Shown piece by piece: positions 1 through 64,000 of a DNA stretch of 64,000 bases (the first letter of the stretch is position 1; each line of letters begins with the position of its first letter). The notes beneath the pieces are model-generated. The model was given only the letters and a program-made list of their open reading frames with translations, was not told where the DNA came from and did not search any database. A program made the position numbers and the translations under genes. The stretch is taken from NCBI RefSeq assembly GCF_000721265.1, contig NZ_JOFZ01000009.1:1-64000 (forward strand). The letters run 5' to 3'. The stretch comes from Streptomyces sp. NRRL F-5126 (lineage in GTDB: Bacteria; Actinomycetota; Actinomycetes; Streptomycetales; Streptomycetaceae).

Positions 1-300
1 CATATCTGGCGTTGACTTTTAGCACGCTGTTGAGTTCTCAAGGAACGGACGCTTCCTTCGGAAACCCTTCCAGGCTCCCTCCGGGCGCTTTCCCTTCGGC
101 CTTACGTTTCTGAACTCTACCAGACGCTGTTTCCGTCCGATTCCCCGTCAGAAAGGGATCCTGCCGCTGTCTTTCCGACCCATTCGCTCGGCCGTTCCGA
201 CGAGTGAGACTTTAGCGGAATCTGGGGCTCCGACGCCAATCGGGGCTCCGGCTCTCTCGAACGCGGATTCCATCCTCCTCACTCGCGCAAAAAGACACGC
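1..300 (-). promoter_or_regulatory. leader and promoter zone of an rRNA operon reading left
   Basis: On the minus strand, positions 55 to 1 carry the motif CCTTGAGAACTCAACAGCGT followed by AAAGTCAACGCCAGATATG. I recognise this as the conserved 5' leader found between rRNA promoters and 16S rRNA in Streptomyces, so a 16S gene should begin just left of the window and be transcribed leftward. Upstream, -10-like hexamers are visible on the minus strand, for example TAAAGT at 214-209 with TTGGCG at 239-234, and TAGAGT at 119-114. Several tandem promoters are usual for these operons. The leader call is firm; the individual promoter boxes are weak. Confidence 0.75.
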
Positions 301-446
301 AGAACGGCACGACGCGAAGTCGCTCGTTCCTCGTGGTTCCCGCGGAGTGGCTGCCCGGGGACCGACCTGGGTCGGCACTCACGTCGAACAGCCCGGGGTA
401 CGTTACGGATCGGTGTGTGGTCTGTCAACTTGGGGGTGGACCCGCG

Positions 447-559
447 TACACTCGCCCCCATGACCTCGCGTGTACGTATCCTTCGCACCCTGTGGCGGGC
501 CGCCTGACGGCGGCCGGTACACACACGCATCCAACGGCCGCCGCCTCCCGGCGGCCGTT
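447..559 (+). promoter_or_regulatory. trpS transcription attenuator (Trp leader) with leaderless promoter
   Basis: A -10 box TACACT (447-452) lies 7 nt before the ATG of a short peptide, so the transcript probably starts at that codon. Three alternative pairings are visible in the RNA: 498-504 with 509-515 (pause hairpin), 508-516 with 535-543 (9-bp perfect antiterminator), and 533-542 with 550-559 (10-bp perfect terminator, 7-nt loop, followed by CTGTTTCTCC). A ribosome stalled at the Trp codon (493-495) would cover the first segment and favour the antiterminator. This is classical amino-acid attenuation controlling trpS by charged tRNA-Trp. The pairings are seen; the regulation is inferred. 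Confidence 0.88.
460..507 (+). CDS. trpS leader peptide, 15 aa with one Trp codon
   Basis: The reading frame encodes MTSRVRILRTLWRAA and then TGA. The single Trp codon is codon 12, just before the stop and just upstream of the pausing hairpin, which is the geometry required for attenuation. The ATG is at the predicted 5' end of the mRNA, so translation would be leaderless. The peptide itself probably has no function other than measuring tryptophanyl-tRNA supply for the downstream trpS. It is too short to be found by ordinary gene callers. Confidence 0.82.
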   Translation: MTSRVRILRTLWRAA

Positions 560-641
560 CTGTTTCTCCTCCCACTCGCTCCGGAGTGGCACGGCCCGCC
601 AGGCGGCGACGGTCCACCAACGGAGGCAGGAGACACAGTCC

Positions 642-1640
642 ATGACCACCATCTTCAGCGGGATCAAGCCCACCGGGCACCTGACACTCGGGAACTACCT
701 GGGCGCCATCGCCCGGTGGGTCGACATCGACCAGCACCAGTCCGACGCGTTCTTCTCCGTTGTCGACCTGCACGCCCTCACCGTGGAGCACGACCCCGCG
801 CGGGTGCGCCGGCTCAGCAGGCAGACCGCGACGCTGATGCTCGCCGCCGGGCTCGACCCCGCGCTCTGCACGCTGTTCGTGCAGAGCCACGTGGACGAGC
901 ACACGCGGCTGTCGTACCTGCTGGAGTGCGTGGCCACCGACGGCGAGCTGCGGCGCATGATCCAGTACAAGGAGAAGAGCGCACGGGCGCGCGAGTCCGG
1001 CGACAGCGTGCGCTTCTCGCTGCTGTCGTACCCGGTGCTGATGGCGGCCGACATCCTCGCGTACCGGACGGACGAGGTCCCGGTGGGCGAGGACCAGACG
1101 CAGCACGTCGAGCTCGCCCGCGACCTGGCCGTGCGGTTCAACCAGCGCTACGGGCAGACGTTCACCGTGCCCCGCGCGACGCGGCCGCAGGTGGCCGCGC
1201 GCGTCATGGACCTCCAGGACCCCACGGGGAAGATGGGCAAATCGCATCGGGACACGGCGGGGATCGTCTACCTGCTCGACGACCTCGACACCGTGCGGAA
1301 GAAGATCATGCGGGCCGTCACCGACAGCGGGCGCGACGTCGTGTACGACCGCGACGCGCGGCCCGGCGTGGCGAACCTGCTGGACATCCTGGCCGCATGC
1401 CGCGGCGGGGACCCGGCGGCGCTCGCCGCGTCGTACGACTCGTACGGGGCGCTCAAACGGGACACCGTGGAGGCCGTCGTCGAGGTGCTGCGGCCGCTCC
1501 AGGAGCGGCACGCGGCGCTCGCCGCCGACCCCGCGCAGGTGGACAAGGTGCTGAGGGACGGCGCCGAGCGGGCGCGTTCCGTGGCCAGATCTGTCGTCGA
1601 CGCGGCCTACGCGGCCATCGGCCTGCTGCCCGCCGCCTGA
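642..1640 (+). CDS. trpS: tryptophanyl-tRNA synthetase
   Basis: Class I aminoacyl-tRNA synthetase that charges tRNA-Trp with tryptophan in the cytoplasm. The 332-aa length is normal for bacterial TrpRS. The HIGH-type motif is GHLTLGN (residues 12-18) after the conserved N-terminal segment FSGIKPTG, and the second signature KMGKS is at 197-201. The start at 642 is supported by the purine-rich GGAGGCAGG 10-20 nt upstream and by alignment with the family N-terminus; the frame is open further upstream only because of the attenuator leader. The gene follows its own attenuator and reads away from the rRNA operon on its left. Streptomyces often have two TrpRS paralogues, so this may be the regulated copy. 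Confidence 0.97.
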   Translation: MTTIFSGIKPTGHLTLGNYLGAIARWVDIDQHQSDAFFSVVDLHALTVEHDPARVRRLSRQTATLMLAAGLDPALCTLFVQSHVDEHTRLSYLLECVATDGELRRMIQYKEKSARARESGDSVRFSLLSYPVLMAADILAYRTDEVPVGEDQTQHVELARDLAVRFNQRYGQTFTVPRATRPQVAARVMDLQDPTGKMGKSHRDTAGIVYLLDDLDTVRKKIMRAVTDSGRDVVYDRDARPGVANLLDILAACRGGDPAALAASYDSYGALKRDTVEAVVEVLRPLQERHAALAADPAQVDKVLRDGAERARSVARSVVDAAYAAIGLLPAA

Positions 1641-1700
1641 CGCGCGACCCGCCGGTCATCCGCCCGCCTCGGTGCGAGCGGGTGGCCGGCGCCGCCGGCG

Positions 1701-2534
1701 TCAGCCGTTGCCGGTGGCCAGCTCGCGGCTGCGGTCCCTCGCCGCTTCGAGTGCGGCGATGAGGGCCGCCCGTACGCCGTGGTCCTCCAGCTCGCGGATC
1801 GCGTTGATCGTGGTCCCGGCGGGGGACATGACCGCCTCGCGGAGCTTCACGGGGTGCTCGCCGCTGTCGCGCAGCATGACCGCCGCCCCGATCGCGGACT
1901 GCACGATCAGGTCGTGGGCCTGGGCGCGCGGGATGCCGAGCAGGATGCCCGCGTCCGTCATGGCCTCGACGAGGAAGTAGAAGTACGCGGGCCCCGAGCC
2001 CGACAGGGCGGTGGCGGCGTCCTGCTGGGACTCGGGGACCCTGAGCGTCTTGCCGACGCCGCCGAAGATCTCCTCGGCGTGCGTGAGGTGGTCCGGCAGC
2101 GCGTGGCTGCCCCCGGAGATCACGGACATGCCCTGGTCCACGACGACGGGCGTGTTCGGCATGACGCGCACCACGGCGACGCCGTCGGCGAGCCTGTCCT
2201 CGATGTACGCCGTCGTGATGCCGGCCGCGGCGCTGATGACGAGCCGGTCGGCCGTGGCGTGCGGGGCGAGTTCGTCGAGGAGCTTGCCCATGTCCTGCGG
2301 CTTCACGGCGAGGATGAGGGTGTCGGCACGCTTCGCCGCGTCCTCGTTGGTGACGGGCTCGACCCCGTACCGGTCGCGCAGTTCGGCAGCGCGCTCCGGC
2401 CTGCGCGTGGTCACCAGCAGGTTCTCGGGGCGCCAGCCCGCGCGGATCATGCCGCTGAGCAGCGCCTCGCCGATCTTGCCTGTGCCGAGGACCGCGACAG
2501 TCCTGTTCGAGCGGGCCTGATTCGTGCCGGTCAA
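1701..2534 (-). CDS. proC: pyrroline-5-carboxylate reductase
   Basis: Last enzyme of proline synthesis, reducing pyrroline-5-carboxylate with NAD(P)H. The protein starts with a Rossmann dinucleotide-binding motif GTGKIGEALLSGMIRAGW. The middle has NTPVVVDQGMS and the C-terminal half the conserved GSGPAYFYFLVEAM and SPAGTTINAI segments of the ProC dimerisation domain. Length about 277 aa matches the family. The start is uncertain: TTG at 2534 has GAGGTG with a 6-nt gap, whereas GTG at 2543 adds three residues but has no free ribosome-binding site. The gene is divergent from the next one across about 100 bp containing short direct repeats of GTGCGGGTTC. Confidence 0.93.
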   Translation of the reverse strand: MTGTNQARSNRTVAVLGTGKIGEALLSGMIRAGWRPENLLVTTRRPERAAELRDRYGVEPVTNEDAAKRADTLILAVKPQDMGKLLDELAPHATADRLVISAAAGITTAYIEDRLADGVAVVRVMPNTPVVVDQGMSVISGGSHALPDHLTHAEEIFGGVGKTLRVPESQQDAATALSGSGPAYFYFLVEAMTDAGILLGIPRAQAHDLIVQSAIGAAVMLRDSGEHPVKLREAVMSPAGTTINAIRELEDHGVRAALIAALEAARDRSRELATGNG

Positions 2535-2632
2535 TTCGGTCACCTCGCCGTGCGGGTTCGTGCGGGTTCGTGCGGGGGCTTCTGTACGGGGGGTCTTCTG
2601 TACGGGGCCCGTACCGGGCCATCCTGGCACCC

Positions 2633-3454
2633 ATGACCGAATCCCCCGCACCTCTCGCCACCGAGCGGCTCCTCGCCCGCTTCACGGCCGCCCTGCCCTC
2701 GTACGTGACCGCCCTGTGGGCGCACGGCTCGCTCGCCATGGGCGACTACCGGGAAGGGCGCAGCGACCTCGATCTCGTCGCCGTCGTCGACACCGGCGGG
2801 GACGGGGGCGGGAGTGAGGACCGCGACGGTGAGCGGGAGCTGCTGGCCGGGGTGCACAGGGCGCTGATACGCGACGAGCCGCTCGCGCGCCTGCTGCACT
2901 GCACGTACCTGTCGCGCTCCCGTCTCGCCGACGCCGCGCTCGACCACTTCACGTGGGCCCACGGCGAGCCCTTCGAGCGGCCCGTCACCCCCGTCGCACG
3001 CCAGGAACTCCTCAGCCGCGGGAGGGTGCTGCGCGGTCCTTCGCCCGCCTCGCTGCTGCCGCCGCTCGGCGACGGGGAGTTGGCCGCCTTCGTCCGCCGT
3101 GATCTGCGGGAGTACTGGTACCCGGTGGCCGCGCGGCCGGAGTTGTGGACGGAGGACATCTGGGTGACGCTCGGGATGGTCACCCTGGCCCGTGCGGCCG
3201 TCACCCTCCGCGAGGGCCGTCTCGTCACCAAGCGCGAGGCGCTGGCCGAGCTCGCGCGCATGGGCGCGCCGGCCGGGGTCGTCGAGGACGTGCGCGCCCT
3301 GCGCTACGACCCGGACCCCGTGCCCGCGGCCGAGCCGTGGCGCTCGCGGCGCGGGGAGGAGGCGCGCGCCTTCATCCGTGCGGGGATCGAACGCGTGCTG
3401 GCCAACGGCGGGGAAGCGGCTGCGGGGGCTGCCGGGTCGGTCAGAGTGGTGTGA
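2633..3454 (+). CDS. nucleotidyltransferase-fold protein
   Basis: A 273-aa protein with an N-terminal pol-beta-type nucleotidyltransferase signature: WAHGSLAMGDYREGRSDLDL, i.e. the GS motif followed at the normal distance by the metal-binding DxD. The family includes aminoglycoside adenylyltransferases such as AadA and many uncharacterised proteins. The C-terminal part is helical and does not show a feature that would fix the substrate. ATG at 2633 is preceded by CATCCT at -13, compatible with leaderless expression. Its 3' end overlaps the end of the convergent sigma-factor gene by 14 bp. Antibiotic modification is possible but not shown by the sequence. Confidence 0.75.
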   Translation: MTESPAPLATERLLARFTAALPSYVTALWAHGSLAMGDYREGRSDLDLVAVVDTGGDGGGSEDRDGERELLAGVHRALIRDEPLARLLHCTYLSRSRLADAALDHFTWAHGEPFERPVTPVARQELLSRGRVLRGPSPASLLPPLGDGELAAFVRRDLREYWYPVAARPELWTEDIWVTLGMVTLARAAVTLREGRLVTKREALAELARMGAPAGVVEDVRALRYDPDPVPAAEPWRSRRGEEARAFIRAGIERVLANGGEAAAGAAGSVRVV

Positions 3455-4334
3455 GTTCGGCGATGCGTACGTTGCGCAGCTTGTCCGGGTTCAGGACGCC
3501 GTCCATCGCCCTGATCCGTCCGTCGGCCACCCTGAACGCGTACACGGCGACGACCCCGGCCTCGGCCTCGCACAGCACCGCGCCCGGCGCGCCGTTGACG
3601 TCCCGGGCCACCATGCGCAGCCGCTGCGGGCCGAAGTGGTGCAGGACGCGGTTCATGGACGCGGCGACCTTCTCGCCGCCGATCACCGGCCACCGCGCCG
3701 CGACGGCCAAGCCGCCGCCGTCCGAGCGCAGCACCACGTCGGGGTCGAGGACTTCGAGCAGCGCGTCGGAGTCCTCCGCCATGACCGCGTCGAGGAACGC
3801 GTCGACGGCACGGCGGCTCTCCTGCCGGCCGGCGGCGGGGAGGGGCGCCTGCGCGCGGATCCTGCGGCGGGCGCGTGACGCCAGTTGCCTCGCGGCGCCG
3901 GCGTCCCGGCCCACGATCCCGGCGATGTCCGCGAACGGCACGGCGTACACGTCGTGCAGGACGTACGCGGTGCGTTCGGCGGGGGCGAGGCGTTCGAGGA
4001 CGCTCAGCACCGCCGTCCCCGCCGTCTCCGCCGACGCGTCGAGTGGTGCCGCGTCGTACTCCGGTTCCCCGTCCGTGACGAGTGGTTCGGGCAGCCAGGT
4101 GCCGGTGTAGGCGTCCCTGCGTGCGCGCGCCGCCATCAGGCGGTCGTGGCAGAAGCTGCCGACGGCGGCCGTGAGGTACGCGCGCGGAGCACCGGCCTCA
4201 TCGGCGGGCAGGCGCCGCCACCGCGACTCCGCCTCGCGGACGGCGTCTTCCGCGTCCGCGACGGAGCCCGTGATGCGGTGGGCGATGGCTCCGAGGCGCC
4301 GGCGTTCCCGCTCGAATACCGCCAGTTCGGCCAT
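3441..4334 (-). CDS. ECF41-type RNA polymerase sigma factor with SnoaL-like C-terminus
   Basis: A 297-aa ECF sigma factor. The N-terminal 170 residues hold sigma regions 2 and 4 (helix-turn-helix near PFADIAGIVGRDAGAARQLASR). The C-terminal 120 residues form a SnoaL-like domain. The three signatures of the ECF41 group are present: the linker motif WLPEPL, DGGG, and NPDKL near the end. In this group the C-terminal domain acts in place of a separate anti-sigma factor. ECF41 genes usually sit beside an oxidoreductase, decarboxylase or epimerase gene; none is here, so the target is unknown. GGGAG precedes the ATG at 4334. Confidence 0.9.
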   Translation of the reverse strand: MAELAVFERERRRLGAIAHRITGSVADAEDAVREAESRWRRLPADEAGAPRAYLTAAVGSFCHDRLMAARARRDAYTGTWLPEPLVTDGEPEYDAAPLDASAETAGTAVLSVLERLAPAERTAYVLHDVYAVPFADIAGIVGRDAGAARQLASRARRRIRAQAPLPAAGRQESRRAVDAFLDAVMAEDSDALLEVLDPDVVLRSDGGGLAVAARWPVIGGEKVAASMNRVLHHFGPQRLRMVARDVNGAPGAVLCEAEAGVVAVYAFRVADGRIRAMDGVLNPDKLRNVRIAELTPL

Positions 4335-4451
4335 GGCAGGCTCCCGGAGTGTCTGGGTGTGTGTCCCGCGCCACCCATGTTTCCGCGCCGGGGCTGCGGC
4401 GTCCAAGGTCTTCGGCGTCTCGTGACGAGTCGCGTCCGTTATCGCCGCTGG

Positions 4452-5195
4452 TCAGCGCCGCGCGGTGACGAGGTCGACCACGTACGCCTCCTCGACCGTG
4501 CCGTCCGGGAAGGCGTCGAGCAGTGCCTGCCGTTCCGCGGTCAGGAAGGCGGCCGTCGCGCTCTCGCCCAGCATCCGGAACACGGAGTGGGTGGACAGGT
4601 TGGCGAGGTGCTCGTCGACCGCCACCGTGCGCGACCAGGGGACCCGGCGGTGGGCGGTCGGCACGCTGCCCGGCAGCAGCGGGCCCTGCTCGCGCGCGCC
4701 GTGGACGCCGTGGCCGCCGTCACCGCCGTGGGCGCGCAGCCGTGCGTCCTGGGCCGCGAGCCAGGGGACGGTCTGATCGGCGACGTTCCAGAAGAGGGCG
4801 AGCGTGCCGCCGGGACGCAGGACGCGCATCGCCTCGGCGAAGGCGCGCTCCCGGTCCGTCCAGTGCCAGGACTGCGCGTACGTGACGAGGTCGGCGGACG
4901 CGTCCGCGAGTGGCAGGGCGTCCCCGACGGCCCGTACGAGCGGGACTTCGGGCAGCACGGCGTGCAGCCGCGCCGCCATGCCGGGTCCCGGCTCCACGGC
5001 GGTGACGCGCGCGCCGCGTGCGAGCAGCGAGCGGGTGGCGATGCCGGTGCCCGCGCCGACATCGACGGCGTGCGCGCCGGCGAGGGGACGGCCGGCGGCC
5101 TCCTCGATGGCGTCGAAGAGGGCGGGCGGGTAGCCGGGGCGCGAGGTGTCGTACAGCTCGGCGACGACATCGAAGGACAGGGCGCGTGCGGTCAT
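4452..5195 (-). CDS. SAM-dependent class I methyltransferase
   Basis: A 247-aa protein with the SAM-binding glycine-rich motif VDVGAGTGIATRSLLARG and a following acidic VEPGPGM strand. Other motifs typical of Methyltransf_11 are present: YAQSWHWTDRERAFAEAMRV and LRPGGTLALFWN. The N-terminus AELYDTSRPGYPPALFDAI is the usual beginning of this subfamily of small-molecule methyltransferases. AGGAGG sits 7 nt before the ATG at 5195. It follows the sigma-factor gene start by about 120 bp on the same strand. The substrate is unknown. Confidence 0.85.
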   Translation of the reverse strand: MTARALSFDVVAELYDTSRPGYPPALFDAIEEAAGRPLAGAHAVDVGAGTGIATRSLLARGARVTAVEPGPGMAARLHAVLPEVPLVRAVGDALPLADASADLVTYAQSWHWTDRERAFAEAMRVLRPGGTLALFWNVADQTVPWLAAQDARLRAHGGDGGHGVHGAREQGPLLPGSVPTAHRRVPWSRTVAVDEHLANLSTHSVFRMLGESATAAFLTAERQALLDAFPDGTVEEAYVVDLVTARR

Positions 5196-5275
5196 GGCAC
5201 TCCTCCTACGGCGTGCGGACGGGCAGGCGTGCGGCGTGCGGATGGGCGGCGCTGCCGGGTGTGCGCGGTGCGACG

Positions 5276-5902
5276 CTACGCGTTCTCGGTGCTCGCCGCG
5301 GTCTTGCCGGTCTTCCCGGCCTGCCCGCCCGGCCTCTTCTTCTTCCCGCGGGCGCCCGGGTTGCCGCTGCGCGCGCTGCGCCGCTTCTCGTACGCGGCGA
5401 CGGCGGCCTCGTACTCGCGCCGCCGCAGCCCCTCCCCCGGCGCCTCGGTGAGCGAGCGGACGAAGTAGGCGAGGAGTGAGCCGATGAATCCGATGGCCTT
5501 GAGGCTGCGCAGGGAGTCCTCGCGCGCCTGGTCGGCCGGGCGCTCGCCGAACCCGGCCCACGTCCTGCGGAAGGCGACGAAGCTGCACACCGCGAACATC
5601 GCGACGACCAGGACCCCGACGAACGACCCGACGTCGGCCAGCGCGATCCCGTCGTACGCGAACCGCAGCACGACGCAGGACGCGGCCGCGGCGACGAGCG
5701 ACCCCGCGGCGGCACCCACGCGGCGCACCGCGTAGCCGCCGTCGTGGTGCACCCATGTGGCGCCGAAGAAGCGCAGCTCCTCCGGCTCGGGCCCGCCGCC
5801 GGCGGTGCCCCGTGCCGGCGCGTGCCGCGCGGCCGTGTCTGCCGCGGGCGCACCGTCCGCGCTGTCGTCCTGCCCCGCGGGGCGCTGCCGCTGATCGCTC
5901 AC
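5276..5902 (-). CDS. conserved membrane protein with basic tail
   Basis: A 208-aa protein of unknown function. Two hydrophobic segments are visible in the middle (around AAAGSLVAAAASCVVLRFAY and VGSFVGVLVVAMFAVCSFVAF), preceded by a Glu/Pro/Ala-rich N-terminus containing FFGATWVHHDGGYAVRR. The C-terminal 30 residues are rich in Lys, Arg and Gly, which suggests a cytoplasmic basic tail. The GTG start at 5902 is preceded by GATAAT (5914-5909) at a 6-nt distance, so the mRNA is probably leaderless. It lies between ilvD and a methyltransferase gene on the same strand. No catalytic motif was found. Confidence 0.7.
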   Translation of the reverse strand: MSDQRQRPAGQDDSADGAPAADTAARHAPARGTAGGGPEPEELRFFGATWVHHDGGYAVRRVGAAAGSLVAAAASCVVLRFAYDGIALADVGSFVGVLVVAMFAVCSFVAFRRTWAGFGERPADQAREDSLRSLKAIGFIGSLLAYFVRSLTEAPGEGLRRREYEAAVAAYEKRRSARSGNPGARGKKKRPGGQAGKTGKTAASTENA

Positions 5903-5964
5903 GAGTCGATTATCCCCGCTCGCCGCCGCGCGCCGAAGCGCGTGCCGGGAGCCGGGTGCCGCGT

Positions 5965-7815
5965 TCAGCCCAGGCGGGACACGTCGCGGACGGCGCCGCG
6001 GTCCGCGCTCGTGGCCATCGCCGCGTACGCGCGCAGTGCCACCGACACCTTGCGCTCCCTGGCCTTCGGCGCGTACACGCCGTTCAGCGCCTCGCGGCGC
6101 GCGGCCAGCTCCACGTCGTCCACGAGCAGTTCGATCGAGCGCGCCGGGATGTCGATGCGGATGCGGTCGCCGTCGCGCACCAGTGCGATCGCGCCGCCCG
6201 AGGCCGCCTCGGGCGAGACGTGGCCGATCGACAGGCCCGACGTGCCGCCGGAGAAGCGTCCGTCCGTGATCAGCGCGCACGACTTGCCGAGGCCGCGGCC
6301 CTTCAGGTACGAGGTCGGGTAGAGCATCTCCTGCATGCCGGGGCCGCCCTTGGGGCCCTCGTAGCGGATCACCACGACGTCGCCCTCGGTGATCTCCTTG
6401 CGGAGGATCTTCTCGACGGCCTCCTCCTGCGACTCGCAGACGACCGCGGGGCCCTCGAACTTCCAGATCGACTCGTCGACGCCGGCGGTCTTCACGACGC
6501 AGCCGTCCACGGCGATGTTGCCGCGCAGCACGCCGAGGCCGCCGTCCTCGCTGTAGGCGTGCGCCACGTCGCGGATGCAGCCGCCCGCCGCGTCGGTGTC
6601 CAGCGACTCCCACCGCTCGGACTGGGAGAACGCCTCGGCGGAGCGGACGCAGCCGGGCGCCGCGTGCCACAGGTCGACGGCCTCGTCGGACGGCGAGCCG
6701 CCGCGCACGTCCCAGGTGCCGAGCCAGGCCTTGACGCTCGGCGCGTGGACGGTGTGGACGTCCTCGTTGAGCAGGCCGCCGCGGTACAGCTCGCCGAGGA
6801 TGGCGGGGATGCCGCCCGCGCGGTGCACGTCCTCCATGTAGTACGTGCCGCCGGGCGCCACGTTCGGGGCGACCTTCGCGAGGCACGGCACGCGCCGCGA
6901 GACCGCGTCGATGTCGGACAGGTCGTAGTCGACGCCCGCCTCCTGCGCCGCCGCCAGCAGGTGCAGGATCGTGTTCGTGGAGCCGCCCATGGCGATGTCG
7001 AGCGCCATCGCGTTCTCGAACGCGGCGTGCGTGGCGACGCTGCGCGGCAGGACGGACGCGTCGTCCTGCTCGTAGTAGCGCTTCGCCAGGTCGACGACGG
7101 CGGCGCCGGCCCGCTCGTACAGGGCGCGGCGCGCGGTGTGGGTGGCGAGGACGGAGCCGTTGCCCGGCAGGGCGAGGCCGATGGCCTCCGTGAGGCAGTT
7201 CATCGAGTTGGCGGTGAACATGCCGGAGCAGGAACCGCAGGTCGGGCAGGCGTTCTCCTCGATGCGGAGCATGTCGGCGTCCGACACCGACTCGTCCACC
7301 GCGTCCGACATGGCGTTGATCAGGTCGAGCTTGCGCACCGTGCCGTCGACGAGCGTCGCGCGGCCGGCCTCCATGGGGCCGCCGGAGACGAAGATCGTGG
7401 GGATGTCGAGGCGCATCGCGGCCATCAGCATGCCCGGGGTGATCTTGTCGCAGTTGGAGATGCAGACGAGCGCGTCCGCGCAGTGCGCCTCGACCATGTA
7501 TTCGACGGAGTCCGCGATCAGGTCGCGGGACGGCAGCGAGTACAGCATGCCGCCGTGGCCCATCGCGATGCCGTCGTCCACGGCGATGGTGTTGAACTCG
7601 CGCGGCACGGCGCCCGCCGCCTTGACGGCCTCGGAGACGATCCGGCCGACCGGCGCGAGGTGGGTGTGCCCGGGCACGAACTCGGTGAAGGAGTTGGCGA
7701 TGGCCACGATCGGCTTGCCGATGTCCTCGCTCGCTACGCCCGACGCCCGCATAAGGGCGCGCGCGCCCGCCATGTTGCGGCCGTGGGTGACAGTGCGGGA
7801 CCTCAGCTGGGGCAT
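5965..7815 (-). CDS. ilvD: dihydroxy-acid dehydratase
   Basis: Fe-S dehydratase of valine, isoleucine and pantothenate synthesis; it converts 2,3-dihydroxy acids to 2-keto acids. At 616 aa it has the full length of the IlvD/Edd family. The signatures [15 protein letters not shown] and [19 protein letters not shown] hold the cluster-binding cysteines, and SGGPMEAGR and [20 protein letters not shown] are also present. The start is supported by AAGGAGCGA 7 nt upstream of the ATG. It stands alone rather than with ilvBNC, as is usual in Streptomyces. Pantoate synthesis also uses its product, which links it loosely to panC further right. Confidence 0.97.
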
Positions 7816-7903
7816 CGTCGCTCGCTCCTTCGGCGGGGTTACGTAGGCCCGAGCGTACGCTCCGTCTCCAAGATCCGGACACCTCGTCCGGAATGCGGGA
7901 CGC

Positions 7904-7949
7904 TCAGTGCTCCGTCAGATGGCGCTTCAGTGCTCCGTCAGATGGCGCT
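7904..7949. repeat. perfect 23-bp tandem duplication
   Basis: Positions 7904-7926 and 7927-7949 are identical 23-mers beginning TCAGTGCTCCGTCAGATGGC. The right copy encodes the last residues and stop of the TetR gene on the minus strand; the left copy lies after the stop. Because 23 is not a multiple of three, the second copy repeats the C-terminal sequence RHLTEH in another frame. It looks like a recent slippage event. Confidence 0.95.
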
Positions 7950-8559
7950 GCAGCGTCGGCGCCACCCGGCGCACGATCTCCTCCGCGTCCACGCTCGCCA
8001 GCGGCTCCACGCCCAGCACGTAGCGCAGCAGCGCGACGCCGATCATCTGCGACGCGGCCAGCTCCGCGCGCAGCGTGGGGTCGGGCACGTCGAGCCCTTC
8101 GGCGATCCGCTCGAGCAGCCGCCGCAGCACGAACGTGCGCAGGACGCCGGCCGCCGTCTCGTTCGTCAGCGCCGAGCGCATGACCGCGAGCAGGGGCGCC
8201 CTGGTGCGCTCGTCCTCCCACACGCCGAAGAACAGGCGGGCGAGGCGCTCGCCGATGGCGTCACGGTCGCCCGCGAGGACGTCGTGCACGCCGAGGGCGG
8301 GTTCGAAGGAGACCTCGATGGCGGCCGCGAAGAGCCGCTCCTTCGTGCCGAAGTAGTGGTGGACGAGCGCCGCGTCGACGCCGGCGGCCCTCGCCACGGC
8401 GCGCACCGACGTCCTGTCGTAGCCGTGCTCGGCGAACCCGCCGCGCGCCGCCGCGAGGATGCGCTCGCGCGCGCCCGGGCCGGCTTCGGCCGCGGTGCGC
8501 GACGGGCGGCCACGGCCACGGCGTCCCGGCGCGGGCTCCCCGGCGGTGCGGCCGGTCAC
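7927..8559 (-). CDS. TetR family transcriptional regulator
   Basis: A 210-aa TetR regulator. The N-terminal DNA-binding domain contains the helix-turn-helix [20 protein letters not shown] followed by [16 protein letters not shown]. The C-terminal ligand domain ends with a TetR_C-like region. The GTG start at 8559 overlaps the stop of the upstream isomerase gene in a GTGA, so the two are translationally coupled and probably co-transcribed. This suggests that the regulator controls, or is produced with, the isomerase operon. The extreme 3' end lies in a 23-bp tandem duplication. The ligand is unknown. Confidence 0.9.
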
Positions 8560-9428
8560 ACGGCGCCGCCGGCCCGGCCGGTGCGCGGCGGTGCGGCGAG
8601 ACGTCGGGCGCGTGCGTCGGCGAGGTGGCGCCGGGTGAACGACAGGGCCTCCGCGAGGTCCGCCTCGCGCTCGGCCACGGACACCGCGCGGCGCGTGTTG
8701 ACCTCGATGACCACATGGCCGTCGAACCCGCGGTCCGCCAGGCCGTGCAGCAGCTCGGCGCACGGCTGGTCCCCGCGCCCCGGCACCAGGTGCTCGTCCT
8801 TGGCCGAGCCCTTGCCGTCGGCGAGGTGGACGTGTCCGAGGCGGTCGCCCATGCGGTCGACCATGGCCATCGTGTCCGTGCGCGCGGTCGCCGTGTGCGA
8901 GAGGTCGACCGTGAAGTGGCGGTAGTCCTCCTTGGTGACGTCCCAGTCCGGCGCGTACGCCAGCATCTCGCGGTCCCGGTAGCGCCACGGGTACATGTTC
9001 TCGACGGCGAACCGCACGTCCGTCTCGTCCGCCATCCGCCACACGCCGGAGACGAAGTCGCGCGCGTACTGGCGCTGCCAGCGGAACGGCGGGTGCACGA
9101 CCACCGTGGAGGCGCCGAGCTTCTCGGCGGCGGCCCTGGCGCGCTTGAGCTTCGTCCACGGGTCGGTCGACCAGACGCGCTGGGTGATCAGCAGGCAGGG
9201 CGCGTGGATCGCGAGTACCGGCACCTCGTGCCGGTCGGACAGGGCCCGCAGCGCGTCGAGGTCCTGGCTGACGGGATCCGTCCAGACCATCACCTCGACG
9301 CCGTCGTAGCCGAGGCGTCCCGCGATCTCGAAGGCCGTCGCGGTGTTCTCGGGGTAGACGGACGCCGTCGAGAGGGCGACCTTCACCCCCGGGGCGCGCG
9401 CCGCTGGACCTGCCGCTGGATTAGCCAC
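8556..9428 (-). CDS. sugar phosphate isomerase/epimerase family protein (AP endonuclease 2-like TIM barrel)
   Basis: About 290 aa with the xylose-isomerase-like TIM-barrel fold: the N-terminal strand [56 protein letters not shown] and GHVHLADG. The conserved Glu/Asp/His residues that bind a divalent metal in this family are present in the last four segments. The substrate cannot be read from sequence. I chose GTG at 9428 because TACCCT (9440-9435) sits exactly 6 nt upstream, which indicates a leaderless transcript; an ATG 15 codons earlier is possible. It heads a two-gene unit with the TetR gene. Confidence 0.85.
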
Positions 9429-9486
9429 CAAGACAGGGTACGGGCCCCCGCCGGCGGCGCGGCCCGCGTCCACAGGCGTGCTCGGG

Positions 9487-9560
9487 CCGGTGCTCAGGCC
9501 GGCGGCGGCAGGCGGTGCTCAGGCCGGCGGCAGGCCGGTGCTCAGGTCGGCGGCAGCAGG
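9487..9560. repeat. three imperfect 23-26-bp tandem repeats at the 3' end of ppx
   Basis: Three units starting with CGGTGCTCAGGCCGGCGGC or CGGTGCTCAGGTCGGCGGC begin near 9488, 9513 and 9536. The last unit contains the stop codon of the phosphatase gene (minus strand) and its final residues. The other two lie between the converging-side gene end and the isomerase promoter. They resemble the other end-of-gene duplications in this window. Confidence 0.85.
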
Positions 9561-10483
9561 TCGAGGCGGCGCAGGATCACGCCCTCGCGCAGCGCCCACG
9601 GGCAGATCTCCAGCTCGTCCACGCCGTACAGGTCCATCGCCGCCTCGGCGACCAGCGCGCCTGCGAGCAGCTGGGGCGCCCGCTCCAGGGACACCCCCGG
9701 CAGCGCGGCGCGCTGCTCGACGGTCATCGCCGCCAGCCTCGGCACCCACTCCTCGAGTGAGGAACGACTCAGCCGGCGCTGCGCGTACGGGCCTCCCGCC
9801 GACCCGGCCGAGCGTGCGGCGCCGCCGATCCTGGCGAGCTGGCGGAACGTCTTCGAGGTGGCGACGGTGCGGTCGGGGCTGCCCAGCCGGCTGAACTCGC
9901 CGACCGTGCGGGCGATCTCCGCGCGCACATGGCGGCGCAGGTCACGTACGTCGGCGGCGTCCGGCGGATCGCCCGGCAGCCGCCCCGCGGTGAGGCGGCC
10001 CGCCCCGAGCGGCAGCGACACGGCGGCGTCGGGCGCCTCGTCCATCCCGTACCCGACCTCGAGCGAGCCCCCGCCGATGTCGAGGACGAGCAGCTTGCCC
10101 GCGGACCAGCCGAACCAGCGCCGCGCGGCGAGGAACGTGAGGCGCGCCTCGTCCGCGCCGCTGAGCACCTGAAGGTCGGCGCCGGTCTCCGCGCGGACCC
10201 TGGCCAGCACGTGGTCCGCGTTCGCGGCCTCGCGCACGGCGGACGTCGCGAAGGCGAGTACGTCCTCGCACCCCTTGTCCTCGGCGGCCCTGACGGCCTC
10301 GGCGACGGTCGCCACGAGCCGGTCGACGCCCTCGCGCCCTATCGCGCCGTCCGCGTCGACGAGTTCGGCGAGGCGCAGCTCCGCCTTGTGCGAGTGCGCG
10401 GGCAGCGGCCTGGCGCCGCGGTGCGCGTCCACCACCAGCAGGTGGACGGTGTTGGAACCGACGTCGAGGACTCCGAGTCTCAT
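9542..10483 (-). CDS. Ppx/GppA family phosphatase
   Basis: A 313-aa member of the exopolyphosphatase/guanosine pentaphosphatase family, which hydrolyses polyphosphate or pppGpp. It belongs to the ASKHA fold: the N-terminal phosphate loop [19 protein letters not shown], the second motif [15 protein letters not shown] and the central ATSAVREA are all present. At 313 aa it is the short actinobacterial form without the C-terminal HD domain. Streptomyces usually have two such genes, so the substrate cannot be assigned. ATG at 10483 fits the family N-terminus. Its neighbour to the right is divergent. Confidence 0.9.
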
Positions 10484-10557
10484 GCGCGGAACCGTACGTG
10501 AGCCCGCCTGCCGCCGTGCGGCGGACCGTACGGCACCAAGCCGTTAGCCTGGGGCGC

Positions 10558-11397
10558 GTGCCTAAGACGAACAAGACGAAGGCGGGCAAAGCCGAGCGCG
10601 CGCGTGGGCGTGGGCGCGAGGCGGACGAGCACGGCCTGGACTTCCCTCGCGCGTGGGTCGAGTTCCCCGACCCGGCCGACGACGAGCAGGTCTTCCGCTG
10701 CGACCTGACGTGGCTGACGTCACGGTGGACGTGCATCTTCGGCAGCGGCTGCCAGGGCATCCAGGCCGGCCGCGGCGACGACGGCTGCTGCACGCTGGGC
10801 GCGCACTTCTCCGACGAGGAGGACGAGGAGCGCGTGGCCGGGCACGTCGCGCGGCTGACGCCCGACGTGTGGCAGTTCCACGAGGAGGGCACGCACGGCG
10901 GCGGCTGGACGCAGGAGGATGAGGACGACGGGGAGCGCCAGACCCGCGTGTGGCAGGGCTCGTGCATCTTCCAGAACCGCCCGGGCTTCGCGGGCGGCGC
11001 CGGGTGCGCGCTGCACATCCTGGCGCTGCGGGAGGGCCGGGAGCCGCTGGAGACGAAGCCGGACGTGTGCTGGCAGCTGCCGGTGCGGCGCACCTACGAC
11101 TGGATCGACCGCCCGGACGACACGCGCGTACTGCGGGTGTCGATCGGCGAGTACGACCGGCGCGGCTGGGGTCCCGGCGGCCACGACCTGCACTGGTGGT
11201 GCACGTCCGCGACGTCGGCGCACGGCGCGGGCGACCCGGTGTACGTGACGTACGGGCCCGAGCTGACGGAGATGATGGGCAAGGAGGCGTACGACGTGCT
11301 GGCTCAGCTGTGCGCGCGCCGCGTGCGCAGCGAGCTGCCGCTGGTGGCCCCGCACCCGGCGGACCCGGCGGGGCCGGGGGCTTCGGCCGCGCACTGA
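10558..11397 (+). CDS. cysteine-rich conserved protein, resembling YkgJ/DUF3109 metal-binding proteins
   Basis: A 279-aa protein. It contains two related cysteine modules, [12 protein letters not shown] ... GCCTLGAHF and [20 protein letters not shown], then [12 protein letters not shown] and DLHWWCTS. The pattern C-x-(I/L)-H ... KP-x2-C-x3-P resembles the YkgJ/DUF3109 proteins, which are thought to bind Zn or an Fe-S cluster; this is a motif-level resemblance only. The N-terminus is strongly basic ([20 protein letters not shown]). GTG at 10558 has TAGCCT (10545-10550) 7 nt upstream, so the transcript is probably leaderless. Function unknown. Confidence 0.72.
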
Positions 11398-11754
11398 GCC
11401 GCGCGCCCGCGCGTCCGCCACCCGATGCGGGGCGCGCATCGGGCCCCTCGGCCGCCGGGCCGGGCCACGACGGGCCAGGACGGCCCGACCCTCCGAACGG
11501 GTCACCGGGCACGGCCACACGCCGAGCGGGGCCGTTTCCCGCGGGGGTCGGCAGGGCTGCCACCGTCGGGCGGGCGACCGGCTGAGGACCCGCCGGGCCT
11601 GGGCGGCGGCCGGGCAAGCGGGCCCTGGGGGCACGGCCCCCGCCCCGGGGCCGAGGACGCGAAGGGGGTCGGCGCTGATGCCACCCGCCGAGGCGTGGAC
11701 AGCGGCCGAGGGACCGGCTGGTCGGCACGCCGGCAGGGGCCGGCGGTCGCGGGG
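11398..11754. other. non-coding gap between converging genes with a terminator-like hairpin
   Basis: No frame in this 357-bp stretch looks like a gene. It separates two convergent genes and contains a strong hairpin at 11627-11641 (GGGGGC, loop ACG, GCCCCC) without a T-run, nested in a wider GC-rich dyad. It probably ends transcription from both sides. Confidence 0.55.
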
Positions 11755-13719
11755 TCAGCTCGCGGAGGGCGGGGGCGTGCTCGCGTCCGTTGTCGGTGGG
11801 GGCGACGTCGGTGGGGTCTGGGTGGAGCCGCCCGAGGGCGGCTGCGTCGGGTCGGTCGTGCCGCCGCCCGTGCCGCCGCCCGACGGGTCGGACGGCGCGC
11901 CCGACCCGGTCGGTGAGCCGCCGGTGCCGGGGCCGCCGCCGGAGCCGCCGGATCCTCCCGAGCCCCCGGAGGAGCCCGTTCCGCCGCCGGAGCCGCCATG
12001 GCCTCCGCCGCCGTGGCCGCCGTGGCCCTTGTGCCCACCGCTGCCGTGATGGCCGCCGCCGTGGTGGTGGCCGGGCCTGCCCGGCTTGCCGCCGCCGCCC
12101 GCGCGCGGGCCCGTCGGGTAGCCGTAGCCGTCCACCAGCACCACCGCGCCCGTCGGATGCAGCGCGATGCGCACGCTCCACGCGCCCCGCGGCTCGCGCG
12201 CGTGGTCGACGGTGACGTCGATCGTGACGGACCTGCCCGGCGCGAGCGTGCCGGACGACCGGCTCAGACGCAGCCAGTTCGCGCCGACGCTCGCCGCCCA
12301 CGAGACGGGTGCGCCCGAGGCGGTGAGCGTGATCGTCGTGCGTCCTGACGACGTCCTCGCGGTGACCGCGAGCGAGCCGGCGGAGGCGGAGCCGCGCCCG
12401 CCCGAGTGGCCCGCGGCGCCGTGGCTGACGACCTTGACGGACACGTCGGAGCCCTCGGCGCCGTGCCCCCGGCCGCCCTCGGCGGACGGCGATCCCGAGC
12501 GGTCGCTGGCGTTGCCCGCGTTCTCGTAGCGCTCGTAGCCCTTGCCGTCGCGCGCCGAGGGGTCGCCGGACTCGCCGGCGCTGATCGAGGGGCCGCCGTG
12601 GCCCTCCCCGGTCTCCGGCGCGCCCCGGTAAGCGGCCCACAGCGCGAGCACGGGGGCCGCGATGACGGTGGCGACGACGGTGGTCGTCACGGCGCGGGAG
12701 CGCAGCCGGTCGCGCCTGGCCGCACGGTCCTTGGGGTCGAGTGGGAAACCGTTACGCCCGAAGCGGGGACTGGCGCCCCTGGACCTCGGAGCGTGCAGCA
12801 TCGCGGCGTACGCGGCCGCCCTGTCGACCTCCACGAGCGGCAGCACGGCGGGCGATCTGCGCCCGGCGCGCGGACGAGCGGGCCCCGCGCCGGCGCGCGC
12901 GCCGGGGCCGGAGCCCGGCCAGGGCCCCGCCGCCTCGACGCGCTCCGCGGTGCGGCGGCAGCGCGGGCAGTCGTCCACATGGCGCACGAGCTCGCGCCGG
13001 AGCGTGGCCGAGAGCAGGACCTGGCTGTCGCCGGTCAGCCGCGCGACGGCGGGGCAACTGCCGGTCTCGACCACGGCGAGCGCCGCGCGCGTGCGTTCGA
13101 CCTCGACGGCGGCCGTGGACAGCGTCGTGCGCGCGGCGGAGAGCTCGAGGGACAGCACGGAGGCGACGCCCTGCGGGCCGAGCTGGTGCCGCACCGCGAG
13201 TTCGAGTACCTCGCGCTGGACCGGCGTCGTGCCCGCGGCCTCCGGCCAGGCGAGCAGCGCCAGTTCGCGACGCCGCCGCTCCTCGGCCGCCTCGGCTGCC
13301 TGCGCGCTCTCGCCGTCGGCCGCGGCGGCCTGCGAGCCCGCCCCGCCTTCCGCGCCCCGCGCCGGCGCGGGCTTCGGCTGCGCGGGCTTCGCCTGCGCGT
13401 GCGCCCCCTCGCGCCCTCGGCGCTGCTCCGTGAGTCTGCGCAGGCACACCCACCGGGCCAGCGCGTAGAGCCACGCCTTGCGTTCGCCCTCGGCCGTGGG
13501 CGAGCGTCCGTACTGGCGCTCGGAGAGTGCCAGCACCTCGCCCAGCACCGCCATCGCCGCGTCGTGGTCGCACAGCACGGAGAGGCAGTAGGTGAACAGG
13601 CCGTCCAGGTAGGGCTCGTAGCGCGCGGGCGGCCGAGGCGCCGCCAACCGGGGCGCACGATGGGGCGCCTGGTGCGCGCCGCTTGCGTGCATGGAGGTCT
13701 CGGGGCTGCTGCTCGTCAC
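11755..13719 (-). CDS. membrane protein with sigma-factor-like N-terminus, anti-sigma-type zinc finger and BACON domain
   Basis: A 654-aa multidomain protein. Residues about 25-85 resemble sigma region 2 (YEPYLDGLFTYCLSVLCDHD, then AWLYALARWVCLRR). A region-4-like stretch (VQREVLELAVRHQLGPQG) follows an Ala/Pro linker. Next come the zinc-finger signature HVDDCPRCRRT (H-x3-C-x2-C, as in ZAS anti-sigma factors), one membrane span (TTTVVATVIAAPVLALWAAY), an outer BACON domain (WLRLSRSSGTLAPGRSVTI) and a long Gly/Ser/His/Pro tail. The start GTG at 13719 has TACCGT 6 nt upstream, a leaderless arrangement. It looks like a sigma factor and its membrane anti-sigma factor joined in one chain, but DNA binding may have been lost. 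Function unknown. Confidence 0.78.
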   Translation of the reverse strand: MTSSSPETSMHASGAHQAPHRAPRLAAPRPPARYEPYLDGLFTYCLSVLCDHDAAMAVLGEVLALSERQYGRSPTAEGERKAWLYALARWVCLRRLTEQRRGREGAHAQAKPAQPKPAPARGAEGGAGSQAAAADGESAQAAEAAEERRRRELALLAWPEAAGTTPVQREVLELAVRHQLGPQGVASVLSLELSAARTTLSTAAVEVERTRAALAVVETGSCPAVARLTGDSQVLLSATLRRELVRHVDDCPRCRRTAERVEAAGPWPGSGPGARAGAGPARPRAGRRSPAVLPLVEVDRAAAYAAMLHAPRSRGASPRFGRNGFPLDPKDRAARRDRLRSRAVTTTVVATVIAAPVLALWAAYRGAPETGEGHGGPSISAGESGDPSARDGKGYERYENAGNASDRSGSPSAEGGRGHGAEGSDVSVKVVSHGAAGHSGGRGSASAGSLAVTARTSSGRTTITLTASGAPVSWAASVGANWLRLSRSSGTLAPGRSVTIDVTVDHAREPRGAWSVRIALHPTGAVVLVDGYGYPTGPRAGGGGKPGRPGHHHGGGHHGSGGHKGHGGHGGGGHGGSGGGTGSSGGSGGSGGSGGGPGTGGSPTGSGAPSDPSGGGTGGGTTDPTQPPSGGSTQTPPTSPPPTTDASTPPPSAS

Positions 13720-13825
13720 CCGGCGACGGTAGGCAGAGGAGCGCGCACCCTTCGCTCCTCTTGGGGGCATTTAATCCGTACGGGTGAAGAAACCCCGCGA
13801 AAGGGGACAAGAATCGTCACTTCAC

Positions 13826-14290
13826 TTACGACGAGTGCACGCGGTTGACGCGTCGCCGCGAACAGGCGCCGAGCGCCGGGTAGGTGCGCACGGGCCACCG
13901 GTTCATCGAACGCATCGACAGGTTCCGCCGTGCGATGCCGGCGCGGCTGTTCGGCGCGTACCCGCCGACGCCGCCGGGCAGCAGCTCCTGCGCCTGTCGC
14001 ACGTAGGGCCGCATGGCCCGCTCGTACGCGGCGAAGGCCGCACGGTGGTCGCCGGGCGCCGACGCCGGCTCGCAGGCGAGATCGAGCGTGAACTCGTCGG
14101 TCGCGTCGAGTGCGCGGAGGAGGCGCGGAACCTCCCACCCGAGCCCCGCGAACCGCTCCCTGAGCAGCGCGCGCCGCGCCGCCGCGTCCCCGCGCCGTAC
14201 AGGCAGCGGTCCCGACCGGAAGGTGAGCGACCCCTTGAGCTCGACGCCCTCGCCGACCGCTCCGGACCAGGACGGGCACCGGCGTCGGTG
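13826..14290 (-). pseudogene. remnant of an FAD-dependent monooxygenase
   Basis: The minus frame ending at TAA 13826 is open to a TGA at 14291-14293 and has no convincing start. It reads VELKGSLTFRSGPLP..., RERFAGLGWEVPRLLRALDA, then abruptly GDHRAAFAAYERAMRPYVRQ, QELLPGGVGGYAPNS and LSMRSMNRWPVRT. These are ordered C-terminal segments of PHBH/TetX-type flavin monooxygenases. The N-terminal FAD-binding half is absent, and the stretch with the GDAA motif that should lie between RALDA and GDHRAAF is deleted. It is therefore a decayed gene rather than a small protein. Internal methionine starts exist but would give only the extreme C-terminus. Confidence 0.72.
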
Positions 14291-14317
14291 TCAGTGCCTG
14301 GCTATACGGTGAGCCGC

Positions 14318-15727
14318 ATGGCTGCCCGTACGAAGACCACGAAGGACCGGCCGTCCTACCGCTGCACGGAATGCGGGTGGACCACCGCGAAGTGGCTCGG
14401 CCGCTGCCCCGAGTGCCAGGCGTGGGGCACGATCGAGGAGTACGGGGCACCCGCCGTGCGCACGACGGCGGCGGGACGGGTGACGGCCGCGGCCGTGCCC
14501 ATCAGCGAGGTCGACGGCCGGCAGGCCACGGCGCGCTCCACGGGCGTGCCCGAGCTCGACCGGGTGCTGGGCGGCGGGCTCGTGCCGGGGGCCGTCGTGC
14601 TGCTCGCGGGCGAGCCCGGCGTCGGCAAGTCCACGCTGCTGCTCGACGTCGCGGCGAAGGCGGCGAGCTCAGAACACCGCACGCTGTACGTGACGGGCGA
14701 GGAGTCCGCGAGCCAGGTGCGGCTGCGCGCCGACCGCATCCGCGCGCTCCACGACGACCTGTACCTGGCCGCGGAGACCGACCTGTCGGCGGTGCTCGGC
14801 CACCTCGACGCGGTGAAGCCGTCCCTGCTCGTCCTCGACTCCGTGCAGACGATCGCCTCGCCCGAGATCGACGGCGCGCCCGGCGGCATGGCACAGGTGC
14901 GCGAGGTCGCGGGGGCGCTGATCAGGGCGTCCAAGGAGCGCGGCATGGCCACGATGCTCGTCGGGCACGTCACGAAGGACGGCGCGATCGCGGGCCCGCG
15001 CCTGCTTGAGCACCTGGTGGACGTGGTCCTGCAGTTCGAGGGCGACCGGCACGCGCGGCTCCGCCTCGTACGGGGCGTCAAGAACAGGTACGGCACGACG
15101 GACGAGGTCGGCTGCTTCGAGCTGCACGACGAGGGCATCACGGGCCTCGCCGACCCGTCGGGCCTGTTCCTGACGCGGCGGGACGAGCCCGTACCCGGCA
15201 CGTGCCTGACGGTCACGCTTGAGGGGCGCAGGCCGCTGGTCGCGGAGGTGCAGGCGCTCACGGTCGACTCGCAGATCCCGTCGCCGCGGCGCACGACGTC
15301 GGGCCTGGAGACGTCCCGGGTGTCGATGATGCTGGCGGTGCTGGAGCAGCGGGGCCGGATCTCTGCGCTCGGCAAGCGGGACATCTACAGCGCGACCGTC
15401 GGCGGCGTGCGGCTGACGGAGCCCGCGGCGGACCTCGCGGTGGCGCTCGCGCTGGCCTCGGCGGCGAGCGACACCCCGTTGCCGAAGAATCTCGTGGCGA
15501 TCGGGGAGGTGGGCCTCGCGGGCGAGGTCAGACGCGTCACGGGCGTGCAGCGGAGGCTGGCGGAAGCCCACCGTCTGGGCTTCACGCACGCCCTCGTGCC
15601 GTCGGACCCGGGGAAGGTCCCGGCCGGTATGAAGGTCACGGAAGTCGCCGACATGGGCGATGCGCTGCGGGTCCTGCCGCGCCGGGCTCGCGCGGAGCCC
15701 CCGCGGGGCGAGGAGGTGCGCCGGTAG
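14318..15727 (+). CDS. radA: DNA repair protein RadA
   Basis: A 469-aa RecA-like ATPase that promotes branch migration in recombination intermediates. The N-terminal zinc finger has C16, C19, C30 and C33 ([20 protein letters not shown]). The Walker A motif is GEPGVGKST near residue 95, and the RadA-specific [14 protein letters not shown] is near residue 250. The C-terminus is the Lon-protease-like domain ([27 protein letters not shown]). The ATG at 14318 has TACGGT 7 nt upstream, so it is probably leaderless. It is followed closely by disA; RadA and DisA are known to interact functionally in other bacteria and this pairing is common in the genus. Confidence 0.97.
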
Positions 15728-15771
15728 ACTTTGCCCTGGTCTCGCCCATCCGTACGAGCCGGAGGAATGCA

Positions 15772-16905
15772 GTGGCAGCAGGCGACCGGGGGTCGACCCC
15801 CGGAAAGTCCGGCGCGGGCTCCGGCGTTCCCGGCGGCGAATCGCTCATGCGCTCGGCCCTGAGCGCGGTCGCGCCCGGCACGACGCTGCGGGACGGTCTC
15901 GAACGGATCCTGCGCGGCAACACCGGCGGCCTGATCGTCCTCGGCATGGACAAGACGGTGGAAGCGATGTGCACGGGCGGGTTCGTGCTCGACGTCGAGT
16001 TCACGTCGACGCGCCTGCGCGAGCTGTGCAAGCTGGACGGCGCGCTGATCCTGGACAAGGACATCACGAAGATCCTTCGGGCGGGCGTCCAGCTCCTGCC
16101 GGACGCGTCGATCCCGACGGACGAGACGGGCACGCGGCACCGCACGGCGGACCGGGTGTCGAAGCAGTGCGGCTTCCCCGTCGTGTCGGTCTCGCAGTCG
16201 ATGCGGCTGAGCGCGCTGTACGTGAACGGTGAGCGGCGTGTCCTTGAGGAGTCCGCGGCGATCCTGTCCCGTGCGAACCAGGCACTCGCCACGCTTGAGC
16301 GCTACAAGCTGCGCCTCGACGAGGTCGCGGGCACGCTGTCGGCGCTGGAGATCGAGGACCTGGTCACGATCAGGGACGTCACGGCCGTCGCGCAGCGCCT
16401 TGAGATGGTCCGGCGCATCGCCACGGAGATCGCCCAGTACGTGGTGGAACTCGGCACGGACGGCCGCCTGCTGGCGCTCCAGCTGGACGAGCTGATCGCG
16501 GGTGTCGAGCCGGAACGCGAACTGGTCGTGCGCGACTACGTGCCGGAGCCGACGGCGAAACGGTCCCGCACGGTGCGCGAGGCGCTGGACGAGCTCAACA
16601 CGCTCACCCACACCGAGCTGCTCGAACTGCCCATGGTGGCGCGGGCGCTCGGCTACAGCGGCTCGCCCGAGACGCTGGACTCGGCCGTCTCGCCGAGGGG
16701 TTACCGCCTGCTCGCGAAGGTGCCGAGGCTGCCGGGGGCGATCATCGAGCGCCTCGTGGAGCACTTCGGCGGCCTGCAGAAGCTGCTCGCGGCGAGCGTG
16801 GACGACCTGCAGACGGTCGACGGCGTCGGCGAGGCACGCGCTCGCAGCGTGCGCGAGGGCCTGTCGCGGCTGGCGGAGTCGTCGATCCTGGAGCGCTACG
16901 TCTGA
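15772..16905 (+). CDS. disA: DNA integrity scanning diadenylate cyclase DisA
   Basis: Makes the second messenger c-di-AMP from two ATP. The 377-aa protein has the DAC domain with the active-site signatures DGA (residues 89-91, in [11 protein letters not shown]) and RHR (122-124, in TGTRHRTA). A linking helical region follows, then a C-terminal RuvA-like helix-hairpin-helix DNA-binding domain ([22 protein letters not shown]). The N-terminal 25 residues are a Gly/Ser-rich extension. GTG at 15772 has GGAGGAA 4 nt upstream. It follows radA by 44 bp and is probably in the same unit. A hairpin follows the stop codon. In actinobacteria c-di-AMP controls wall hydrolases and osmotic functions. Confidence 0.97.
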
Positions 16906-17577
16906 GGCCGTAGCGGGCGGCGCAGCCGCCCGGCGACGGCCGGCGCCGTGCCGCGCACAGGCGCCGCGAACGCGGCGCGAACTCCCCCGGGCAGCCGCCG
17001 TCGGGCCGCTCCCGCCGAACGGCACTCCGGCGGCGGACCCGCCGTCACTGCGGCCCCGGATGGACACCGACGGGTCACCGGCCGGTGCGGTGCTCGGTGA
17101 GCGACTCCCAGAGACGGGCGCCAGGCACCACGGCCCGGGCCCGACAAGAGGCCCGGCTCCCGAACGTCCGGGCCCACAGCCCCAAAACGCGGTTCCGCGG
17201 CTCGCTGCGCGGCCCGGCCGCACCACTGCGGCGGGACCGGATACCGACGGGCCCCGGCCTGCCGGCACCGCGCGCAGCGGTGCCGCGGTGCACGGACACC
17301 GGGGCGAACGCACCGGGACGCGGCGGGACTTCCGACGAGCGACTTGGCCGTGGCCGCCGCCTCCCGGCCGGAGGCGGGCGCCGACGCGGACGCGAACCGT
17401 CCGCTCCCTGAGCGGCCGCAGCGTCAGTGACGCACCGGCGCCACCTGCGGGCGAACCCGCCTGCGGGGGCCGCCGGTAGGGCGCGGGGCGAGCGCCCGAG
17501 GTGAACACCGCGGCGCCCGCGCTCGCCACCCGCCGTGCGGGCCGAGGCCGGTGGCGAGAGGGACCGGCCCGGCCGGG
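16906..17577. other. 672-bp gap between converging genes, GC-rich, no gene found
   Basis: No convincing coding frame was found. Two hairpins stand out: 16915-16931 (GGGCGGC, loop GCA, GCCGCCC) right after the disA stop, which probably acts as its terminator, and 17264-17284 (8-bp arms GGCACCGC/GCGGTGCC, 5-nt loop). The rest is a proline/arginine-like GC-rich composition in every frame, which makes the open frames here uninformative. Confidence 0.5.
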
Positions 17578-18432
17578 TCAGTCCGCGTCGAGGCGGATCG
17601 ACTTCTGGGACTGCGCCTGCGGCACCGTCGCGACCGATGTCGTGAGCTGCACCAGGTACGTGCCCGCGGACGCCGCCGGCGGGGTGGGGCCCGAGCACTT
17701 CGTCGTGGAGCGCCTGCGGTCCCACGTCACCGTGCGGGTCATGCCCGCGTGCGCGGGCACCTCGTAGTACGCGTGCGCGGTCTTCGGGCAGTCCTTGGAC
17801 GTCCAGATCTGGTCGTCGCCCGTGTTCGTGATGGTGAGGACCATCGCCTTCGCCCCGAGGTCCACCTTGCAGTCCGTGCCCGAGGCGTTGGTGACCGCCA
17901 GCTTGAACTGCGGCTTCTCGCCCGGCGCGTAGGCCACCTTCGTGCTGTCGAGGGCTACCTTCACCGCGGACTTCGCGCAGGTCGGCAGCGACGTGCCGGC
18001 CTGCACCCGGCGGCCCGCGCCGCCACCCGCCGCCGCACCGCCGGCGGCCGCGCCCGCGGCCCCGCCGCCGCCCGTGCCCGCCGTGGAGCCGCCGCTGCCG
18101 CCGGAGTTCGCGGAACCGCCGCCCGAGCCGCTCCCGGCGGAACCGGCGGACGCACCCGCGGAACCGCCAGAGCCGCCGCCGTCCGACTCGTCGCGCCCGC
18201 CCGGCTCTTGGCTGATCGCGGGCCCCGAGCCGCTGGGGCCCGGAGTGATCGACGTGGCGGGCGCGGGGCCTCCGCCCTTGTCGTCCTGGTTCTTGCCCGC
18301 TCCCCCGCCGCCCGAGGTGACGAGCCACGCGATCAGCGCGGCTGCCAGCACGACCAGAGCGGCAGCCACCGACCTCCGGCGCCAGTAGATCGAGGAGGGA
18401 AGCGGCCCGACAGGATTACGCAGAGAACCCAC
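17578..18432 (-). CDS. DUF4232-type secreted/membrane-anchored protein
   Basis: A 284-aa protein with a short cytoplasmic N-terminus (GSLRNPVGPLPSSIYWRRR), one membrane span (SVAAALVVLAAALIAWLVTS), a low-complexity Gly/Ser/Ala linker of about 90 residues, and an outer domain with four cysteines (PTCAKSAVKVAL, GTDCKVDLG, SKDCPKTAH, TTKCSGPTP) that probably form two disulfides. The outer domain resembles DUF4232. The start GTG at 18432 is preceded by TAGAGT (18445-18440) with a 7-nt gap: leaderless. It is convergent with disA and divergent from mutY. Role unknown; a wall-associated function fits the architecture. Confidence 0.78.
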   Translation of the reverse strand: MGSLRNPVGPLPSSIYWRRRSVAAALVVLAAALIAWLVTSGGGGAGKNQDDKGGGPAPATSITPGPSGSGPAISQEPGGRDESDGGGSGGSAGASAGSAGSGSGGGSANSGGSGGSTAGTGGGGAAGAAAGGAAAGGGAGRRVQAGTSLPTCAKSAVKVALDSTKVAYAPGEKPQFKLAVTNASGTDCKVDLGAKAMVLTITNTGDDQIWTSKDCPKTAHAYYEVPAHAGMTRTVTWDRRRSTTKCSGPTPPAASAGTYLVQLTTSVATVPQAQSQKSIRLDAD

Positions 18433-18624
18433 GCGCCGAACTCTACGAGACGACGCGGTCAACTCCCGCCCCGCATGTCCCTCCTCTCCCAAGATTTACG
18501 GATGATCGCCACGGCGTGCCACCCCCATGCCGCCCTCGTGCCATCCACTGCCGTCCCCTGCCATCCCCGCACGTCCGTGGCGCCGCCCGCTGTCGCGCCG
18601 TGGCATGCGACCATCGGTCTTGCC

Positions 18625-19518
18625 ATGACTGCCACCGAACGAAACCCCACGGCGCTGCACACCCCCCTCATCGCCTGGTTCGACGCCAACGCCCGCGACC
18701 TTCCCTGGCGGCGTCCCGAGGCCGGCGCCTGGGCCGTGATGGTCAGCGAATTCATGCTGCAGCAAACGCCGGTGAGCCGGGTGCTGCCCGTGTTCGAGCA
18801 GTGGCTCGCCCGCTGGCCGCGCCCCGCCGACCTCGCCGCCGAGGCGCCGGGCGAGGCCGTGCGCGCCTGGGGCAGGCTCGGCTACCCGCGCCGCGCGCTG
18901 CGACTGCACGCCGCCGCGCGGGCGATGGCGGAGCGGTACGGCGGCGAGGTCCCACGCGAGCACGCGCAGTTGCTCGCGCTGCCCGGCGTCGGCGAGTACA
19001 CGGCCGCCGCGGTGGCGTCGTTCGCGTACGGGCAGCGCCACGCGGTGCTCGACACCAACGTGCGCCGCGTACTCGCCCGCGCCGTCACGGGCGTCCAGTA
19101 CCCGCCCAATGCGACGACGGCCGCCGAACGCAGGCTCGCCCGGGCCCTGCTGCCCGATGACGACGCGACCGCCGCGCGGTGGGCGGCAGCCTCGATGGAA
19201 CTCGGCGCGCTCGTCTGCACCGCGAGGAACGAGGCGTGCGGCGGATGCCCGCTCGCGGCCGCGTGCGCCTGGCGTCTCGCGGGCAAGCCCGCGCACGACG
19301 GCCCCGCGCGGCGCGGCCAGACGTACGCGGGCACCGACCGGCAGGTGCGCGGCAGGCTGCTGGCCGTCCTGCGCGAGGCGACGGACCCGGTGGAGCAGCG
19401 TCGCCTCGACGCCGTGTGGCACGAACCGGTGCAGCGTGCTCGCGCCCTGGACGGGCTGGTCGCCGACGGGCTGGTGGAACCCCTGCCCGGCGGCCGCTAC
19501 CGCCTGCCGCTCGGCTGA
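18625..19518 (+). CDS. mutY: A/G-specific adenine glycosylase
   Basis: Base-excision repair glycosylase that removes adenine mispaired with 8-oxoguanine. The 297-aa protein has the helix-hairpin-helix LPGVGEYTAAAV with the catalytic aspartate in LDTNVRRVLAR, the N-terminal SEFMLQQTPVSRV motif of MutY, and the [4Fe-4S] cysteines CTARNEACGGCPLAAAC (C-x6-C-x2-C-x5-C). The C-terminal NUDIX-like domain of E. coli MutY is missing, as in other actinobacterial short forms; a winged-helix-like tail takes its place. The ATG at 18625 matches the family N-terminus. It is followed after about 220 bp by sigE. Confidence 0.93.
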   Translation: MTATERNPTALHTPLIAWFDANARDLPWRRPEAGAWAVMVSEFMLQQTPVSRVLPVFEQWLARWPRPADLAAEAPGEAVRAWGRLGYPRRALRLHAAARAMAERYGGEVPREHAQLLALPGVGEYTAAAVASFAYGQRHAVLDTNVRRVLARAVTGVQYPPNATTAAERRLARALLPDDDATAARWAAASMELGALVCTARNEACGGCPLAAACAWRLAGKPAHDGPARRGQTYAGTDRQVRGRLLAVLREATDPVEQRRLDAVWHEPVQRARALDGLVADGLVEPLPGGRYRLPLG

Positions 19519-19735
19519 GGTCAGACAGCGCAGGAACCCCCGCGGGCGCCCGCGCCCGGTGCCCTCGCCGCCCCGACGCGCCCGATTTGTCGGTCCGTTA
19601 CACAACCGATGGGCAGCCGTGCGCCACCCTACGGGCGCGCAGGACAGGCCCGTGACAAGCGCTCCGTAGCTTTCTGTGCCAGACGCACACAGCGAGCGTG
19701 GAACAACGCACGGGGTCGGTCGGAGGCGGTCAGGT

Positions 19736-20323
19736 ATGGCGCAGGTCAGCGAGGTGCTCGAGTTCGAGGAGTACGTGAGGACCCGGCAGGACGCACTGCT
19801 GCGGAGCGCCCGCCGGCTCGTGCCCGACCCCGTCGACGCCCAGGACCTGCTGCAGACCGCGCTCGCGCGCACCTACCGCCGCTGGGACGGCATCGCCGAC
19901 AAGTCGCTCGCCGACGCCTACCTGCGCCGCGTCATGATCAACACCCGTACGGAATGGTGGCGCGCGCGCAAGCTCGAAGAGGTGCCGACCGAGCAGCTGC
20001 CCGAGGCGAGCGTCGAGGACGGCACGGAGCAGCGCGCCGACCGCGCCCTGCTGGTGGACGTGATGTCGGTGCTGGCGCCGAAGCAGCGCAGCGTTGTCGT
20101 GCTGCGGCACTGGGAGCAGATGAGCACCGAGGAGACCGCCGCCGCGCTCGGCATGTCTGCGGGTACGGTGAAAAGCACACTGCACCGCGCCCTGGCCCGG
20201 CTCCGCGAAGAGCTGGAGAGCCGTGCGCTCGAAGCGAGGGGCGTGGAGCGTGCGGAGAGCCGGCGCGTGGTCCGGCGCGAAGGTCCTGACCAGGAACGGG
20301 GGCGACACAGGTGCGCGGCCTGA
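19736..20323 (+). CDS. sigE: ECF RNA polymerase sigma factor SigE
   Basis: Directs the cell-envelope stress response. The 195-aa protein has region 2 (DAQDLLQTALARTYRRWDGI and YLRRVMINTRTEWWRARK) and region 4 (QMSTEETAAALGMSAGTVKSTLHRAL), and is very close to the S. coelicolor SigE I remember. ATG at 19736 is preceded by GGAGGCGG. The stop overlaps the start of cseA by 13 nt. In S. coelicolor, sigE transcription depends on CseB phosphorylated by CseC, and CseA dampens the response. The gene order here is the same. The upstream 217 bp hold its promoter, but I could not identify the boxes. Confidence 0.95.
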   Translation: MAQVSEVLEFEEYVRTRQDALLRSARRLVPDPVDAQDLLQTALARTYRRWDGIADKSLADAYLRRVMINTRTEWWRARKLEEVPTEQLPEASVEDGTEQRADRALLVDVMSVLAPKQRSVVVLRHWEQMSTEETAAALGMSAGTVKSTLHRALARLREELESRALEARGVERAESRRVVRREGPDQERGRHRCAA

Positions 20324-21204
20324 GATCCCGGAGGTCGTCCCCTGGCGGGGGTGGCGGATCCGGTGAGCCCGGGACGGCCGTCTCCGTGGACGGCCGTCCC
20401 TTCGGCGACTCCGGCACCGCGCGCAGAACCGCTCCTCCCGGCCGCTCCGGCGCCTCTGACCGCCCGCCGCGCTCAGCCGCCCGCGTCTTCGCGGCCGGCG
20501 GCTCGACCGTCGCCGGGCTCGCGGGACTCGCCACCATCGGCCTGCTCGCCGGCGGCTGCTCGGCCGGCGGCACCGGTATGCGCGACGAGGGCCCCGCCGT
20601 ACCCGCGCCCGTCGAGCGCACGATGCCCACGCCCTCGCAGAGCCCGCAGCCCACCGCGAGGAGCGTCAACCCGGTGGCGCTGCTGCGGGCCGACCCGCGG
20701 GTCAGCGAGAAGATCAAGGACTCGCTCAAGCCGTGCGGCGCCGATTCCTACCCGGTGAACACCTCGTACGGCGACCTCACGGGCGGCTCCCGGCCCGACC
20801 TCGTGATCAACGTGACGACCTGCAAGGACTCCATCGGGATCGGCACGTACGTCTACCGTGCGACGGCCGCGGCGCAGCCCAGTGCCGACCCGGGCCACGA
20901 GGTGAGCGAGGAACCGCTGCTCCGCAAGAAGCAGCCGCCCCTGCCTGGCAGGTACGAGAACGTCTTCACGTCCGAGGAGCCCTCGGTGTACGCGGCCATA
21001 GACCGCGGTGAGCTGGTCGTGACGCAGCAGGTGTACGGCAAGGGCGACTCGGTCACGTACCCCTCGGGCGAGGAGGTCGTGACGTACGACTGGACGAACT
21101 CGAAGTTCGTCGAGCGGTACCGGGTACGCAACACCTACAGCAAGCCGGTGGACGGCGACGACGACCTGGGCGCGTCAGCCCCCACCCCGGAGCCCTCGGG
21201 CTGA
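20311..21204 (+). CDS. cseA: lipoprotein CseA, negative modulator of the SigE system
   Basis: A 297-aa lipoprotein. A long Gly/Ser/Arg-rich N-terminus of about 60 residues precedes the hydrophobic segment VAGLAGLATIGLLAGG and the lipobox cysteine at residue 83. The long pre-lipobox part is unusual and a later start is possible, but the GTG at 20311 is the one overlapping the sigE stop. The exported part has three further cysteines (KPCGADSYP, VTTCKDSIG) and matches CseA in position. CseA sits on the outer face of the membrane and restrains the CseC signal. A 118-bp gap before cseB could hold a minor promoter. Confidence 0.9.
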   Translation: MRGLRSRRSSPGGGGGSGEPGTAVSVDGRPFGDSGTARRTAPPGRSGASDRPPRSAARVFAAGGSTVAGLAGLATIGLLAGGCSAGGTGMRDEGPAVPAPVERTMPTPSQSPQPTARSVNPVALLRADPRVSEKIKDSLKPCGADSYPVNTSYGDLTGGSRPDLVINVTTCKDSIGIGTYVYRATAAAQPSADPGHEVSEEPLLRKKQPPLPGRYENVFTSEEPSVYAAIDRGELVVTQQVYGKGDSVTYPSGEEVVTYDWTNSKFVERYRVRNTYSKPVDGDDDLGASAPTPEPSG

Positions 21205-21322
21205 CGGATCCCGGGCACCGGGCGATCCCGGATGGCGAGGAACCCCCGTACAGCGAGGAATCCAGGACACTGGGGGAAGCCCCGAACCGAGAGAGAGCAA
21301 GAGAAAGGCTGAGAGCCCCCGG

Positions 21323-22042
21323 ATGGCCGACACCCATGTGCTGTTCGTCGAGGACGACGACGTCATCCGCGAGGCCACCCAGCTCGCGCTGGAGCGGGAC
21401 GGCTTCACGGTGACCGCCATGCCCGACGGGCTGTCCGGCCTCGACGCGTTCCGCGCGGACCGGCCGGACATCGCGCTGCTCGACGTGATGGTGCCCGGCC
21501 TCGACGGGGTGAGCCTGTGCCGGCGCATCCGCGACGAGTCGGCCGTCCCCGTCATCATGCTGTCGGCGCGCGCCGACTCCATCGACGTGGTGCTCGGCCT
21601 CGAAGCCGGGGCCGACGACTACGTCACCAAGCCGTTCGACGGCGCCGTGCTGGTCGCCAGGATCCGCGCGGTGCTGCGCCGCTTCGGCCACGCGGCGGGG
21701 GTGCGGGGCGGCGCGGGGGCCGAGCAGGGCGCCGGTTCCGACGGCGGCGGCCGCTCCGGCGTGCTGGTATTCGGCGACCTGGAGGTCGACACCGAGGGCA
21801 TGGAGGTGCGCAAGGCCGGCGAGCCCGTGTCGCTGACGCCGACCGAGATGCGGCTGCTGCTGGAGTTCTCCGCCTCCCCGGGCACCGTGCTGTCCAGGGA
21901 CAAGCTGCTCGACCGCGTGTGGGACTACGGCTGGGGCGGCGACACCCGGGTGGTCGACGTCCATGTGCAGCGGCTGCGCGCCAAGATCGGCCAGGACAGG
22001 ATCGAGACGGTCCGCGGCTTCGGGTACAAGCTGAAGCCGTGA
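21323..22042 (+). CDS. cseB: response regulator CseB
   Basis: OmpR/PhoB-type response regulator of 239 aa. The receiver domain has the acidic pocket VEDDD, the phosphorylated D54 (LLDVMVPGLDG) and K103 (YVTKPFDG). The winged-helix effector is at the C-terminus (DLEVDTEGMEVRKAGEPVSL, then DTRVVDVHVQRLRAKIG and TVRGFGYKL). The two are joined by a Gly-rich linker of about 20 residues. The TGA overlaps the GTG of cseC by 4 nt. In S. coelicolor phosphorylated CseB activates sigE. Confidence 0.95.
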   Translation: MADTHVLFVEDDDVIREATQLALERDGFTVTAMPDGLSGLDAFRADRPDIALLDVMVPGLDGVSLCRRIRDESAVPVIMLSARADSIDVVLGLEAGADDYVTKPFDGAVLVARIRAVLRRFGHAAGVRGGAGAEQGAGSDGGGRSGVLVFGDLEVDTEGMEVRKAGEPVSLTPTEMRLLLEFSASPGTVLSRDKLLDRVWDYGWGGDTRVVDVHVQRLRAKIGQDRIETVRGFGYKLKP

Positions 22043-23334
22043 GACGGCTCGCCCTGCGCACCGGCATCCGGTGGAAGATCAGCATCGCGATCGCCGCGGT
22101 CGGCGCGCTGATCGCGGTGGCGCTCAGCCTCGTCGTGCACAACGCGGCCCGCGTCTCGATGCTGGACAACGCCCGCGAGTCCCAGCTCGCCCAGACGCTG
22201 TTCGCGGAGCGGCTGTACGACACGACGAAGGAGGCCAAGTTCGGCACGAAGATCAACGATCCGGCGCTGCCGCGCGAACTGCGCGAGAAGGCCAAGCAGG
22301 GCAGGCGCGCCACGCTCATCCAGGGCGGCGGTGTGCCGGACGTGTGGGCCGCGGTGCCCCTCGGCAACGGCACGGTGCTCTCCAGCCACAGCAAGTTCGC
22401 CGAGCGCTCGACGAGGATCATGCAGGACCTGGACCGTGCGCTGATCATCGGCTCGGCGGCCGTCGTCGTCGGCGGCTCCGCACTCGGCGTGCTCATCGGC
22501 GGCCAGATCTCCCGGCGGCTGCGCAAGGCGGCGGCCGCGGCGGGCCGGGTGGCGCAGGGCCAGACGGACGTCAGGGTCGGCACGGCCGTCGGCGGGGTCG
22601 TACGCGACGAGACCGACGAGCTGGCCCGCGCGGTCGACGCGCTGACCGATGCGCTCGGTGAGCGCATCGAGGCGGAGCGGCGGGTGACCGCGGACATCGC
22701 GCACGAGCTGCGCACCCCGGTCACCGGCCTGGTCACGGCCGCCGAGCTGCTGCCGCCAGGCCGCCCGAGCGAGCTCGTACGGGACAGGGCGCAGGCGATG
22801 CGGACGCTGGTGGAGGACGTGCTGGAGGTCGCGCGGCTCGACAGCGCGTCCGAGCGGGCCGAGCTGCAGGAGATCGCGCTCGGCGAGTTCGTCCAGCGCC
22901 GGGTGCCGGCGCTGGATCCCGGCGCTGACGTGGAGGTGGTGCGCGAGTCGTGGGTGAACACGGACCCGCGCAGGCTGGAGCGGATCCTGGGCAACCTGCT
23001 CGCGAACGCGCGCAAGCACGGCGGCGCGCCGATCGAGGTGAAGGTCGAGGGGCGGGTGCTGCGCATCCGCGACCACGGGCCCGGATTCCCTGACGCCCTG
23101 CTGCACGAGGGGCCGAGCCGGTTCCGCACGGGCGCGTCGGACCGTGCGGGCCAGGGCCACGGGCTCGGCCTGACGATCGCGGCCGGCCAGGCGAAGGTGC
23201 TGGGCGCGCGGCTGACGTTCAGGAACGCGGGGGCCGACGGCACGGGCGGGGCGGTGGCGGTCCTCTGGCTGCCGGAGCACGCGCCGACGACGACGGGCAG
23301 CTTCCCGGCCGTGGGCCCCCCGCAGCAGCCCTGA
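22039..23334 (+). CDS. cseC: sensor histidine kinase CseC
   Basis: A 431-aa membrane kinase sensing envelope damage. TM1 is near residues 13-33, followed by an extracellular sensor of about 100 residues (FAERLYDTTKEAKFG ...), TM2 near 134-155, a HAMP linker, then the HisKA phosphoacceptor H222 (TADIAHELRTPVTG). The ATP-binding domain shows the N box NLLANARKHGG, G1 DHGPGFP and G2 GQGHGLGLTIA. A Pro-rich tail ends the protein. The start GTG lies in a GTGA overlap with cseB. It ends the sigE operon; a repeat array follows. Confidence 0.95.
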   Translation: MRRLALRTGIRWKISIAIAAVGALIAVALSLVVHNAARVSMLDNARESQLAQTLFAERLYDTTKEAKFGTKINDPALPRELREKAKQGRRATLIQGGGVPDVWAAVPLGNGTVLSSHSKFAERSTRIMQDLDRALIIGSAAVVVGGSALGVLIGGQISRRLRKAAAAAGRVAQGQTDVRVGTAVGGVVRDETDELARAVDALTDALGERIEAERRVTADIAHELRTPVTGLVTAAELLPPGRPSELVRDRAQAMRTLVEDVLEVARLDSASERAELQEIALGEFVQRRVPALDPGADVEVVRESWVNTDPRRLERILGNLLANARKHGGAPIEVKVEGRVLRIRDHGPGFPDALLHEGPSRFRTGASDRAGQGHGLGLTIAAGQAKVLGARLTFRNAGADGTGGAVAVLWLPEHAPTTTGSFPAVGPPQQP

Positions 23335-23440
23335 GCCCGCAGGCGCGAGGCGCGGCGCACGGCCCCGGCGCGCCCGCCCCGGTGCCCGAGCGGCCGCAGG
23401 TCCCCGGCGCGTCCGGGCGGGACCGGGCCCCGGAAGGCGC

Positions 23441-24202
23441 AGGACCACCATCCGCGGCCAGGCACCCACCCGGCCCGGACGAACACACAGCGCCGTCCTG
23501 GCGAGCCCGCCCCCATCAGGAGCATGCGTACGCCGCACGGCACGTGGCCCTCCACGCGCCGCCAGGGACGGCCCCGGCCCCCGGACCGGCGCACAGGACC
23601 ACCATCCGCGGCCAGGCACCCATGCCCGGCACCCGGCCGGGAACGCACAGCGCCGTCCTGGCGAGCCCGCGCGCAGCCCTCCACGCGCGCCACCCGAGGA
23701 CGGCGCCCGGTACCCACGGCCGCCCCGGCGGCCGGGAGCAGCGCACCGGACCACCATCCGCGGCCAGGCACCCACGCCCAGCACCCCGGACCGGACGGAC
23801 GCACGGCGCCGCCCTGGCGAGCCCGCCCCCATCAGGAGCCTGCGTACGCCGCACGGCACACGGCCCTCCACGCGACGGGCCCGGCCCCCGGACCGGCGCA
23901 CAGGACCCCCATCCGTGGCCAGGCACCCACGCCCGGCACCCCGGCCGGGAACGCACAGCGCCGCGCCGGCAAGCCCGCGCGCGGCCCTCCACGCGCGCCA
24001 CCCGGGGACGCGCCCGGTACCCACGGCCGCCCCGGCGGCCGGGAGCAGCGCACCGGACCACCATCCGCGGCCAGGCACCCACGCCCGGTGCCCTGGACCG
24101 GACGGACGCACGGCACCGACCGGGCGCCGGGCGGGCGGGACGGTACGGCGCGCGGCGCGCGGGCCTCCACGCGCGCCATCAGGGACGGGCCCGGCGCGCA
24201 GG
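23441..24202. repeat. array of five 152-155-bp tandem repeats
   Basis: Five copies of a unit beginning GGACCACCATCCGCGGCCAG start near 23441, 23595, 23747, 23902 and 24054. Units 1, 3 and 5 resemble each other more than units 2 and 4 do, so there is also a 306-bp higher-order period. Odd units contain CCCATCAGGAG and CGTACGCCGCACGGCA; even units contain GGTACCCACGGCCGCCCCGG. The 986-bp gap (23335-24320) that holds the array contains no gene I can support. The unit lengths are not multiples of three, so the long open frames across it shift register from unit to unit. There are no unique spacers, so it is not a CRISPR. Confidence 0.9.
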
Positions 24203-24262
24203 AGCACGTCCCACCAGGCATCCGGCGCCCGGGGCACGCGCCCAGAGCCGGCCGGCACTGAC

Positions 24263-24314
24263 TTGACGTCAAACCTCCACGCCCGTAGGCGAGTTGGCGG
24301 CATTGTGCCAGACT
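24263..24314 (+). promoter_or_regulatory. possible promoter of the DUF574 methyltransferase gene
   Basis: A perfect 10-bp palindrome TTGACGTCAA (24263-24272) includes a -35-like TTGACG. CAGACT at 24309-24314, 6 nt before the ATG at 24321, could act as a leaderless -10. The two are too far apart to form one promoter, so they are either two signals or chance. Low confidence. Confidence 0.3.
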
Positions 24315-24320
24315 GGGCCG

Positions 24321-25211
24321 ATGGCATATTCCAAACCGCCCCAGGTCGACGCCGGCAGACCCCACCCCGCGCGCGTCCACGACTTCCTCCTGGGCGGGAG
24401 GGACAACTACCCCGCGGACCAGCGCGTGGCCCGCCGGCTCCCCGACGGTGCCGCGCGGGCCGCGCGGCAGAACAGGGCGTTCATGCGGCGGGCCGTCGGC
24501 TGGCTCGCCAGCACCGGCGTCGACCAGTTCCTCGACGTCGGCACCGGGATCCCGACCGAGCCGAACCTCCACCAGATCGTCCAGCGCGTCAACCCGGCCT
24601 CGCGGGTCGTCTACGCCGACAACGACCCCGTCGTCCTGCGGTACGCGCAGGCCCGCCTCATCAGCTCCCCGCTGGGGGCCGTCCACTACGTGCACGCCGA
24701 CGTGCGGGAGCCCGCGGCGCTGCTGGCCGCCGCCCGCGGCCTGCTCGACCTCGGCAGGCCCGCCGCGCTGACGCTGACGGCCCTGCTGCACTTCCTGCCG
24801 GACGAGGACGACCCCCTCGGCCTCACCCGCACCCTCGTCGCCGCGCTCGCGGCGGGCAGCTACGTCGTCCTCTCGCACGACACCGGCGACTTCTCCGGCG
24901 ACGCGGCCGACCGTGGCGCCCCGGCACAGGGCCAGGCACAGGGCCAGGCGCCGGACCCGGCGCGGGACGGCGCGTACGGCGCGGGCGCCACGCTGCGGCA
25001 CCGTGGCCGCGCGGATGTCAGCAGGTTCTTCGACGGCCTCGAACTCGTCGAGCCCGGCCTCGTCGCCGCCCCGCTCTGGTACAAGGACACGCCGAGGCCC
25101 GAGGAGGAGACGCCAGGCGTCTACGCGGGCGTGGCACGCGTCCCCGTGGCACGCGTCCCCGTGGCAGGCGTCACCATGACGGGCGGACCCGGGCCGCGCC
25201 ATTCCGGTTGA
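24321..25211 (+). CDS. SAM-dependent methyltransferase, DUF574/SAV2177 family
   Basis: A 296-aa protein. The N-terminus (HPARVHDFLLGGRDNYPADQRVA) and the SAM motif FLDVGTGIPTEPNLHQI with YADNDPVVL are diagnostic of the DUF574 family, which is strongly expanded in Streptomyces. Its substrate is not known; several members are linked to secondary metabolism or to regulators of the conservon type. An Ala/Gln/Gly-rich insertion (GAPAQGQAQGQAPDPARDG) lies in the C-terminal half. The last 20 residues repeat VARVPVA twice through a short tandem duplication. It is flanked by the repeat array on the left and a TetR gene on the right. Confidence 0.88.
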   Translation: MAYSKPPQVDAGRPHPARVHDFLLGGRDNYPADQRVARRLPDGAARAARQNRAFMRRAVGWLASTGVDQFLDVGTGIPTEPNLHQIVQRVNPASRVVYADNDPVVLRYAQARLISSPLGAVHYVHADVREPAALLAAARGLLDLGRPAALTLTALLHFLPDEDDPLGLTRTLVAALAAGSYVVLSHDTGDFSGDAADRGAPAQGQAQGQAPDPARDGAYGAGATLRHRGRADVSRFFDGLELVEPGLVAAPLWYKDTPRPEEETPGVYAGVARVPVARVPVAGVTMTGGPGPRHSG

Positions 25212-25332
25212 GTGACCACGCACTCTTACTTGCCGCCCGGCTAGTACGTACAATGGGCCGGCAGCCACCGATCCGGCGGCCGTCACGCGAGACGCGGCGC
25301 CAGAGGCGCCCCGAGGAGAGCGAGAGCGCGCC

Positions 25333-25920
25333 ATGGCCGGCACGGGAACCCAGCGCAAGAGCGACACCCGGCAGCGGATCCAGGACGTCGCCCTCGACCT
25401 CTTCGTGGAGCAGGGGTACGAGAAGACGTCCCTGCGGGAGATCGCCGAGCGGCTGGAGGTCACCAAGGCCGCGCTGTACTACCACTTCAAGACGAAGGAA
25501 TCGATCCTGGTCAGCCTCTTCGCCGACCGGGTGGAGCCGCTCGACGAGCTGGTCGCGTGGGCGCGGGAACAGCCGCGCACCCTGGAGGTCAAGCAGGAGT
25601 TCCTGCGGCGCTACACGGAGCAGCTCAAGGCGTCCTCCCGGCTGTTCCGCTTCATGCAGGAGAACCAGGCCGAGCTGCGGGACCTGCGCGTCGGCGAGAC
25701 GTTCAAGAGCCGCGTCGACGCCACGCTTGAGCTGCTGCTCGCGCCCGACCCGTCGCTCGCCGACCGGGTGCGCTGCATGGCGGCACTGTTCTCACTGCAT
25801 GCGGGCATGTTCGCCCTGAAGGACGTCGAAGGAGACCCCGAGGAGAAGTACGACGCTCTCCTCGAAGTCTCCTTCGAACTGCTGGCGGCCGCCCACGAGG
25901 GCCGCGGCCCGGCCGCCTGA
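25333..25920 (+). CDS. TetR family transcriptional regulator
   Basis: A 195-aa TetR regulator with the N-terminal helix-turn-helix FVEQGYEKTSLREIAERLEV followed by TKAALYYHFKTKESI. The C-terminal ligand-binding domain is not assignable. ATG at 25333 is preceded by GAGGAGAGCGAGAG. Upstream, TACAAT at 25249-25254 next to the palindrome GTACGTAC (25245-25252) may be the promoter and operator. The gene on its left has the same direction but a separate promoter is likely. Target genes are unknown. Confidence 0.92.
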   Translation: MAGTGTQRKSDTRQRIQDVALDLFVEQGYEKTSLREIAERLEVTKAALYYHFKTKESILVSLFADRVEPLDELVAWAREQPRTLEVKQEFLRRYTEQLKASSRLFRFMQENQAELRDLRVGETFKSRVDATLELLLAPDPSLADRVRCMAALFSLHAGMFALKDVEGDPEEKYDALLEVSFELLAAAHEGRGPAA

Positions 25921-25950
25921 GCGGAGCCGCGAGCGGCGGGGACCCCGGTG

Positions 25951-26679
25951 TCAGACCTTGACGCCCATCTTGTTGAGGAACGTGACCGGGTTGATCGCCG
26001 AGCCGTAGTTCGGCGTGGTGCGGATCTCGAAGTGCAGGTGCGGCCCGGTCGTGTTGCCGGTGTCGCCGGACTTCGCGATCTCGTCGCCGGTCTTCACGTG
26101 CTCGCCGATGTGCACCTCGATGCGCGACAGGTGCGCGTACTGCGAGTACTTCCCGTCGGAGTGGCGGATGACGATCGCGTTGCCGTACGCGTCGCCGTCG
26201 CCGGCGCCGTGCGGGCCCGCCTTGACGATCGTGCCGGTGTGCGCGGCGTGGACCGCGGTGCCGACCGGCACGGCGAAGTCCTGGCCGGAGTGCTTGTGCA
26301 TCCAGTGGCTGCCGGAGTCGTCGAACTTCGCGGTCAGCTTGTAGTGCGTGACGGGGTCGATCCAGGACGCGGCCTTCTTCTTCGCCGCGGCCTGGGCCGC
26401 CTTGGCCTTCGCCGCCTTGACCTGCTTGGCGTGGGCGGCCGCCTGCTTCGCGTGGGTAGCGGCCTTGGCCTGGGCGTCCGCCTGCTGGTGCACGGCGGCC
26501 GCGGTGGTCACGGCGGTGGACGCGGGGGCGACGGGCGCCTGGGCGCCGGCGTCGCCGGTCGCGGCGAACGCGGCCCCGGCCCCGCCCGCCAGCGACACCC
26601 CGAGTCCTGCGGCCACGACGGCGACGCGAGCACGACGGACGTTGGTGTGCGGGGTGCGGAACTTCGAGCGCAGCGACAT
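25951..26679 (-). CDS. M23 family metallopeptidase, secreted
   Basis: A 242-aa cell-wall endopeptidase of the LytM type. A signal peptide (RRARVAVVAAGLGVSLAGGAGAAFAA) is followed by an Ala/Lys/Gln-rich helical linker of about 70 residues and a C-terminal LytM domain. The zinc ligands are visible: H and D in HSGQDFAVP, and the last H in GPHLHFEI. The family cleaves peptidoglycan cross-bridges. ATG at 26679 with GGAGG 9 nt upstream is preferred; the frame is open for 26 more codons through the structured leader. In Streptomyces such enzymes are often controlled by c-di-AMP riboswitches, but the leader here does not match that consensus. Confidence 0.92.
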   Translation of the reverse strand: MSLRSKFRTPHTNVRRARVAVVAAGLGVSLAGGAGAAFAATGDAGAQAPVAPASTAVTTAAAVHQQADAQAKAATHAKQAAAHAKQVKAAKAKAAQAAAKKKAASWIDPVTHYKLTAKFDDSGSHWMHKHSGQDFAVPVGTAVHAAHTGTIVKAGPHGAGDGDAYGNAIVIRHSDGKYSQYAHLSRIEVHIGEHVKTGDEIAKSGDTGNTTGPHLHFEIRTTPNYGSAINPVTFLNKMGVKV

Positions 26680-26897
26680 ACGGGGAAACCTCCGGGCATG
26701 AATGGACCCGGCGCTCCCGCACCGGGCTTGCCCCACCTTGGTAACCCGGCCACGCATCTCCGCCCAAATGCCTCATCTACGACACGGCTTCGTACCCGCC
26801 TGACGGCCGAAAGTCCCTTGACTCGCCCCGCCGAGCCGCCTTCCTCGGTACTTTTCCGTCCAAACCGGGCATTTCAATGGTCAAATACCCGGTATTT
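26680..26897 (-). promoter_or_regulatory. long structured leader and palindrome upstream of the M23 peptidase gene
   Basis: The leader holds alternating CCGGG/CCCGG segments on the minus strand at 26749-26745, 26726-26722, 26711-26707 and 26696-26692; the last overlaps the ribosome-binding site GGAGG. Segments 2 and 3 form an 8-bp stem closed by a GGGA tetraloop. A perfect 15-bp palindrome AAATACCCGGTATTT lies at 26883-26897 and could be an operator. The rest of the 467-bp gap up to the clpC terminator has no gene. Confidence 0.45.
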
Positions 26898-27072
26898 CCC
26901 CTAATGGCCCTAGTAGTGCCGAAACGGCCTGTGCGGCTTGTCACGGCCACCGGGCCCGACGTCCGTCCGGTTCGGGACCAACGCCCTGCCCGCCGCGGGA
27001 CCTTGCCGGGACCCCGCGTGTGACCCGTCAGACGCGCGAAGGGCCGGGCCCCGCGCCCGCCGACACGCGAAA

Positions 27073-27114
27073 GGGCCGGGCCCCGGACCGATGTCTCGGT
27101 CCGGGGCCCGGCCC
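27073..27114 (-). terminator. clpC terminator, perfect 19-bp hairpin
   Basis: Arms 27073-27091 and 27096-27114 are perfectly complementary over 19 bp with a TGTC loop. On the minus strand the hairpin is followed by TTT. It begins 33 bp after the clpC stop. A partial copy of the left arm (CGCGAAGGGCCGGGCCCC) lies just left of it. Confidence 0.85.
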
Positions 27115-27146
27115 CTGTCAGCGTGGCGCGCGCTCGGCGCGGCCCG

Positions 27147-29669
<2,523 letters not shown>

Positions 29670-30102
29670 CGTTATCGCTCCTCAGAGCGGTCAGGCAGTA
29701 AAAGGGGTCGGTCCCCTCTCTGTCCTTCCGCAGCTTAGTCCCGCAAGCGGGGACCGCTCGGGTCCATCCCCGCATCCGCGGGGAGCAGCGTTCCTCCTGA
29801 ACTGCTGACGAACGCTCCAACCCGATGGTGCGAGACGATGTTCCCCCAGGCCAAGCGGATACCGCCGCCATCAGTACGCCCATGGCGAACGGCGGCCGCC
29901 CCGGCCCGTGTGGGGCCCCTCCCCACTAGGGATGTCTTACCCGCCGGCACTGACAGTCCATGCCGCTCAGCCCCCTTCCCTCCGCTGAGGGCGAACAGGG
30001 CGCGAGCACGGCGCGGCAGCTTCGGCGCGGCCCGGCAAGCCGGACGGTGAGCAGTTGCGCACGCAGCGTAACCCTGGCAGGTGCCGCGCCGTTGGCCTTT
30101 AC
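29670..30102. promoter_or_regulatory. clpC upstream region with inverted repeats
   Basis: This 433-bp divergent gap has no gene. It holds an inverted repeat AGCGTTC (29787-29793) with GAACGCT (29810-29816), 16 nt apart, which is a candidate operator for clpC (for example for ClgR, unproved). Two similar short hairpins are at 29739-29753 (TCCCGC-AA-GCGGGGA type) and 29768-29783 (CCCCGC ... GCGGGG). No -10/-35 pair is convincing. Confidence 0.4.
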
Positions 30103-30762
30103 ATGCCGCCTACTGTGCCCGGGCCGCGGGCCCCCCACGCGTACGCGGAGCGGCTGAGCCGCTCCGCCGATTCGCGCGAGTTCCATCAGTTCTACGAGGA
30201 CGCGCTCGGCTGGCCGCTCACGCGCGGCCCGGCGGATGCTCCGCCGCGGCTCGCGACAGGTGTGGCCTTCGACGTGCTCGGGCTGCCGGCGGGCGCGGGT
30301 CTCGCGGTGCTCGGCAAGGCCCCCTCGGGCCCGGTGGCACTCAGCGCCGACCGCACGCGGATGTGGTTCCTCGTGGCCGCGGGCACCGCGGAGGAGGTGC
30401 CGGGGCTGCTGGACTGGCTTGAATGGGGCGGCATCGATCTGGACCTCGACGCGCTCGGCGCGGGGTGCGGCGTGGAGGCGCCTGCGCCGCCGTGGCGGCA
30501 CGCGCGCGCGGTGCCGGGGGCCGCCGCCTGGCTGCGGCCCCCCGTGGCCCTCGCGCTGCCGGCGCTACGCCTGTGCGACGGCGTCGCCCCGGGTGGCGGC
30601 TCGGGGACGGCGACCGGTACCGGGGGCAGCGGTGGGGGTGCCCCCGATCTCGTACGCCTCGTGGACACGGCGGCCGCGGAGTGCCACCGGGTCCGCATCG
30701 CCCGCGGGCCCGCTCGCACCGTCGCCGCGGGTGCGCATCGTCAGCCGTTGGCCTTCTCGTAG
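30103..30762 (+). CDS. conserved protein, possibly primase/polymerase-like
   Basis: A 219-aa protein found next to lsr2. The segments MWFLVAAGTAEEVPGLLDWL, DLDLDALGAGCGVEAPAPP and AAAWLRPPVALALP recall the N-terminal domain of actinobacterial bifunctional DNA primase/polymerase-like proteins, but no catalytic motif is secure and I do not assign an activity. ATG at 30103 is the first start after a run of non-conserved sequence. A Gly/Thr-rich loop (GGGSGTATGTGGSGGGAPD) lies near the C-terminus. The 3' end overlaps the convergent lsr2 gene by 22 bp, so the two transcripts are antisense at their ends. Confidence 0.62.
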   Translation: MPPTVPGPRAPHAYAERLSRSADSREFHQFYEDALGWPLTRGPADAPPRLATGVAFDVLGLPAGAGLAVLGKAPSGPVALSADRTRMWFLVAAGTAEEVPGLLDWLEWGGIDLDLDALGAGCGVEAPAPPWRHARAVPGAAAWLRPPVALALPALRLCDGVAPGGGSGTATGTGGSGGGAPDLVRLVDTAAAECHRVRIARGPARTVAAGAHRQPLAFS

Positions 30763-31076
30763 GCCTCGCGGATGTCGGCGGGAACGCGGCCGCGGTCGTT
30801 CACGCTGTAACCGTTGTCCTTGGCCCACTTGCGGATTTCCGCGGTGTCCTTGTTGCCGCCCGAGACGACGCGGCCCTTGCCGCGCCCCGACCCGCCACGG
30901 CCGCCGGTACGGCGCCCGCTCTTGGCGTACGGGTCGAGCAGACCCCTGAGCTTGTCGGCATTGGCCGTCGTGAGGTCGATCTCGTAGGTCTTGCCGTCCA
31001 GCGCGAACGTGACGGTCTCGTCCGCCTCGCCCCCGTCGAGGTCGTCGACAAGAAGGACCTGAACCTTCTGTGCCAC
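30741..31076 (-). CDS. lsr2: nucleoid-associated protein Lsr2
   Basis: A 111-aa xenogeneic silencer that bridges AT-rich DNA, the functional counterpart of H-NS in actinobacteria. The N-terminal dimerisation domain is VQVLLVDDLDGGEADETVTF, and the C-terminal DNA-binding domain contains the AT-hook-like RGR at residues 95-97 (NDRGRVPADI) after EIRKWAKDNGYSV. A Gly/Arg-rich linker joins them. GTG at 31076 with AAAGGA 7 nt upstream fits the family N-terminus better than ATG at 31091. Its leader contains the perfect palindrome TTTTCCCGGGAAAA. The gene end overlaps the convergent neighbour. Confidence 0.96.
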   Translation of the reverse strand: MAQKVQVLLVDDLDGGEADETVTFALDGKTYEIDLTTANADKLRGLLDPYAKSGRRTGGRGGSGRGKGRVVSGGNKDTAEIRKWAKDNGYSVNDRGRVPADIREAYEKANG

Positions 31077-31121
31077 TTGATTTCCTTTCATCGAAAATGC
31101 AGTACGCGGAAAGGAAACCCC

Positions 31122-31135
31122 TTTTCCCGGGAAAA
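31122..31135. promoter_or_regulatory. palindrome in the lsr2 leader
   Basis: TTTTCCCGGGAAAA is a perfect 14-bp palindrome 46 bp upstream of the lsr2 start, inside an A/T-richer patch (31077-31140) that contrasts with the surrounding GC. It could be an operator, or part of an RNA hairpin in the leader. Autoregulation by Lsr2, which prefers such patches, is a possible explanation. Confidence 0.4.
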
Positions 31136-31206
31136 CACAAACCCCCGGGAGGGGTTCAGTGGCTCAACAAACGGGAAACGCACGCGATTCGGACATCTTC
31201 GCGCCG

Positions 31207-31743
31207 TCACAGGTGCAGAAGCATCCGACTGTTGCCCAAGGTGTTCGGCTTCACTCGTTCGAGACCGAGGAACTCGGCAACGCCCTCGTCATAGGAACGC
31301 AGCAGCTCTCTGTACACATCTCCACCGACGGGCGTCCCATCGATCTCCACGAACCCGTGCTTCGTGAAGAAGTCGACTTCGAAGGTCAAGCAGAATACCC
31401 GGCTGACGCCGAGCTCACGCGCCGCGTGCAGCAGCTCGGTGAGCAGCTTGTGCCCCACTCCCGCGCCCTTCGCCGAAGCGTCGACGGCGAGAGTGCGCAC
31501 TTCGGCGAGGTCCTCCCACATCGGGTGCAGCGCGCCGCAGCCGATGACGGTGCCGTCCGGGCTCTCGGCGACCCAGAACTCCTGGATGTCCTCGTAAAGG
31601 GTCACGGGCGCTTTGTCGAGGAGGATGCCGGAGCCCGCGTAAGTACCGACCAGGCGGCGCAGCGCGGTGACATCGCGCGTCCTGGCGCGTCTGACGGTCA
31701 CGGCATTCAGTTCTGCGGGGGCCGGCGGCTGCGGTGAGGGCAT
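31207..31743 (-). CDS. amino-acid N-acetyltransferase (N-acetylglutamate synthase, short GNAT type)
   Basis: A 178-aa GNAT enzyme. The acetyl-CoA loop is DASAKGAGVGHKLLTELL, preceded by MWEDLAEVRTLAV. The C-terminal segments VFCLTFEVDFFTKHGFVEI and LRSYDEGVAEFLGLERVKPN are the hallmark of the actinobacterial stand-alone N-acetylglutamate synthases, which start arginine synthesis. The start at 31743 has TAGCGT (31756-31751) 7 nt upstream, so the mRNA is leaderless and its promoter lies in the 3' end of the upstream blaI-like gene. Confidence 0.87.
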   Translation of the reverse strand: MPSPQPPAPAELNAVTVRRARTRDVTALRRLVGTYAGSGILLDKAPVTLYEDIQEFWVAESPDGTVIGCGALHPMWEDLAEVRTLAVDASAKGAGVGHKLLTELLHAARELGVSRVFCLTFEVDFFTKHGFVEIDGTPVGGDVYRELLRSYDEGVAEFLGLERVKPNTLGNSRMLLHL

Positions 31744-31753
31744 GAACAGGACG

Positions 31754-32215
31754 CTATCGTTCACCGTCCCCATCGGATCCGGCGCCCCGGAGGCCCGCGC
31801 GTTCGCGGTCCTCCGCCGGGTCATCGGCCGGGTCATCGGCCGGGTCATCGGCTCGGTTCCCCCGGACGACACGGACGGCATCCTCCAAAGAGCGCCGCTG
31901 CTCCGGCGACATCATCCCGAAGAACGCGACGAGTGCGGCGGCCTGGTTGTCACTCCTCGACCAGGCGTCGTTCATCAGGGCCGCCGCATAGGCCGCGCGG
32001 GTGGACACCGCCCTATATCGATAGGCGCGGCCCTCGACTTCCCTGCGCACCCAGCCCTTCTGGTGGAGGTTGTCCATTACCGTCATGACGGTCGTGTAGG
32101 CGATCGAGCGTTCTTGCTGGAGGTCTTCGAGGACTTCCCTGACGGTCACCGGACGGTTCCATTGCCAGACGCGCGTCATCACGGCGTCTTCGAGGTCTCC
32201 CAATTGGCGGGGCAC
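31754..32215 (-). CDS. BlaI/MecI/CopY family transcriptional regulator
   Basis: A 153-aa winged-helix repressor: RQLGDLEDAVMTRVW, TVREVLEDLQQERSIAYTTVM and NLHQKGWVRREVEGRAYRY are the typical BlaI segments. The C-terminus ends in an acidic repeat ADDPADDPADDPAED made by three 12-bp units (CCGGGTCATCGG on the plus strand, near 31816-31851). No BlaR-type protease gene is adjacent, as is usual for the many orphan copies in Streptomyces. GTG at 32215 has TAGGCT (32228-32223) 7 nt upstream: leaderless. Targets unknown. Confidence 0.9.
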   Translation of the reverse strand: MPRQLGDLEDAVMTRVWQWNRPVTVREVLEDLQQERSIAYTTVMTVMDNLHQKGWVRREVEGRAYRYRAVSTRAAYAAALMNDAWSRSDNQAAALVAFFGMMSPEQRRSLEDAVRVVRGNRADDPADDPADDPAEDRERAGLRGAGSDGDGER

Positions 32216-32269
32216 GTTCGCCAGCCTAGTCCGCAATGTCCGAAAAGACGGTTATTTGAGCGGCGAAAA

Positions 32270-32299
32270 GGGCGCACGCCCCCCGAGGGTCGTGCGCCC
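32270..32299 (-). terminator. terminator of the small membrane protein gene
   Basis: Arms GGGCGCACG (32270-32278) and CGTGCGCCC (32291-32299) with a 12-nt loop; on the minus strand the hairpin is followed by TTTTCGCC. It lies 14 bp after the stop of the gene at 32313. Confidence 0.8.
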
Positions 32300-32312
32300 G
32301 GTGTGGCGCGGG

Positions 32313-32504
32313 TCAGACGCCGCGCGTCTCGCGCGCGGCGCCCTGCGCCGCGCCCGCGGCCTCGGCGCGGGCGATGGCCGCGTCCACGGCCGCGTCTTCC
32401 TTGCTCTTGTTGGGACCACCCTGGGTCTTGATGATCAGCCGCACGAGGAAGACGAAGAACGCCCCCATGACCACAGGAGGCACAAGCGCGGATACATAGT
32501 CCAT
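32313..32504 (-). CDS. small membrane protein, 63 aa
   Basis: A 63-aa protein with one N-terminal membrane segment (VSALVPPVVMGAFFVFLVRLI) followed by a cytoplasmic Lys/Ala-rich amphipathic helix (KSKEDAAVDAAIARAEAAG). It is conserved in position in Streptomyces as far as I recall. ATG at 32504 has TACTGT (32517-32512) 7 nt upstream, so the transcript is leaderless, and the gene ends in its own terminator. The strong expression signals around such a short gene argue that it is real. Function unknown. Confidence 0.75.
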   Translation of the reverse strand: MDYVSALVPPVVMGAFFVFLVRLIIKTQGGPNKSKEDAAVDAAIARAEAAGAAQGAARETRGV

Positions 32505-32518
32505 ACCGACCACAGTAG

Positions 32519-33181
32519 CTACACCGCGGCGCGCTCCTGCGGCCGGGGCGGGGCGGGCGGCGCGGGCTTCCTGCGCGGCGGGAAGACCTCGGAGGGCTTC
32601 GGCACGGGGCGCTCGCCGGGCGGGGGTGCGGGGGCCGGCTCCTTCGGCCGCCGTTCGCCGCCGTCCTTGCCCGTGCCGCCCTTGCCCGCGGCGTTTTCGC
32701 CGGCGGCGTCCTCGCCCGCGGTCCCGACGAGCGTCAGCAGCCGGGCGCGGCGCGCGGCCGGCACGCGCACCTCGGCGGGCCGGCCCGCGAGGCGCTCGCG
32801 CACGTGGCGCTCCGCGATCCGCACGCAGCGCTCCAGGAGCGTCGCGGCGACCGCGTCGCCCCGCTGGGCGCGCAGCGCCGCCAGGTCGTCGGAGACGGGC
32901 ACGTAGCCGCCCGCCAGGGCGTCCTGGAGGAGCTCCAGGTACCCGGTGAGGCCGCCGGGCAGAGCGGCACGGTAGCGGGCGAGGTCGGCGAGCAGGAACG
33001 CGCGCAGCCGCCCGGCCTCCCGCACGGCTTCGTCCACGGACTCGGCCAACTCGAGACACTCCCGGACGTCCTCGTCCGGGAGCTGGGCGGGGTTCAGGAC
33101 GGCGGCCAGGGCGCGTCGGAGCACACGCAGCTCGTCAGCACCGAACGCCATGCCGCCTCGGGGTCCGTATGGCGTGGGCAT
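32519..33181 (-). CDS. conserved hypothetical protein with Pro/Lys-rich tail
   Basis: A 220-aa soluble protein. The first 150 residues are predicted helical and conserved in character (FGADELRVLRRALAAVLNP, ESVDEAVREAGRLRAFLLAD, LARYRAALPG, YLELLQDALAGGY). The last 55 residues are low-complexity, rich in Lys, Pro and Gly. No known domain was recognised. ATG at 33181 is preceded by TAAGGT (33193-33188) with 6 nt, a leaderless start. The stop lies 2 bp before the -10 box of the small membrane gene. A repeat array lies directly upstream. Confidence 0.72.
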   Translation of the reverse strand: MPTPYGPRGGMAFGADELRVLRRALAAVLNPAQLPDEDVRECLELAESVDEAVREAGRLRAFLLADLARYRAALPGGLTGYLELLQDALAGGYVPVSDDLAALRAQRGDAVAATLLERCVRIAERHVRERLAGRPAEVRVPAARRARLLTLVGTAGEDAAGENAAGKGGTGKDGGERRPKEPAPAPPPGERPVPKPSEVFPPRRKPAPPAPPRPQERAAV

Positions 33182-33330
33182 GGTCCGACCTTACGCGCCA
33201 AGTCGGACAAATGATGCGAAATACCACGCACAAGGGTGGCCCGGGCGCGCCGCAGGCGCGCGCTCACGCGCACACCCCGGGGCCCGCCGGTGGCCGCACT
33301 GCTCGGGCCCGGCCCGGGTCCGACGCCATT

Positions 33331-34008
33331 GGCACGTGGTGCCTTGCTCCCCGAACCGCGCACGCTCGGGGCCCGCGGGCAGCCGCCTACGGCCGGACAT
33401 CGCGAAGCCACACGACCGCAACCGCGGCGGCCGCGCGAGGCCGCCCGGCCAGGGCCCGGACGCCGCAGGCGCGTGCACCTGGTCACCGGCACGCGCCACC
33501 TGCCCCGAAGCGCACGGCTCGTCGGCCGCGCGCGAGGCCGCCCGGCCCTGGCCCGGGTCCGGGCGGCGCGGGCACCTGGCCGCCACGGCACGCGGCACCT
33601 GCCCCGGAGCGCACGGCGTCGGCGCCTGCGCGGGCAGCCGTCTACGGCCGGGCGTTGCGGAGCCGCACGACCGCAACCGCGGCGGCCGCGCGAGGCCGCC
33701 CGGCCAGGGCCCGGACGCCGCAGGCGCGTGCACCTGGTCATCGGCATGCGACACCTGCCCCGAAGCGCACGGCTCGTCGGCCGCGCGCGAGGCCGCCCGG
33801 CCCGGGTCCGGCGCCGTGGGCACGCGGCCCGGCCGCCAATGACACGTGGTGCCTTGCTCCCCGAAGCGCGCACGCTCGGGGCTCGCGGGGAGCCGCCCGC
33901 GGCCGGGCGTTGCGGAGCCACGCGGCCGCGCGAGGCGGCCCGGCCCGGGCCCGGACGGCGCGGGGGCGTGCGCCTGGTCATCGGCACGTGGTGCCTGCCC
34001 GGAGCCGA
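33331..34008. repeat. tandem array with a 255-bp period, two full copies and a partial third
   Basis: The 137-bp stretch 33411-33547 recurs almost unchanged at 33666-33802, and a diverged third copy starts near 33919. Each copy begins with CACGACCGCAACCGCGGCGG and runs through GCGTGCACCTGGTCA to GAAGCGCACGGCTCGTCGG. Sub-repeats GGCACGTGGTGCCT mark 33331, 33843 and 33983. The array fills the 873-bp gap 33182-34054, where I find no gene. The period is a multiple of three, which explains why several frames stay open right across it. It is unrelated in sequence to the array at 23441. Confidence 0.88.
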
Positions 34009-34054
34009 CACGGCCTCGGGGACCGAGCCGCCCGCGGCCGAGCCGCCCGCGGGG

Positions 34055-34852
34055 CTACAGGCGCGGCGCGTTGCGTTCGAAGACCAGGCGCAGGCCGATC
34101 AGCGTCAGCCACGGCTCGTGCTCGTCGATCACCGACGCCTCGCCGAGCACCATCGGCGCCAGGCCGCCCGTCGCGATGACCGTCACGTCCTCCGGGTCAT
34201 CGGCCAGCTCGCGCGCCATGCGCCGCACCACGCCGTCCACCTGGCCCGCGAAGCCGTACACGATGCCCGCCTGCATGGCTTCGACCGTGTTCTTGCCGAT
34301 CACGCTGCGCGGCCTGGCGAGCTCGATCTTGCGCAGTTGCGCGCCCTTCACGCCCAGCGCCTCGACCGAGATCTCGATGCCGGGCGCGATCACGCCGCCC
34401 GCGTACTCGCCGCGCGCGCTCACCGCGTCGAACGTCGTCGCCGTGCCGAAGTCCACGACGATCGCGGGGCCGCCGAACAGCTCGACGGCGGCCACGGCGT
34501 TGATGATGCGGTCGGCGCCGACCTCCTTCGGGTTGTCCATCAGGATCGGCACGCCCGTCTTGATGCCCGGCTCCACCAGCACCGCCGGCACGTCGCCGTA
34601 GTACCGCCGGGTGACCTCGCGCAGCTCGTGCAGCACCGAGGGCACCGTCGAGCAGATCGAGATGCCCTCGATGCCCTCGCCCAGCTCCATGCCGAGCAGC
34701 GGGTGCATGCCCATCAGACCCTGGAGCAGCACCGCCAGCTCGTCGGCCGTGCGGCGTGCGTCGGTCGAGATGCGCCAGTGCTCGACGATCTCGTCACCGT
34801 CGAAGAGGCCGAGCACCGTGTGGGTGTTGCCGACGTCGATGGTCAGCAGCAT
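34055..34852 (-). CDS. coaX: type III pantothenate kinase
   Basis: First step of coenzyme A synthesis: phosphorylation of pantothenate. The 265-aa protein has the ASKHA nucleotide-binding motifs: MLLTIDVGNTHTVLGLFDGD, VVDFGTATTFDAVSARGEYAGG and VIATGGLAPMV. The signature GADRIINAVAA, which carries the type III active-site aspartate, is intact. Its ATG overlaps the nadC stop by one base (TGATG). It is the last gene of the leftward NAD/CoA operon; the 255-bp repeat array follows its stop. Confidence 0.95.
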   Translation of the reverse strand: MLLTIDVGNTHTVLGLFDGDEIVEHWRISTDARRTADELAVLLQGLMGMHPLLGMELGEGIEGISICSTVPSVLHELREVTRRYYGDVPAVLVEPGIKTGVPILMDNPKEVGADRIINAVAAVELFGGPAIVVDFGTATTFDAVSARGEYAGGVIAPGIEISVEALGVKGAQLRKIELARPRSVIGKNTVEAMQAGIVYGFAGQVDGVVRRMARELADDPEDVTVIATGGLAPMVLGEASVIDEHEPWLTLIGLRLVFERNAPRL

Positions 34853-35883
34853 CAGGCGCCCGCCACCGGGGCGTCCACCGCGCGCAGGTCGAGGCCGATG
34901 TCGAGGATCCGCGACGAGTGCGTGAGCGCGCCCACCGACAGGTAGTCGACGCCCGTTTCCGCGTACGCGCGCGCGTTGTCGAGGGTCAGCCGCCCCGACG
35001 ACTCGACGAACGCCCTGCCGTTCACGATCCCGACGGCCTCCGCAGTCTCGGCCGGGGTGAAGTTGTCCAGCAGGATCAGGTCGGCTCCCGCGTCGAGCAC
35101 CTCGCGCAGCTGGTGCAGCGTGTCGACCTCGACCTCGATGGCGAGCCCCGGGTACTGGTCGCGCACGGCCTGGAATGCCTGCGCCACGCCGCCGGCCGCG
35201 ATCACGTGGTTGTCCTTGACCAGCGCGGCGTCCGACAGCGACATGCGGTGGTTCACGCCGTTGCCGCACCGCACCGCGTACTTCTCCAGCGCCCGCAGTC
35301 CCGGCGTCGTCTTGCGGGTGTCGCGCACCTTCGCCTTCGTGCCCTGGAGCGCGTCGGCCCACGCGCGCGTCGCCGTCGCGATGCCCGAGAGCCTGCACAG
35401 GATGTTGAGCGCGCTGCGCTCCGCCGTGAGCAGGTCGCGCGTGCGCGCGGTGACGCTCAGCAGCTTCTGCCCGGCGCGCACCGCGTCGCCGTCCGCCGCG
35501 TGGCGCTCCACCTCGAACTCGTCGGTGAGTACCACCGAAAGGACGGCCTCCGCGACGTGCAGCCCGGCCACCACGCCGTCCTCGCGCGCGGTGAAGTCGC
35601 CGGTCGCGACGGCGTCCTCGGGGACGGTCGCCGCCGTCGTCACGTCGATACCGCCGGCCAGGTCCTCCTGCACGGCGACGTGCGCGACGTCCTCGACCTG
35701 TACGGGGTCGAGGCCGGCGTCCGCGAGGAGCTGGGCGAGCGCGGGGTCGAGCCCGCACTCCAGGTCCTCGGGCGCCTCGCAGGCGCAGCCGTCGTCGCCG
35801 CAGCCGCCTGCGGGCGCGGCGCCGATGTGGATCAGCGGCACGGCCACCGGCTCGGGACGCGGGGTGTCTTCGGGCGTGCTCAC
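34852..35883 (-). CDS. nadC: nicotinate-nucleotide pyrophosphorylase (quinolinate phosphoribosyltransferase)
   Basis: Converts quinolinate and PRPP to nicotinate mononucleotide in de novo NAD synthesis. The 343-aa protein contains the usual QPRTase segments: VQEDLAGGIDVTT, LSGIATATRAWADALQGTKAKVRDTRKTTPGLRALEKYAV (family core), VEVEVDTLHQL, LLDNFTPAE and YLSVGALTHSS. Unusually, about 50 residues precede the domain and include four clustered cysteines (GGCGDDGCACEAPEDLECG), an extension I recall as common in Streptomyces. GTG at 35883 overlaps the nadB stop in a GTGA. Confidence 0.95.
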   Translation of the reverse strand: MSTPEDTPRPEPVAVPLIHIGAAPAGGCGDDGCACEAPEDLECGLDPALAQLLADAGLDPVQVEDVAHVAVQEDLAGGIDVTTAATVPEDAVATGDFTAREDGVVAGLHVAEAVLSVVLTDEFEVERHAADGDAVRAGQKLLSVTARTRDLLTAERSALNILCRLSGIATATRAWADALQGTKAKVRDTRKTTPGLRALEKYAVRCGNGVNHRMSLSDAALVKDNHVIAAGGVAQAFQAVRDQYPGLAIEVEVDTLHQLREVLDAGADLILLDNFTPAETAEAVGIVNGRAFVESSGRLTLDNARAYAETGVDYLSVGALTHSSRILDIGLDLRAVDAPVAGA

Positions 35884-37652
35884 GTTGCTGCTCCCTGGGG
35901 ACGGTCGGACTGCGGGTTGAGATCGGCCGTGGCGGTCGCGGTGACCGCGAGGGCCCCGTCGGGGTCGAGGCCGAGTACGAGGTGGCGGCGCCAGTGGTCG
36001 TCGTCGCGGTCGGGGAAGTCCTCGCGCCAGTGGCAGCCGCGCGTCTCCTCGCGCCGCAGCGCGGCCTCGACGAGCGCGCGGGCCACGGCGAGCAGGTTCG
36101 TGGTCTCCCACGCCTCCACGCCGGGCGCCACGGGCGCCGTGCCCGGCTCGTCAGGCGCGGTGCCCGGTTCGGCGGGCGCCGTGCCCGGCCGGACGGCGGC
36201 GAGCTCCCCGGCGGCCGCGCGCAGGCTCGCCGCGGACCTGAGGACTCCCGCGCCCGCGGACATGGCCCGCTGGACGCCCGCGCGCGCGGCCGGGTCGATC
36301 AGGGGCGCCACGCGCCCGTCCGGGGCACTCCCCGCGGCCCGCCCCTGATCCGTGTCCGCGCAGCGGCGCTCCGGCGCCGCGCCCACGATGTCGTCGGCGA
36401 TGCGCTCGGCGAAGACCAGGCCTTCGAGCAGCGAGTTCGACGCCAGGCGGTTCGCGCCGTGCACGCCCGTGCACGCCACCTCGCCGCACGCGTACAGCCC
36501 CGGCACGTTCGTCCGGCCCGCGAGGTCCGTGCGCACGCCGCCGGACGCATAGTGCGCGGCGGGCGCCACCGGGATCGGCCGCGTCACCGGGTCGATGCCG
36601 TGGGCCCGGCACGCGGCGAGGATCGTGGGGAAGCGGGTCTCCCACATCTCGCGGCCGAAGTGGCGCGCGTCCAGGTACATGTGCTGGGCGCCCCGCTCGC
36701 GCATGCGCCCCATGATGGCCTTGGCGACGATGTCGCGCGGGGCGAGTTCCGCGAGCTCGTGGCGGCCGAGCATGAAGCGGACGCCGTCCGCGTCGACCAG
36801 GTGGGCGCCCTCGCCGCGTACCGCCTCGGAGACCAGCGGCTGCTGGCCCTCGGAGCCGGCGCCGAGGAACAGCACCGTCGGGTGGAACTGCACGAACTCG
36901 ACGTCCGAGACGTCGGCGCCCGCGCGCAGGGCGAGCGCGACTCCGTCGCCCGTCGACACGGACGGGTTCGTCGTCGCCGAGAACACCTGGCCCATGCCGC
37001 CCGTCGCCAGCACCACGGCGGGTGCGTGCACCGCGCCCACGCCGTCGTGGCGCCCCTCCCCCATGACGTGCAGGGTGACGCCGGCGGCCCGGCCCCGCGC
37101 GTCCTTCAGGAGGTCGAGGACAAGCGCGTGCTCCACCGTCCGCAGCCCCGCGTCGCGTACGGCGGCCACCAGGGCGCGCGAGACCTCGGCGCCTGTCGCG
37201 TCGCCGCCCGCGTGCGCGATGCGGCGCCTGTGGTGGCCGCCCTCCCGGGTGAGCTGGAGCTCGCCGTCGTCCGCGCGGTCGAACTCGGCGCCCGCCGCGA
37301 TCAGCCGCCGCACGGCCGGGGCGCCCTCCGTCACCAGCTCGCGCACCGCCGCCTCGTCGCACAGGCCCGCGCCCGCCACCAGGGTGTCCGCCAGGTGCTG
37401 CTGCGGAGTGTCGCCCTCGCCGAGCGAGGCCGCGATGCCGCCCTGCGCCCAGCGCGTGGAGCCGTCGTCGAGGCGCGCCTTCGTGACGACGACCGTGCGC
37501 AGCCCGGCAGCCGCACAGCGCAGCGCCGCCGTGAGGCCCGCGACGCCGGAACCGGCCACCACGACGTCCGCCTCGATCGACCATCCGGGCTCGGGCGCCG
37601 CGAGCCGTATACCGGTACCTGTGGCACTCCCGCTGCCGCTGCCGTTCGTCAT
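35880..37652 (-). CDS. nadB: L-aspartate oxidase
   Basis: FAD enzyme producing iminoaspartate, the first step of NAD synthesis. The 590-aa protein has the Rossmann motif [18 protein letters not shown], the catalytic-region [11 protein letters not shown] and [18 protein letters not shown], and the C-terminal succinate-dehydrogenase-like helical domain. It carries an Ala/Pro/Gly repeat insert ([20 protein letters not shown]) near the C-terminus. The ATG overlaps the panC stop by 4 nt. Quinolinate synthase (nadA), the partner enzyme, is not in this window and must lie elsewhere. Confidence 0.96.
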
Positions 37653-38740
37653 CTGCCCGCCGCTCCGAAGGTGAGTACCACGTTGTCGATCAAGCGTGTC
37701 GTGCCGACCCTGGCCGCGACGGCGAGTACCGCGTCGCCCGTGAACTCGTCGTCCACCTCGGTGAAGTCCGCCGGGTCGACGAGGGCGAGGTAGTCGAGGG
37801 CGAGCGGCGGGTCCGCGCGCTCGCCGAGCTCAAGCACCGCGAGCGCGGCCGCGCGCACCGCGGCGGGTCCCGTCGGGTCGGCGTGGCCGTGCCCGCCCTG
37901 CTCCGTCGCGCACGCGACCGCGTGCGCGACGGCCGCCAGCCGCGCCTCGCCGAGCGCGGACAGGGCCGCCGCGCGTGCCCCCGTACCGGGCGCGGACTCG
38001 GCGCGTGCCCGCAGCGCGTGCTGCGCGCCCAGCCGGTCCTGCGCGGCGGACAGCGCGCGCGACAGCAGCAGCGCGGTGCGCCGGTCGGCCTCGGTCAGGT
38101 AGCGGTTGCGGCTGGAGAGCGCGAGCCCGTCGTCCTCCCGTACGGTCTCCACGCCGACGATCTCCACCGGGAAGTTGAGGTCGCGGACCATCCGGCGCAC
38201 GAGCGCGATCTGCTGGGCGTCCTTCTGGCCGAAGAACGCGAGGTCGGGGCCCGTGAGGTGGAGGAGCTTGGCGACGACGGTGAGCATCCCGTCGAAGTGT
38301 CCCGGCCGCGAGGCGCCCTCGTAGCGCCCGCCCATGGGCCCGGCCGCGATGGTCACCTGCGGGTCGCCGCCCGGGTACACCTCGCCGGCCGACGGGGCGA
38401 AGACGGTGTCCGCGCCGGCGGCGCGCGCGGCGGCGAGGTCCGCGTCCAGGGTGCGCGGGTAGCGGTCGAGGTCCTCGCCCGCGCCGAACTGCAGCGGGTT
38501 GACGAAGACCGTCACGATCACGAACCCGTCGCGGCCCACCCGGGCGCGCGCCGCGCGTATGAGCGTCGCGTGCCCCTCATGGAGCGCGCCCATCGTCATC
38601 ACGACGGCGACGCGCGCGCCCGGACCGCGCCGCTTGAGCAGCCTGTCGAGGTCGTCCTTGGTGAACGCCGGCTCGAAGGGGCGTGCGTCGTGGCCCCCGG
38701 ACGCCGTCCCCCCGGCGGGAGCCGTACGTCCGGCGCTCAT
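37649..38740 (-). CDS. panC: pantothenate synthetase (pantoate-beta-alanine ligase)
   Basis: Joins pantoate and beta-alanine using ATP. The 363-aa protein is longer than the usual 280-310 aa because of a 25-residue N-terminal extension and an Ala-rich insert (near [16 protein letters not shown]). The motifs [20 protein letters not shown] (HIGH-type), [30 protein letters not shown] and ALSSRNRYL are intact. ATG at 38740 overlaps the upstream gene stop by 4 nt. The operon supplies coaX, the next CoA enzyme, two genes further on. Confidence 0.96.
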
Positions 38741-39744
38741 GACGCGCTCCCGTCCGCGGGGCCGCCGTTCGCGGGGCCGCCGTTCGCGGGGCCGCCGTTC
38801 GCGGGGCCGCCGTTCGCGGGGCCGCCGTTCGCGGCGCCTGCGCCGTCCGCGAGTACCCCCAGCAGGTCCTCCGCCAGTTCGGCCTTGAGCAGGCCGCCCG
38901 CCAGTGCGCGGTCCGCCGTCGTACGGGCCATCGCCAGGTACCCGGCCACGGCGGCCGGCGCATGCCTGCGCAACTCCGCCACATGTGCCGCGACGGTGCC
39001 CGCGTCGCCGCGCGCGACGGGGCCCGTCAGCGCCGCGTCACCGGACCGCAGGGCGTTGTCCAGGGCGGCGCCGAGCAGCGGGCCGAGCATCTTGTCGGGC
39101 GCGGAGACCCCGGCCGTCCGCAGCAGTTCCATGGCCTGGGCGACCAGCGTGACCAGGTGGTTCGAGCCGATGGCCAGCGCCGCGTGGTACAGCGGGCGCG
39201 ACTCCTCGGCGATCCACTCGGGCTCGCCGCCCATCTCGATGACGAGCGCCTCGGCCGCGAGCCTGAGCTCCTCGGGGGCCGTCACGCCGAACGAGCAGCC
39301 CGCGAGGCGCTGCACGTCCACGGACGTGCCGGTGAACGTCATGGCAGGATGCAGCGCGAGCGGCAGCGCGCCCGCGCGCAGGGCAGGGTCGAGCACCCGG
39401 GCGCCGTAGCGGCCCGAGGTGTGCACGAGCAGCTGCCCCGGCCGTACGGCGCCGGTCTCCACCAGGCCCTCGACGAGGCCGGGCAGCGCGTCGTCCGGCA
39501 CGGTCAGCAGGATCAGCTCGGCACGGGCGAGCACGTCGTCAGGGGTGAGGACGGGGACGTCGGGCAGCATCTCGGCCGCGCGGCGGCGGGACGCGTCGGA
39601 CACCCCGGACACGGCGACGGGCCGATGCCCGGCCATCGAGAGGGACGCGGCGAGCGCGGGGCCCACGCGGCCCGCGCCGACGACGCCCACCGTCAGACGG
39701 GCGGGCCGGTCCCTGGGGTCGGGTGAAGGTGGTGTGGCTGTCAC
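38737..39744 (-). CDS. Rossmann-like/DUF2520 oxidoreductase-type protein
   Basis: A 335-aa protein: an N-terminal NAD(P)-binding Rossmann domain ([19 protein letters not shown], then [18 protein letters not shown]) and a C-terminal DUF2520 helical domain ([21 protein letters not shown]). It opens the panC-nadB-nadC-coaX operon with a 4-nt overlap. The fold is that of ketopantoate reductase and F420-dependent NADP reductases, so a reductase role in pantothenate synthesis is possible but unproved. The C-terminus is a run of the pentapeptide ANGGP from a 15-bp minisatellite. I chose GTG at 39744 with GGAAGG upstream; an ATG near 39798 is an alternative. Confidence 0.85.
38761..38835. repeat. five 15-bp tandem repeats inside a gene
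   Basis: GCCGCCGTTCGCGGG repeats five times without gaps (the last copy ends in C). It encodes ANGGP units at the C-terminus of the DUF2520 protein. The unit is in frame, so copy-number changes would lengthen or shorten the tail without breaking the gene or its overlap with panC. Confidence 0.97.
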
Positions 39745-39888
39745 GCGTAGGTGCCTTCCGTTCCAGTCCGCGGCGGGTACCGGACGTTTCCCGGCCATGC
39801 TACGCCAGCGGGATCCGCCGTCCCCGGCCGTCCTCAGGCCCTGGAAAACCCTTGGCCAGGGCCTGCCCCGCGGGCGATGATGCGCCAC

Positions 39889-41088
39889 ATGGCAGACGAG
39901 GAACAGCAGGCAGGAACCCCTTCCGGGCCCTCCGGACCTTCCGCGCAGGACGACGGCCGCGCGGTGCGCGCCCGCAGGCGCGCGGCGCTCGCGGGAGCGC
40001 GCAAGAGGCTGCGCGAGGGGTTGCCCGGCACCCTGCGGGAGCGGCTGGCGGAGCTGACGCGGACCGCGGGTGACGTCCACGACCTGGACGAACAGGCCGA
40101 CCTCTACGGTGACGGCGTGGTCGAGGCGCTGGAGAAGCGGGTGGCAGGCCTGCTCGGCTTCCCCGCCGCCGCGTTCTTCCCCACCGGGACCATGGCCCAG
40201 CAGGCCGCCCTGCGCTGCTGGGCGGGGCGCACCGGCAACCCCACCGTCGCGCTGCACCCGCTCGCGCACCCCGAGGTGCACGAGGAGGACGCGCTCTCCG
40301 TCGTCAGCGGGCTGCGCCCCGTCCACCCCACGACCGAGCCCCGCCACTTCACCGCCGACGAGGTCCGCGGCCTCGGCGAGCCCTTCGGCACGCTCATGCT
40401 GGAGCTGCCGCTGCGCGACGCGGGGTTCCTGCTGCCGACCTGGGACGAGCTGACAGACCTCGTCGCCGCCGCACGCGAGCGCGACGCCGCCGTGCACTTC
40501 GACGGCGCGCGCTTGTGGGAGTCGGCCACGCATTTCGGCCGCCCTCTTTCAGAGGTCGCGGGCCTCGCGGACAGCGTCTACGTGTCCTTCTACAAGTCCC
40601 TCAGGGGCCATTCGGGCGCGGCGCTGGCCGGTCCCACCGACCTGATCGCGGAGGCGCGCTCCTGGCGCCACCGCTACGGCGGCAACCTCTTCCAGCAGTT
40701 CCCCGCCGCGCTCTCCGCCCTGGCGGGCCTCGACCGCGTACTGCCCGAGCTGCCGTCGTACGTGACGCACGCGCGCGTGGTCGCCGCCGGGATCACGGAG
40801 GCGTTCGCGGCCTCGCCCGCCGTCCCGTGGTTCCGGGTGCACCCGGAACCGCCGCACACGCAGGAGTTCCAGGTGTGGCTCCCGTTCGACGCGGACGTCC
40901 TTACAGAGGCGGCGGTCAGCCAGGCGGAGGAGACGGGTGTGGCGCTGTTCGGCATCTGGAACCGCGAGACGGCGGCGCCGGGCCTGTCGATGACGGAGGT
41001 GTCGCTGGGCGCGCCGGCGCTGGAGTGGACGCACGAGGACGTACGCGCGGCGGCCACCGACTTCGCGTCCCGCCTCCCGCGCGCGTAG
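39889..41088 (+). CDS. PLP-dependent threonine aldolase/beta-eliminating lyase family protein
   Basis: A 399-aa fold-type I PLP enzyme. The Schiff-base lysine is in VYVSFYKSLRGHSGAAL, the cofactor-contacting aspartate in VHFDGARLWES, and AFFPTGTMAQQAAL is the glycine-rich phosphate region. Low-specificity threonine aldolases and beta-eliminating lyases share these features, so the exact substrate is not determined. A basic helix (ARRRAALAGARKRLREGL) is present near the N-terminus. Starts at 39877 and 39889 are both possible (ATGATG...ATG); I use 39889. It is divergent from the NAD/CoA operon. Confidence 0.85.
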   Translation: MADEEQQAGTPSGPSGPSAQDDGRAVRARRRAALAGARKRLREGLPGTLRERLAELTRTAGDVHDLDEQADLYGDGVVEALEKRVAGLLGFPAAAFFPTGTMAQQAALRCWAGRTGNPTVALHPLAHPEVHEEDALSVVSGLRPVHPTTEPRHFTADEVRGLGEPFGTLMLELPLRDAGFLLPTWDELTDLVAAARERDAAVHFDGARLWESATHFGRPLSEVAGLADSVYVSFYKSLRGHSGAALAGPTDLIAEARSWRHRYGGNLFQQFPAALSALAGLDRVLPELPSYVTHARVVAAGITEAFAASPAVPWFRVHPEPPHTQEFQVWLPFDADVLTEAAVSQAEETGVALFGIWNRETAAPGLSMTEVSLGAPALEWTHEDVRAAATDFASRLPRA

Positions 41089-41149
41089 CGGCCCGGCTCC
41101 CCCACCTGTCCGCGCGACGGGCGCGGGGTAAAGCGGTATCCCCTCATCG

Positions 41150-41445
41150 TCCCGCCCCAGGAGCACGAAGTGCCCACCGCTTCCAGCCGCATGTGCGCCG
41201 CGGCTGAACGGCTGGATCTGGACCCCGACGTTCGGCCGCTCGCCCATCTCCTGGATGTGGGCGACCTGCTGCGACATGAGCTCCGGGGTTCCTACCAAGC
41301 GTCGCAGTACGGCCTCGTCCAGGATCGCCCAACCCGCGTGACCGGCCAGGCCGTGCAGCAGCACGATGGGCTGTCCCGGCCCGCCCCAATCCCGGCAGGC
41401 AAGCCGGACGCCGTCTCGCACCACCATGCGTTCGGACCATGTCAC
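41150..41445 (-). pseudogene. in-frame fusion relic: alpha/beta-hydrolase N-terminus joined to a DUF5753 regulator fragment
   Basis: From a GTG at 41445 the frame first reads the start of an alpha/beta hydrolase (WSERMVVRDGVRLACRDW, IVLLHGLAGHAG). It then switches directly, within the same frame, to the C-terminal sensor domain of XRE-type regulators (AILDEAVLRRLVGTPELMSQ, AHIQEMGERPNVGVQIQPFS, GAHAAGSGGHFVLL). Both parts are truncated: there is no catalytic serine region in the first, and no helix-turn-helix in the second. After GGHFVLL the sequence stops resembling either family. The junction is at the TGG Trp codon shared by both families (HAGEW and WAILDE). A deletion that fused two adjacent genes explains this best. 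Confidence 0.7.
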
Positions 41446-41526
41446 GGCGCCCCCAGGGCAATCGACTGGCCTCGATCATGCCGCAACCGCCCCGGGGCCG
41501 CTCGCCGTGTCGGGCGGGACGGCCTT

Positions 41527-42744
41527 TCAGGCCGGTCGTGGGGCCCGGCGCAGGTGCGAGCGGTGCTCGCGGAAGAACGCGGTGATGTCGTCCGCGAGCA
41601 GGGCCGGCTCCTCGTGTGCGGCGAAGTGGCCGCCGCGGGGCATGCGCGTGTAGCGCGTCAGGTGGTAGGTGCGCTCGGCCCAGCTGCGTGGCGGCTGGGC
41701 GAGGTCGGCGGGGAAGACCGCGAGGGCGGTGGGGACGTCCACGCGCCGCACGCGCCGGGTGAGGTCGTGCGCGTACTCGTAGTACGGCCGGAAGGACGTG
41801 GAAATCGTGCCGGTGAACCAGTAGAGGGACGCCTGGGTCAGGACGAAGTCGTCGCTGAAGCGCGTGGACAGGTCTCCTCCGCTGTCGCTCCACGCCCGGT
41901 ACTTCTCCACGATCCAGGAGAGCAGTCCCGCGGGAGAGTCGGAGAGCGCGGGCGCGAGGGTGAGGGGGCGGGTGGACTGCTGGTGCATGTAGCCGCCCTC
42001 CTCCGCCTGCCAGGAAGCCGCGGTGGCGAGGTGGGCCGTCTCCTCGGGGGTGAGCGAGGCCGGATCGGGGTCGGCGGGCGCCGCGGCGGCGAGCAGGTGG
42101 ATGGCGACGACGGCCTCGGGGTGGGCCTCGGCGAGCCGTGAGGTGATGCCGGCGCCCAGGTCTCCGCCGTGCGCCGCGTAGCGCCGGAAGCCGAGGTGGT
42201 CGTGCATCAGGCGGTGCCAGAGGTCGTGCGTCTGCTCGGCCTTCGTGAGGGCGGGCCGCTGGGGTGAGAAGGCGAAGCCCGGCAGCGACGGGACGATCAC
42301 GGTGAAGGCGTCCTCCGCGTCGCCTCCGTAGCGGGAAGGTGTGGCGAGCCGTTCGGCGAGACCGGTCAGCTCCAGGACGGTGCTCGGCCAGCCGTGGGTC
42401 AGCACGATCGGCAGCGCGTCCGGGTGCTCCGCCTCGTAGCGCAGGTAGTGCACCGGCGTGCCGTCGATGTCGGCGAAGTGGGAGGGCAGGGCGTTGATGG
42501 CGGCTTCGTGGGTGCGCCACTCGTAGCCGGTGGCCCAGTAGGTGACGAGGCGGCGGAGTTCGGCGGCGTCGGTGCCCGCCTCCCAGCCGTCGACGGGCCA
42601 GGGCTCGGGCCACCGGGTGGCGCGCAGCCGGGCGCGGAGGTCGTCCAGGTCGGCGTCGGTGACCTGGATGACGGGCGAGGGGTTGGCCGACGGGTCCGTC
42701 GAGGGGTCCGGCACGGCGGCGTTCGGGACGGAGGCATTCGGCAC
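41527..42744 (-). CDS. epoxide hydrolase family alpha/beta hydrolase
   Basis: A 405-aa enzyme of the microsomal-type epoxide hydrolase family. The N-terminal EHN domain is recognisable (RARLRATRWPEPWPVDGWEAG, HFADIDGTPVHYLRYE). The hydrolase core shows the oxyanion segment LTHGWPSTVLE, the nucleophile aspartate in AAHGGDLGAGI and the catalytic histidine in PRGGHFAAHEEP. GTG at 42744 has GGAG 7 nt upstream. A TetR gene lies upstream on the same strand, 101 bp away, and probably controls it. The natural substrate is unknown. Confidence 0.92.
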   Translation of the reverse strand: MPNASVPNAAVPDPSTDPSANPSPVIQVTDADLDDLRARLRATRWPEPWPVDGWEAGTDAAELRRLVTYWATGYEWRTHEAAINALPSHFADIDGTPVHYLRYEAEHPDALPIVLTHGWPSTVLELTGLAERLATPSRYGGDAEDAFTVIVPSLPGFAFSPQRPALTKAEQTHDLWHRLMHDHLGFRRYAAHGGDLGAGITSRLAEAHPEAVVAIHLLAAAAPADPDPASLTPEETAHLATAASWQAEEGGYMHQQSTRPLTLAPALSDSPAGLLSWIVEKYRAWSDSGGDLSTRFSDDFVLTQASLYWFTGTISTSFRPYYEYAHDLTRRVRRVDVPTALAVFPADLAQPPRSWAERTYHLTRYTRMPRGGHFAAHEEPALLADDITAFFREHRSHLRRAPRPA

Positions 42745-42845
42745 GGTGTGCTCCCAGATGTGTGTGTCGGCGCTCGGAGAACCGGGCGCGCAGGCAGCGC
42801 CGTCGGCCTGCGCGCACACGGGCCGCTGTCGCCGGCCGCGGGCGT

Positions 42846-43415
42846 TCACGTACCCGATCCGTCGGCAGGGCCGAGCGCGTGCGCGATGGCCGCCCGGATC
42901 TCCGTGCGCGGTTCGCGGTCCGTGGACAGCAGCGCGTGCATGATCATCCCTTCCAGGAGGGCGTCGACGCGTGCTGCGGTCTCCGGCCCGGTGAAGCGGG
43001 CCAGCACGGCCCGGCTCGACCCGGTCCACTCGCGGGTCAGCGTGCGCAGCGCGGGATCGCGCAGCGCGGCCAGGTGCAGTTCGAAGCCGAGGACCGCGCT
43101 GCGTGGCCGGGACGGCGCGCTTGTGACCTGCCCTTCCAGGACGTCGAGCAGGTCATCGCGCGACTCCACGTCGGCGAAGAGTGCCTCGTACTCGGTGCTC
43201 CGCCGCTCGACGTACCGGGCGAACGCCTGCGCGCGCAGTTCGGCCAGGCTCGCGAAGTGGTACGTGACGGAGCCCAGGGGCACGTCGGCGCGGCCGGCGA
43301 CCTTGCGGTGCGTGAGCCCGGCCACCCCGTCCTCGGCGAGCACGTCGAGCGCGGCGTCGAGCACGCGCTTCCCGCGCTGCGGATCGTGCCGGCGCGTCCT
43401 CGCCTTCCCGTCCAT
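42846..43415 (-). CDS. TetR family transcriptional regulator
   Basis: A 189-aa TetR regulator. The helix-turn-helix is LAEDGVAGLTHRKVAGRADV with PLGSVTYHFASLAEL; the C-terminal domain carries no known signature. ATG at 43415 has TACTTT (43428-43423) 7 nt upstream, so transcription is leaderless, and a 34-bp inverted repeat ends exactly at that box. Autorepression is therefore very likely. The epoxide hydrolase gene downstream is the likely controlled target, either by read-through or by a second site. Confidence 0.92.
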   Translation of the reverse strand: MDGKARTRRHDPQRGKRVLDAALDVLAEDGVAGLTHRKVAGRADVPLGSVTYHFASLAELRAQAFARYVERRSTEYEALFADVESRDDLLDVLEGQVTSAPSRPRSAVLGFELHLAALRDPALRTLTREWTGSSRAVLARFTGPETAARVDALLEGMIMHALLSTDREPRTEIRAAIAHALGPADGSGT

Positions 43416-43428
43416 GAGAACAAAAGTA

Positions 43429-43462
43429 CACCACGTTAGGAACGAATGTTCTTAACGTGGTG
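43429..43462. promoter_or_regulatory. 34-bp palindromic operator upstream of the TetR gene
   Basis: Arms CACCACGTTA (43429-43438) and TAACGTGGTG (43453-43462) are perfect, and the 14-bp centre GGAACGAATGTTCT is itself nearly symmetrical. The site abuts the -10 box TACTTT of the TetR gene, so bound repressor would block RNA polymerase. The core GAAC-N4-GTTC also matches the actinobacterial SOS/LexA box. Confidence 0.85.
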
Positions 43463-43494
43463 CGACGCCCACGCCCGCCCACGCCCGCCGTGCC

Positions 43495-44178
43495 TCAGGC
43501 CGCGCCGCCGCCCGCGCGGACCAGGCCCGTCTCGTAGGCGAGGACGACGACCTGGACGCGGTCGCGCAGGCCCAGCTTCGTGAGGATGCGGCCCACGTGC
43601 GTCTTGACCGTCGCCTCCGAGACGAACAGCCGGCCCGCGATCTCCCCGTTCGACAGGCCCTGCGCGACCAGCAGCATCACCTCGCGCTCGCGCTCCGTCA
43701 GCCGCCCGACCTCGCCCTGCGGCTCCGGCGTGCCGCTCGGCAGCATCGGCGAGAAACGGTCGAGCAAGCGGCGCGTGGTGGACGGCGCGACCACCGCGTC
43801 GCCGCTGTGCACGGCACGGATCGCGTTCAGCAGCTCGCCCGGCGGCACATCCTTCAGCATGAAGCCGCTCGCGCCCGCCTTGAGACCGGAGAACGCGTAC
43901 TCGTCGAGGTCGAACGTCGTCAGGATGAGCACCTTCGGCGCGTCGGGACCCGCCGCGCAGATGCGACGCGTGGCCTCGACGCCGTCGAGGCGCGGCATGC
44001 GTACGTCCATCAGGACGACGTCGGCCTTGGTGGCGCGCAGGATGTCGATCGCCTCCGCGCCGTCACCCGCCTCGGCCACGACCTCCATGTCGGGCTGGGC
44101 GGCGAGCACCATGCGGAAGCCGGTGCGCAGGAGTACCTGGTCGTCGACGAGCAACACGCGAATCGGTGTCTGCGACAT
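43495..44178 (-). CDS. LuxR/NarL-type response regulator
   Basis: A 227-aa response regulator. The receiver domain has the pocket VDD, the phosphorylated D58 (VVLMDVRMPRLDG), T in LTTFD and K in FMLKDVPP. The C-terminal LuxR helix-turn-helix is LTEREREVMLLVAQGLSNGE and LFVSEATVKTHVGRILTKLG. It is encoded after the histidine kinase gene on the same strand, with a 139-bp gap containing 15-bp repeats, and the two form a two-component system. The signal and targets are unknown. Confidence 0.95.
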   Translation of the reverse strand: MSQTPIRVLLVDDQVLLRTGFRMVLAAQPDMEVVAEAGDGAEAIDILRATKADVVLMDVRMPRLDGVEATRRICAAGPDAPKVLILTTFDLDEYAFSGLKAGASGFMLKDVPPGELLNAIRAVHSGDAVVAPSTTRRLLDRFSPMLPSGTPEPQGEVGRLTEREREVMLLVAQGLSNGEIAGRLFVSEATVKTHVGRILTKLGLRDRVQVVVLAYETGLVRAGGGAA

Positions 44179-44240
44179 CAGTGGCTTCCCCTGTTCCTGA
44201 CGGGCGTCTGCGCGCGCGTCACTTCGAACGGTCGTGTGTG

Positions 44241-44300
44241 TGCGGTGCGGGTCTGTGCGTTGCGGGTCTGTGCGTTGCGGGTCTGCGCGGTGCGGGCTCG
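44241..44300. repeat. four 15-bp tandem repeats between kinase and regulator genes
   Basis: Units of TGCGTTGCGGGTCTG (two exact copies at 44256-44285, flanked by copies with one to three changes) occupy the gap between the kinase stop and the regulator start. They lie in the transcript between the two coding regions. Confidence 0.93.
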
Positions 44301-44317
44301 GCCCGCGCGTGCGGTGG

Positions 44318-45517
44318 TCACCCGGCGGCCTTCAGCGGCAGCAGCGCGCTGATCCGGAACCCGCCGCCGGGTCTCGGCCCGGCGTCCAGCGTGCCGCCGA
44401 CCATACCGACGCGTTCGCGCATGCCGATCAGCCCCTGCCCGTGCCCGTCGGCACCACGGTCCTCCTGCATCGCCTGCGCGACGCCCCGGCCGTCGTCCTC
44501 CACGAGGAGCCCGAGTCCGTCGTCGAAGTAGACGAGCCTGACGCTCGCGCCGACGTCGGGGCCGCCGTGCTTGCGGCTGTTGGTGAGCGCCTCCTGCACG
44601 ATCCGGTACGCGGTCAGCTCGACGCCGCTCGGCAGCGGCCGCGGCGTGCCCTCGACCTTGAAGTCGACGGTGATGCCGGCCTGCCGCACCTGCTCGACCA
44701 GCACCTCGATCTGCTCGACGTCGGGCTGCGGCACGTACTCGCCGCTCTCCTTGCCGTCCTCGCTGCGCAGCACGCCGAGCAGCCTGCGCATCTCGGCGAG
44801 CGCCTGCCTGCCCGTGCCCGAGATCGTCTGCAGTGCCTCCTTGGCCTGGTCGGGCGCCGCGTCCAGCACGTAGGCCGCGCCGTCGGCCTGGACCACCATC
44901 ACGGAGACGTTGTGGGCGACGACGTCGTGCAGCTCGCGCGCGATGCGGGCGCGTTCCGCCGCGACGGCCACCTTCGCCTGCGCCGCGCGCTCCTTCTCCA
45001 GCCGCGTCGCGCGCTCCATCAGCTGGTCGAAGTACGCACGCCTGGTGCGCATGGAGTCGCCCAGCACCCACGCGAGCACGAACGGCACGACGAGGACGAG
45101 CGTGAGGAAGACGCGGCCGCCCCCGCTGACGTCCTGCATGGGCCAGCGCAGCTGCGCGACAGGGGCCGCGGCGATCCCGCCGGCGAGCGCGAGCCTCGAC
45201 GCCCACGGGTGCCCGCCCCGCGCGGCGACCGTGTAGATCGCGACGAGCATCCCGAGATCCGGCACGCCGGGCCGCACATCGAGCAGGAGTTGCGCGAGGC
45301 CCAGCACCGCGGCGAGCACCAGCATCGCCTCGGGCGCCCTCCTGCGCGCCGCGACGACCACGCTGAACGCGACCCCCACCAGCAGCGACACCAGCCGGGG
45401 CCCCGCGCCGAACGACTCGTCGAGCGCCCACGCCGAGGACAGCCCGAGGAGCACGACAGCGAAGAAGCTGTCGACGCCCGTGGGGTGTCTGCGGAGGAAA
45501 TCGTAGAGGCGCTGCAC
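44318..45517 (-). CDS. sensor histidine kinase, HisKA_3 type
   Basis: A 399-aa membrane kinase. The first 150 residues contain five or six hydrophobic segments (FFAVVLLGLSSAWAL, LVSLLVGVAFSVVVAA, AMLVLAAVLGLAQLLL, LGMLVAIYTVAA, VFLTLVLVVPFVLAWVLG). The phosphoacceptor histidine is in ARIARELHDVVAHNVSVMV. The HATPase domain has AYRIVQEALTNSRKHG, VEDDGRGV and GQGLIGMRERV. GTG at 45517 is 7 nt after TACGCT (45530-45525): leaderless. The cognate response regulator follows on the same strand. No extracellular sensor domain is present, so the signal is probably sensed in the membrane. Confidence 0.95.
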   Translation of the reverse strand: MQRLYDFLRRHPTGVDSFFAVVLLGLSSAWALDESFGAGPRLVSLLVGVAFSVVVAARRRAPEAMLVLAAVLGLAQLLLDVRPGVPDLGMLVAIYTVAARGGHPWASRLALAGGIAAAPVAQLRWPMQDVSGGGRVFLTLVLVVPFVLAWVLGDSMRTRRAYFDQLMERATRLEKERAAQAKVAVAAERARIARELHDVVAHNVSVMVVQADGAAYVLDAAPDQAKEALQTISGTGRQALAEMRRLLGVLRSEDGKESGEYVPQPDVEQIEVLVEQVRQAGITVDFKVEGTPRPLPSGVELTAYRIVQEALTNSRKHGGPDVGASVRLVYFDDGLGLLVEDDGRGVAQAMQEDRGADGHGQGLIGMRERVGMVGGTLDAGPRPGGGFRISALLPLKAAG

Positions 45518-45612
45518 GTAACCCAGCGTAGGGAGGCGGACAAGGCGAGTGGGTCAACCGGAGGGCCGATCCGGTCGGCGGAAGCGTACTCCCCAAGGTG
45601 GAGACTTGGCCC

Positions 45613-46650
45613 GTGGCGAGGAAATGCCGGGGCGAGGGAAGTCAAGACGGCGCGCGGGGCTGGCGTGAGGCGACGCGGTGCGCCCTCTACGGTCCTGACG
45701 GCTTCTACCTGCGCACCCGCCCCGCGGCCCACTTCCGCACCTCCGTGCACGTCTCCGCCCACTCCGCCCTGTTCGAGGCGGCGGTGACGCGGCTGCTCGC
45801 GGCGACGGCCGCCGCGCTGCGCACGCGCGAGGTGGCGTTCGTGGACATGGCCGCGGGGAGCGGGGAGCTGGCCACGGCGGTGGCCGCCGCGGCGGCCGGG
45901 TCGCACCCGTCCCTGTCCGTCCGCGTGTACGCGGTGGAGCGCGCGCCGGAGCCCGCGGGGCTCGACCCGCGCGTGACGTGGCTGCCTGAGGTGCCCGACG
46001 GCGTCACGGGGCTGCTCTTCGCCAACGAGTGGCTGGACAACGTGCCCGTGGACGTCGCCGAGACCGGCGCCGACGGCGTGCCCAGGTACGTACGCGTCCA
46101 CGCCGACGGCACGGAGGAGCCGGGCGACCCGGTGGCCGGGGCGGACGCGGCATGGCTGGAGAGGTGGTGGCCGATCGCCGGCGCGGCCCCGGGCACGCGC
46201 GCGGAGATCGGCGCCCCGCGCGACGAGGCGTGGCGCCGTGCCGCCGGCTCCCTGGCGGCCGGGCTCGCCGTGGCGGTCGATTACGGGCACACGCGCGCGT
46301 CCCGCCCCCCGCTCGGCACGCTCACCGGATTCAGGGAGGGCCGCCAGGTGCGCCCCGTGCCGGACGGCAGCTGCGACCTGACGTCGCACGTCGCCATGGA
46401 CGCCGTAGCCCCGCACGCCACGCGCGTGCCCCAGCGGACGGCGCTGCGCGCCCTGGGCGTCTCGGGCGCGCGCCCGCCGCTCACCCTCGCCGCCACCGAC
46501 CCGGCCGCCTACCTGAGGGCCCTGTCCGGCGCGGGCGAGGCCGCCGAGCTGACCGCGCACGGCGGCCTCGGCGACTTCATCTGGCTGCTCGACCCGGCCG
46601 GCGTGGACCTGGCCGACGTCGTGCGGCTCGCCGGCCCTCTGCGAGACTGA
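45613..46650 (+). CDS. MidA/NDUFAF7-type SAM-dependent methyltransferase
   Basis: A 345-aa methyltransferase of the MidA family, the bacterial relatives of the human complex I assembly factor NDUFAF7. Recognised segments: [20 protein letters not shown] and [19 protein letters not shown] at the N-terminus, the SAM motif [27 protein letters not shown] (typical for this family) and [19 protein letters not shown]. It ends 4 bp before the nuoD-like gene, whose human counterpart NDUFS2 is the NDUFAF7 substrate. Start codons 45598 and 45613 are both GTG; GAGACT 6 nt before 45613 favours it. Confidence 0.85.
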
Positions 46651-46654
46651 GCGC

Positions 46655-47812
46655 ATGACGGACAGCGCCGGAGCCACCACCACCGTCTCCGTCGGCGGCG
46701 GTGCGGAGAGCACCGACATGGTGCTCAACATCGGACCCCAGCACCCGTCCACGCACGGCGTGCTGCGGCTGCGGCTCGTGCTCGACGGCGAGGTCATCAG
46801 GCGCGCGGAACCCGTCATCGGCTACATGCACAGGGGCGCCGAGAAGCTCTTCGAGGCGCGTGACTACCGGCAGATCATCATGCTCGCCAACCGGCACGAC
46901 TGGCTCTCGGCCTTCTCCAACGAGCTGGGCGTCGTGCTGGCCGTCGAGCGGATGCTGGGCATGGAGGTCCCGGAGCGCGCCGTGTGGACGCGCACGCTGC
47001 TCGCCGAGTTGAACAGGGTGCTCAACCACCTGATGTTCCTCGGCTCGTATCCGCTGGAGCTCGGCGGCATCACGCCCGTCTTCCACGCCTTCAGGGAGCG
47101 CGAGGAGCTCCAGAACGTGATGGAGGAGGTCTCCGGGGGCCGCATGCACTACATGTTCAACCGCGTCGGCGGCCTCAAGGAGGACCTGCCGGCCGGCTGG
47201 GCGGGCCGTGCGCGGCACGCGGTCGGCGCCGTGCGCTCCCGGATGGACGTGTACGACCGGCTCGTGCTCGGCAACGAGATCTTCCGCGGACGCACGCGCG
47301 CGGTCGGCCGCCTCGCGCCGGACACCGTGCACGCGTACGGGGTGACGGGGCCCATCGCGCGCGCGTCCGGCGTCGACTTCGACCTGCGCCGCGACGAGCC
47401 CTATCTCGCGTACGGCGAACTGCGGGACGTGCTCAGCGTGGTGACGCGCGATGAGGGCGACTGCCTCGCGCGCTTCGAGTGCCTGCTCGAACAGACGCAC
47501 AACTCCCTCGCGCTGGCGGACGCGTGCCTCGACCGGCTGGCAGGGCTGGCGCCCGGCCCGATCAACCAGCGGCTGCCCAAGGTGCTCAAGGCGCCCGAGG
47601 GCCACACGTACGCCTGGACGGAGAACCCTCTCGGGGTCAACGGCTACTACCTGGTGTCGAGGGGCGAGAAGACGCCCTACCGGCTGAAGCTGCGCTCCGC
47701 GTCCTTCAACAACATCCAGGCGCTCACCGAGCTGCTGCCCGGCACCCAGGTCGCCGACATGGTCGCGATCCTCGGCTCGCTGTTCTTCGTCGTCGGGGAC
47801 ATCGACAAGTAG
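46655..47812 (+). CDS. NADH-quinone oxidoreductase subunit D, stand-alone paralogue
   Basis: A 385-aa NuoD-like protein, the 49-kDa complex I subunit. Conserved stretches include [29 protein letters not shown] (R60 corresponds to the arginine methylated in human NDUFS2), [22 protein letters not shown] and SFNNIQAL. The usual NuoD ends with the same region, so it is full length. It is not with the other nuo genes, and resembles the second NuoD copy (NuoD2) of Streptomyces. ATG 4 bp after the methyltransferase stop implies translational coupling. Whether it joins a complex I variant is unknown. Confidence 0.92.
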
Positions 47813-47848
47813 CCCCGCCGGCCCCGTTCAGCGGGCCCGCGGCGCCGT

Positions 47849-48856
47849 TCACGACCCCAGCGCGCTGCGCAGGCCGCCCAGTTCGAGCTGTTCCGTGTCG
47901 TCGTGCTCGGTCAGGTCGATGACCTCGGGCTCGGCGCGCACCGGTTCAGGCGCCTCACCGGCGGCGCGGTCCCGTGCCTCTTCCTCGCGCTCCGCGTGCT
48001 CCCCGTGCTCCTCGTGGTCCCTGCCGCCGTCCTGGCCGCCGTCGTGCCGCGTCCCGTCGTGGCGCGCGCCGCCGTGCTGGGCGCCGAAGAAGTCGAAGCC
48101 GCCGCCCGAGCGCTGCTCCGGGCGGTGCTGCGTACGCCGCGCGTACGGCACGATCGCGGACGGCGTCGCGGCACGCCGCGCGGGCAGCGCGGGACGGGGC
48201 GCTTCGGCCTCGGCCTCCTGCGCCGCCGGCTGCGCACCGCCACCCAGCGCGCGCCGTGCCGCCGGGGCGGGGAGCTCCGCCTGGGCGGGCCGTGCCGCCT
48301 GACGCGCCCTGTTCGCGGCGAGTTCGTCGAGCGCCCTGCTCGCCATCAGGAACGCGGAGGGCGTCGGCACACCGCCCGCCGCCAGCGCCTTCGGCTCCAC
48401 CGCGGCCTCGATGGCCAGCCTGCGGCGCCCTTCGAGCGCGCTCGCCCGCTCGGTCTCCGCGGTCGCGTACCGGCGCAGCAGCGCCGCGTGCTCGCCCCGC
48501 AGGCGGGCCAGTTCGACGCGCTTGGCCCGCAGCTTGCCCTCCAGCTTCGTGCGGATGCCGCGCGCCTCGTCGACGTCGGCCTCCAACTCGGCGACCCGCT
48601 CGTCCGTCTTCCACTGGTCGCTCTCCCGCGCGCGCGTCAGGTCCGCGACCCTGCGGCCCGCCTCGCGGTCCCAGCCGCGCATGAAGGCCGCGCCCGTCAC
48701 GGCCGCGACGCCGGTCACGGCGGCGAGCCCCCGCAGGACGAGCGGATCCGCGAACGCCCAGGCGCCCCCAGCGCACACGACGGCGGCCGCCGCGACGGAC
48801 AGCGGGGGCAGGATCTTGTGGAGGGGCGGGGAATGGCGGTGGCGTCCACGTGGCAT
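47849..48856 (-). CDS. membrane-anchored coiled-coil protein
   Basis: A 335-aa protein. Two hydrophobic segments near the N-terminus (ILPPLSVAAAAVVCAGGAWAFA and VLRGLAAVTGVAAVTGAAFM) are followed by a long predicted coiled coil (ADLTRARESDQWKTDERVAE ... ELEADVDEARGIRTKLEGKL ... ERASALEGRRRLAIEAAV). The C-terminal half is disordered and rich in Ala, His and Asp, ending with an acidic motif VIDLTEHDDTEQLEL. ATG at 48856 has TAAATT (48869-48864) 7 nt upstream: leaderless. It converges with nuoD. A structural role in the cell envelope or division is possible, but nothing specific supports it. Confidence 0.72.
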   Translation of the reverse strand: MPRGRHRHSPPLHKILPPLSVAAAAVVCAGGAWAFADPLVLRGLAAVTGVAAVTGAAFMRGWDREAGRRVADLTRARESDQWKTDERVAELEADVDEARGIRTKLEGKLRAKRVELARLRGEHAALLRRYATAETERASALEGRRRLAIEAAVEPKALAAGGVPTPSAFLMASRALDELAANRARQAARPAQAELPAPAARRALGGGAQPAAQEAEAEAPRPALPARRAATPSAIVPYARRTQHRPEQRSGGGFDFFGAQHGGARHDGTRHDGGQDGGRDHEEHGEHAEREEEARDRAAGEAPEPVRAEPEVIDLTEHDDTEQLELGGLRSALGS

Positions 48857-48901
48857 GGCGCGAAATTTACCGCGCGATTGCGCCGAACGGGTGTAAGGGG
48901 C

Positions 48902-48930
48902 GGCAATTTTGCCGGTCCGTTTTCCGGACC
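48902..48930 (-). terminator. paired hairpins after the esterase gene
   Basis: GGCAATTTTGCC (48902-48913) and GGTCCG-TTTTC-CGGACC (48914-48930) form two adjacent hairpins between the esterase stop (48990) and the next leaderless promoter. They probably end the esterase transcript. Confidence 0.5.
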
Positions 48931-48989
48931 TTCACCGGGGCGCGCCCGGCGCCCGCGCGTACCGGCCGCGAACGCCGCCCGGCGGCCCG

Positions 48990-50102
48990 TCAGTCCAGGC
49001 GCTTGCCCATCCACACCAGCGCCGCGGGGATCTCGCGCTTCCACGTGTTGTAGTTGTGTCCGCCGCTCGGAAGGATGATCGACGACACGCGCGCGGGCGC
49101 CTTCACGGCCGCGATGAAGCGCTGCGTGGAGGCGAGGTTCTTCTCGCCGTGGCGCGATGTCGTCACGAGCAGCGACGTCCCGGGCGGGTTCTCGTGGTGC
49201 AGCATCCACATCAGGTCGGCCTGGTGGCGCAGCGTCCGGTCGCCGTGGAAGAGGTCGCCCGTCGTCGTGTCCTCGGCGGCCTTGTAGTACGCCGAGAGCC
49301 CCACGGCCGCCCCGAAGTCGTGCGGGTGGTGCATGGCGATCTTGAGGGCGCAGTAGCCGCCCGTGGAGTCCCCGATGATCCCCCAGTGCGTCAGTCCGGG
49401 GCCGACCCGGTAGGAGTGCGTGATGACGTCGGGGATGTCGCGGGCGAAGTACGTCTCCGTCCGCGGCCCGTGCGGCACGTCGACGCACTCGGTGTCGCGC
49501 GGCGGCGCCACGGTCGGCCGCAGCATCACCAGCACCATCGGCTCCATCCGGTGGGCCGCCGCCTGGGCCCTGGCGACGGACGGGTAGTCGAGCCGCGAGA
49601 CCAGCGCCTTCGCCGCGCCCGGGTAGCCGGTCAGCACGATCGCCGCGGGGAAGAGGTGGTGCTTGTACCGCGGCTGGAAGTACTGCGGCGGCAGGTAGAC
49701 GTACGCGGCGCTGACGATGTGGCTGCGCGGACCCGCGATGTCGGTCTCCCGCACGAGGCCGCGCCGTGCCGCGGGGCCGCCCAGCGGTATGCCGGCGCTG
49801 ATCGGCGTCTGCGAGGCCGTGACGGCGCCCGACGGGTTCGTGTCGTGCGCCAGGACGGTCCCCATGCCGGTCTCCCGGCCGAACAGGTCGTCCCAGGACG
49901 CGTAGAAGAGGAACGAACGGTTCGCCACCAGGGCGACGGCGGCGAAGATCGCCACCTGCGTGGCGAACAGCAGGCCCACGCGGCCGAGGACCGGCCGCAC
50001 CCCCCGCCGCGCCAGGTGTGGCCAGCGCCACACCGTGAGCGCGAACAGGACCACCGCCGCCAGGACGGCGACGGCCAGGACTTTATGGCTGGTCAGACCC
50101 AT
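48990..50102 (-). CDS. membrane-anchored esterase family protein
   Basis: A 370-aa alpha/beta hydrolase of the putative-esterase family (mycolyltransferase/esterase D fold). The first 60 residues carry two membrane segments (VLAVAVLAAVVLFALTVW, GLLFATQVAIFAAVALV). The nucleophile elbow is GIIGDSTGGYCALKIA; the catalytic His is in GGHNYNTWKREI and an acidic residue lies in ILPSGG's neighbourhood. The AYVYLPPQYFQP and YPGAAKAL segments are typical for the family. The catalytic domain should face outside. It is divergent from the lysyltransferase-like gene; the 145-bp gap serves both. Confidence 0.88.
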   Translation of the reverse strand: MGLTSHKVLAVAVLAAVVLFALTVWRWPHLARRGVRPVLGRVGLLFATQVAIFAAVALVANRSFLFYASWDDLFGRETGMGTVLAHDTNPSGAVTASQTPISAGIPLGGPAARRGLVRETDIAGPRSHIVSAAYVYLPPQYFQPRYKHHLFPAAIVLTGYPGAAKALVSRLDYPSVARAQAAAHRMEPMVLVMLRPTVAPPRDTECVDVPHGPRTETYFARDIPDVITHSYRVGPGLTHWGIIGDSTGGYCALKIAMHHPHDFGAAVGLSAYYKAAEDTTTGDLFHGDRTLRHQADLMWMLHHENPPGTSLLVTTSRHGEKNLASTQRFIAAVKAPARVSSIILPSGGHNYNTWKREIPAALVWMGKRLD

Positions 50103-50247
50103 GACATGCGTTCCCCTCCAGTCGAACTTTCCCCACCGGGTAAACCTTCGCGTTCAAAGCCCCGTCATAGGAAACGCATATGGCCCGCGACCGCCGCACG
50201 GTGGCGGAGGCCTTGGCATCACGATCACCGGGCGACTTTGGGAAGCG

Positions 50248-52257
50248 ATGGCTGTGCCGGTAGATGGGGACAAATCAGTATTGGTTCCACGGGAGGGCTC
50301 AGGCCCGTCCGCCCGGGCGGCCACGAAGAGGGCCGAGGCCCGGCGCGACGCGGGCGCGGACCGGCGTGCCGCGCGCCGGTGGGCGCCGTGGCCCGCGCCC
50401 CGGAGCGTGCCCTCGCTGATCGGCTCCGCCTGCACGCTGATCGCGCTGATAGACATCGCGTCGGGCGTCTTCCCGCGGTTCAGGCACAGCCGCGTGCACG
50501 CGCTCGCCGAGGTGCTGCCCGGCGCGGTCGGCCCGTTCGCCGCGGCACTCGCGGTGAGCGTCGGGATGCTGCTGCTGTTCCTCGCGCACGGCCTCAAGCG
50601 GCGCAAGCGGCGCGCCTGGCGCGCGGCGGTCGTCCTGCTGCCGGCCGGGGCCGTGGCCCAGTTCTCCTACCGGCACTCGCTCGTCGGCGTCCTGCTCTCG
50701 CTGCTGCTGCTCGCGCCGCTGATCGTGCACAGGGCGCAGTTCGCCGCGCTGCCCGACCCGCGCGGCCGGTGGACGCCGGTGGTGAACTTCGTGGCGATGG
50801 CTCTCGGGTCCATCGGCATCGGCCTGATCGTCGTCAGCGCGCACCCGCACCACACGCGCGGCATCCCGAGCTTCGACGAACGGCTCGAACACGTCGTGTG
50901 GGGCCTGTTCGGCTTCGAGGGCCCCATCGACTACCGGGGGCCCACCGACGACCTCGTCGCGTACACCCTCGGCGCGCTCGGCCTGCTCACCGCGCTCACC
51001 ACCGTCTTCCTCGCGCTGCGCCCCGAACAGCCGGTGGCACGGCTCACCGACGAGGACGAGCGGCGGCTGCGCGAGCTGCTCGCACGGCACGGCGGCCGCG
51101 ACTCGCTCGGCCACTTCGCGCTCAGGCGCGACAAGGGCGTCGTCTTCTCCGACAGCGGGAAGGCGGCCGTCTGCTACCGCGTCGTCTCGGCGGTGATGCT
51201 CGCGAGCGGCGACCCCATCGGGGACGTGGAGGCCTGGCCGGGCGCGATCGAGCGGTTCATGCGGATCGCGGAGGCGCACTCGTGGATCCCCGCCGTGATG
51301 GGGTGCAGCGAGACGGGCGGCGAGGTCTGGACGCGCGAGAGCGGGCTCGACGCGCTGGAGCTCGGCGACGAGGCGGTCGTCGAGGTCGCCGGCTTCTCGC
51401 TCGGCGGGCGCGCGATGCGCAACGTGCGGCAGATGGTCAAGCGGGTGGAGCGCGCCGGGTACGAGACGCGCGTGCGGCGCGTGCGCGATGTGCCGCAGGA
51501 GGAGCTCGAACGCATCAGGCGTGCGGCGGCCGACTGGCGCGGCAGCGGCACGGAGCGCGGCTTCTCGATGGCGCTCGGCCGGATCGGCGACCCGCAGGAC
51601 GGCGACGCGGTGATCGCCACGGCGCACCGCGCCGCCCCGTCGCCGTCCGCCGGCGCGGAGGGCGCGCCCGGTGCGCCCGGCGCGCCAGGCGGCGCTGAGG
51701 CGGCGCCGTACGGCGACCTGAAGGGCGTCCTGCACTTCGTCCCGTGGGGGTCCGACGGCATCTCCCTCGACCTGATGCGGCGCGACAGGTCCGCCGACCC
51801 TGGCCTGAACGAGCTGCTGATCGTCGCGACGCTCCAGGCCGCCGAGGGCCTCGGCGTGCGGCGCGCCTCGCTGAACTTCGCGATGTTCCGTTCGGTGCTC
51901 GCGCGCGGCGAGCGGCTCGGCGCGGGCCCTGTGCTGCGGGGCTGGCGCGGCATGCTGGTGTTCCTCTCCCGGTGGTTCCAGATCGAGTCGCTGTACCGCT
52001 TCAACGCCAAGTTCCAGCCACGCTGGGACCCCCGTTTCCTGGTCTTCCGCAACGGGCGCGACCTGCCACGCATCGGCTTCGCGGCCATGCAGGCCGAGGG
52101 GTTCCTCACCCTCCCGGTGCGCGGCCTCGCACGGGTGGCGGAAGCCGAGCCGTGCGTCCACGTCTCACGCGGCACGGCGGCGCCGGGCCCCGGCGCCGCC
52201 GATGCCCCGGCCGACCAGCGGGGACCGGCCGGGGGCCGCCGCCGCACGAAGGTCTGA
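50248..52257 (+). CDS. phosphatidylglycerol lysyltransferase domain protein (MprF/LysX-like)
   Basis: A 669-aa membrane protein. The first 280 residues include six or seven membrane segments (LIGSACTLIALIDIASGVF, AVSVGMLLLFLAHGL, VVLLPAGAVAQFSYR, LLSLLLLAPLIV, FVAMALGSIGIGLIVVSA, LVAYTLGALGLLTALTTVFL). The rest is the GNAT-like DUF2156 aminoacyl-lipid synthase domain (KGVVFSDSGKAAVCYRV, FSLGGRAMRNVRQMVKR, GISLDLMRRDR, SLNFAMFRSVL, WFQIESLYRFNAKFQP). Enzymes of this type add lysine or another amino acid to phosphatidylglycerol. It has fewer membrane segments than MprF and lacks a lysyl-tRNA synthetase domain. The ATG at 50248 is supported by GGGAAG upstream. Confidence 0.9.
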   Translation: MAVPVDGDKSVLVPREGSGPSARAATKRAEARRDAGADRRAARRWAPWPAPRSVPSLIGSACTLIALIDIASGVFPRFRHSRVHALAEVLPGAVGPFAAALAVSVGMLLLFLAHGLKRRKRRAWRAAVVLLPAGAVAQFSYRHSLVGVLLSLLLLAPLIVHRAQFAALPDPRGRWTPVVNFVAMALGSIGIGLIVVSAHPHHTRGIPSFDERLEHVVWGLFGFEGPIDYRGPTDDLVAYTLGALGLLTALTTVFLALRPEQPVARLTDEDERRLRELLARHGGRDSLGHFALRRDKGVVFSDSGKAAVCYRVVSAVMLASGDPIGDVEAWPGAIERFMRIAEAHSWIPAVMGCSETGGEVWTRESGLDALELGDEAVVEVAGFSLGGRAMRNVRQMVKRVERAGYETRVRRVRDVPQEELERIRRAAADWRGSGTERGFSMALGRIGDPQDGDAVIATAHRAAPSPSAGAEGAPGAPGAPGGAEAAPYGDLKGVLHFVPWGSDGISLDLMRRDRSADPGLNELLIVATLQAAEGLGVRRASLNFAMFRSVLARGERLGAGPVLRGWRGMLVFLSRWFQIESLYRFNAKFQPRWDPRFLVFRNGRDLPRIGFAAMQAEGFLTLPVRGLARVAEAEPCVHVSRGTAAPGPGAADAPADQRGPAGGRRRTKV

Positions 52258-52309
52258 GCACCCCGCACGTCAAGGAGAGGCGCGGGGGTCCACGCTCTAG
52301 GGTGGGCAC

Positions 52310-53179
52310 ATGGAGACCACGACGACGAGTGGGCGCGGCACGGTCGAGGGGCTGCCCGGATGGGACCGGTGCGCGGTCATGGGCGTCGTCAATGTGACGC
52401 CTGACTCGTTCTCCGACGGCGGGCGGTTCTTCGACACCACGGCGGCCGTGAAACACGGCCTCGACCTCGTCGCGCAGGGCGCCGACCTGGTCGACGTCGG
52501 GGGCGAGTCGACCCGTCCTGGCGCCAGCCGCGTCGACGAGGACGAGGAGCTGCGGCGCGTGCTGCCCGTGGTGCGCGGGCTCGCCTCCGAGGGCGTCGTC
52601 GTATCGGTGGACACCATGCGTGCGAGCGTCGCGGACCGGGCGGTCGCCGCGGGCGCCGTCCTCGTCAACGACGTGAGCGGCGGCCTCGCCGACCCGGCGA
52701 TGGTGCCCGCCGTGGCAGCGGCCGGCGTCCCCTTCGTCGTCATGCACTGGCGCGGCTTCAGCGAGAGCATGAACAGCCGCGCCGTCTACGGCGACGTCGT
52801 GGCCGAGGTGCGCGACGAGCTGCGGGCGCGGATGGACGCCGTGGTCGACGGCGGGATCCGGCCAGAACTGCTGATCATCGACCCCGGACTCGGCTTCGCG
52901 AAGAAGGGCGCGCACGACCTCGCGCTCATCGCCCGCCAGGACGAGCTGCGGGCGCTCGGCAGGCCGCTGCTGGTCGCTGCCTCCCGCAAGAGGTTCCTCG
53001 GCCGCGTCCTGGCGGGGGACGAGGGCGCGCCGCCGCCGGCGCGCGAGCGCGACGCCGCCACGGCGGCCGTCTCCGCCATCGCCGCCTCGCACGGCGCCTG
53101 GGCCGTCCGGGTCCACGAGGTACGGGCCACCGCCGACGCGGTACGCGTCGCGCGCGCGATCGAGGGGGCGGCGAAATGA
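52310..53179 (+). CDS. folP: dihydropteroate synthase
   Basis: Joins dihydropterin pyrophosphate and p-aminobenzoate in folate synthesis and is the sulfonamide target. The 289-aa TIM-barrel protein has the signatures GVVNVTPDSFSDGG and DVGGESTRPGA, then VSVDTMRAS, NDVSGG, DPGLGFAKK and ASRKRFLG. ATG at 52310 has TAGGGT (52298-52303) 6 nt upstream: leaderless. It opens a cluster with the NTF2-like gene (4-nt overlap), folB and folK. Streptomyces have a second DHPS-like gene elsewhere, so other roles are possible, but the cluster supports folate. Confidence 0.96.
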   Translation: METTTTSGRGTVEGLPGWDRCAVMGVVNVTPDSFSDGGRFFDTTAAVKHGLDLVAQGADLVDVGGESTRPGASRVDEDEELRRVLPVVRGLASEGVVVSVDTMRASVADRAVAAGAVLVNDVSGGLADPAMVPAVAAAGVPFVVMHWRGFSESMNSRAVYGDVVAEVRDELRARMDAVVDGGIRPELLIIDPGLGFAKKGAHDLALIARQDELRALGRPLLVAASRKRFLGRVLAGDEGAPPPARERDAATAAVSAIAASHGAWAVRVHEVRATADAVRVARAIEGAAK

Positions 53180-53706
53180 CCGAGAACCGCGGCACGGCAC
53201 CCACGGACAGCGAGTTGGTCGAGCGCACGAACACCGCGTTCTACGAGGCCATGGAACGCGGCGACCTGGAGGTACTGTCCTCGCTCTGGATCTCGGAGGG
53301 CGACGACGGCGCGGACGGCTCGGAGGACCTGACGCCGTCCTGCGTGCACGCGGGCTGGCCGGTGCTGACAGGCCGCGGCGAGGTACTCCGCTCCTACGCG
53401 CTGATCATGGCGAACACCGAGTACATCCAGTTCTTCCTGACGGACGTGACGGTCGCGGTGGCCGCCGACACCGCGCTCGTCACCTGCACGGAGAACATCC
53501 TCAGCGGAGCGCCGCCCGAGGAGGGCTCGGAGCTGGGGCCGCTGGTCGGCCAGCTCGTCGTCGCGACGAACGTGTTCCGCAGGACGTCCAGTGGCTGGAA
53601 GCTGTGGTCGCACCACGCGTCGCCGGTACTGGCCGAGACAGACGACAGCGACAACGGCGACACCGGCGGCGACGACAACGGCGGACTCGACGAATCACCC
53701 GCCTGA
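53176..53706 (+). CDS. NTF2/SnoaL-like small protein in the folate operon
   Basis: A 176-aa protein with an NTF2-like fold: NTAFYEAMERGDLEVLSSLW, HAGWPVLTGRGEVLRSYALIM, VAVAADTALVTCTENI and VATNVFRRTSSGWKLWSHHAS. The C-terminus is an acidic low-complexity tail (ETDDSDNGDTGGDDNGG). Its ATG overlaps the folP stop by 4 nt, so it is co-translated with folP and may take part in or regulate folate synthesis, but no activity is known. A GC-rich hairpin (arms 53715-53721 and 53732-53738) follows the stop. Confidence 0.88.
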   Translation: MTENRGTAPTDSELVERTNTAFYEAMERGDLEVLSSLWISEGDDGADGSEDLTPSCVHAGWPVLTGRGEVLRSYALIMANTEYIQFFLTDVTVAVAADTALVTCTENILSGAPPEEGSELGPLVGQLVVATNVFRRTSSGWKLWSHHASPVLAETDDSDNGDTGGDDNGGLDESPA

Positions 53707-53800
53707 GTGGGGCTGCCGGCCCACGGGGGTTGGCCGGCCCGGGCACGGGGTATGGGCGCCGCTACCCCCGCATACCCGGGCCCCGAGAGCCAGTGCTGTC

Positions 53801-53837
53801 AGTGCCCGACGGTAGATTCGAACGAAAGTGCCCGACG
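53801..53837 (+). promoter_or_regulatory. direct repeats and -10 element upstream of folB
   Basis: The 12-mer AGTGCCCGACGG occurs at 53801-53812 and 53826-53837, 25 bp apart, on either side of TAGATT (53813-53818). This looks like a promoter between the hairpin after the NTF2-like gene and folB, possibly with a regulator site. The repeat is seen; the function is inferred. Confidence 0.4.
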
Positions 53838-53894
53838 GCGGCAACGCCGCCGCGCACGTCCGACGACCGACGACAGCAGGAGTGAGTGATTCGC

Positions 53895-54254
53895 GTGGAT
53901 CGTGTCGCGCTGCGCGGCCTCAGGGCCCGAGGGCACCACGGCGTCTTCCCCCATGAGCGGGAAGAGGGCCAGACGTTCGTGGTCGACGTGGTGCTCGGCC
54001 TCGACACCAGCCGGGCGGCGGCCGACGACGACCTCGCGAAGACCGTGCACTACGGCATCGTGGCCGAGGAGGTCGTGGCCGTAGTCGAGGGGGATCCCGT
54101 CGATCTGATCGAGACGTTGGCGGAGCGCATCGCCCAGCAGTGCCTGAAGCACGGCGGCGTGCTGGAGGTGGAGGTGACGCTCCACAAGCCGGAGGCGCCC
54201 ATCACCGTGCCCTTCGACGACGTCACCATCACCATCACCCGGAGCCGAGTATGA
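53895..54254 (+). CDS. folB: dihydroneopterin aldolase
   Basis: Cleaves dihydroneopterin in the folate pathway. The 119-aa protein has the family motifs VDRVALRGLRARGHHGVFPHER and EGQTFVVDVVLGLD, the catalytic lysine near VTLHKPEAPI and the terminal VPFDDVTITITR. The GTG at 53895 has GGAGTGA 9 nt upstream and the family N-terminus; GTG at 53886 is possible but lacks a spaced ribosome-binding site. The stop overlaps folK by 4 nt. Confidence 0.95.
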   Translation: MDRVALRGLRARGHHGVFPHEREEGQTFVVDVVLGLDTSRAAADDDLAKTVHYGIVAEEVVAVVEGDPVDLIETLAERIAQQCLKHGGVLEVEVTLHKPEAPITVPFDDVTITITRSRV

Positions 54255-54874
54255 GCAAGCACGACGCGTACGGCACGGGCGGGGCGCAGAGCGACCCCAC
54301 TGTGCAGCCGGTGCCGGCGTCCGTGATCGCGCAAGTGGACGCGGCGGACATGACGCTCTCCAACCCGAAACGCGCGGTGCTCGCGCTGGGCTCCAACCTG
54401 GGCAACCGCCTGGAGACGCTGCAGGGCGCGGTGGACGCGCTGGAGGACACACCCGGCGTGCGGGTCAAGGCGGTCTCGCCCGTCTACGAGACGGAGCCGT
54501 GGGGCGTCGAGCCGGGCAGCCAGCCCTCGTACTTCAACGCCGTCGTCCTCGTGAAGACCACGCTGCCCCCGTCGTCGCTGCTGGAGCGCGGCCAGGCCAT
54601 CGAGGAGGCGTTCGACCGGGTGCGCACCGAGCGGTGGGGCCCGCGCACGATCGACGTCGACATCCTCGCCTACGGGGATGTCGTCTCCGACGACCCGGTG
54701 CTGACGCTGCCGCATCCCAGGGCGCACCAGCGCGCCTTCGTCCTCGTGCCGTGGCACGACGTGGACCCCGAGGCGCGGGTGCCGGGCCGCGGCGCGGTCA
54801 CGGAGCTGCTGACCGCGGTCGGCCAGGACGGCGTCGAGGCCCGCGCCGACCTGGAACTCCGTCTCCCCGAATAG
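54251..54874 (+). CDS. folK: 6-hydroxymethyl-7,8-dihydropterin pyrophosphokinase
   Basis: Transfers pyrophosphate from ATP to the pterin, the step before folP. The 207-aa protein has LALGSNLGNRLETLQ, the central VYETEPWG and YFNAVV, and the signature RWGPRTIDVDILAYGD. About 40 N-terminal residues precede the conserved start (KRAVLALGSN) and are poorly conserved. ATG at 54251 overlaps the folB stop by 4 nt. With folP and folB it forms a folate operon. Confidence 0.95.
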   Translation: MSKHDAYGTGGAQSDPTVQPVPASVIAQVDAADMTLSNPKRAVLALGSNLGNRLETLQGAVDALEDTPGVRVKAVSPVYETEPWGVEPGSQPSYFNAVVLVKTTLPPSSLLERGQAIEEAFDRVRTERWGPRTIDVDILAYGDVVSDDPVLTLPHPRAHQRAFVLVPWHDVDPEARVPGRGAVTELLTAVGQDGVEARADLELRLPE

Positions 54875-54941
54875 ATCGCGCCGCCCACCGGTTAGGCTCG
54901 GGTCTGACCTTGCGGCACATTCTCGAAGGGCGGCTTCCCGG

Positions 54942-55430
54942 GTGAGGCAGTTGCGGATCGGCGTCCTGGCCGGGATCCTCGTGGCGGTCGGCGTCCTGTC
55001 GTGGGGCGGCGCGCGCCTGTGGGACTCGCTGGGCAATCTGCCGAGCGTGCCGGCGGGCGCACCGATCGTGCTGGCCGCCATCGCCGTGATCCTCGTCGCC
55101 ACGGCGCTCTCCATCCGCGCGCGCCTGCGCGCCCAGCGCGAGCGCAGGCCCGACGCCAAGGGTGTCGACCCGCTGGTCGCCGCACGGGCGGTGGTTTTCG
55201 GCCAGGCGGCGGCGCTCGTCGCGGCGCTCGTGGCGGGCATGTACGGCGGTACGTGCGTCTTCCTGCTGACCCAGCTGTCCATCCCCGCGCGCCGCGACCA
55301 GGCGATCTACGCCGGGTTCTCGCTGCTCGCGGGGGTCGGCGTGATCGCCGCCGCGATCTTCCTGGAGCGGGTGTGCAAGCTGCCGGACGACGACGAGGAC
55401 GACGACCACAGGACGGGCGCCGGCGCCTAG
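54942..55430 (+). CDS. DUF3180 membrane protein
   Basis: A 162-aa protein with four predicted membrane segments (IGVLAGILVAVGVLSWGGA, APIVLAAIAVILVATALSI, AARAVVFGQAAALVAALVAGMY, IYAGFSLLAGVGVIAAAIFL) and an acidic C-terminal tail (LPDDDEDDDH). The DUF3180 family is actinobacterial and almost always follows folK; its function is unknown. GTG at 54942 is 67 bp after the folK stop, so it is probably in the same transcript. It converges with folE. Confidence 0.9.
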   Translation: MRQLRIGVLAGILVAVGVLSWGGARLWDSLGNLPSVPAGAPIVLAAIAVILVATALSIRARLRAQRERRPDAKGVDPLVAARAVVFGQAAALVAALVAGMYGGTCVFLLTQLSIPARRDQAIYAGFSLLAGVGVIAAAIFLERVCKLPDDDEDDDHRTGAGA

Positions 55431-55466
55431 GCGGCGGCCCGCCCCGGCGCCCGGCGCGCCGGGACC

Positions 55467-56072
55467 TCAGCGCGCGAGGATCAGGCTCATCGCCTCCGCG
55501 CGCGTGGTGGCGTCGCGCAGCTGCCCGCGCACCGCGGACGTGATGGTCTTCGACCCCGGCTTGCGTATCCCGCGGACCGACATGCACATGTGCTCGGCCT
55601 CGATCACCACGATCGCGCCGCGCGCCTCGAGGATCCGCACCAGCGAGTCCGCGACCTGCGTGGTCAGCCGCTCCTGCACCTGCGGGCGGCGCGCGTAGAC
55701 GTCGACGAGGCGCGCCAGCTTCGAAAGACCGGTGATCTTGCCGCTCTCCGCGGGGATGTAGCCGATGTGCGCGACGCCGTGGAACGGCAGCAGGTGGTGC
55801 TCGCACAGCGAGACGATCTCGATGTCCTTGACCAGGACCATCTCGTCGTGGCCGAGGTCGAACGTCGTCGTCAGGACGTCCTCGGGCTCCTGCCAGAGCC
55901 CCGCGAGTATCTCCTTGTACGCACGCGCCACCCGGCCGGGGGTGGCGCGCAGCCCCTCACGGTCCGGGTCCTCGCCAATCGCCATGAGCAGTTCGCGCAC
56001 GGCGTTCTCGGCGCGCTTCTCGTCGAACTCGCCGATCGGGCCCTCGCCGTCCAGCGTCACCGGGTCCGTCAT
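55467..56072 (-). CDS. folE: GTP cyclohydrolase I
   Basis: First committed step of folate synthesis: GTP to dihydroneopterin triphosphate. The 201-aa protein has the zinc ligand C and active-site histidines in [18 protein letters not shown], the [23 protein letters not shown] segment, and [16 protein letters not shown] at 56072 has AGGAACAC upstream and fits the length. Read leftward, it follows ftsH by 116 bp and faces the folP-folK operon. Confidence 0.97.
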
Positions 56073-56188
56073 GTGTTCCTCGTTCCTGTGCAAGACAATG
56101 CCGCGCCCCCCAAGGCTAGGCCGTGTACACCTGGAACCTGGGGGGCGCGGCAGACATTCCGGACCGGACGTGGCCGGTCACACACCCG

Positions 56189-58222
56189 TCAGTTGTCGGG
56201 GCGCTCCTCCGGGACCTGCTCCGTCGGCGTCTGAGTGCCCTTCGTCAGCGACGCGGGGCCGTTGCCGTTGGTGCCGGCCGCGCCGTTGGTCAGCGCGAGC
56301 TCCTTCGGCGAGAGCACCGGCGGGCGCGTCGACGGCGTGCGCCGCGTGGAGCCCGTCCACGCGGGGCGCATGGGGCGCTTGACGACGGTGGAGAAGATCT
56401 CGGCGATCTGCTCCTTGCCGAGCGTCTCCTTCTCCAGCAGCGCGAGCACGAGGTTGTCGAGGACGTCCCGGTTCTCGACCAGGATCTCCCACGCCTCGTT
56501 GTGCGCGGTCTCGATGAGCTTCTTGACCTCTTCGTCGACGAGCGCCGCGACCTCTTCCGAGTAGTCGCGCTGGTGACCCATCTCACGGCCGAGGAACGGC
56601 TCGCTGTCGCTGTTGCCGAACTTGATCGCGCCGAGGCGCTCCGTCATGCCGTACTGCGTGACCATCGCCTTGGCCGTGGACGTGGCCTTCTCGATGTCGT
56701 TGGCAGCGCCGGTGGTCGGGTCGTGGAAGACGAGCTCCTCCGCCGCGCGCCCGCCCAGCATGTACGCGAGCTGGTCGAGCATCTCGTTGCGCGTCGTGGA
56801 GTACTTGTCCTCGTCCGGCAGGACCATCGTGTAGCCGAGGGCACGGCCTCTGGAGAGGATCGTGATCTTGTGGACCGGGTCGGAGTTCGGTGAGGCCGCC
56901 GCGACCAGGGCGTGTCCGCCCTCGTGGTACGCGGTGATCTTCTTCTCCTTCTCGGACATGATCCGGGTCTTCTTCTGCGGGCCGGCCACGACGCGGTCGA
57001 TCGCCTCGTCCAGGAAGTGGTTGTTGACCAGCTTCTGGTCGCTGCGCGCGGTCAGCAGCGCCGCCTCGTTCAGCACGTTCGCCAGGTCCGCACCGGTGAA
57101 GCCGGGCGTACGGCGGGCGACGGCGCCGAGGTCGACGTCGGGCGCGACGGGCTTGCCCTTCTGGTGGACCTTGAGGATCTCCAGACGGCCCTGCATGTCC
57201 GGGCGGTCGACGGCGATCTGCCGGTCGAACCGGCCGGGGCGCAGCAGCGCGGGGTCGAGGATGTCGGGCCGGTTCGTGGCGGCGATCAGGATGACGCCGC
57301 CCTTCACGTCGAAGCCGTCCATCTCGACCAGCAGCTGGTTCAGCGTCTGCTCGCGCTCGTCGTGGCCACCGCCGAGGCCCGCGCCGCGGTGCCGGCCGAC
57401 GGCGTCGATCTCGTCGACGAACACGATCGCCGGGGCGTTCGTCTTCGCCTGCTCGAACAGGTCGCGCACCCGGGAGGCACCGACACCGACGAACATCTCG
57501 ACGAAGTCGGAACCCGAGATCGAGTAGAACGGCACTCCCGCCTCGCCCGCGACGGCGCGCGCGAGAAGCGTCTTGCCCGTTCCCGGCGGGCCGTACAGCA
57601 GCACGCCCTTCGGGATCTTGGCGCCGACCGCCTGGAACTTCGAGGGCTCCTGGAGGAACTCCTTGATCTCCTGCAACTCCTCGACGGCCTCGTCCGAGCC
57701 GGCGACGTCGGCGAAGGTCGTCTTCGGGGTGTCCTTGGTGATGAGCTTGGCCTTGGACTTCCCGAACTGCATGACACGGGAGCCGCCGCCCTGCATCTGG
57801 TTCATCAGGAACAGGAACACCACGACCAGCAGCACGAACGGCAGCAGCGAGAGCACGACCGAGAGGAACGGGCTCTGCTTCGAGGGCGAGACCGTGTATC
57901 CCTTGTCGATCTTGCCTGCGTTGAACTTCTGCTGCAGTTCCTTGGCGAGCGCCGAGCCCTGGCTGCCGATGTAGCTGGCCTGGATCTTGTCGCTGCCCGC
58001 TACCTTCTGACCGCTCTTGAGATCAACCTTGACGACTTGATCGTCGCCAGTGGTCAGCTTGACCTGATCGACCTGGTTCTTGTCGATCGCCTGAACGACC
58101 TGGCCGGTGTCCACCGTCTTGTAGCCGCCTCCTGTGGAGACGACATTCATCAACACGACCACGGCGAGGACGGCCAGCACGATCCACATGACCGGCCCAC
58201 GGAAGTATCGCTTCACGTCCAT
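56189..58222 (-). CDS. ftsH: ATP-dependent zinc metalloprotease FtsH
   Basis: A membrane protease degrading misfolded membrane proteins and some regulators. The 677-aa protein has two N-terminal membrane segments ([20 protein letters not shown] and [22 protein letters not shown]) around a periplasmic domain. The AAA domain has Walker [19 protein letters not shown], Walker [12 protein letters not shown] and the second region of homology. The zinc site is HEGGH in [12 protein letters not shown]. The C-terminal tail is low-complexity. [10 protein letters not shown] at 58222 matches the family start; the frame is open another 58 codons. The order ftsH, hpt, tilS is typical of the genus. Confidence 0.97.
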
Positions 58223-58483
58223 CCATACGAGGCGGTGACGCCCCGTCCCTCCTGCCCGTAGGTAAATGCTGCTGTGAGATAAAGACTGCTCTTCGGACGG
58301 TACCCCAGCATCAGCGATCGCGATCGCACGGTGCTGGTGACAAACCCGCCTTCCCCTGCTCCAACGCGGGGAGCCGGGGAGTGGTTCCCGAGGCAACCAT
58401 GATGTGTGCGCATCAGCCGCACGCGAAACCGGGCCCGCGGGCCGACGTCACGCGGAGGGGAGCGTCACGCTCCCCCCGCCTGG

Positions 58484-59047
58484 TCAGCCGCCGTAGACGT
58501 GGGGCGCGAGCGTACCCACGAAGGGCATGTTGCGGTACTTCTCAGCGTAGTCGAGCCCGTAACCGACGACGAAGGCGTTCGGGATGTCGAATCCGATCCA
58601 CTTCACGTCGATGGCGACCTTTGCGGCATCCGGCTTACGCAGCAGGGTGCAGACCTCCAGCGAGGCCGGCTCGCGCGAGCCCAGGTTGGACAGCAGCCAC
58701 GACAGCGTGAGGCCCGAGTCGATGATGTCCTCGACGATCAGGACGTGCTTGCCCTTGATGTCCGTGTCCAGGTCCTTCAGGATCCGCACGACGCCCGAGG
58801 ACTGGGTGCCCGCGCCGTACGAGGAGACGGCCATCCAGTCCATCGTCACGGGGGTGGACAGCGCGCGGGCCAGATCCGCCATCACCATCACGGCGCCCTT
58901 GAGCACTCCGACCAGGAGCAGGTCCTTGCCCGCGTACTCCGCGTCGATCTTCGCGGCCAGCTCCGCCAGCTTCGCGTCGATCTCTTTTTTGGTGATGAGC
59001 ACCGACTGCAGGTCGGAGCCCAGGTCCTTGTCGTCCACCAATTCCAC
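58484..59047 (-). CDS. hpt: hypoxanthine phosphoribosyltransferase
   Basis: Purine salvage: hypoxanthine or guanine plus PRPP to IMP or GMP. The 187-aa protein has the PRPP-binding motif [14 protein letters not shown], the flexible-loop [30 protein letters not shown] near the start and [18 protein letters not shown] at the C-terminus. Starts GTG 59047 and GTG 59038 are both reasonable; the first is used. The gene lies between tilS and ftsH as in other bacteria. Confidence 0.96.
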
Positions 59048-59097
59048 TTTCGTCGTCCGGCGTCCGCTGGCCAGGCCCGTACAGAAGCGTTGGCTTC

Positions 59098-60138
59098 TCA
59101 GCCCTGCCGGATGACCAGTCTGCCACCCTGCCTCCGCGCCTCGACGCGGCCCGGCAGGTTGATGCCCGACTGGCCGCGCCAGCCCGTGATCAGGCGGTCC
59201 ACCTCCTCGATGTGGCGCGCGAACAGCGAGCCCGCGGGGGCGCCCGCGGTGATGGCCGCCTTGCGCAGCACGCGGCGGCGCACGGCGGGGGGCAGCGCGA
59301 ACAGCTTGTCGATCTCCAGCTGCCCCGCGTCGTCACGCACGGACGACTCGGCGTCGGCCGCCCACGCGTCCAGCGCGTCCGCGTCGTCGCGGGAGAGCTG
59401 CGCGGTGCGGGCCAGGGCCTCCACGACGCCCTTGCCGAGCGCCTTCTCCAGGGCGGGCAGGCCCTCCTGGCGCAGGCGCGAGCGCGTGTACGCCGGGTCC
59501 ACGTTGTGCGGGTCGTCCCAGACGGGCACGGACTGCGTCAGGCACGCCGTGCGCACCGTCTGCCGGTCGAGCTGGAGGAACGGGCGGCGGTAGCGGCGGC
59601 CCGTGCCTGACACGGCGGCCATGCCGGACAGGGAGCGGGTGCCGGAGCCCCGCGCGAGGCCGAGGAGGACGGTCTCGGCCTGGTCGTCGCGCGTGTGGGC
59701 GAGGAGTACGGCGGCGGCGCCGTGCCGCTCGGCGGCGGCGTCGAGGGCGGCGTAGCGCGCGTCACGCGCGGCGGCCTCGGGCCCGCCGTCCGTGCCGACG
59801 TCGACGGCGACGGCTTCGACGGGGTCGAGCCCCATCGCGGTGAGCCGGGCGACGACCTCGGCCGCGCGGATGTCGGACCCGCCCTGCAGGCGGTGGTCGA
59901 CGGTGACGCCGCCCGCCCTGACGCCGAGCTTGGGCGCTTCGAAGGCGAGGGCGGAGGCGAGGCCCATCGAGTCGGCGCCGCCCGAGCAGGCGACGAGGAC
60001 CAGCGGGCCGGGGGCGGCGGACGCGGGCCCGCGCGCGGCGGAACCGGCAACGGCGAACGCCGATTGGTCGGTGAGGATGTCATGGAGAACGCGGCGGACC
60101 GCCAGGCGTATCGCCGCGACCGCAGGATGGGGACCCAT
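59098..60138 (-). CDS. tilS: tRNA(Ile)-lysidine synthase
   Basis: Adds lysine to cytidine 34 of tRNA-Ile so that it reads AUA. The 346-aa protein has the PP-loop [25 protein letters not shown], and [22 protein letters not shown], with [13 protein letters not shown] as a further TilS marker. The C-terminal tRNA-binding domain is the short actinobacterial form. ATG at 60138 has no strong ribosome-binding site. It is followed by hpt after a 50-bp gap. Confidence 0.95.
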
Positions 60139-60347
60139 GTCCGGTGCCCTTCGTGAAAATGTCTACGGGGGGGGTTCGGTCGTGTCCCGTGTGCACATCG
60201 GGACGGGATTCGTCACTGAGAGTGCGTTGATGGTGACAGAACCGAGCCAATACCCGAGCATCGCACGCCTAGCCAGCCCTTACGGTCCCTCGGACGGGTG
60301 ATAGCGGAGGCGTGCATCTGCCACGGACCCCGCCGTACCGCACGGCC

Positions 60348-61478
60348 TCATGCCCGGTGCACGCGCGCGATCCAGTCCGCCGGCTTGGCGATCTCCGCCT
60401 TCGTGGGCAGCGTGTTCGGCGACGTCCAGACCCGGTTGAAGCCGTCCATGCCGACCTCGTCGACGACGGCGCGCACGAACCGCTCGCCGTCACGGTACTG
60501 GCGCAGCTTCGCGTCGAGGCCGAGCAGCTTGCGCAGCGCCTGGTCGAGGCGGCTCGCGCCGCGCGCCCTGCGCTGCTGGAACTTCTCCCTGATCTCGGCG
60601 ACGCTCGGCACGACCTGCGGCCCCACACCGTCCATCACGTAGTCCGCGTGTCCTTCGAGCAGCGACATCACGGCCGTCAGGCGGCCGAGCACCTCGCGCT
60701 GGCCCGGCGTCTGGACGAGCTCGACGAGGCTGGGCGACTCCTCACGCTCCTCGCCCTCCGCGCCGTCCTGGCGGTTGCCCGTGAGGGACTGGGCGGCCTC
60801 CCTGAGCCGCTCCAGCATCGTCGCCGGGTCGACGTCCGTCTCGCTGAGGAAGGACTGGATCTCGCCCTTCAGGTGGTCGTTCAGCCAGGGCACGCCGGTG
60901 AACTGGGTGCGGTGCGTCTCCTCGTGGAGCGTCACCCAGAGCCTGAAGTCGTGTGGCTCCACGTCCAGTTCGCGCTCGACGTGGACGATGTTCGGCGCGA
61001 CGAGCAGCAGCCTGCCGCCGCGCTCCTCGCCCGCGGGCAGGTCGCGCCCGGCGGGCGCGAACGTCTCGTACTGGCCGAGCACGCGCGAGGCCATGAACGA
61101 CAGCAGCATGCCCAGTTCGACACCGGTGACCTTGCCGCCGACCGCACCGAGCACGGCGCCGCCCGGGGTGCCGGAGCGCCGCTCCTGCACCTTCTCGAAC
61201 AGCGGCTTGAGCAGCTCGCGGAAACCCTCCACATTGGCCTTCACCCAGCCGGGCCTGTCGACCACGAGCACGGGCGTGTCCGCGGGCCGGTGCTCCTCGG
61301 GAATCATCCGCGTGTACGCGCGTACGTGCTCCTCGGCCGCCTTCGCGTGCCGTCGCAGCTCGGCGACGATCTCGCGCGCCTCGTCCCTGCTCACCTCGGG
61401 ACCCGGACGCATGAGGCGGGTCGCGGTCGCCACCGCGAGATTCCAGTCGACCATCCCGGCACCACCCATGCTCGTCAT
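60348..61478 (-). CDS. zinc-dependent metalloprotease, DUF2342 (coenzyme F420 biosynthesis-associated)
   Basis: A 376-aa protein with the zincin signature HEETHRTQF (HExxH) in WVTLHEETHRTQFTGVPWL. The flanking segments VDWNLAVATATRLMRPGPEVS at the start, LLLVAPNIVHVERELDVEP before the signature and EGHADYVMDGVG after it (the E-G-H-A-D third-ligand region) are characteristic of the DUF2342 family. Such genes are often annotated as F420-associated; the target is unknown. ATG at 61478 has TACGGT (61490-61485) 6 nt upstream: leaderless. It lies between dacB and tilS as in other Streptomyces. Confidence 0.9.
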   Translation of the reverse strand: MTSMGGAGMVDWNLAVATATRLMRPGPEVSRDEAREIVAELRRHAKAAEEHVRAYTRMIPEEHRPADTPVLVVDRPGWVKANVEGFRELLKPLFEKVQERRSGTPGGAVLGAVGGKVTGVELGMLLSFMASRVLGQYETFAPAGRDLPAGEERGGRLLLVAPNIVHVERELDVEPHDFRLWVTLHEETHRTQFTGVPWLNDHLKGEIQSFLSETDVDPATMLERLREAAQSLTGNRQDGAEGEEREESPSLVELVQTPGQREVLGRLTAVMSLLEGHADYVMDGVGPQVVPSVAEIREKFQQRRARGASRLDQALRKLLGLDAKLRQYRDGERFVRAVVDEVGMDGFNRVWTSPNTLPTKAEIAKPADWIARVHRA

Positions 61479-61569
61479 GTGTCAACCGTACGTGGTCGAG
61501 CCCGGGTGCGGCGGGGTGCGGCCGCCCGGATTCTTCCCTGAGACGCGACCCTGAGACGCGCGCCCGGCG

Positions 61570-63036
61570 TCACGGCAGCAGGACCGTGGAGACCTTGTCG
61601 AGTGCCGCTTCCGCCGTCGTGGGATTCGGGGTCCCGTTCGCCATGAACGCGAACGCGAGCAGCCGTCCGTTCGCGTCGACGACCGTGCCCGCGAGGGTGT
61701 TCACGCCCGTCAGCGTGCCCGTCTTCGCGCGGATCAGCCCGTCGGCCGGCGCCTCGTGCGCGTACCTGCCAAGCAGCGTGCCGCGGAAGCCCGCGATGGG
61801 CAGGCCCGTCAGCACGGAACGCAGTCGCGGGTGGGCGGGGTCGGCGTCGCGGGTGAGGAGCGAGGTCAGCAGGTTCGCGGTGACCTTGTCCTTGCGGTTG
61901 AGGCCGCTGCCGTCGTTGAAGACCGTCCCCTTCAGCGGCATGCCGATCTTCGCGAGCTGCTCGCGCACGGCCTTCGCGCCGCCCGCGAAGCTCGCCGGCA
62001 GGTGCTTGGCGAGCGCGGTCTGACGGGCCATCGCCTCGGCGATGTCGTTGTCGCTGTCGGTCAGCGCACGCTCGATCAGATCCGAGATGGGCGCCGAGTA
62101 GGAGACGGCAAGGCGCTCGGCGTCCTTCGGCGCCTTCGCGGGAGCCGACGCCGTGGCGGCCGTGATCCCGCGCGCGTGCAGGAGGCGCGCGAAAGCCTTG
62201 GCCGTGTCGCCCGCGGGGTCGTTGGAGCGGAGCGCAGGCCCGCCGGTGCTCTTGTCGAGCCGTCCCTCGTTCAGCGTCAGGGCCACGACGGGCGCGATGT
62301 TCTCGTTGCGGCCGATGGGGTGAACGCGCGGCCCCGAGTAGAGGGAGACGTCGTAACCGAGGCGCACCTTGTGCACGCCCTTCTTCTTGAGGGCGCGCGC
62401 GGTGTCGTCGGCGAGGGTGCCGAGCGCCTCGCGGTCGAGGCTGGGGTCGCCGCCGCCCACCAGGGTGATGCGGCCGTCGTCCCCGCCGTCCGCCACCACG
62501 GTCGTCGGGATGCGATGGCCGGGGCCGACTGCGGACAGCGCCGCCGTCATCGTCGCGAGCTTCACCGTGGACGCGGGCGTCATCGGGCGGTCCGCGTTCT
62601 TCGCGTAGAGCCGCTTGCCGGTCGCCACGTCCACGACGCAGCCCGACGCCGTGCCGAGCGCCGGGTCGGCGAGGAGCGGCCCGAGCGCCTTCCCGAGGCC
62701 CATCGGCGCCTCGTCCGCCTCCGCCTGGGCGCCCGTGTGCGTGTGCGTACCGTCGCCCGAGCCCGCGGGGTCCCCGGTGGAACGCCCGCTGCCTTCGCCG
62801 TCGCCCAGCGCGGTCAGGACGGGCCCGGCGCTCGGCGCCGGCTTGGGAGCCGCCGCCCCCGGCGCCGGGGCGCCGTGCTGCGCGCCGCCCGCGCCGCCCT
62901 GTCCGGCCGCCCACGCCCGTTCGGCCCTGCGCTGACCGCCGTCCCAGGGACCGGCCGCCGCCACCGCGCCCGCGGCGGCCAGCAGGCCGACGACGGCGGA
63001 ACCCGCCGTGACCTGCCAGGCTTTCCGATCGAGCAC
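61570..63036 (-). CDS. dacB: D-alanyl-D-alanine carboxypeptidase/endopeptidase (PBP4, S13 family)
   Basis: A secreted low-molecular-mass penicillin-binding protein that trims peptidoglycan. The 488-aa protein has an N-terminal membrane/signal segment (VTAGSAVVGLLAAAGAVAAAG), an Ala/Gly/Pro-rich spacer of about 80 residues, and the S13 catalytic motifs SxxK (PASTVKLAT, near residue 156), SxN (SDNDIAEAMARQ) and KTG (RAKTGTLTGVNTLAG). GTG at 63036 is preferred because AAAGGGGC lies 9 nt upstream; GTG at 63081 is the alternative. It is divergent from ppa. Confidence 0.94.
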   Translation of the reverse strand: MLDRKAWQVTAGSAVVGLLAAAGAVAAAGPWDGGQRRAERAWAAGQGGAGGAQHGAPAPGAAAPKPAPSAGPVLTALGDGEGSGRSTGDPAGSGDGTHTHTGAQAEADEAPMGLGKALGPLLADPALGTASGCVVDVATGKRLYAKNADRPMTPASTVKLATMTAALSAVGPGHRIPTTVVADGGDDGRITLVGGGDPSLDREALGTLADDTARALKKKGVHKVRLGYDVSLYSGPRVHPIGRNENIAPVVALTLNEGRLDKSTGGPALRSNDPAGDTAKAFARLLHARGITAATASAPAKAPKDAERLAVSYSAPISDLIERALTDSDNDIAEAMARQTALAKHLPASFAGGAKAVREQLAKIGMPLKGTVFNDGSGLNRKDKVTANLLTSLLTRDADPAHPRLRSVLTGLPIAGFRGTLLGRYAHEAPADGLIRAKTGTLTGVNTLAGTVVDANGRLLAFAFMANGTPNPTTAEAALDKVSTVLLP

Positions 63037-63202
63037 GGCTGACCAGCCCCTTTCGCGACCCCACGACCTCGTGGGGGACACTTAACCACTGCGTCACGCA
63101 CCGCGCCCGTCGTCCCTGCCAGGGGGGCGGCGCAGAGCACCGTCGCCACCGTCACATCCGCACGCGTCACAACCGCCTGTGTTGATCTTGGAGGAACCCC
63201 CC

Positions 63203-63700
63203 GTGGAGTTCGACGTCACCATCGAGATCCCCAAGGGATCGCGGAACAAGTACGAGGTGGACCACGAGACCGGCCGGATCCGCCTCGACCGTCGTCTCTT
63301 CACCTCGACCATGTACCCCGCCGACTACGGGTTCGTCGAGAACACCCTCGGAGAGGACGGCGACCCGCTGGACGCGCTCGTCCTCCTGGACGAGCCGACG
63401 TTCCCCGGCTGCCTCATCAAGTGCCGTGCCATCGGCATGTTCCGCATGACGGACGAGGCGGGCGGCGACGACAAGCTGCTGTGCGTGCCCGCGTCGGACC
63501 CGCGCGTGGAGCACCTGAAGGACATCCACAACGTCTCCGAGTTCGACCGCATGGAGATCCAGCACTTCTTCGAGGTCTACAAGGACCTGGAGCCCGGCAA
63601 GTCCGTCGAGGGCGCCGACTGGGTGGGCCGAGCCGAGGCCGAGGCCGAGATCGACGCCTCGCGCAAGCGCCTTGAGGCGCAGGGCGGGGCGCACCACTGA
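63203..63700 (+). CDS. ppa: inorganic pyrophosphatase
   Basis: Hydrolyses pyrophosphate released by biosynthesis. The 165-aa family I enzyme has the active-site segments [43 protein letters not shown] (the D-G-D-P-L-D signature) and [31 protein letters not shown] at 63203 has GGAGGAA 6 nt upstream; a TTG at 63179 in the same frame is not needed. It is divergent from dacB. Confidence 0.97.
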
Positions 63701-63904
63701 GCGTGCGCCGGGCGCGCGGGAAGCGCGGCCGGCGCACGCCCTGAGCGCGTACGAGCACGGCCCGGACGGGCGGTGCGCCTGACGGCAGGCGCGCCGCCCG
63801 TTCGCGTGCTGTGCGGCGATTGTCGGCGTGTCCCGGGTGCGGTACGTGCGCATACTGGGCAGACGCGGCAGGAGGCCGTGCGAGTAAGGAACGAGGCGTG
63901 ACGA

Positions 63905-64000
63905 GTGGCCGATCCTGACGGGCCCGAGGACCCGAGGCCTCCCTCCGAAGAGGCGCACAGCGCCTTCACCCCGCCCCTCGGCGTGCCGCGGCCGCCCGTA
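63905..64000 (+). CDS. N-terminal fragment of a gene running off the right edge
   Basis: The last 96 bases form an open frame from GTG at 63905 reading ADPDGPEDPRPPSEEAHSAF and then TPPLGVPRPPV without a stop. A Pro/Glu-rich N-terminus of this kind precedes several membrane proteins of Streptomyces, and the gene after ppa is often an exporter-type membrane protein, but only 32 codons are visible and no domain can be named. AAGGA lies upstream, at a long distance. Confidence 0.45.
   Translation, partial: MADPDGPEDPRPPSEEAHSAFTPPLGVPRPPV

Follow-up and report, generated by a model that had tools for sequence, protein, structure and literature searches.

The DNA behind the sensor kinase gene cseC in Streptomyces sp. 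NRRL F-5126 raises the question of how an intergenic spacer came to be occupied largely by a long-unit tandem array, and whether this array has a function. Within the window, which is the whole stretch of 64,000 nucleotides that we analyzed and to which the coordinates refer, cseC (22042-23334, + strand) encodes HAMP, HisKA and HATPase_c domains, and its open reading frame ends at position 23334. Downstream on the same strand are a Methyltransf_19 (PF04672) gene with a probable ATG at 24321 (24321-25211) and then a gene for a TetR-family regulator (25333-25920). The array accounts for 766 of the 986 bp between the cseC stop codon and the probable methyltransferase start. The original prediction placed the array directly after cseC. 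It is indeed the next downstream feature, but it begins 103 bp past the stop codon.

Organization of the tandem array

A repeat search bears out the predicted five-copy array with a unit of about 153 bp, giving head-to-tail unit starts at 23437, 23591, 23743, 23898 and 24050, and thus spacings of 154, 152, 155 and 152 bp. Every unit opens with a 32-nt core, and copies 2-5 of this core are 91-97% identical to the first. There are no unique spacers, as had been claimed, because the sequences that separate the cores also recur. Tandem Repeats Finder reports a short period (152 bp, 3.4 copies, score 632) and a long period (307 bp, 2.1 copies, 89% matches, score 1050), the latter spanning 23469-24126 on the + strand. 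When positions 23300-24300 are compared with themselves over shifts of 20-499, the self-match peaks at a shift of 307 (0.484), followed by 316 (0.448) and 152 (0.423), over a background mean of 0.360 (sd 0.021). Both signals expected from such a comparison are therefore present, and the predicted higher-order period of 306 bp corresponds to a repeated block of 306/307 bp.

Odd-numbered (A) and even-numbered (B) units constitute two sub-families, wherein unit 1 (23437-23590, + strand) pairs with unit 3 (23743-23897, + strand), and unit 2 (23591-23742, + strand) pairs with unit 4 (23898-24049, + strand). Units 1 and 3 share a segment of approximately 31 nt that is absent from the B units, and both B units have an extra segment near their end that includes the GC-rich inverted repeat GGCCGCCCCGGCGGCC. 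The two A units are identical at 134 of 145 aligned bases and the two B units at 142 of 151, and A and B units are 82-85% identical over 120-121 columns (a divergence of 15-18%). At the level of the two-unit block, 276 of 296 positions are identical between block 1 and block 2, with indels of 10, 9, 1 and 1 nt. The alignments show that the units are related as an A type, a B type and a duplicated block, and they support the earlier proposal that duplication of a two-unit block explains the alternating sub-families.

The two ends of the array are less regular. Unit 5 (24050-24202, + strand) is a clean A-type copy up to 24126, the run into it sharing 110 of 117 bases with the run into unit 3, and it is diverged beyond this point, such that the predicted fifth copy holds only in its first part without qualification. 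The unit-like 3′ end that follows (about 24143-24195) aligns to unit 1 with a score of 56, compared to 39 for the best of 200 shuffles, and by this comparison represents the end of a unit that has diverged. There is no more than a hint of a degenerate, partial copy ahead of 23437, where the sequence aligns to unit 3 with a score of 41, which 1 of 200 shuffles equals, and where 59-132 of 200 shuffles do equally well against the other three full units.

The earlier view that the array contains no gene also stands. GC content by codon position is flat in the spacer (0.79/0.81/0.83), versus 0.76/0.52/0.96 in cseC, and the two long overlapping open reading frames that we tested have no Pfam match at E ≤ 0.01. 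A coding function was rejected on these grounds and because the indels between blocks break the reading frame.

Two compositional features were also considered. Among 8965 overlapping segments of 760 bp in 464 kb of this genome, the most T-poor and the most AT-skewed lie within the array (23401-24160; T 3.9%), and single units fall in roughly the 0.2-2% tail of 153-bp segments for base bias. Much of the extreme seen at 760 bp can thus be put down to a moderate bias that recurs with the units, for which it is a tail value, and we rejected base skew as a special signal. G-quadruplex motifs (one on the + strand near 24122 and two overlapping on the - strand near 23363) do not recur with the units, and were likewise rejected as a feature of the array.

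Distribution among Streptomyces genomes

Of 392 genomes of the genus, 364 have a match to cseC at E ≤ 1e-100, and 30 loci, one of them our own, were fetched by cseC similarity. The array is found in none of the 28 other loci that have downstream DNA (the contig of one more, L040, ends 59 bp past cseC), and blastn at E ≤ 0.01 reveals nothing beyond short alignments (27-38 bp, E 0.002-0.007) in five of these 29 loci. A set of 80 named cseC loci, which may overlap in species with the first set, yields no match to the array at E ≤ 1e-4 in any of the 79 loci with downstream DNA, L093 likewise ending 59 bp past cseC. The suggestion of a recombination hot spot, taken as a general property of the site, finds no support in these 79 loci, though the cseC spacer of genome G136 (L039) carries a different short array, an unrelated heptamer repeat (CGGGTGA, 15.6 copies).

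Three relatives are most informative with regard to the history of the spacer. In the closest, S. montanisoli MMS17-BM035 (L068), whose cseC is 97% identical, cseC is followed by 223 bp and then by the TetR gene, without the array and without the Methyltransf_19 gene. This spacer (about 5395-5620 of L068) aligns to window positions 25124-25332, with a match that is weak at its beginning and becomes strong close to the TetR gene, suggesting an apparent deletion of the array and the methyltransferase gene together. The methyltransferase gene follows cseC in Streptomyces sp. 8L (cseC 87% identical, spacer 87 bp) and in G136 (cseC 89% identical, spacer 283 bp), and these and our own genome are the only cases of this adjacency among the loci examined. 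In G136, as in the window, the methyltransferase gene is flanked by cseC and the TetR gene. The methyltransferase start sequence at 24321 is also present in both genomes. The end of the spacer just before it (24258-24320, + strand) can be aligned to G136 (blastn, 78.8% over 104 columns, window 24258-24358), and so this segment is older than the array. Across these genomes, the best array matches are 64 bp in S. montanisoli and 45 bp in sp. 8L (E about 1e-3), and 108 bp in G136 (E 3.7e-8), on another contig.

Within its own genome the array is a single copy. The next best matches span 28-67 bp (E about 0.003-0.009), and the 24-nt core, at three or fewer mismatches, occurs at five genomic sites that are all in the array, versus one site for a backward-read control. 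Across the genus at E ≤ 1e-6, short matches are present in 14 of 392 genomes including our own, or 13 of 391 foreign genomes, a slight excess over the nine of 392 obtained with the reversed array. The top foreign scores (69.8, 64.4 and 60.8 bits) exceed the control maximum of 57.2 bits, and thus the control leaves the very top of the distribution unaccounted for. No 153-bp array surrounds the best four of the 13 foreign matches, and the top match overlaps an open frame of 462 aa. Judging from these best four of 13, we read the foreign matches as probable compositional similarity of GC-rich DNA. A looser search (E ≤ 1e-3), run without a control at that threshold, gave short matches in 31 of 60 relatives (32 of 61 including our own). 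In 1.43 Mb of comparison loci, the best score of the array (41.9 bits) is within the range of ten shuffles (38.3-45.5 bits). The single genomic copy, the near-control counts in the genus and the shuffle-level score led us to reject a dispersed family, as far as could be seen. Among the matches listed in open-licence literature on Streptomyces intergenic repeats, bacterial higher-order repeats, cseC transcription, S. montanisoli and the MIRU of senX3, no title or abstract start concerned the array, and nothing was found in such literature on a sigE/cseC terminator.

Probable origin of the array

These observations are consistent with the hypothesis, which we consider likely to be correct, that the array is an intergenic minisatellite which is specific to this lineage, near-neutral and built on a dimeric higher-order period, and is ordinary in kind. 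The first step would have been duplication of a piece of about 153 bp from the GC-rich DNA that separates cseC from the methyltransferase gene. The two copies would then have diverged into the A and B types, with gains and losses of segments, and the whole A-B block would have been duplicated later to yield the arrangement A B A B A(partial). We infer that replication slippage or unequal recombination inside the spacer produced the copies. Such an array would probably be near-neutral, in that it adds length to the spacer without displacing cseC or the bases immediately ahead of the methyltransferase start, and it could be removed again by deletion, as apparently occurred in S. montanisoli.

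The relatives also suggest when these events took place. Since both outgroups, sp. 8L and G136, have the methyltransferase gene and lack the array, the array would have been born after their split, unless there was loss in both outgroups rather than gain here. At four-fold degenerate sites, S. montanisoli differs from our genome at 65 of 538 positions (12.1%, three genes summed), and the outgroups differ by 39-41% in cseC; a species about 12% different at such sites is without the array. The divergence between A and B units (15-18%) exceeds 12.1%, and that between the two blocks (20/296, or 6.8%) falls below it. If rates are equal and there was no gene conversion, this ranking would make the first duplication older, and the block duplication younger, than the divergence from S. 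montanisoli, a species that would then have lost both the array and the methyltransferase gene, perhaps in a single deletion. The order of the duplications is supported by the sequences, and the dates are rough. Viewed in this manner, the locus offers a datable case of a bacterial spacer gaining a long-unit, two-tier array over about as much time as the separation of two species takes, and of the apparent deletion of such an array plus a neighboring gene in a sister species. The array could serve as a strain-typing marker, and it leaves knowledge of the sigE-cse system unchanged.

Functional and mobile alternatives

No evidence that we tested points to a function for the array, and the best remaining functional reading would be a structured 3′ region behind cseC. 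Specifically, the array might form the end of the sigE-cseABC mRNA, as its 3′ untranslated region or as a termination zone, wherein the inverted repeats of the B units would stop or slow RNA polymerase before it reaches the methyltransferase gene, and multiplication of the unit would strengthen this effect. The array does reside downstream of cseC on the same strand, with GGCCGCCCCGGCGGCC near the end of both B units. Moreover, the G136 spacer carries a similar sequence (20 nt at 95% identity; E 0.002, the search space being tiny), and a 16-mer of this match, at one mismatch or fewer, occurs once in 1.43 Mb of other DNA. However, the G136 match is the best picked of many, and by a rough estimate its probability of arising by chance is several per cent. 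The inverted-repeat array is lacking in both S. montanisoli and sp. 8L. A scan of 23200-24400, limited to simple kinds of intrinsic terminator-like and promoter-like sites, found none. Shuffled sequences fold as well as the five units do on either strand (z -1.54 to +0.98), and in a consensus fold only 2 of 36 predicted pairs have a two-sided change that is kept, with an unfavorable covariation term (+4.88); on the basis of these z scores and the poor covariation, a conserved RNA structure was rejected. A search of 23000-24600 with Rfam 15 gave nothing in the spacer, the single match at E ≤ 1 (24467-24523) being outside it and below the gathering score. Finally, a study of the S. coelicolor sigE operon reports that about 90% of transcription stops directly after sigE (PMC6767563), and by analogy few transcripts should extend as far as the array. 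For these reasons we regard a termination zone as unlikely.

It is very unlikely, in our estimation, that the B unit took up an ancestral hairpin from behind cseC and that multiplication of this hairpin created a stepwise transcription barrier or a long structured 3′ untranslated region. If this were true, the array would set the extent to which the envelope-stress transcript runs on into the methyltransferase gene.

Alternatively, the 32-nt core could be a candidate protein-binding site that recurs every 153 bp or so, akin to the nucleoid-protein binding array raised by the original prediction. The core family recurs in each of the five copies with at least 91% identity, and there are no fixed differences between A and B among the first 32 nt of the unit, versus 10 among the 79 positions of the remainder. 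This could reflect a constrained core, but the excess conservation is not significant (Fisher p = 0.06). The confinement of the 24-nt core to the array genome-wide, even with three mismatches allowed, and the absence of any trace of the array from the relatives that we compared argue against this reading, which we judge to be highly improbable. The idea that the array is what remains of a mobile element, such as a phage or plasmid, would fit its absence from neighbors, which may point to recent entry into the lineage, as well as an imperfect inverted pair (23350-23379/24129-24158, 77% complementary) that roughly brackets it, but was rejected as extremely improbable because no phage or plasmid record matches in distant mode at E ≤ 1e-5, the exact 24-nt core is absent from the viral contigs searched, the genome has no second copy, and the inverted ends (score 32) are equaled by 77 of 500 shuffles.

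Relationship to known repeat systems

The favored reading, a near-neutral minisatellite, places the array among familiar classes of bacterial repeats in a general sense only. Its units are head-to-tail and non-coding, with no unique spacers, as is true of intergenic minisatellites. The contiguous repeats of about 153 bp set it apart from CRISPR arrays, in which short repeats alternate with unique spacers, and no Rfam 15 family lies within the spacer. MIRUs are a dispersed family found in many spacers of a genome, and this array is single-copy. The mycobacterial MIRU-VNTR locus in the senX3-regX3 spacer (PMC4213456) offers a parallel in that tandem repeats occupy a spacer at an actinobacterial two-component system. 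The MIRU units described there are 77 and 53 bp, versus 153 bp here, and they are located between the two genes, whereas the array lies behind both genes of the Cse pair.

Prokaryotic satellites and minisatellites, as characterized in PMC6749651, resemble the array in being non-coding, long-unit tandem repeats of unique sequence, and differ from it in that the array has a two-unit higher-order period. The entry for S. coelicolor in that source gives 38 satellites (4.20 per Mb), with a last column of 21.1 that we read as the percentage with long repeats (Subirana and Messeguer 2019, PMC6749651). Applying the SATFIND rules given there directly to the sequence, we found GGCCAGGCACCCA in all five units (cores 23437-24081), which exceeds the required four decamer repeats within 800 nt. 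Only two of the four spacings (154, 152, 155, 152) are identical, which is less than the 60% of repeats of identical length that those rules demand (PMC6749651). The intergenic tandem repeats of Borgs, as presented in PMC9879509, are similarly fast-evolving, independently arising arrays with flanking partial repeats. The examples in that source have units of 18-21 nt and belong to archaeal extrachromosomal elements, unlike the chromosomal 153-bp units of this Streptomyces.

Other tandem arrays

Our survey of arrays covered 464 kb of this genome (the window plus a 400-kb sample) and 1.03 Mb of the 80 named loci. In the 464 kb, units of at least 97 bp with flat GC by codon position occur at three places: the 153-bp array, 33324-33929 in the window, and 2232-2492 of L158 (unit 143). 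A further array at 17939-18150 of L159 (unit 117) has uneven GC by codon position and may be coding. The named loci contain four arrays with units of at least 97 bp, two in L078 and one each in L142 and L147. Because the window was chosen for its array, these counts cannot be taken as an enrichment.

The array at 33324-33929 is a second intergenic array in the window, behind coaX, with a unit of 255 bp and an inner 97-bp repeat. The coaX spacer measures 873 bp here; its counterpart in Streptomyces sp. 8L is about 220 bp long. The contigs of S. montanisoli and G136 end about 100-145 bp past coaX. Kinship of this array with the 153-bp array was rejected, as the only matches between them are at E ≥ 0.017. 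In Streptomyces sp. CB01201 (L078), two 57-bp arrays (611-938 and 9047-9315) flank cseC, are approximately 78% alike and have a higher-order period of 112/113 bp. At two or fewer mismatches, their motif, GGGGCGCGGGGAACTGCGCGA, is absent from the window and the 400-kb sample and is present in 5 of the 80 named loci.
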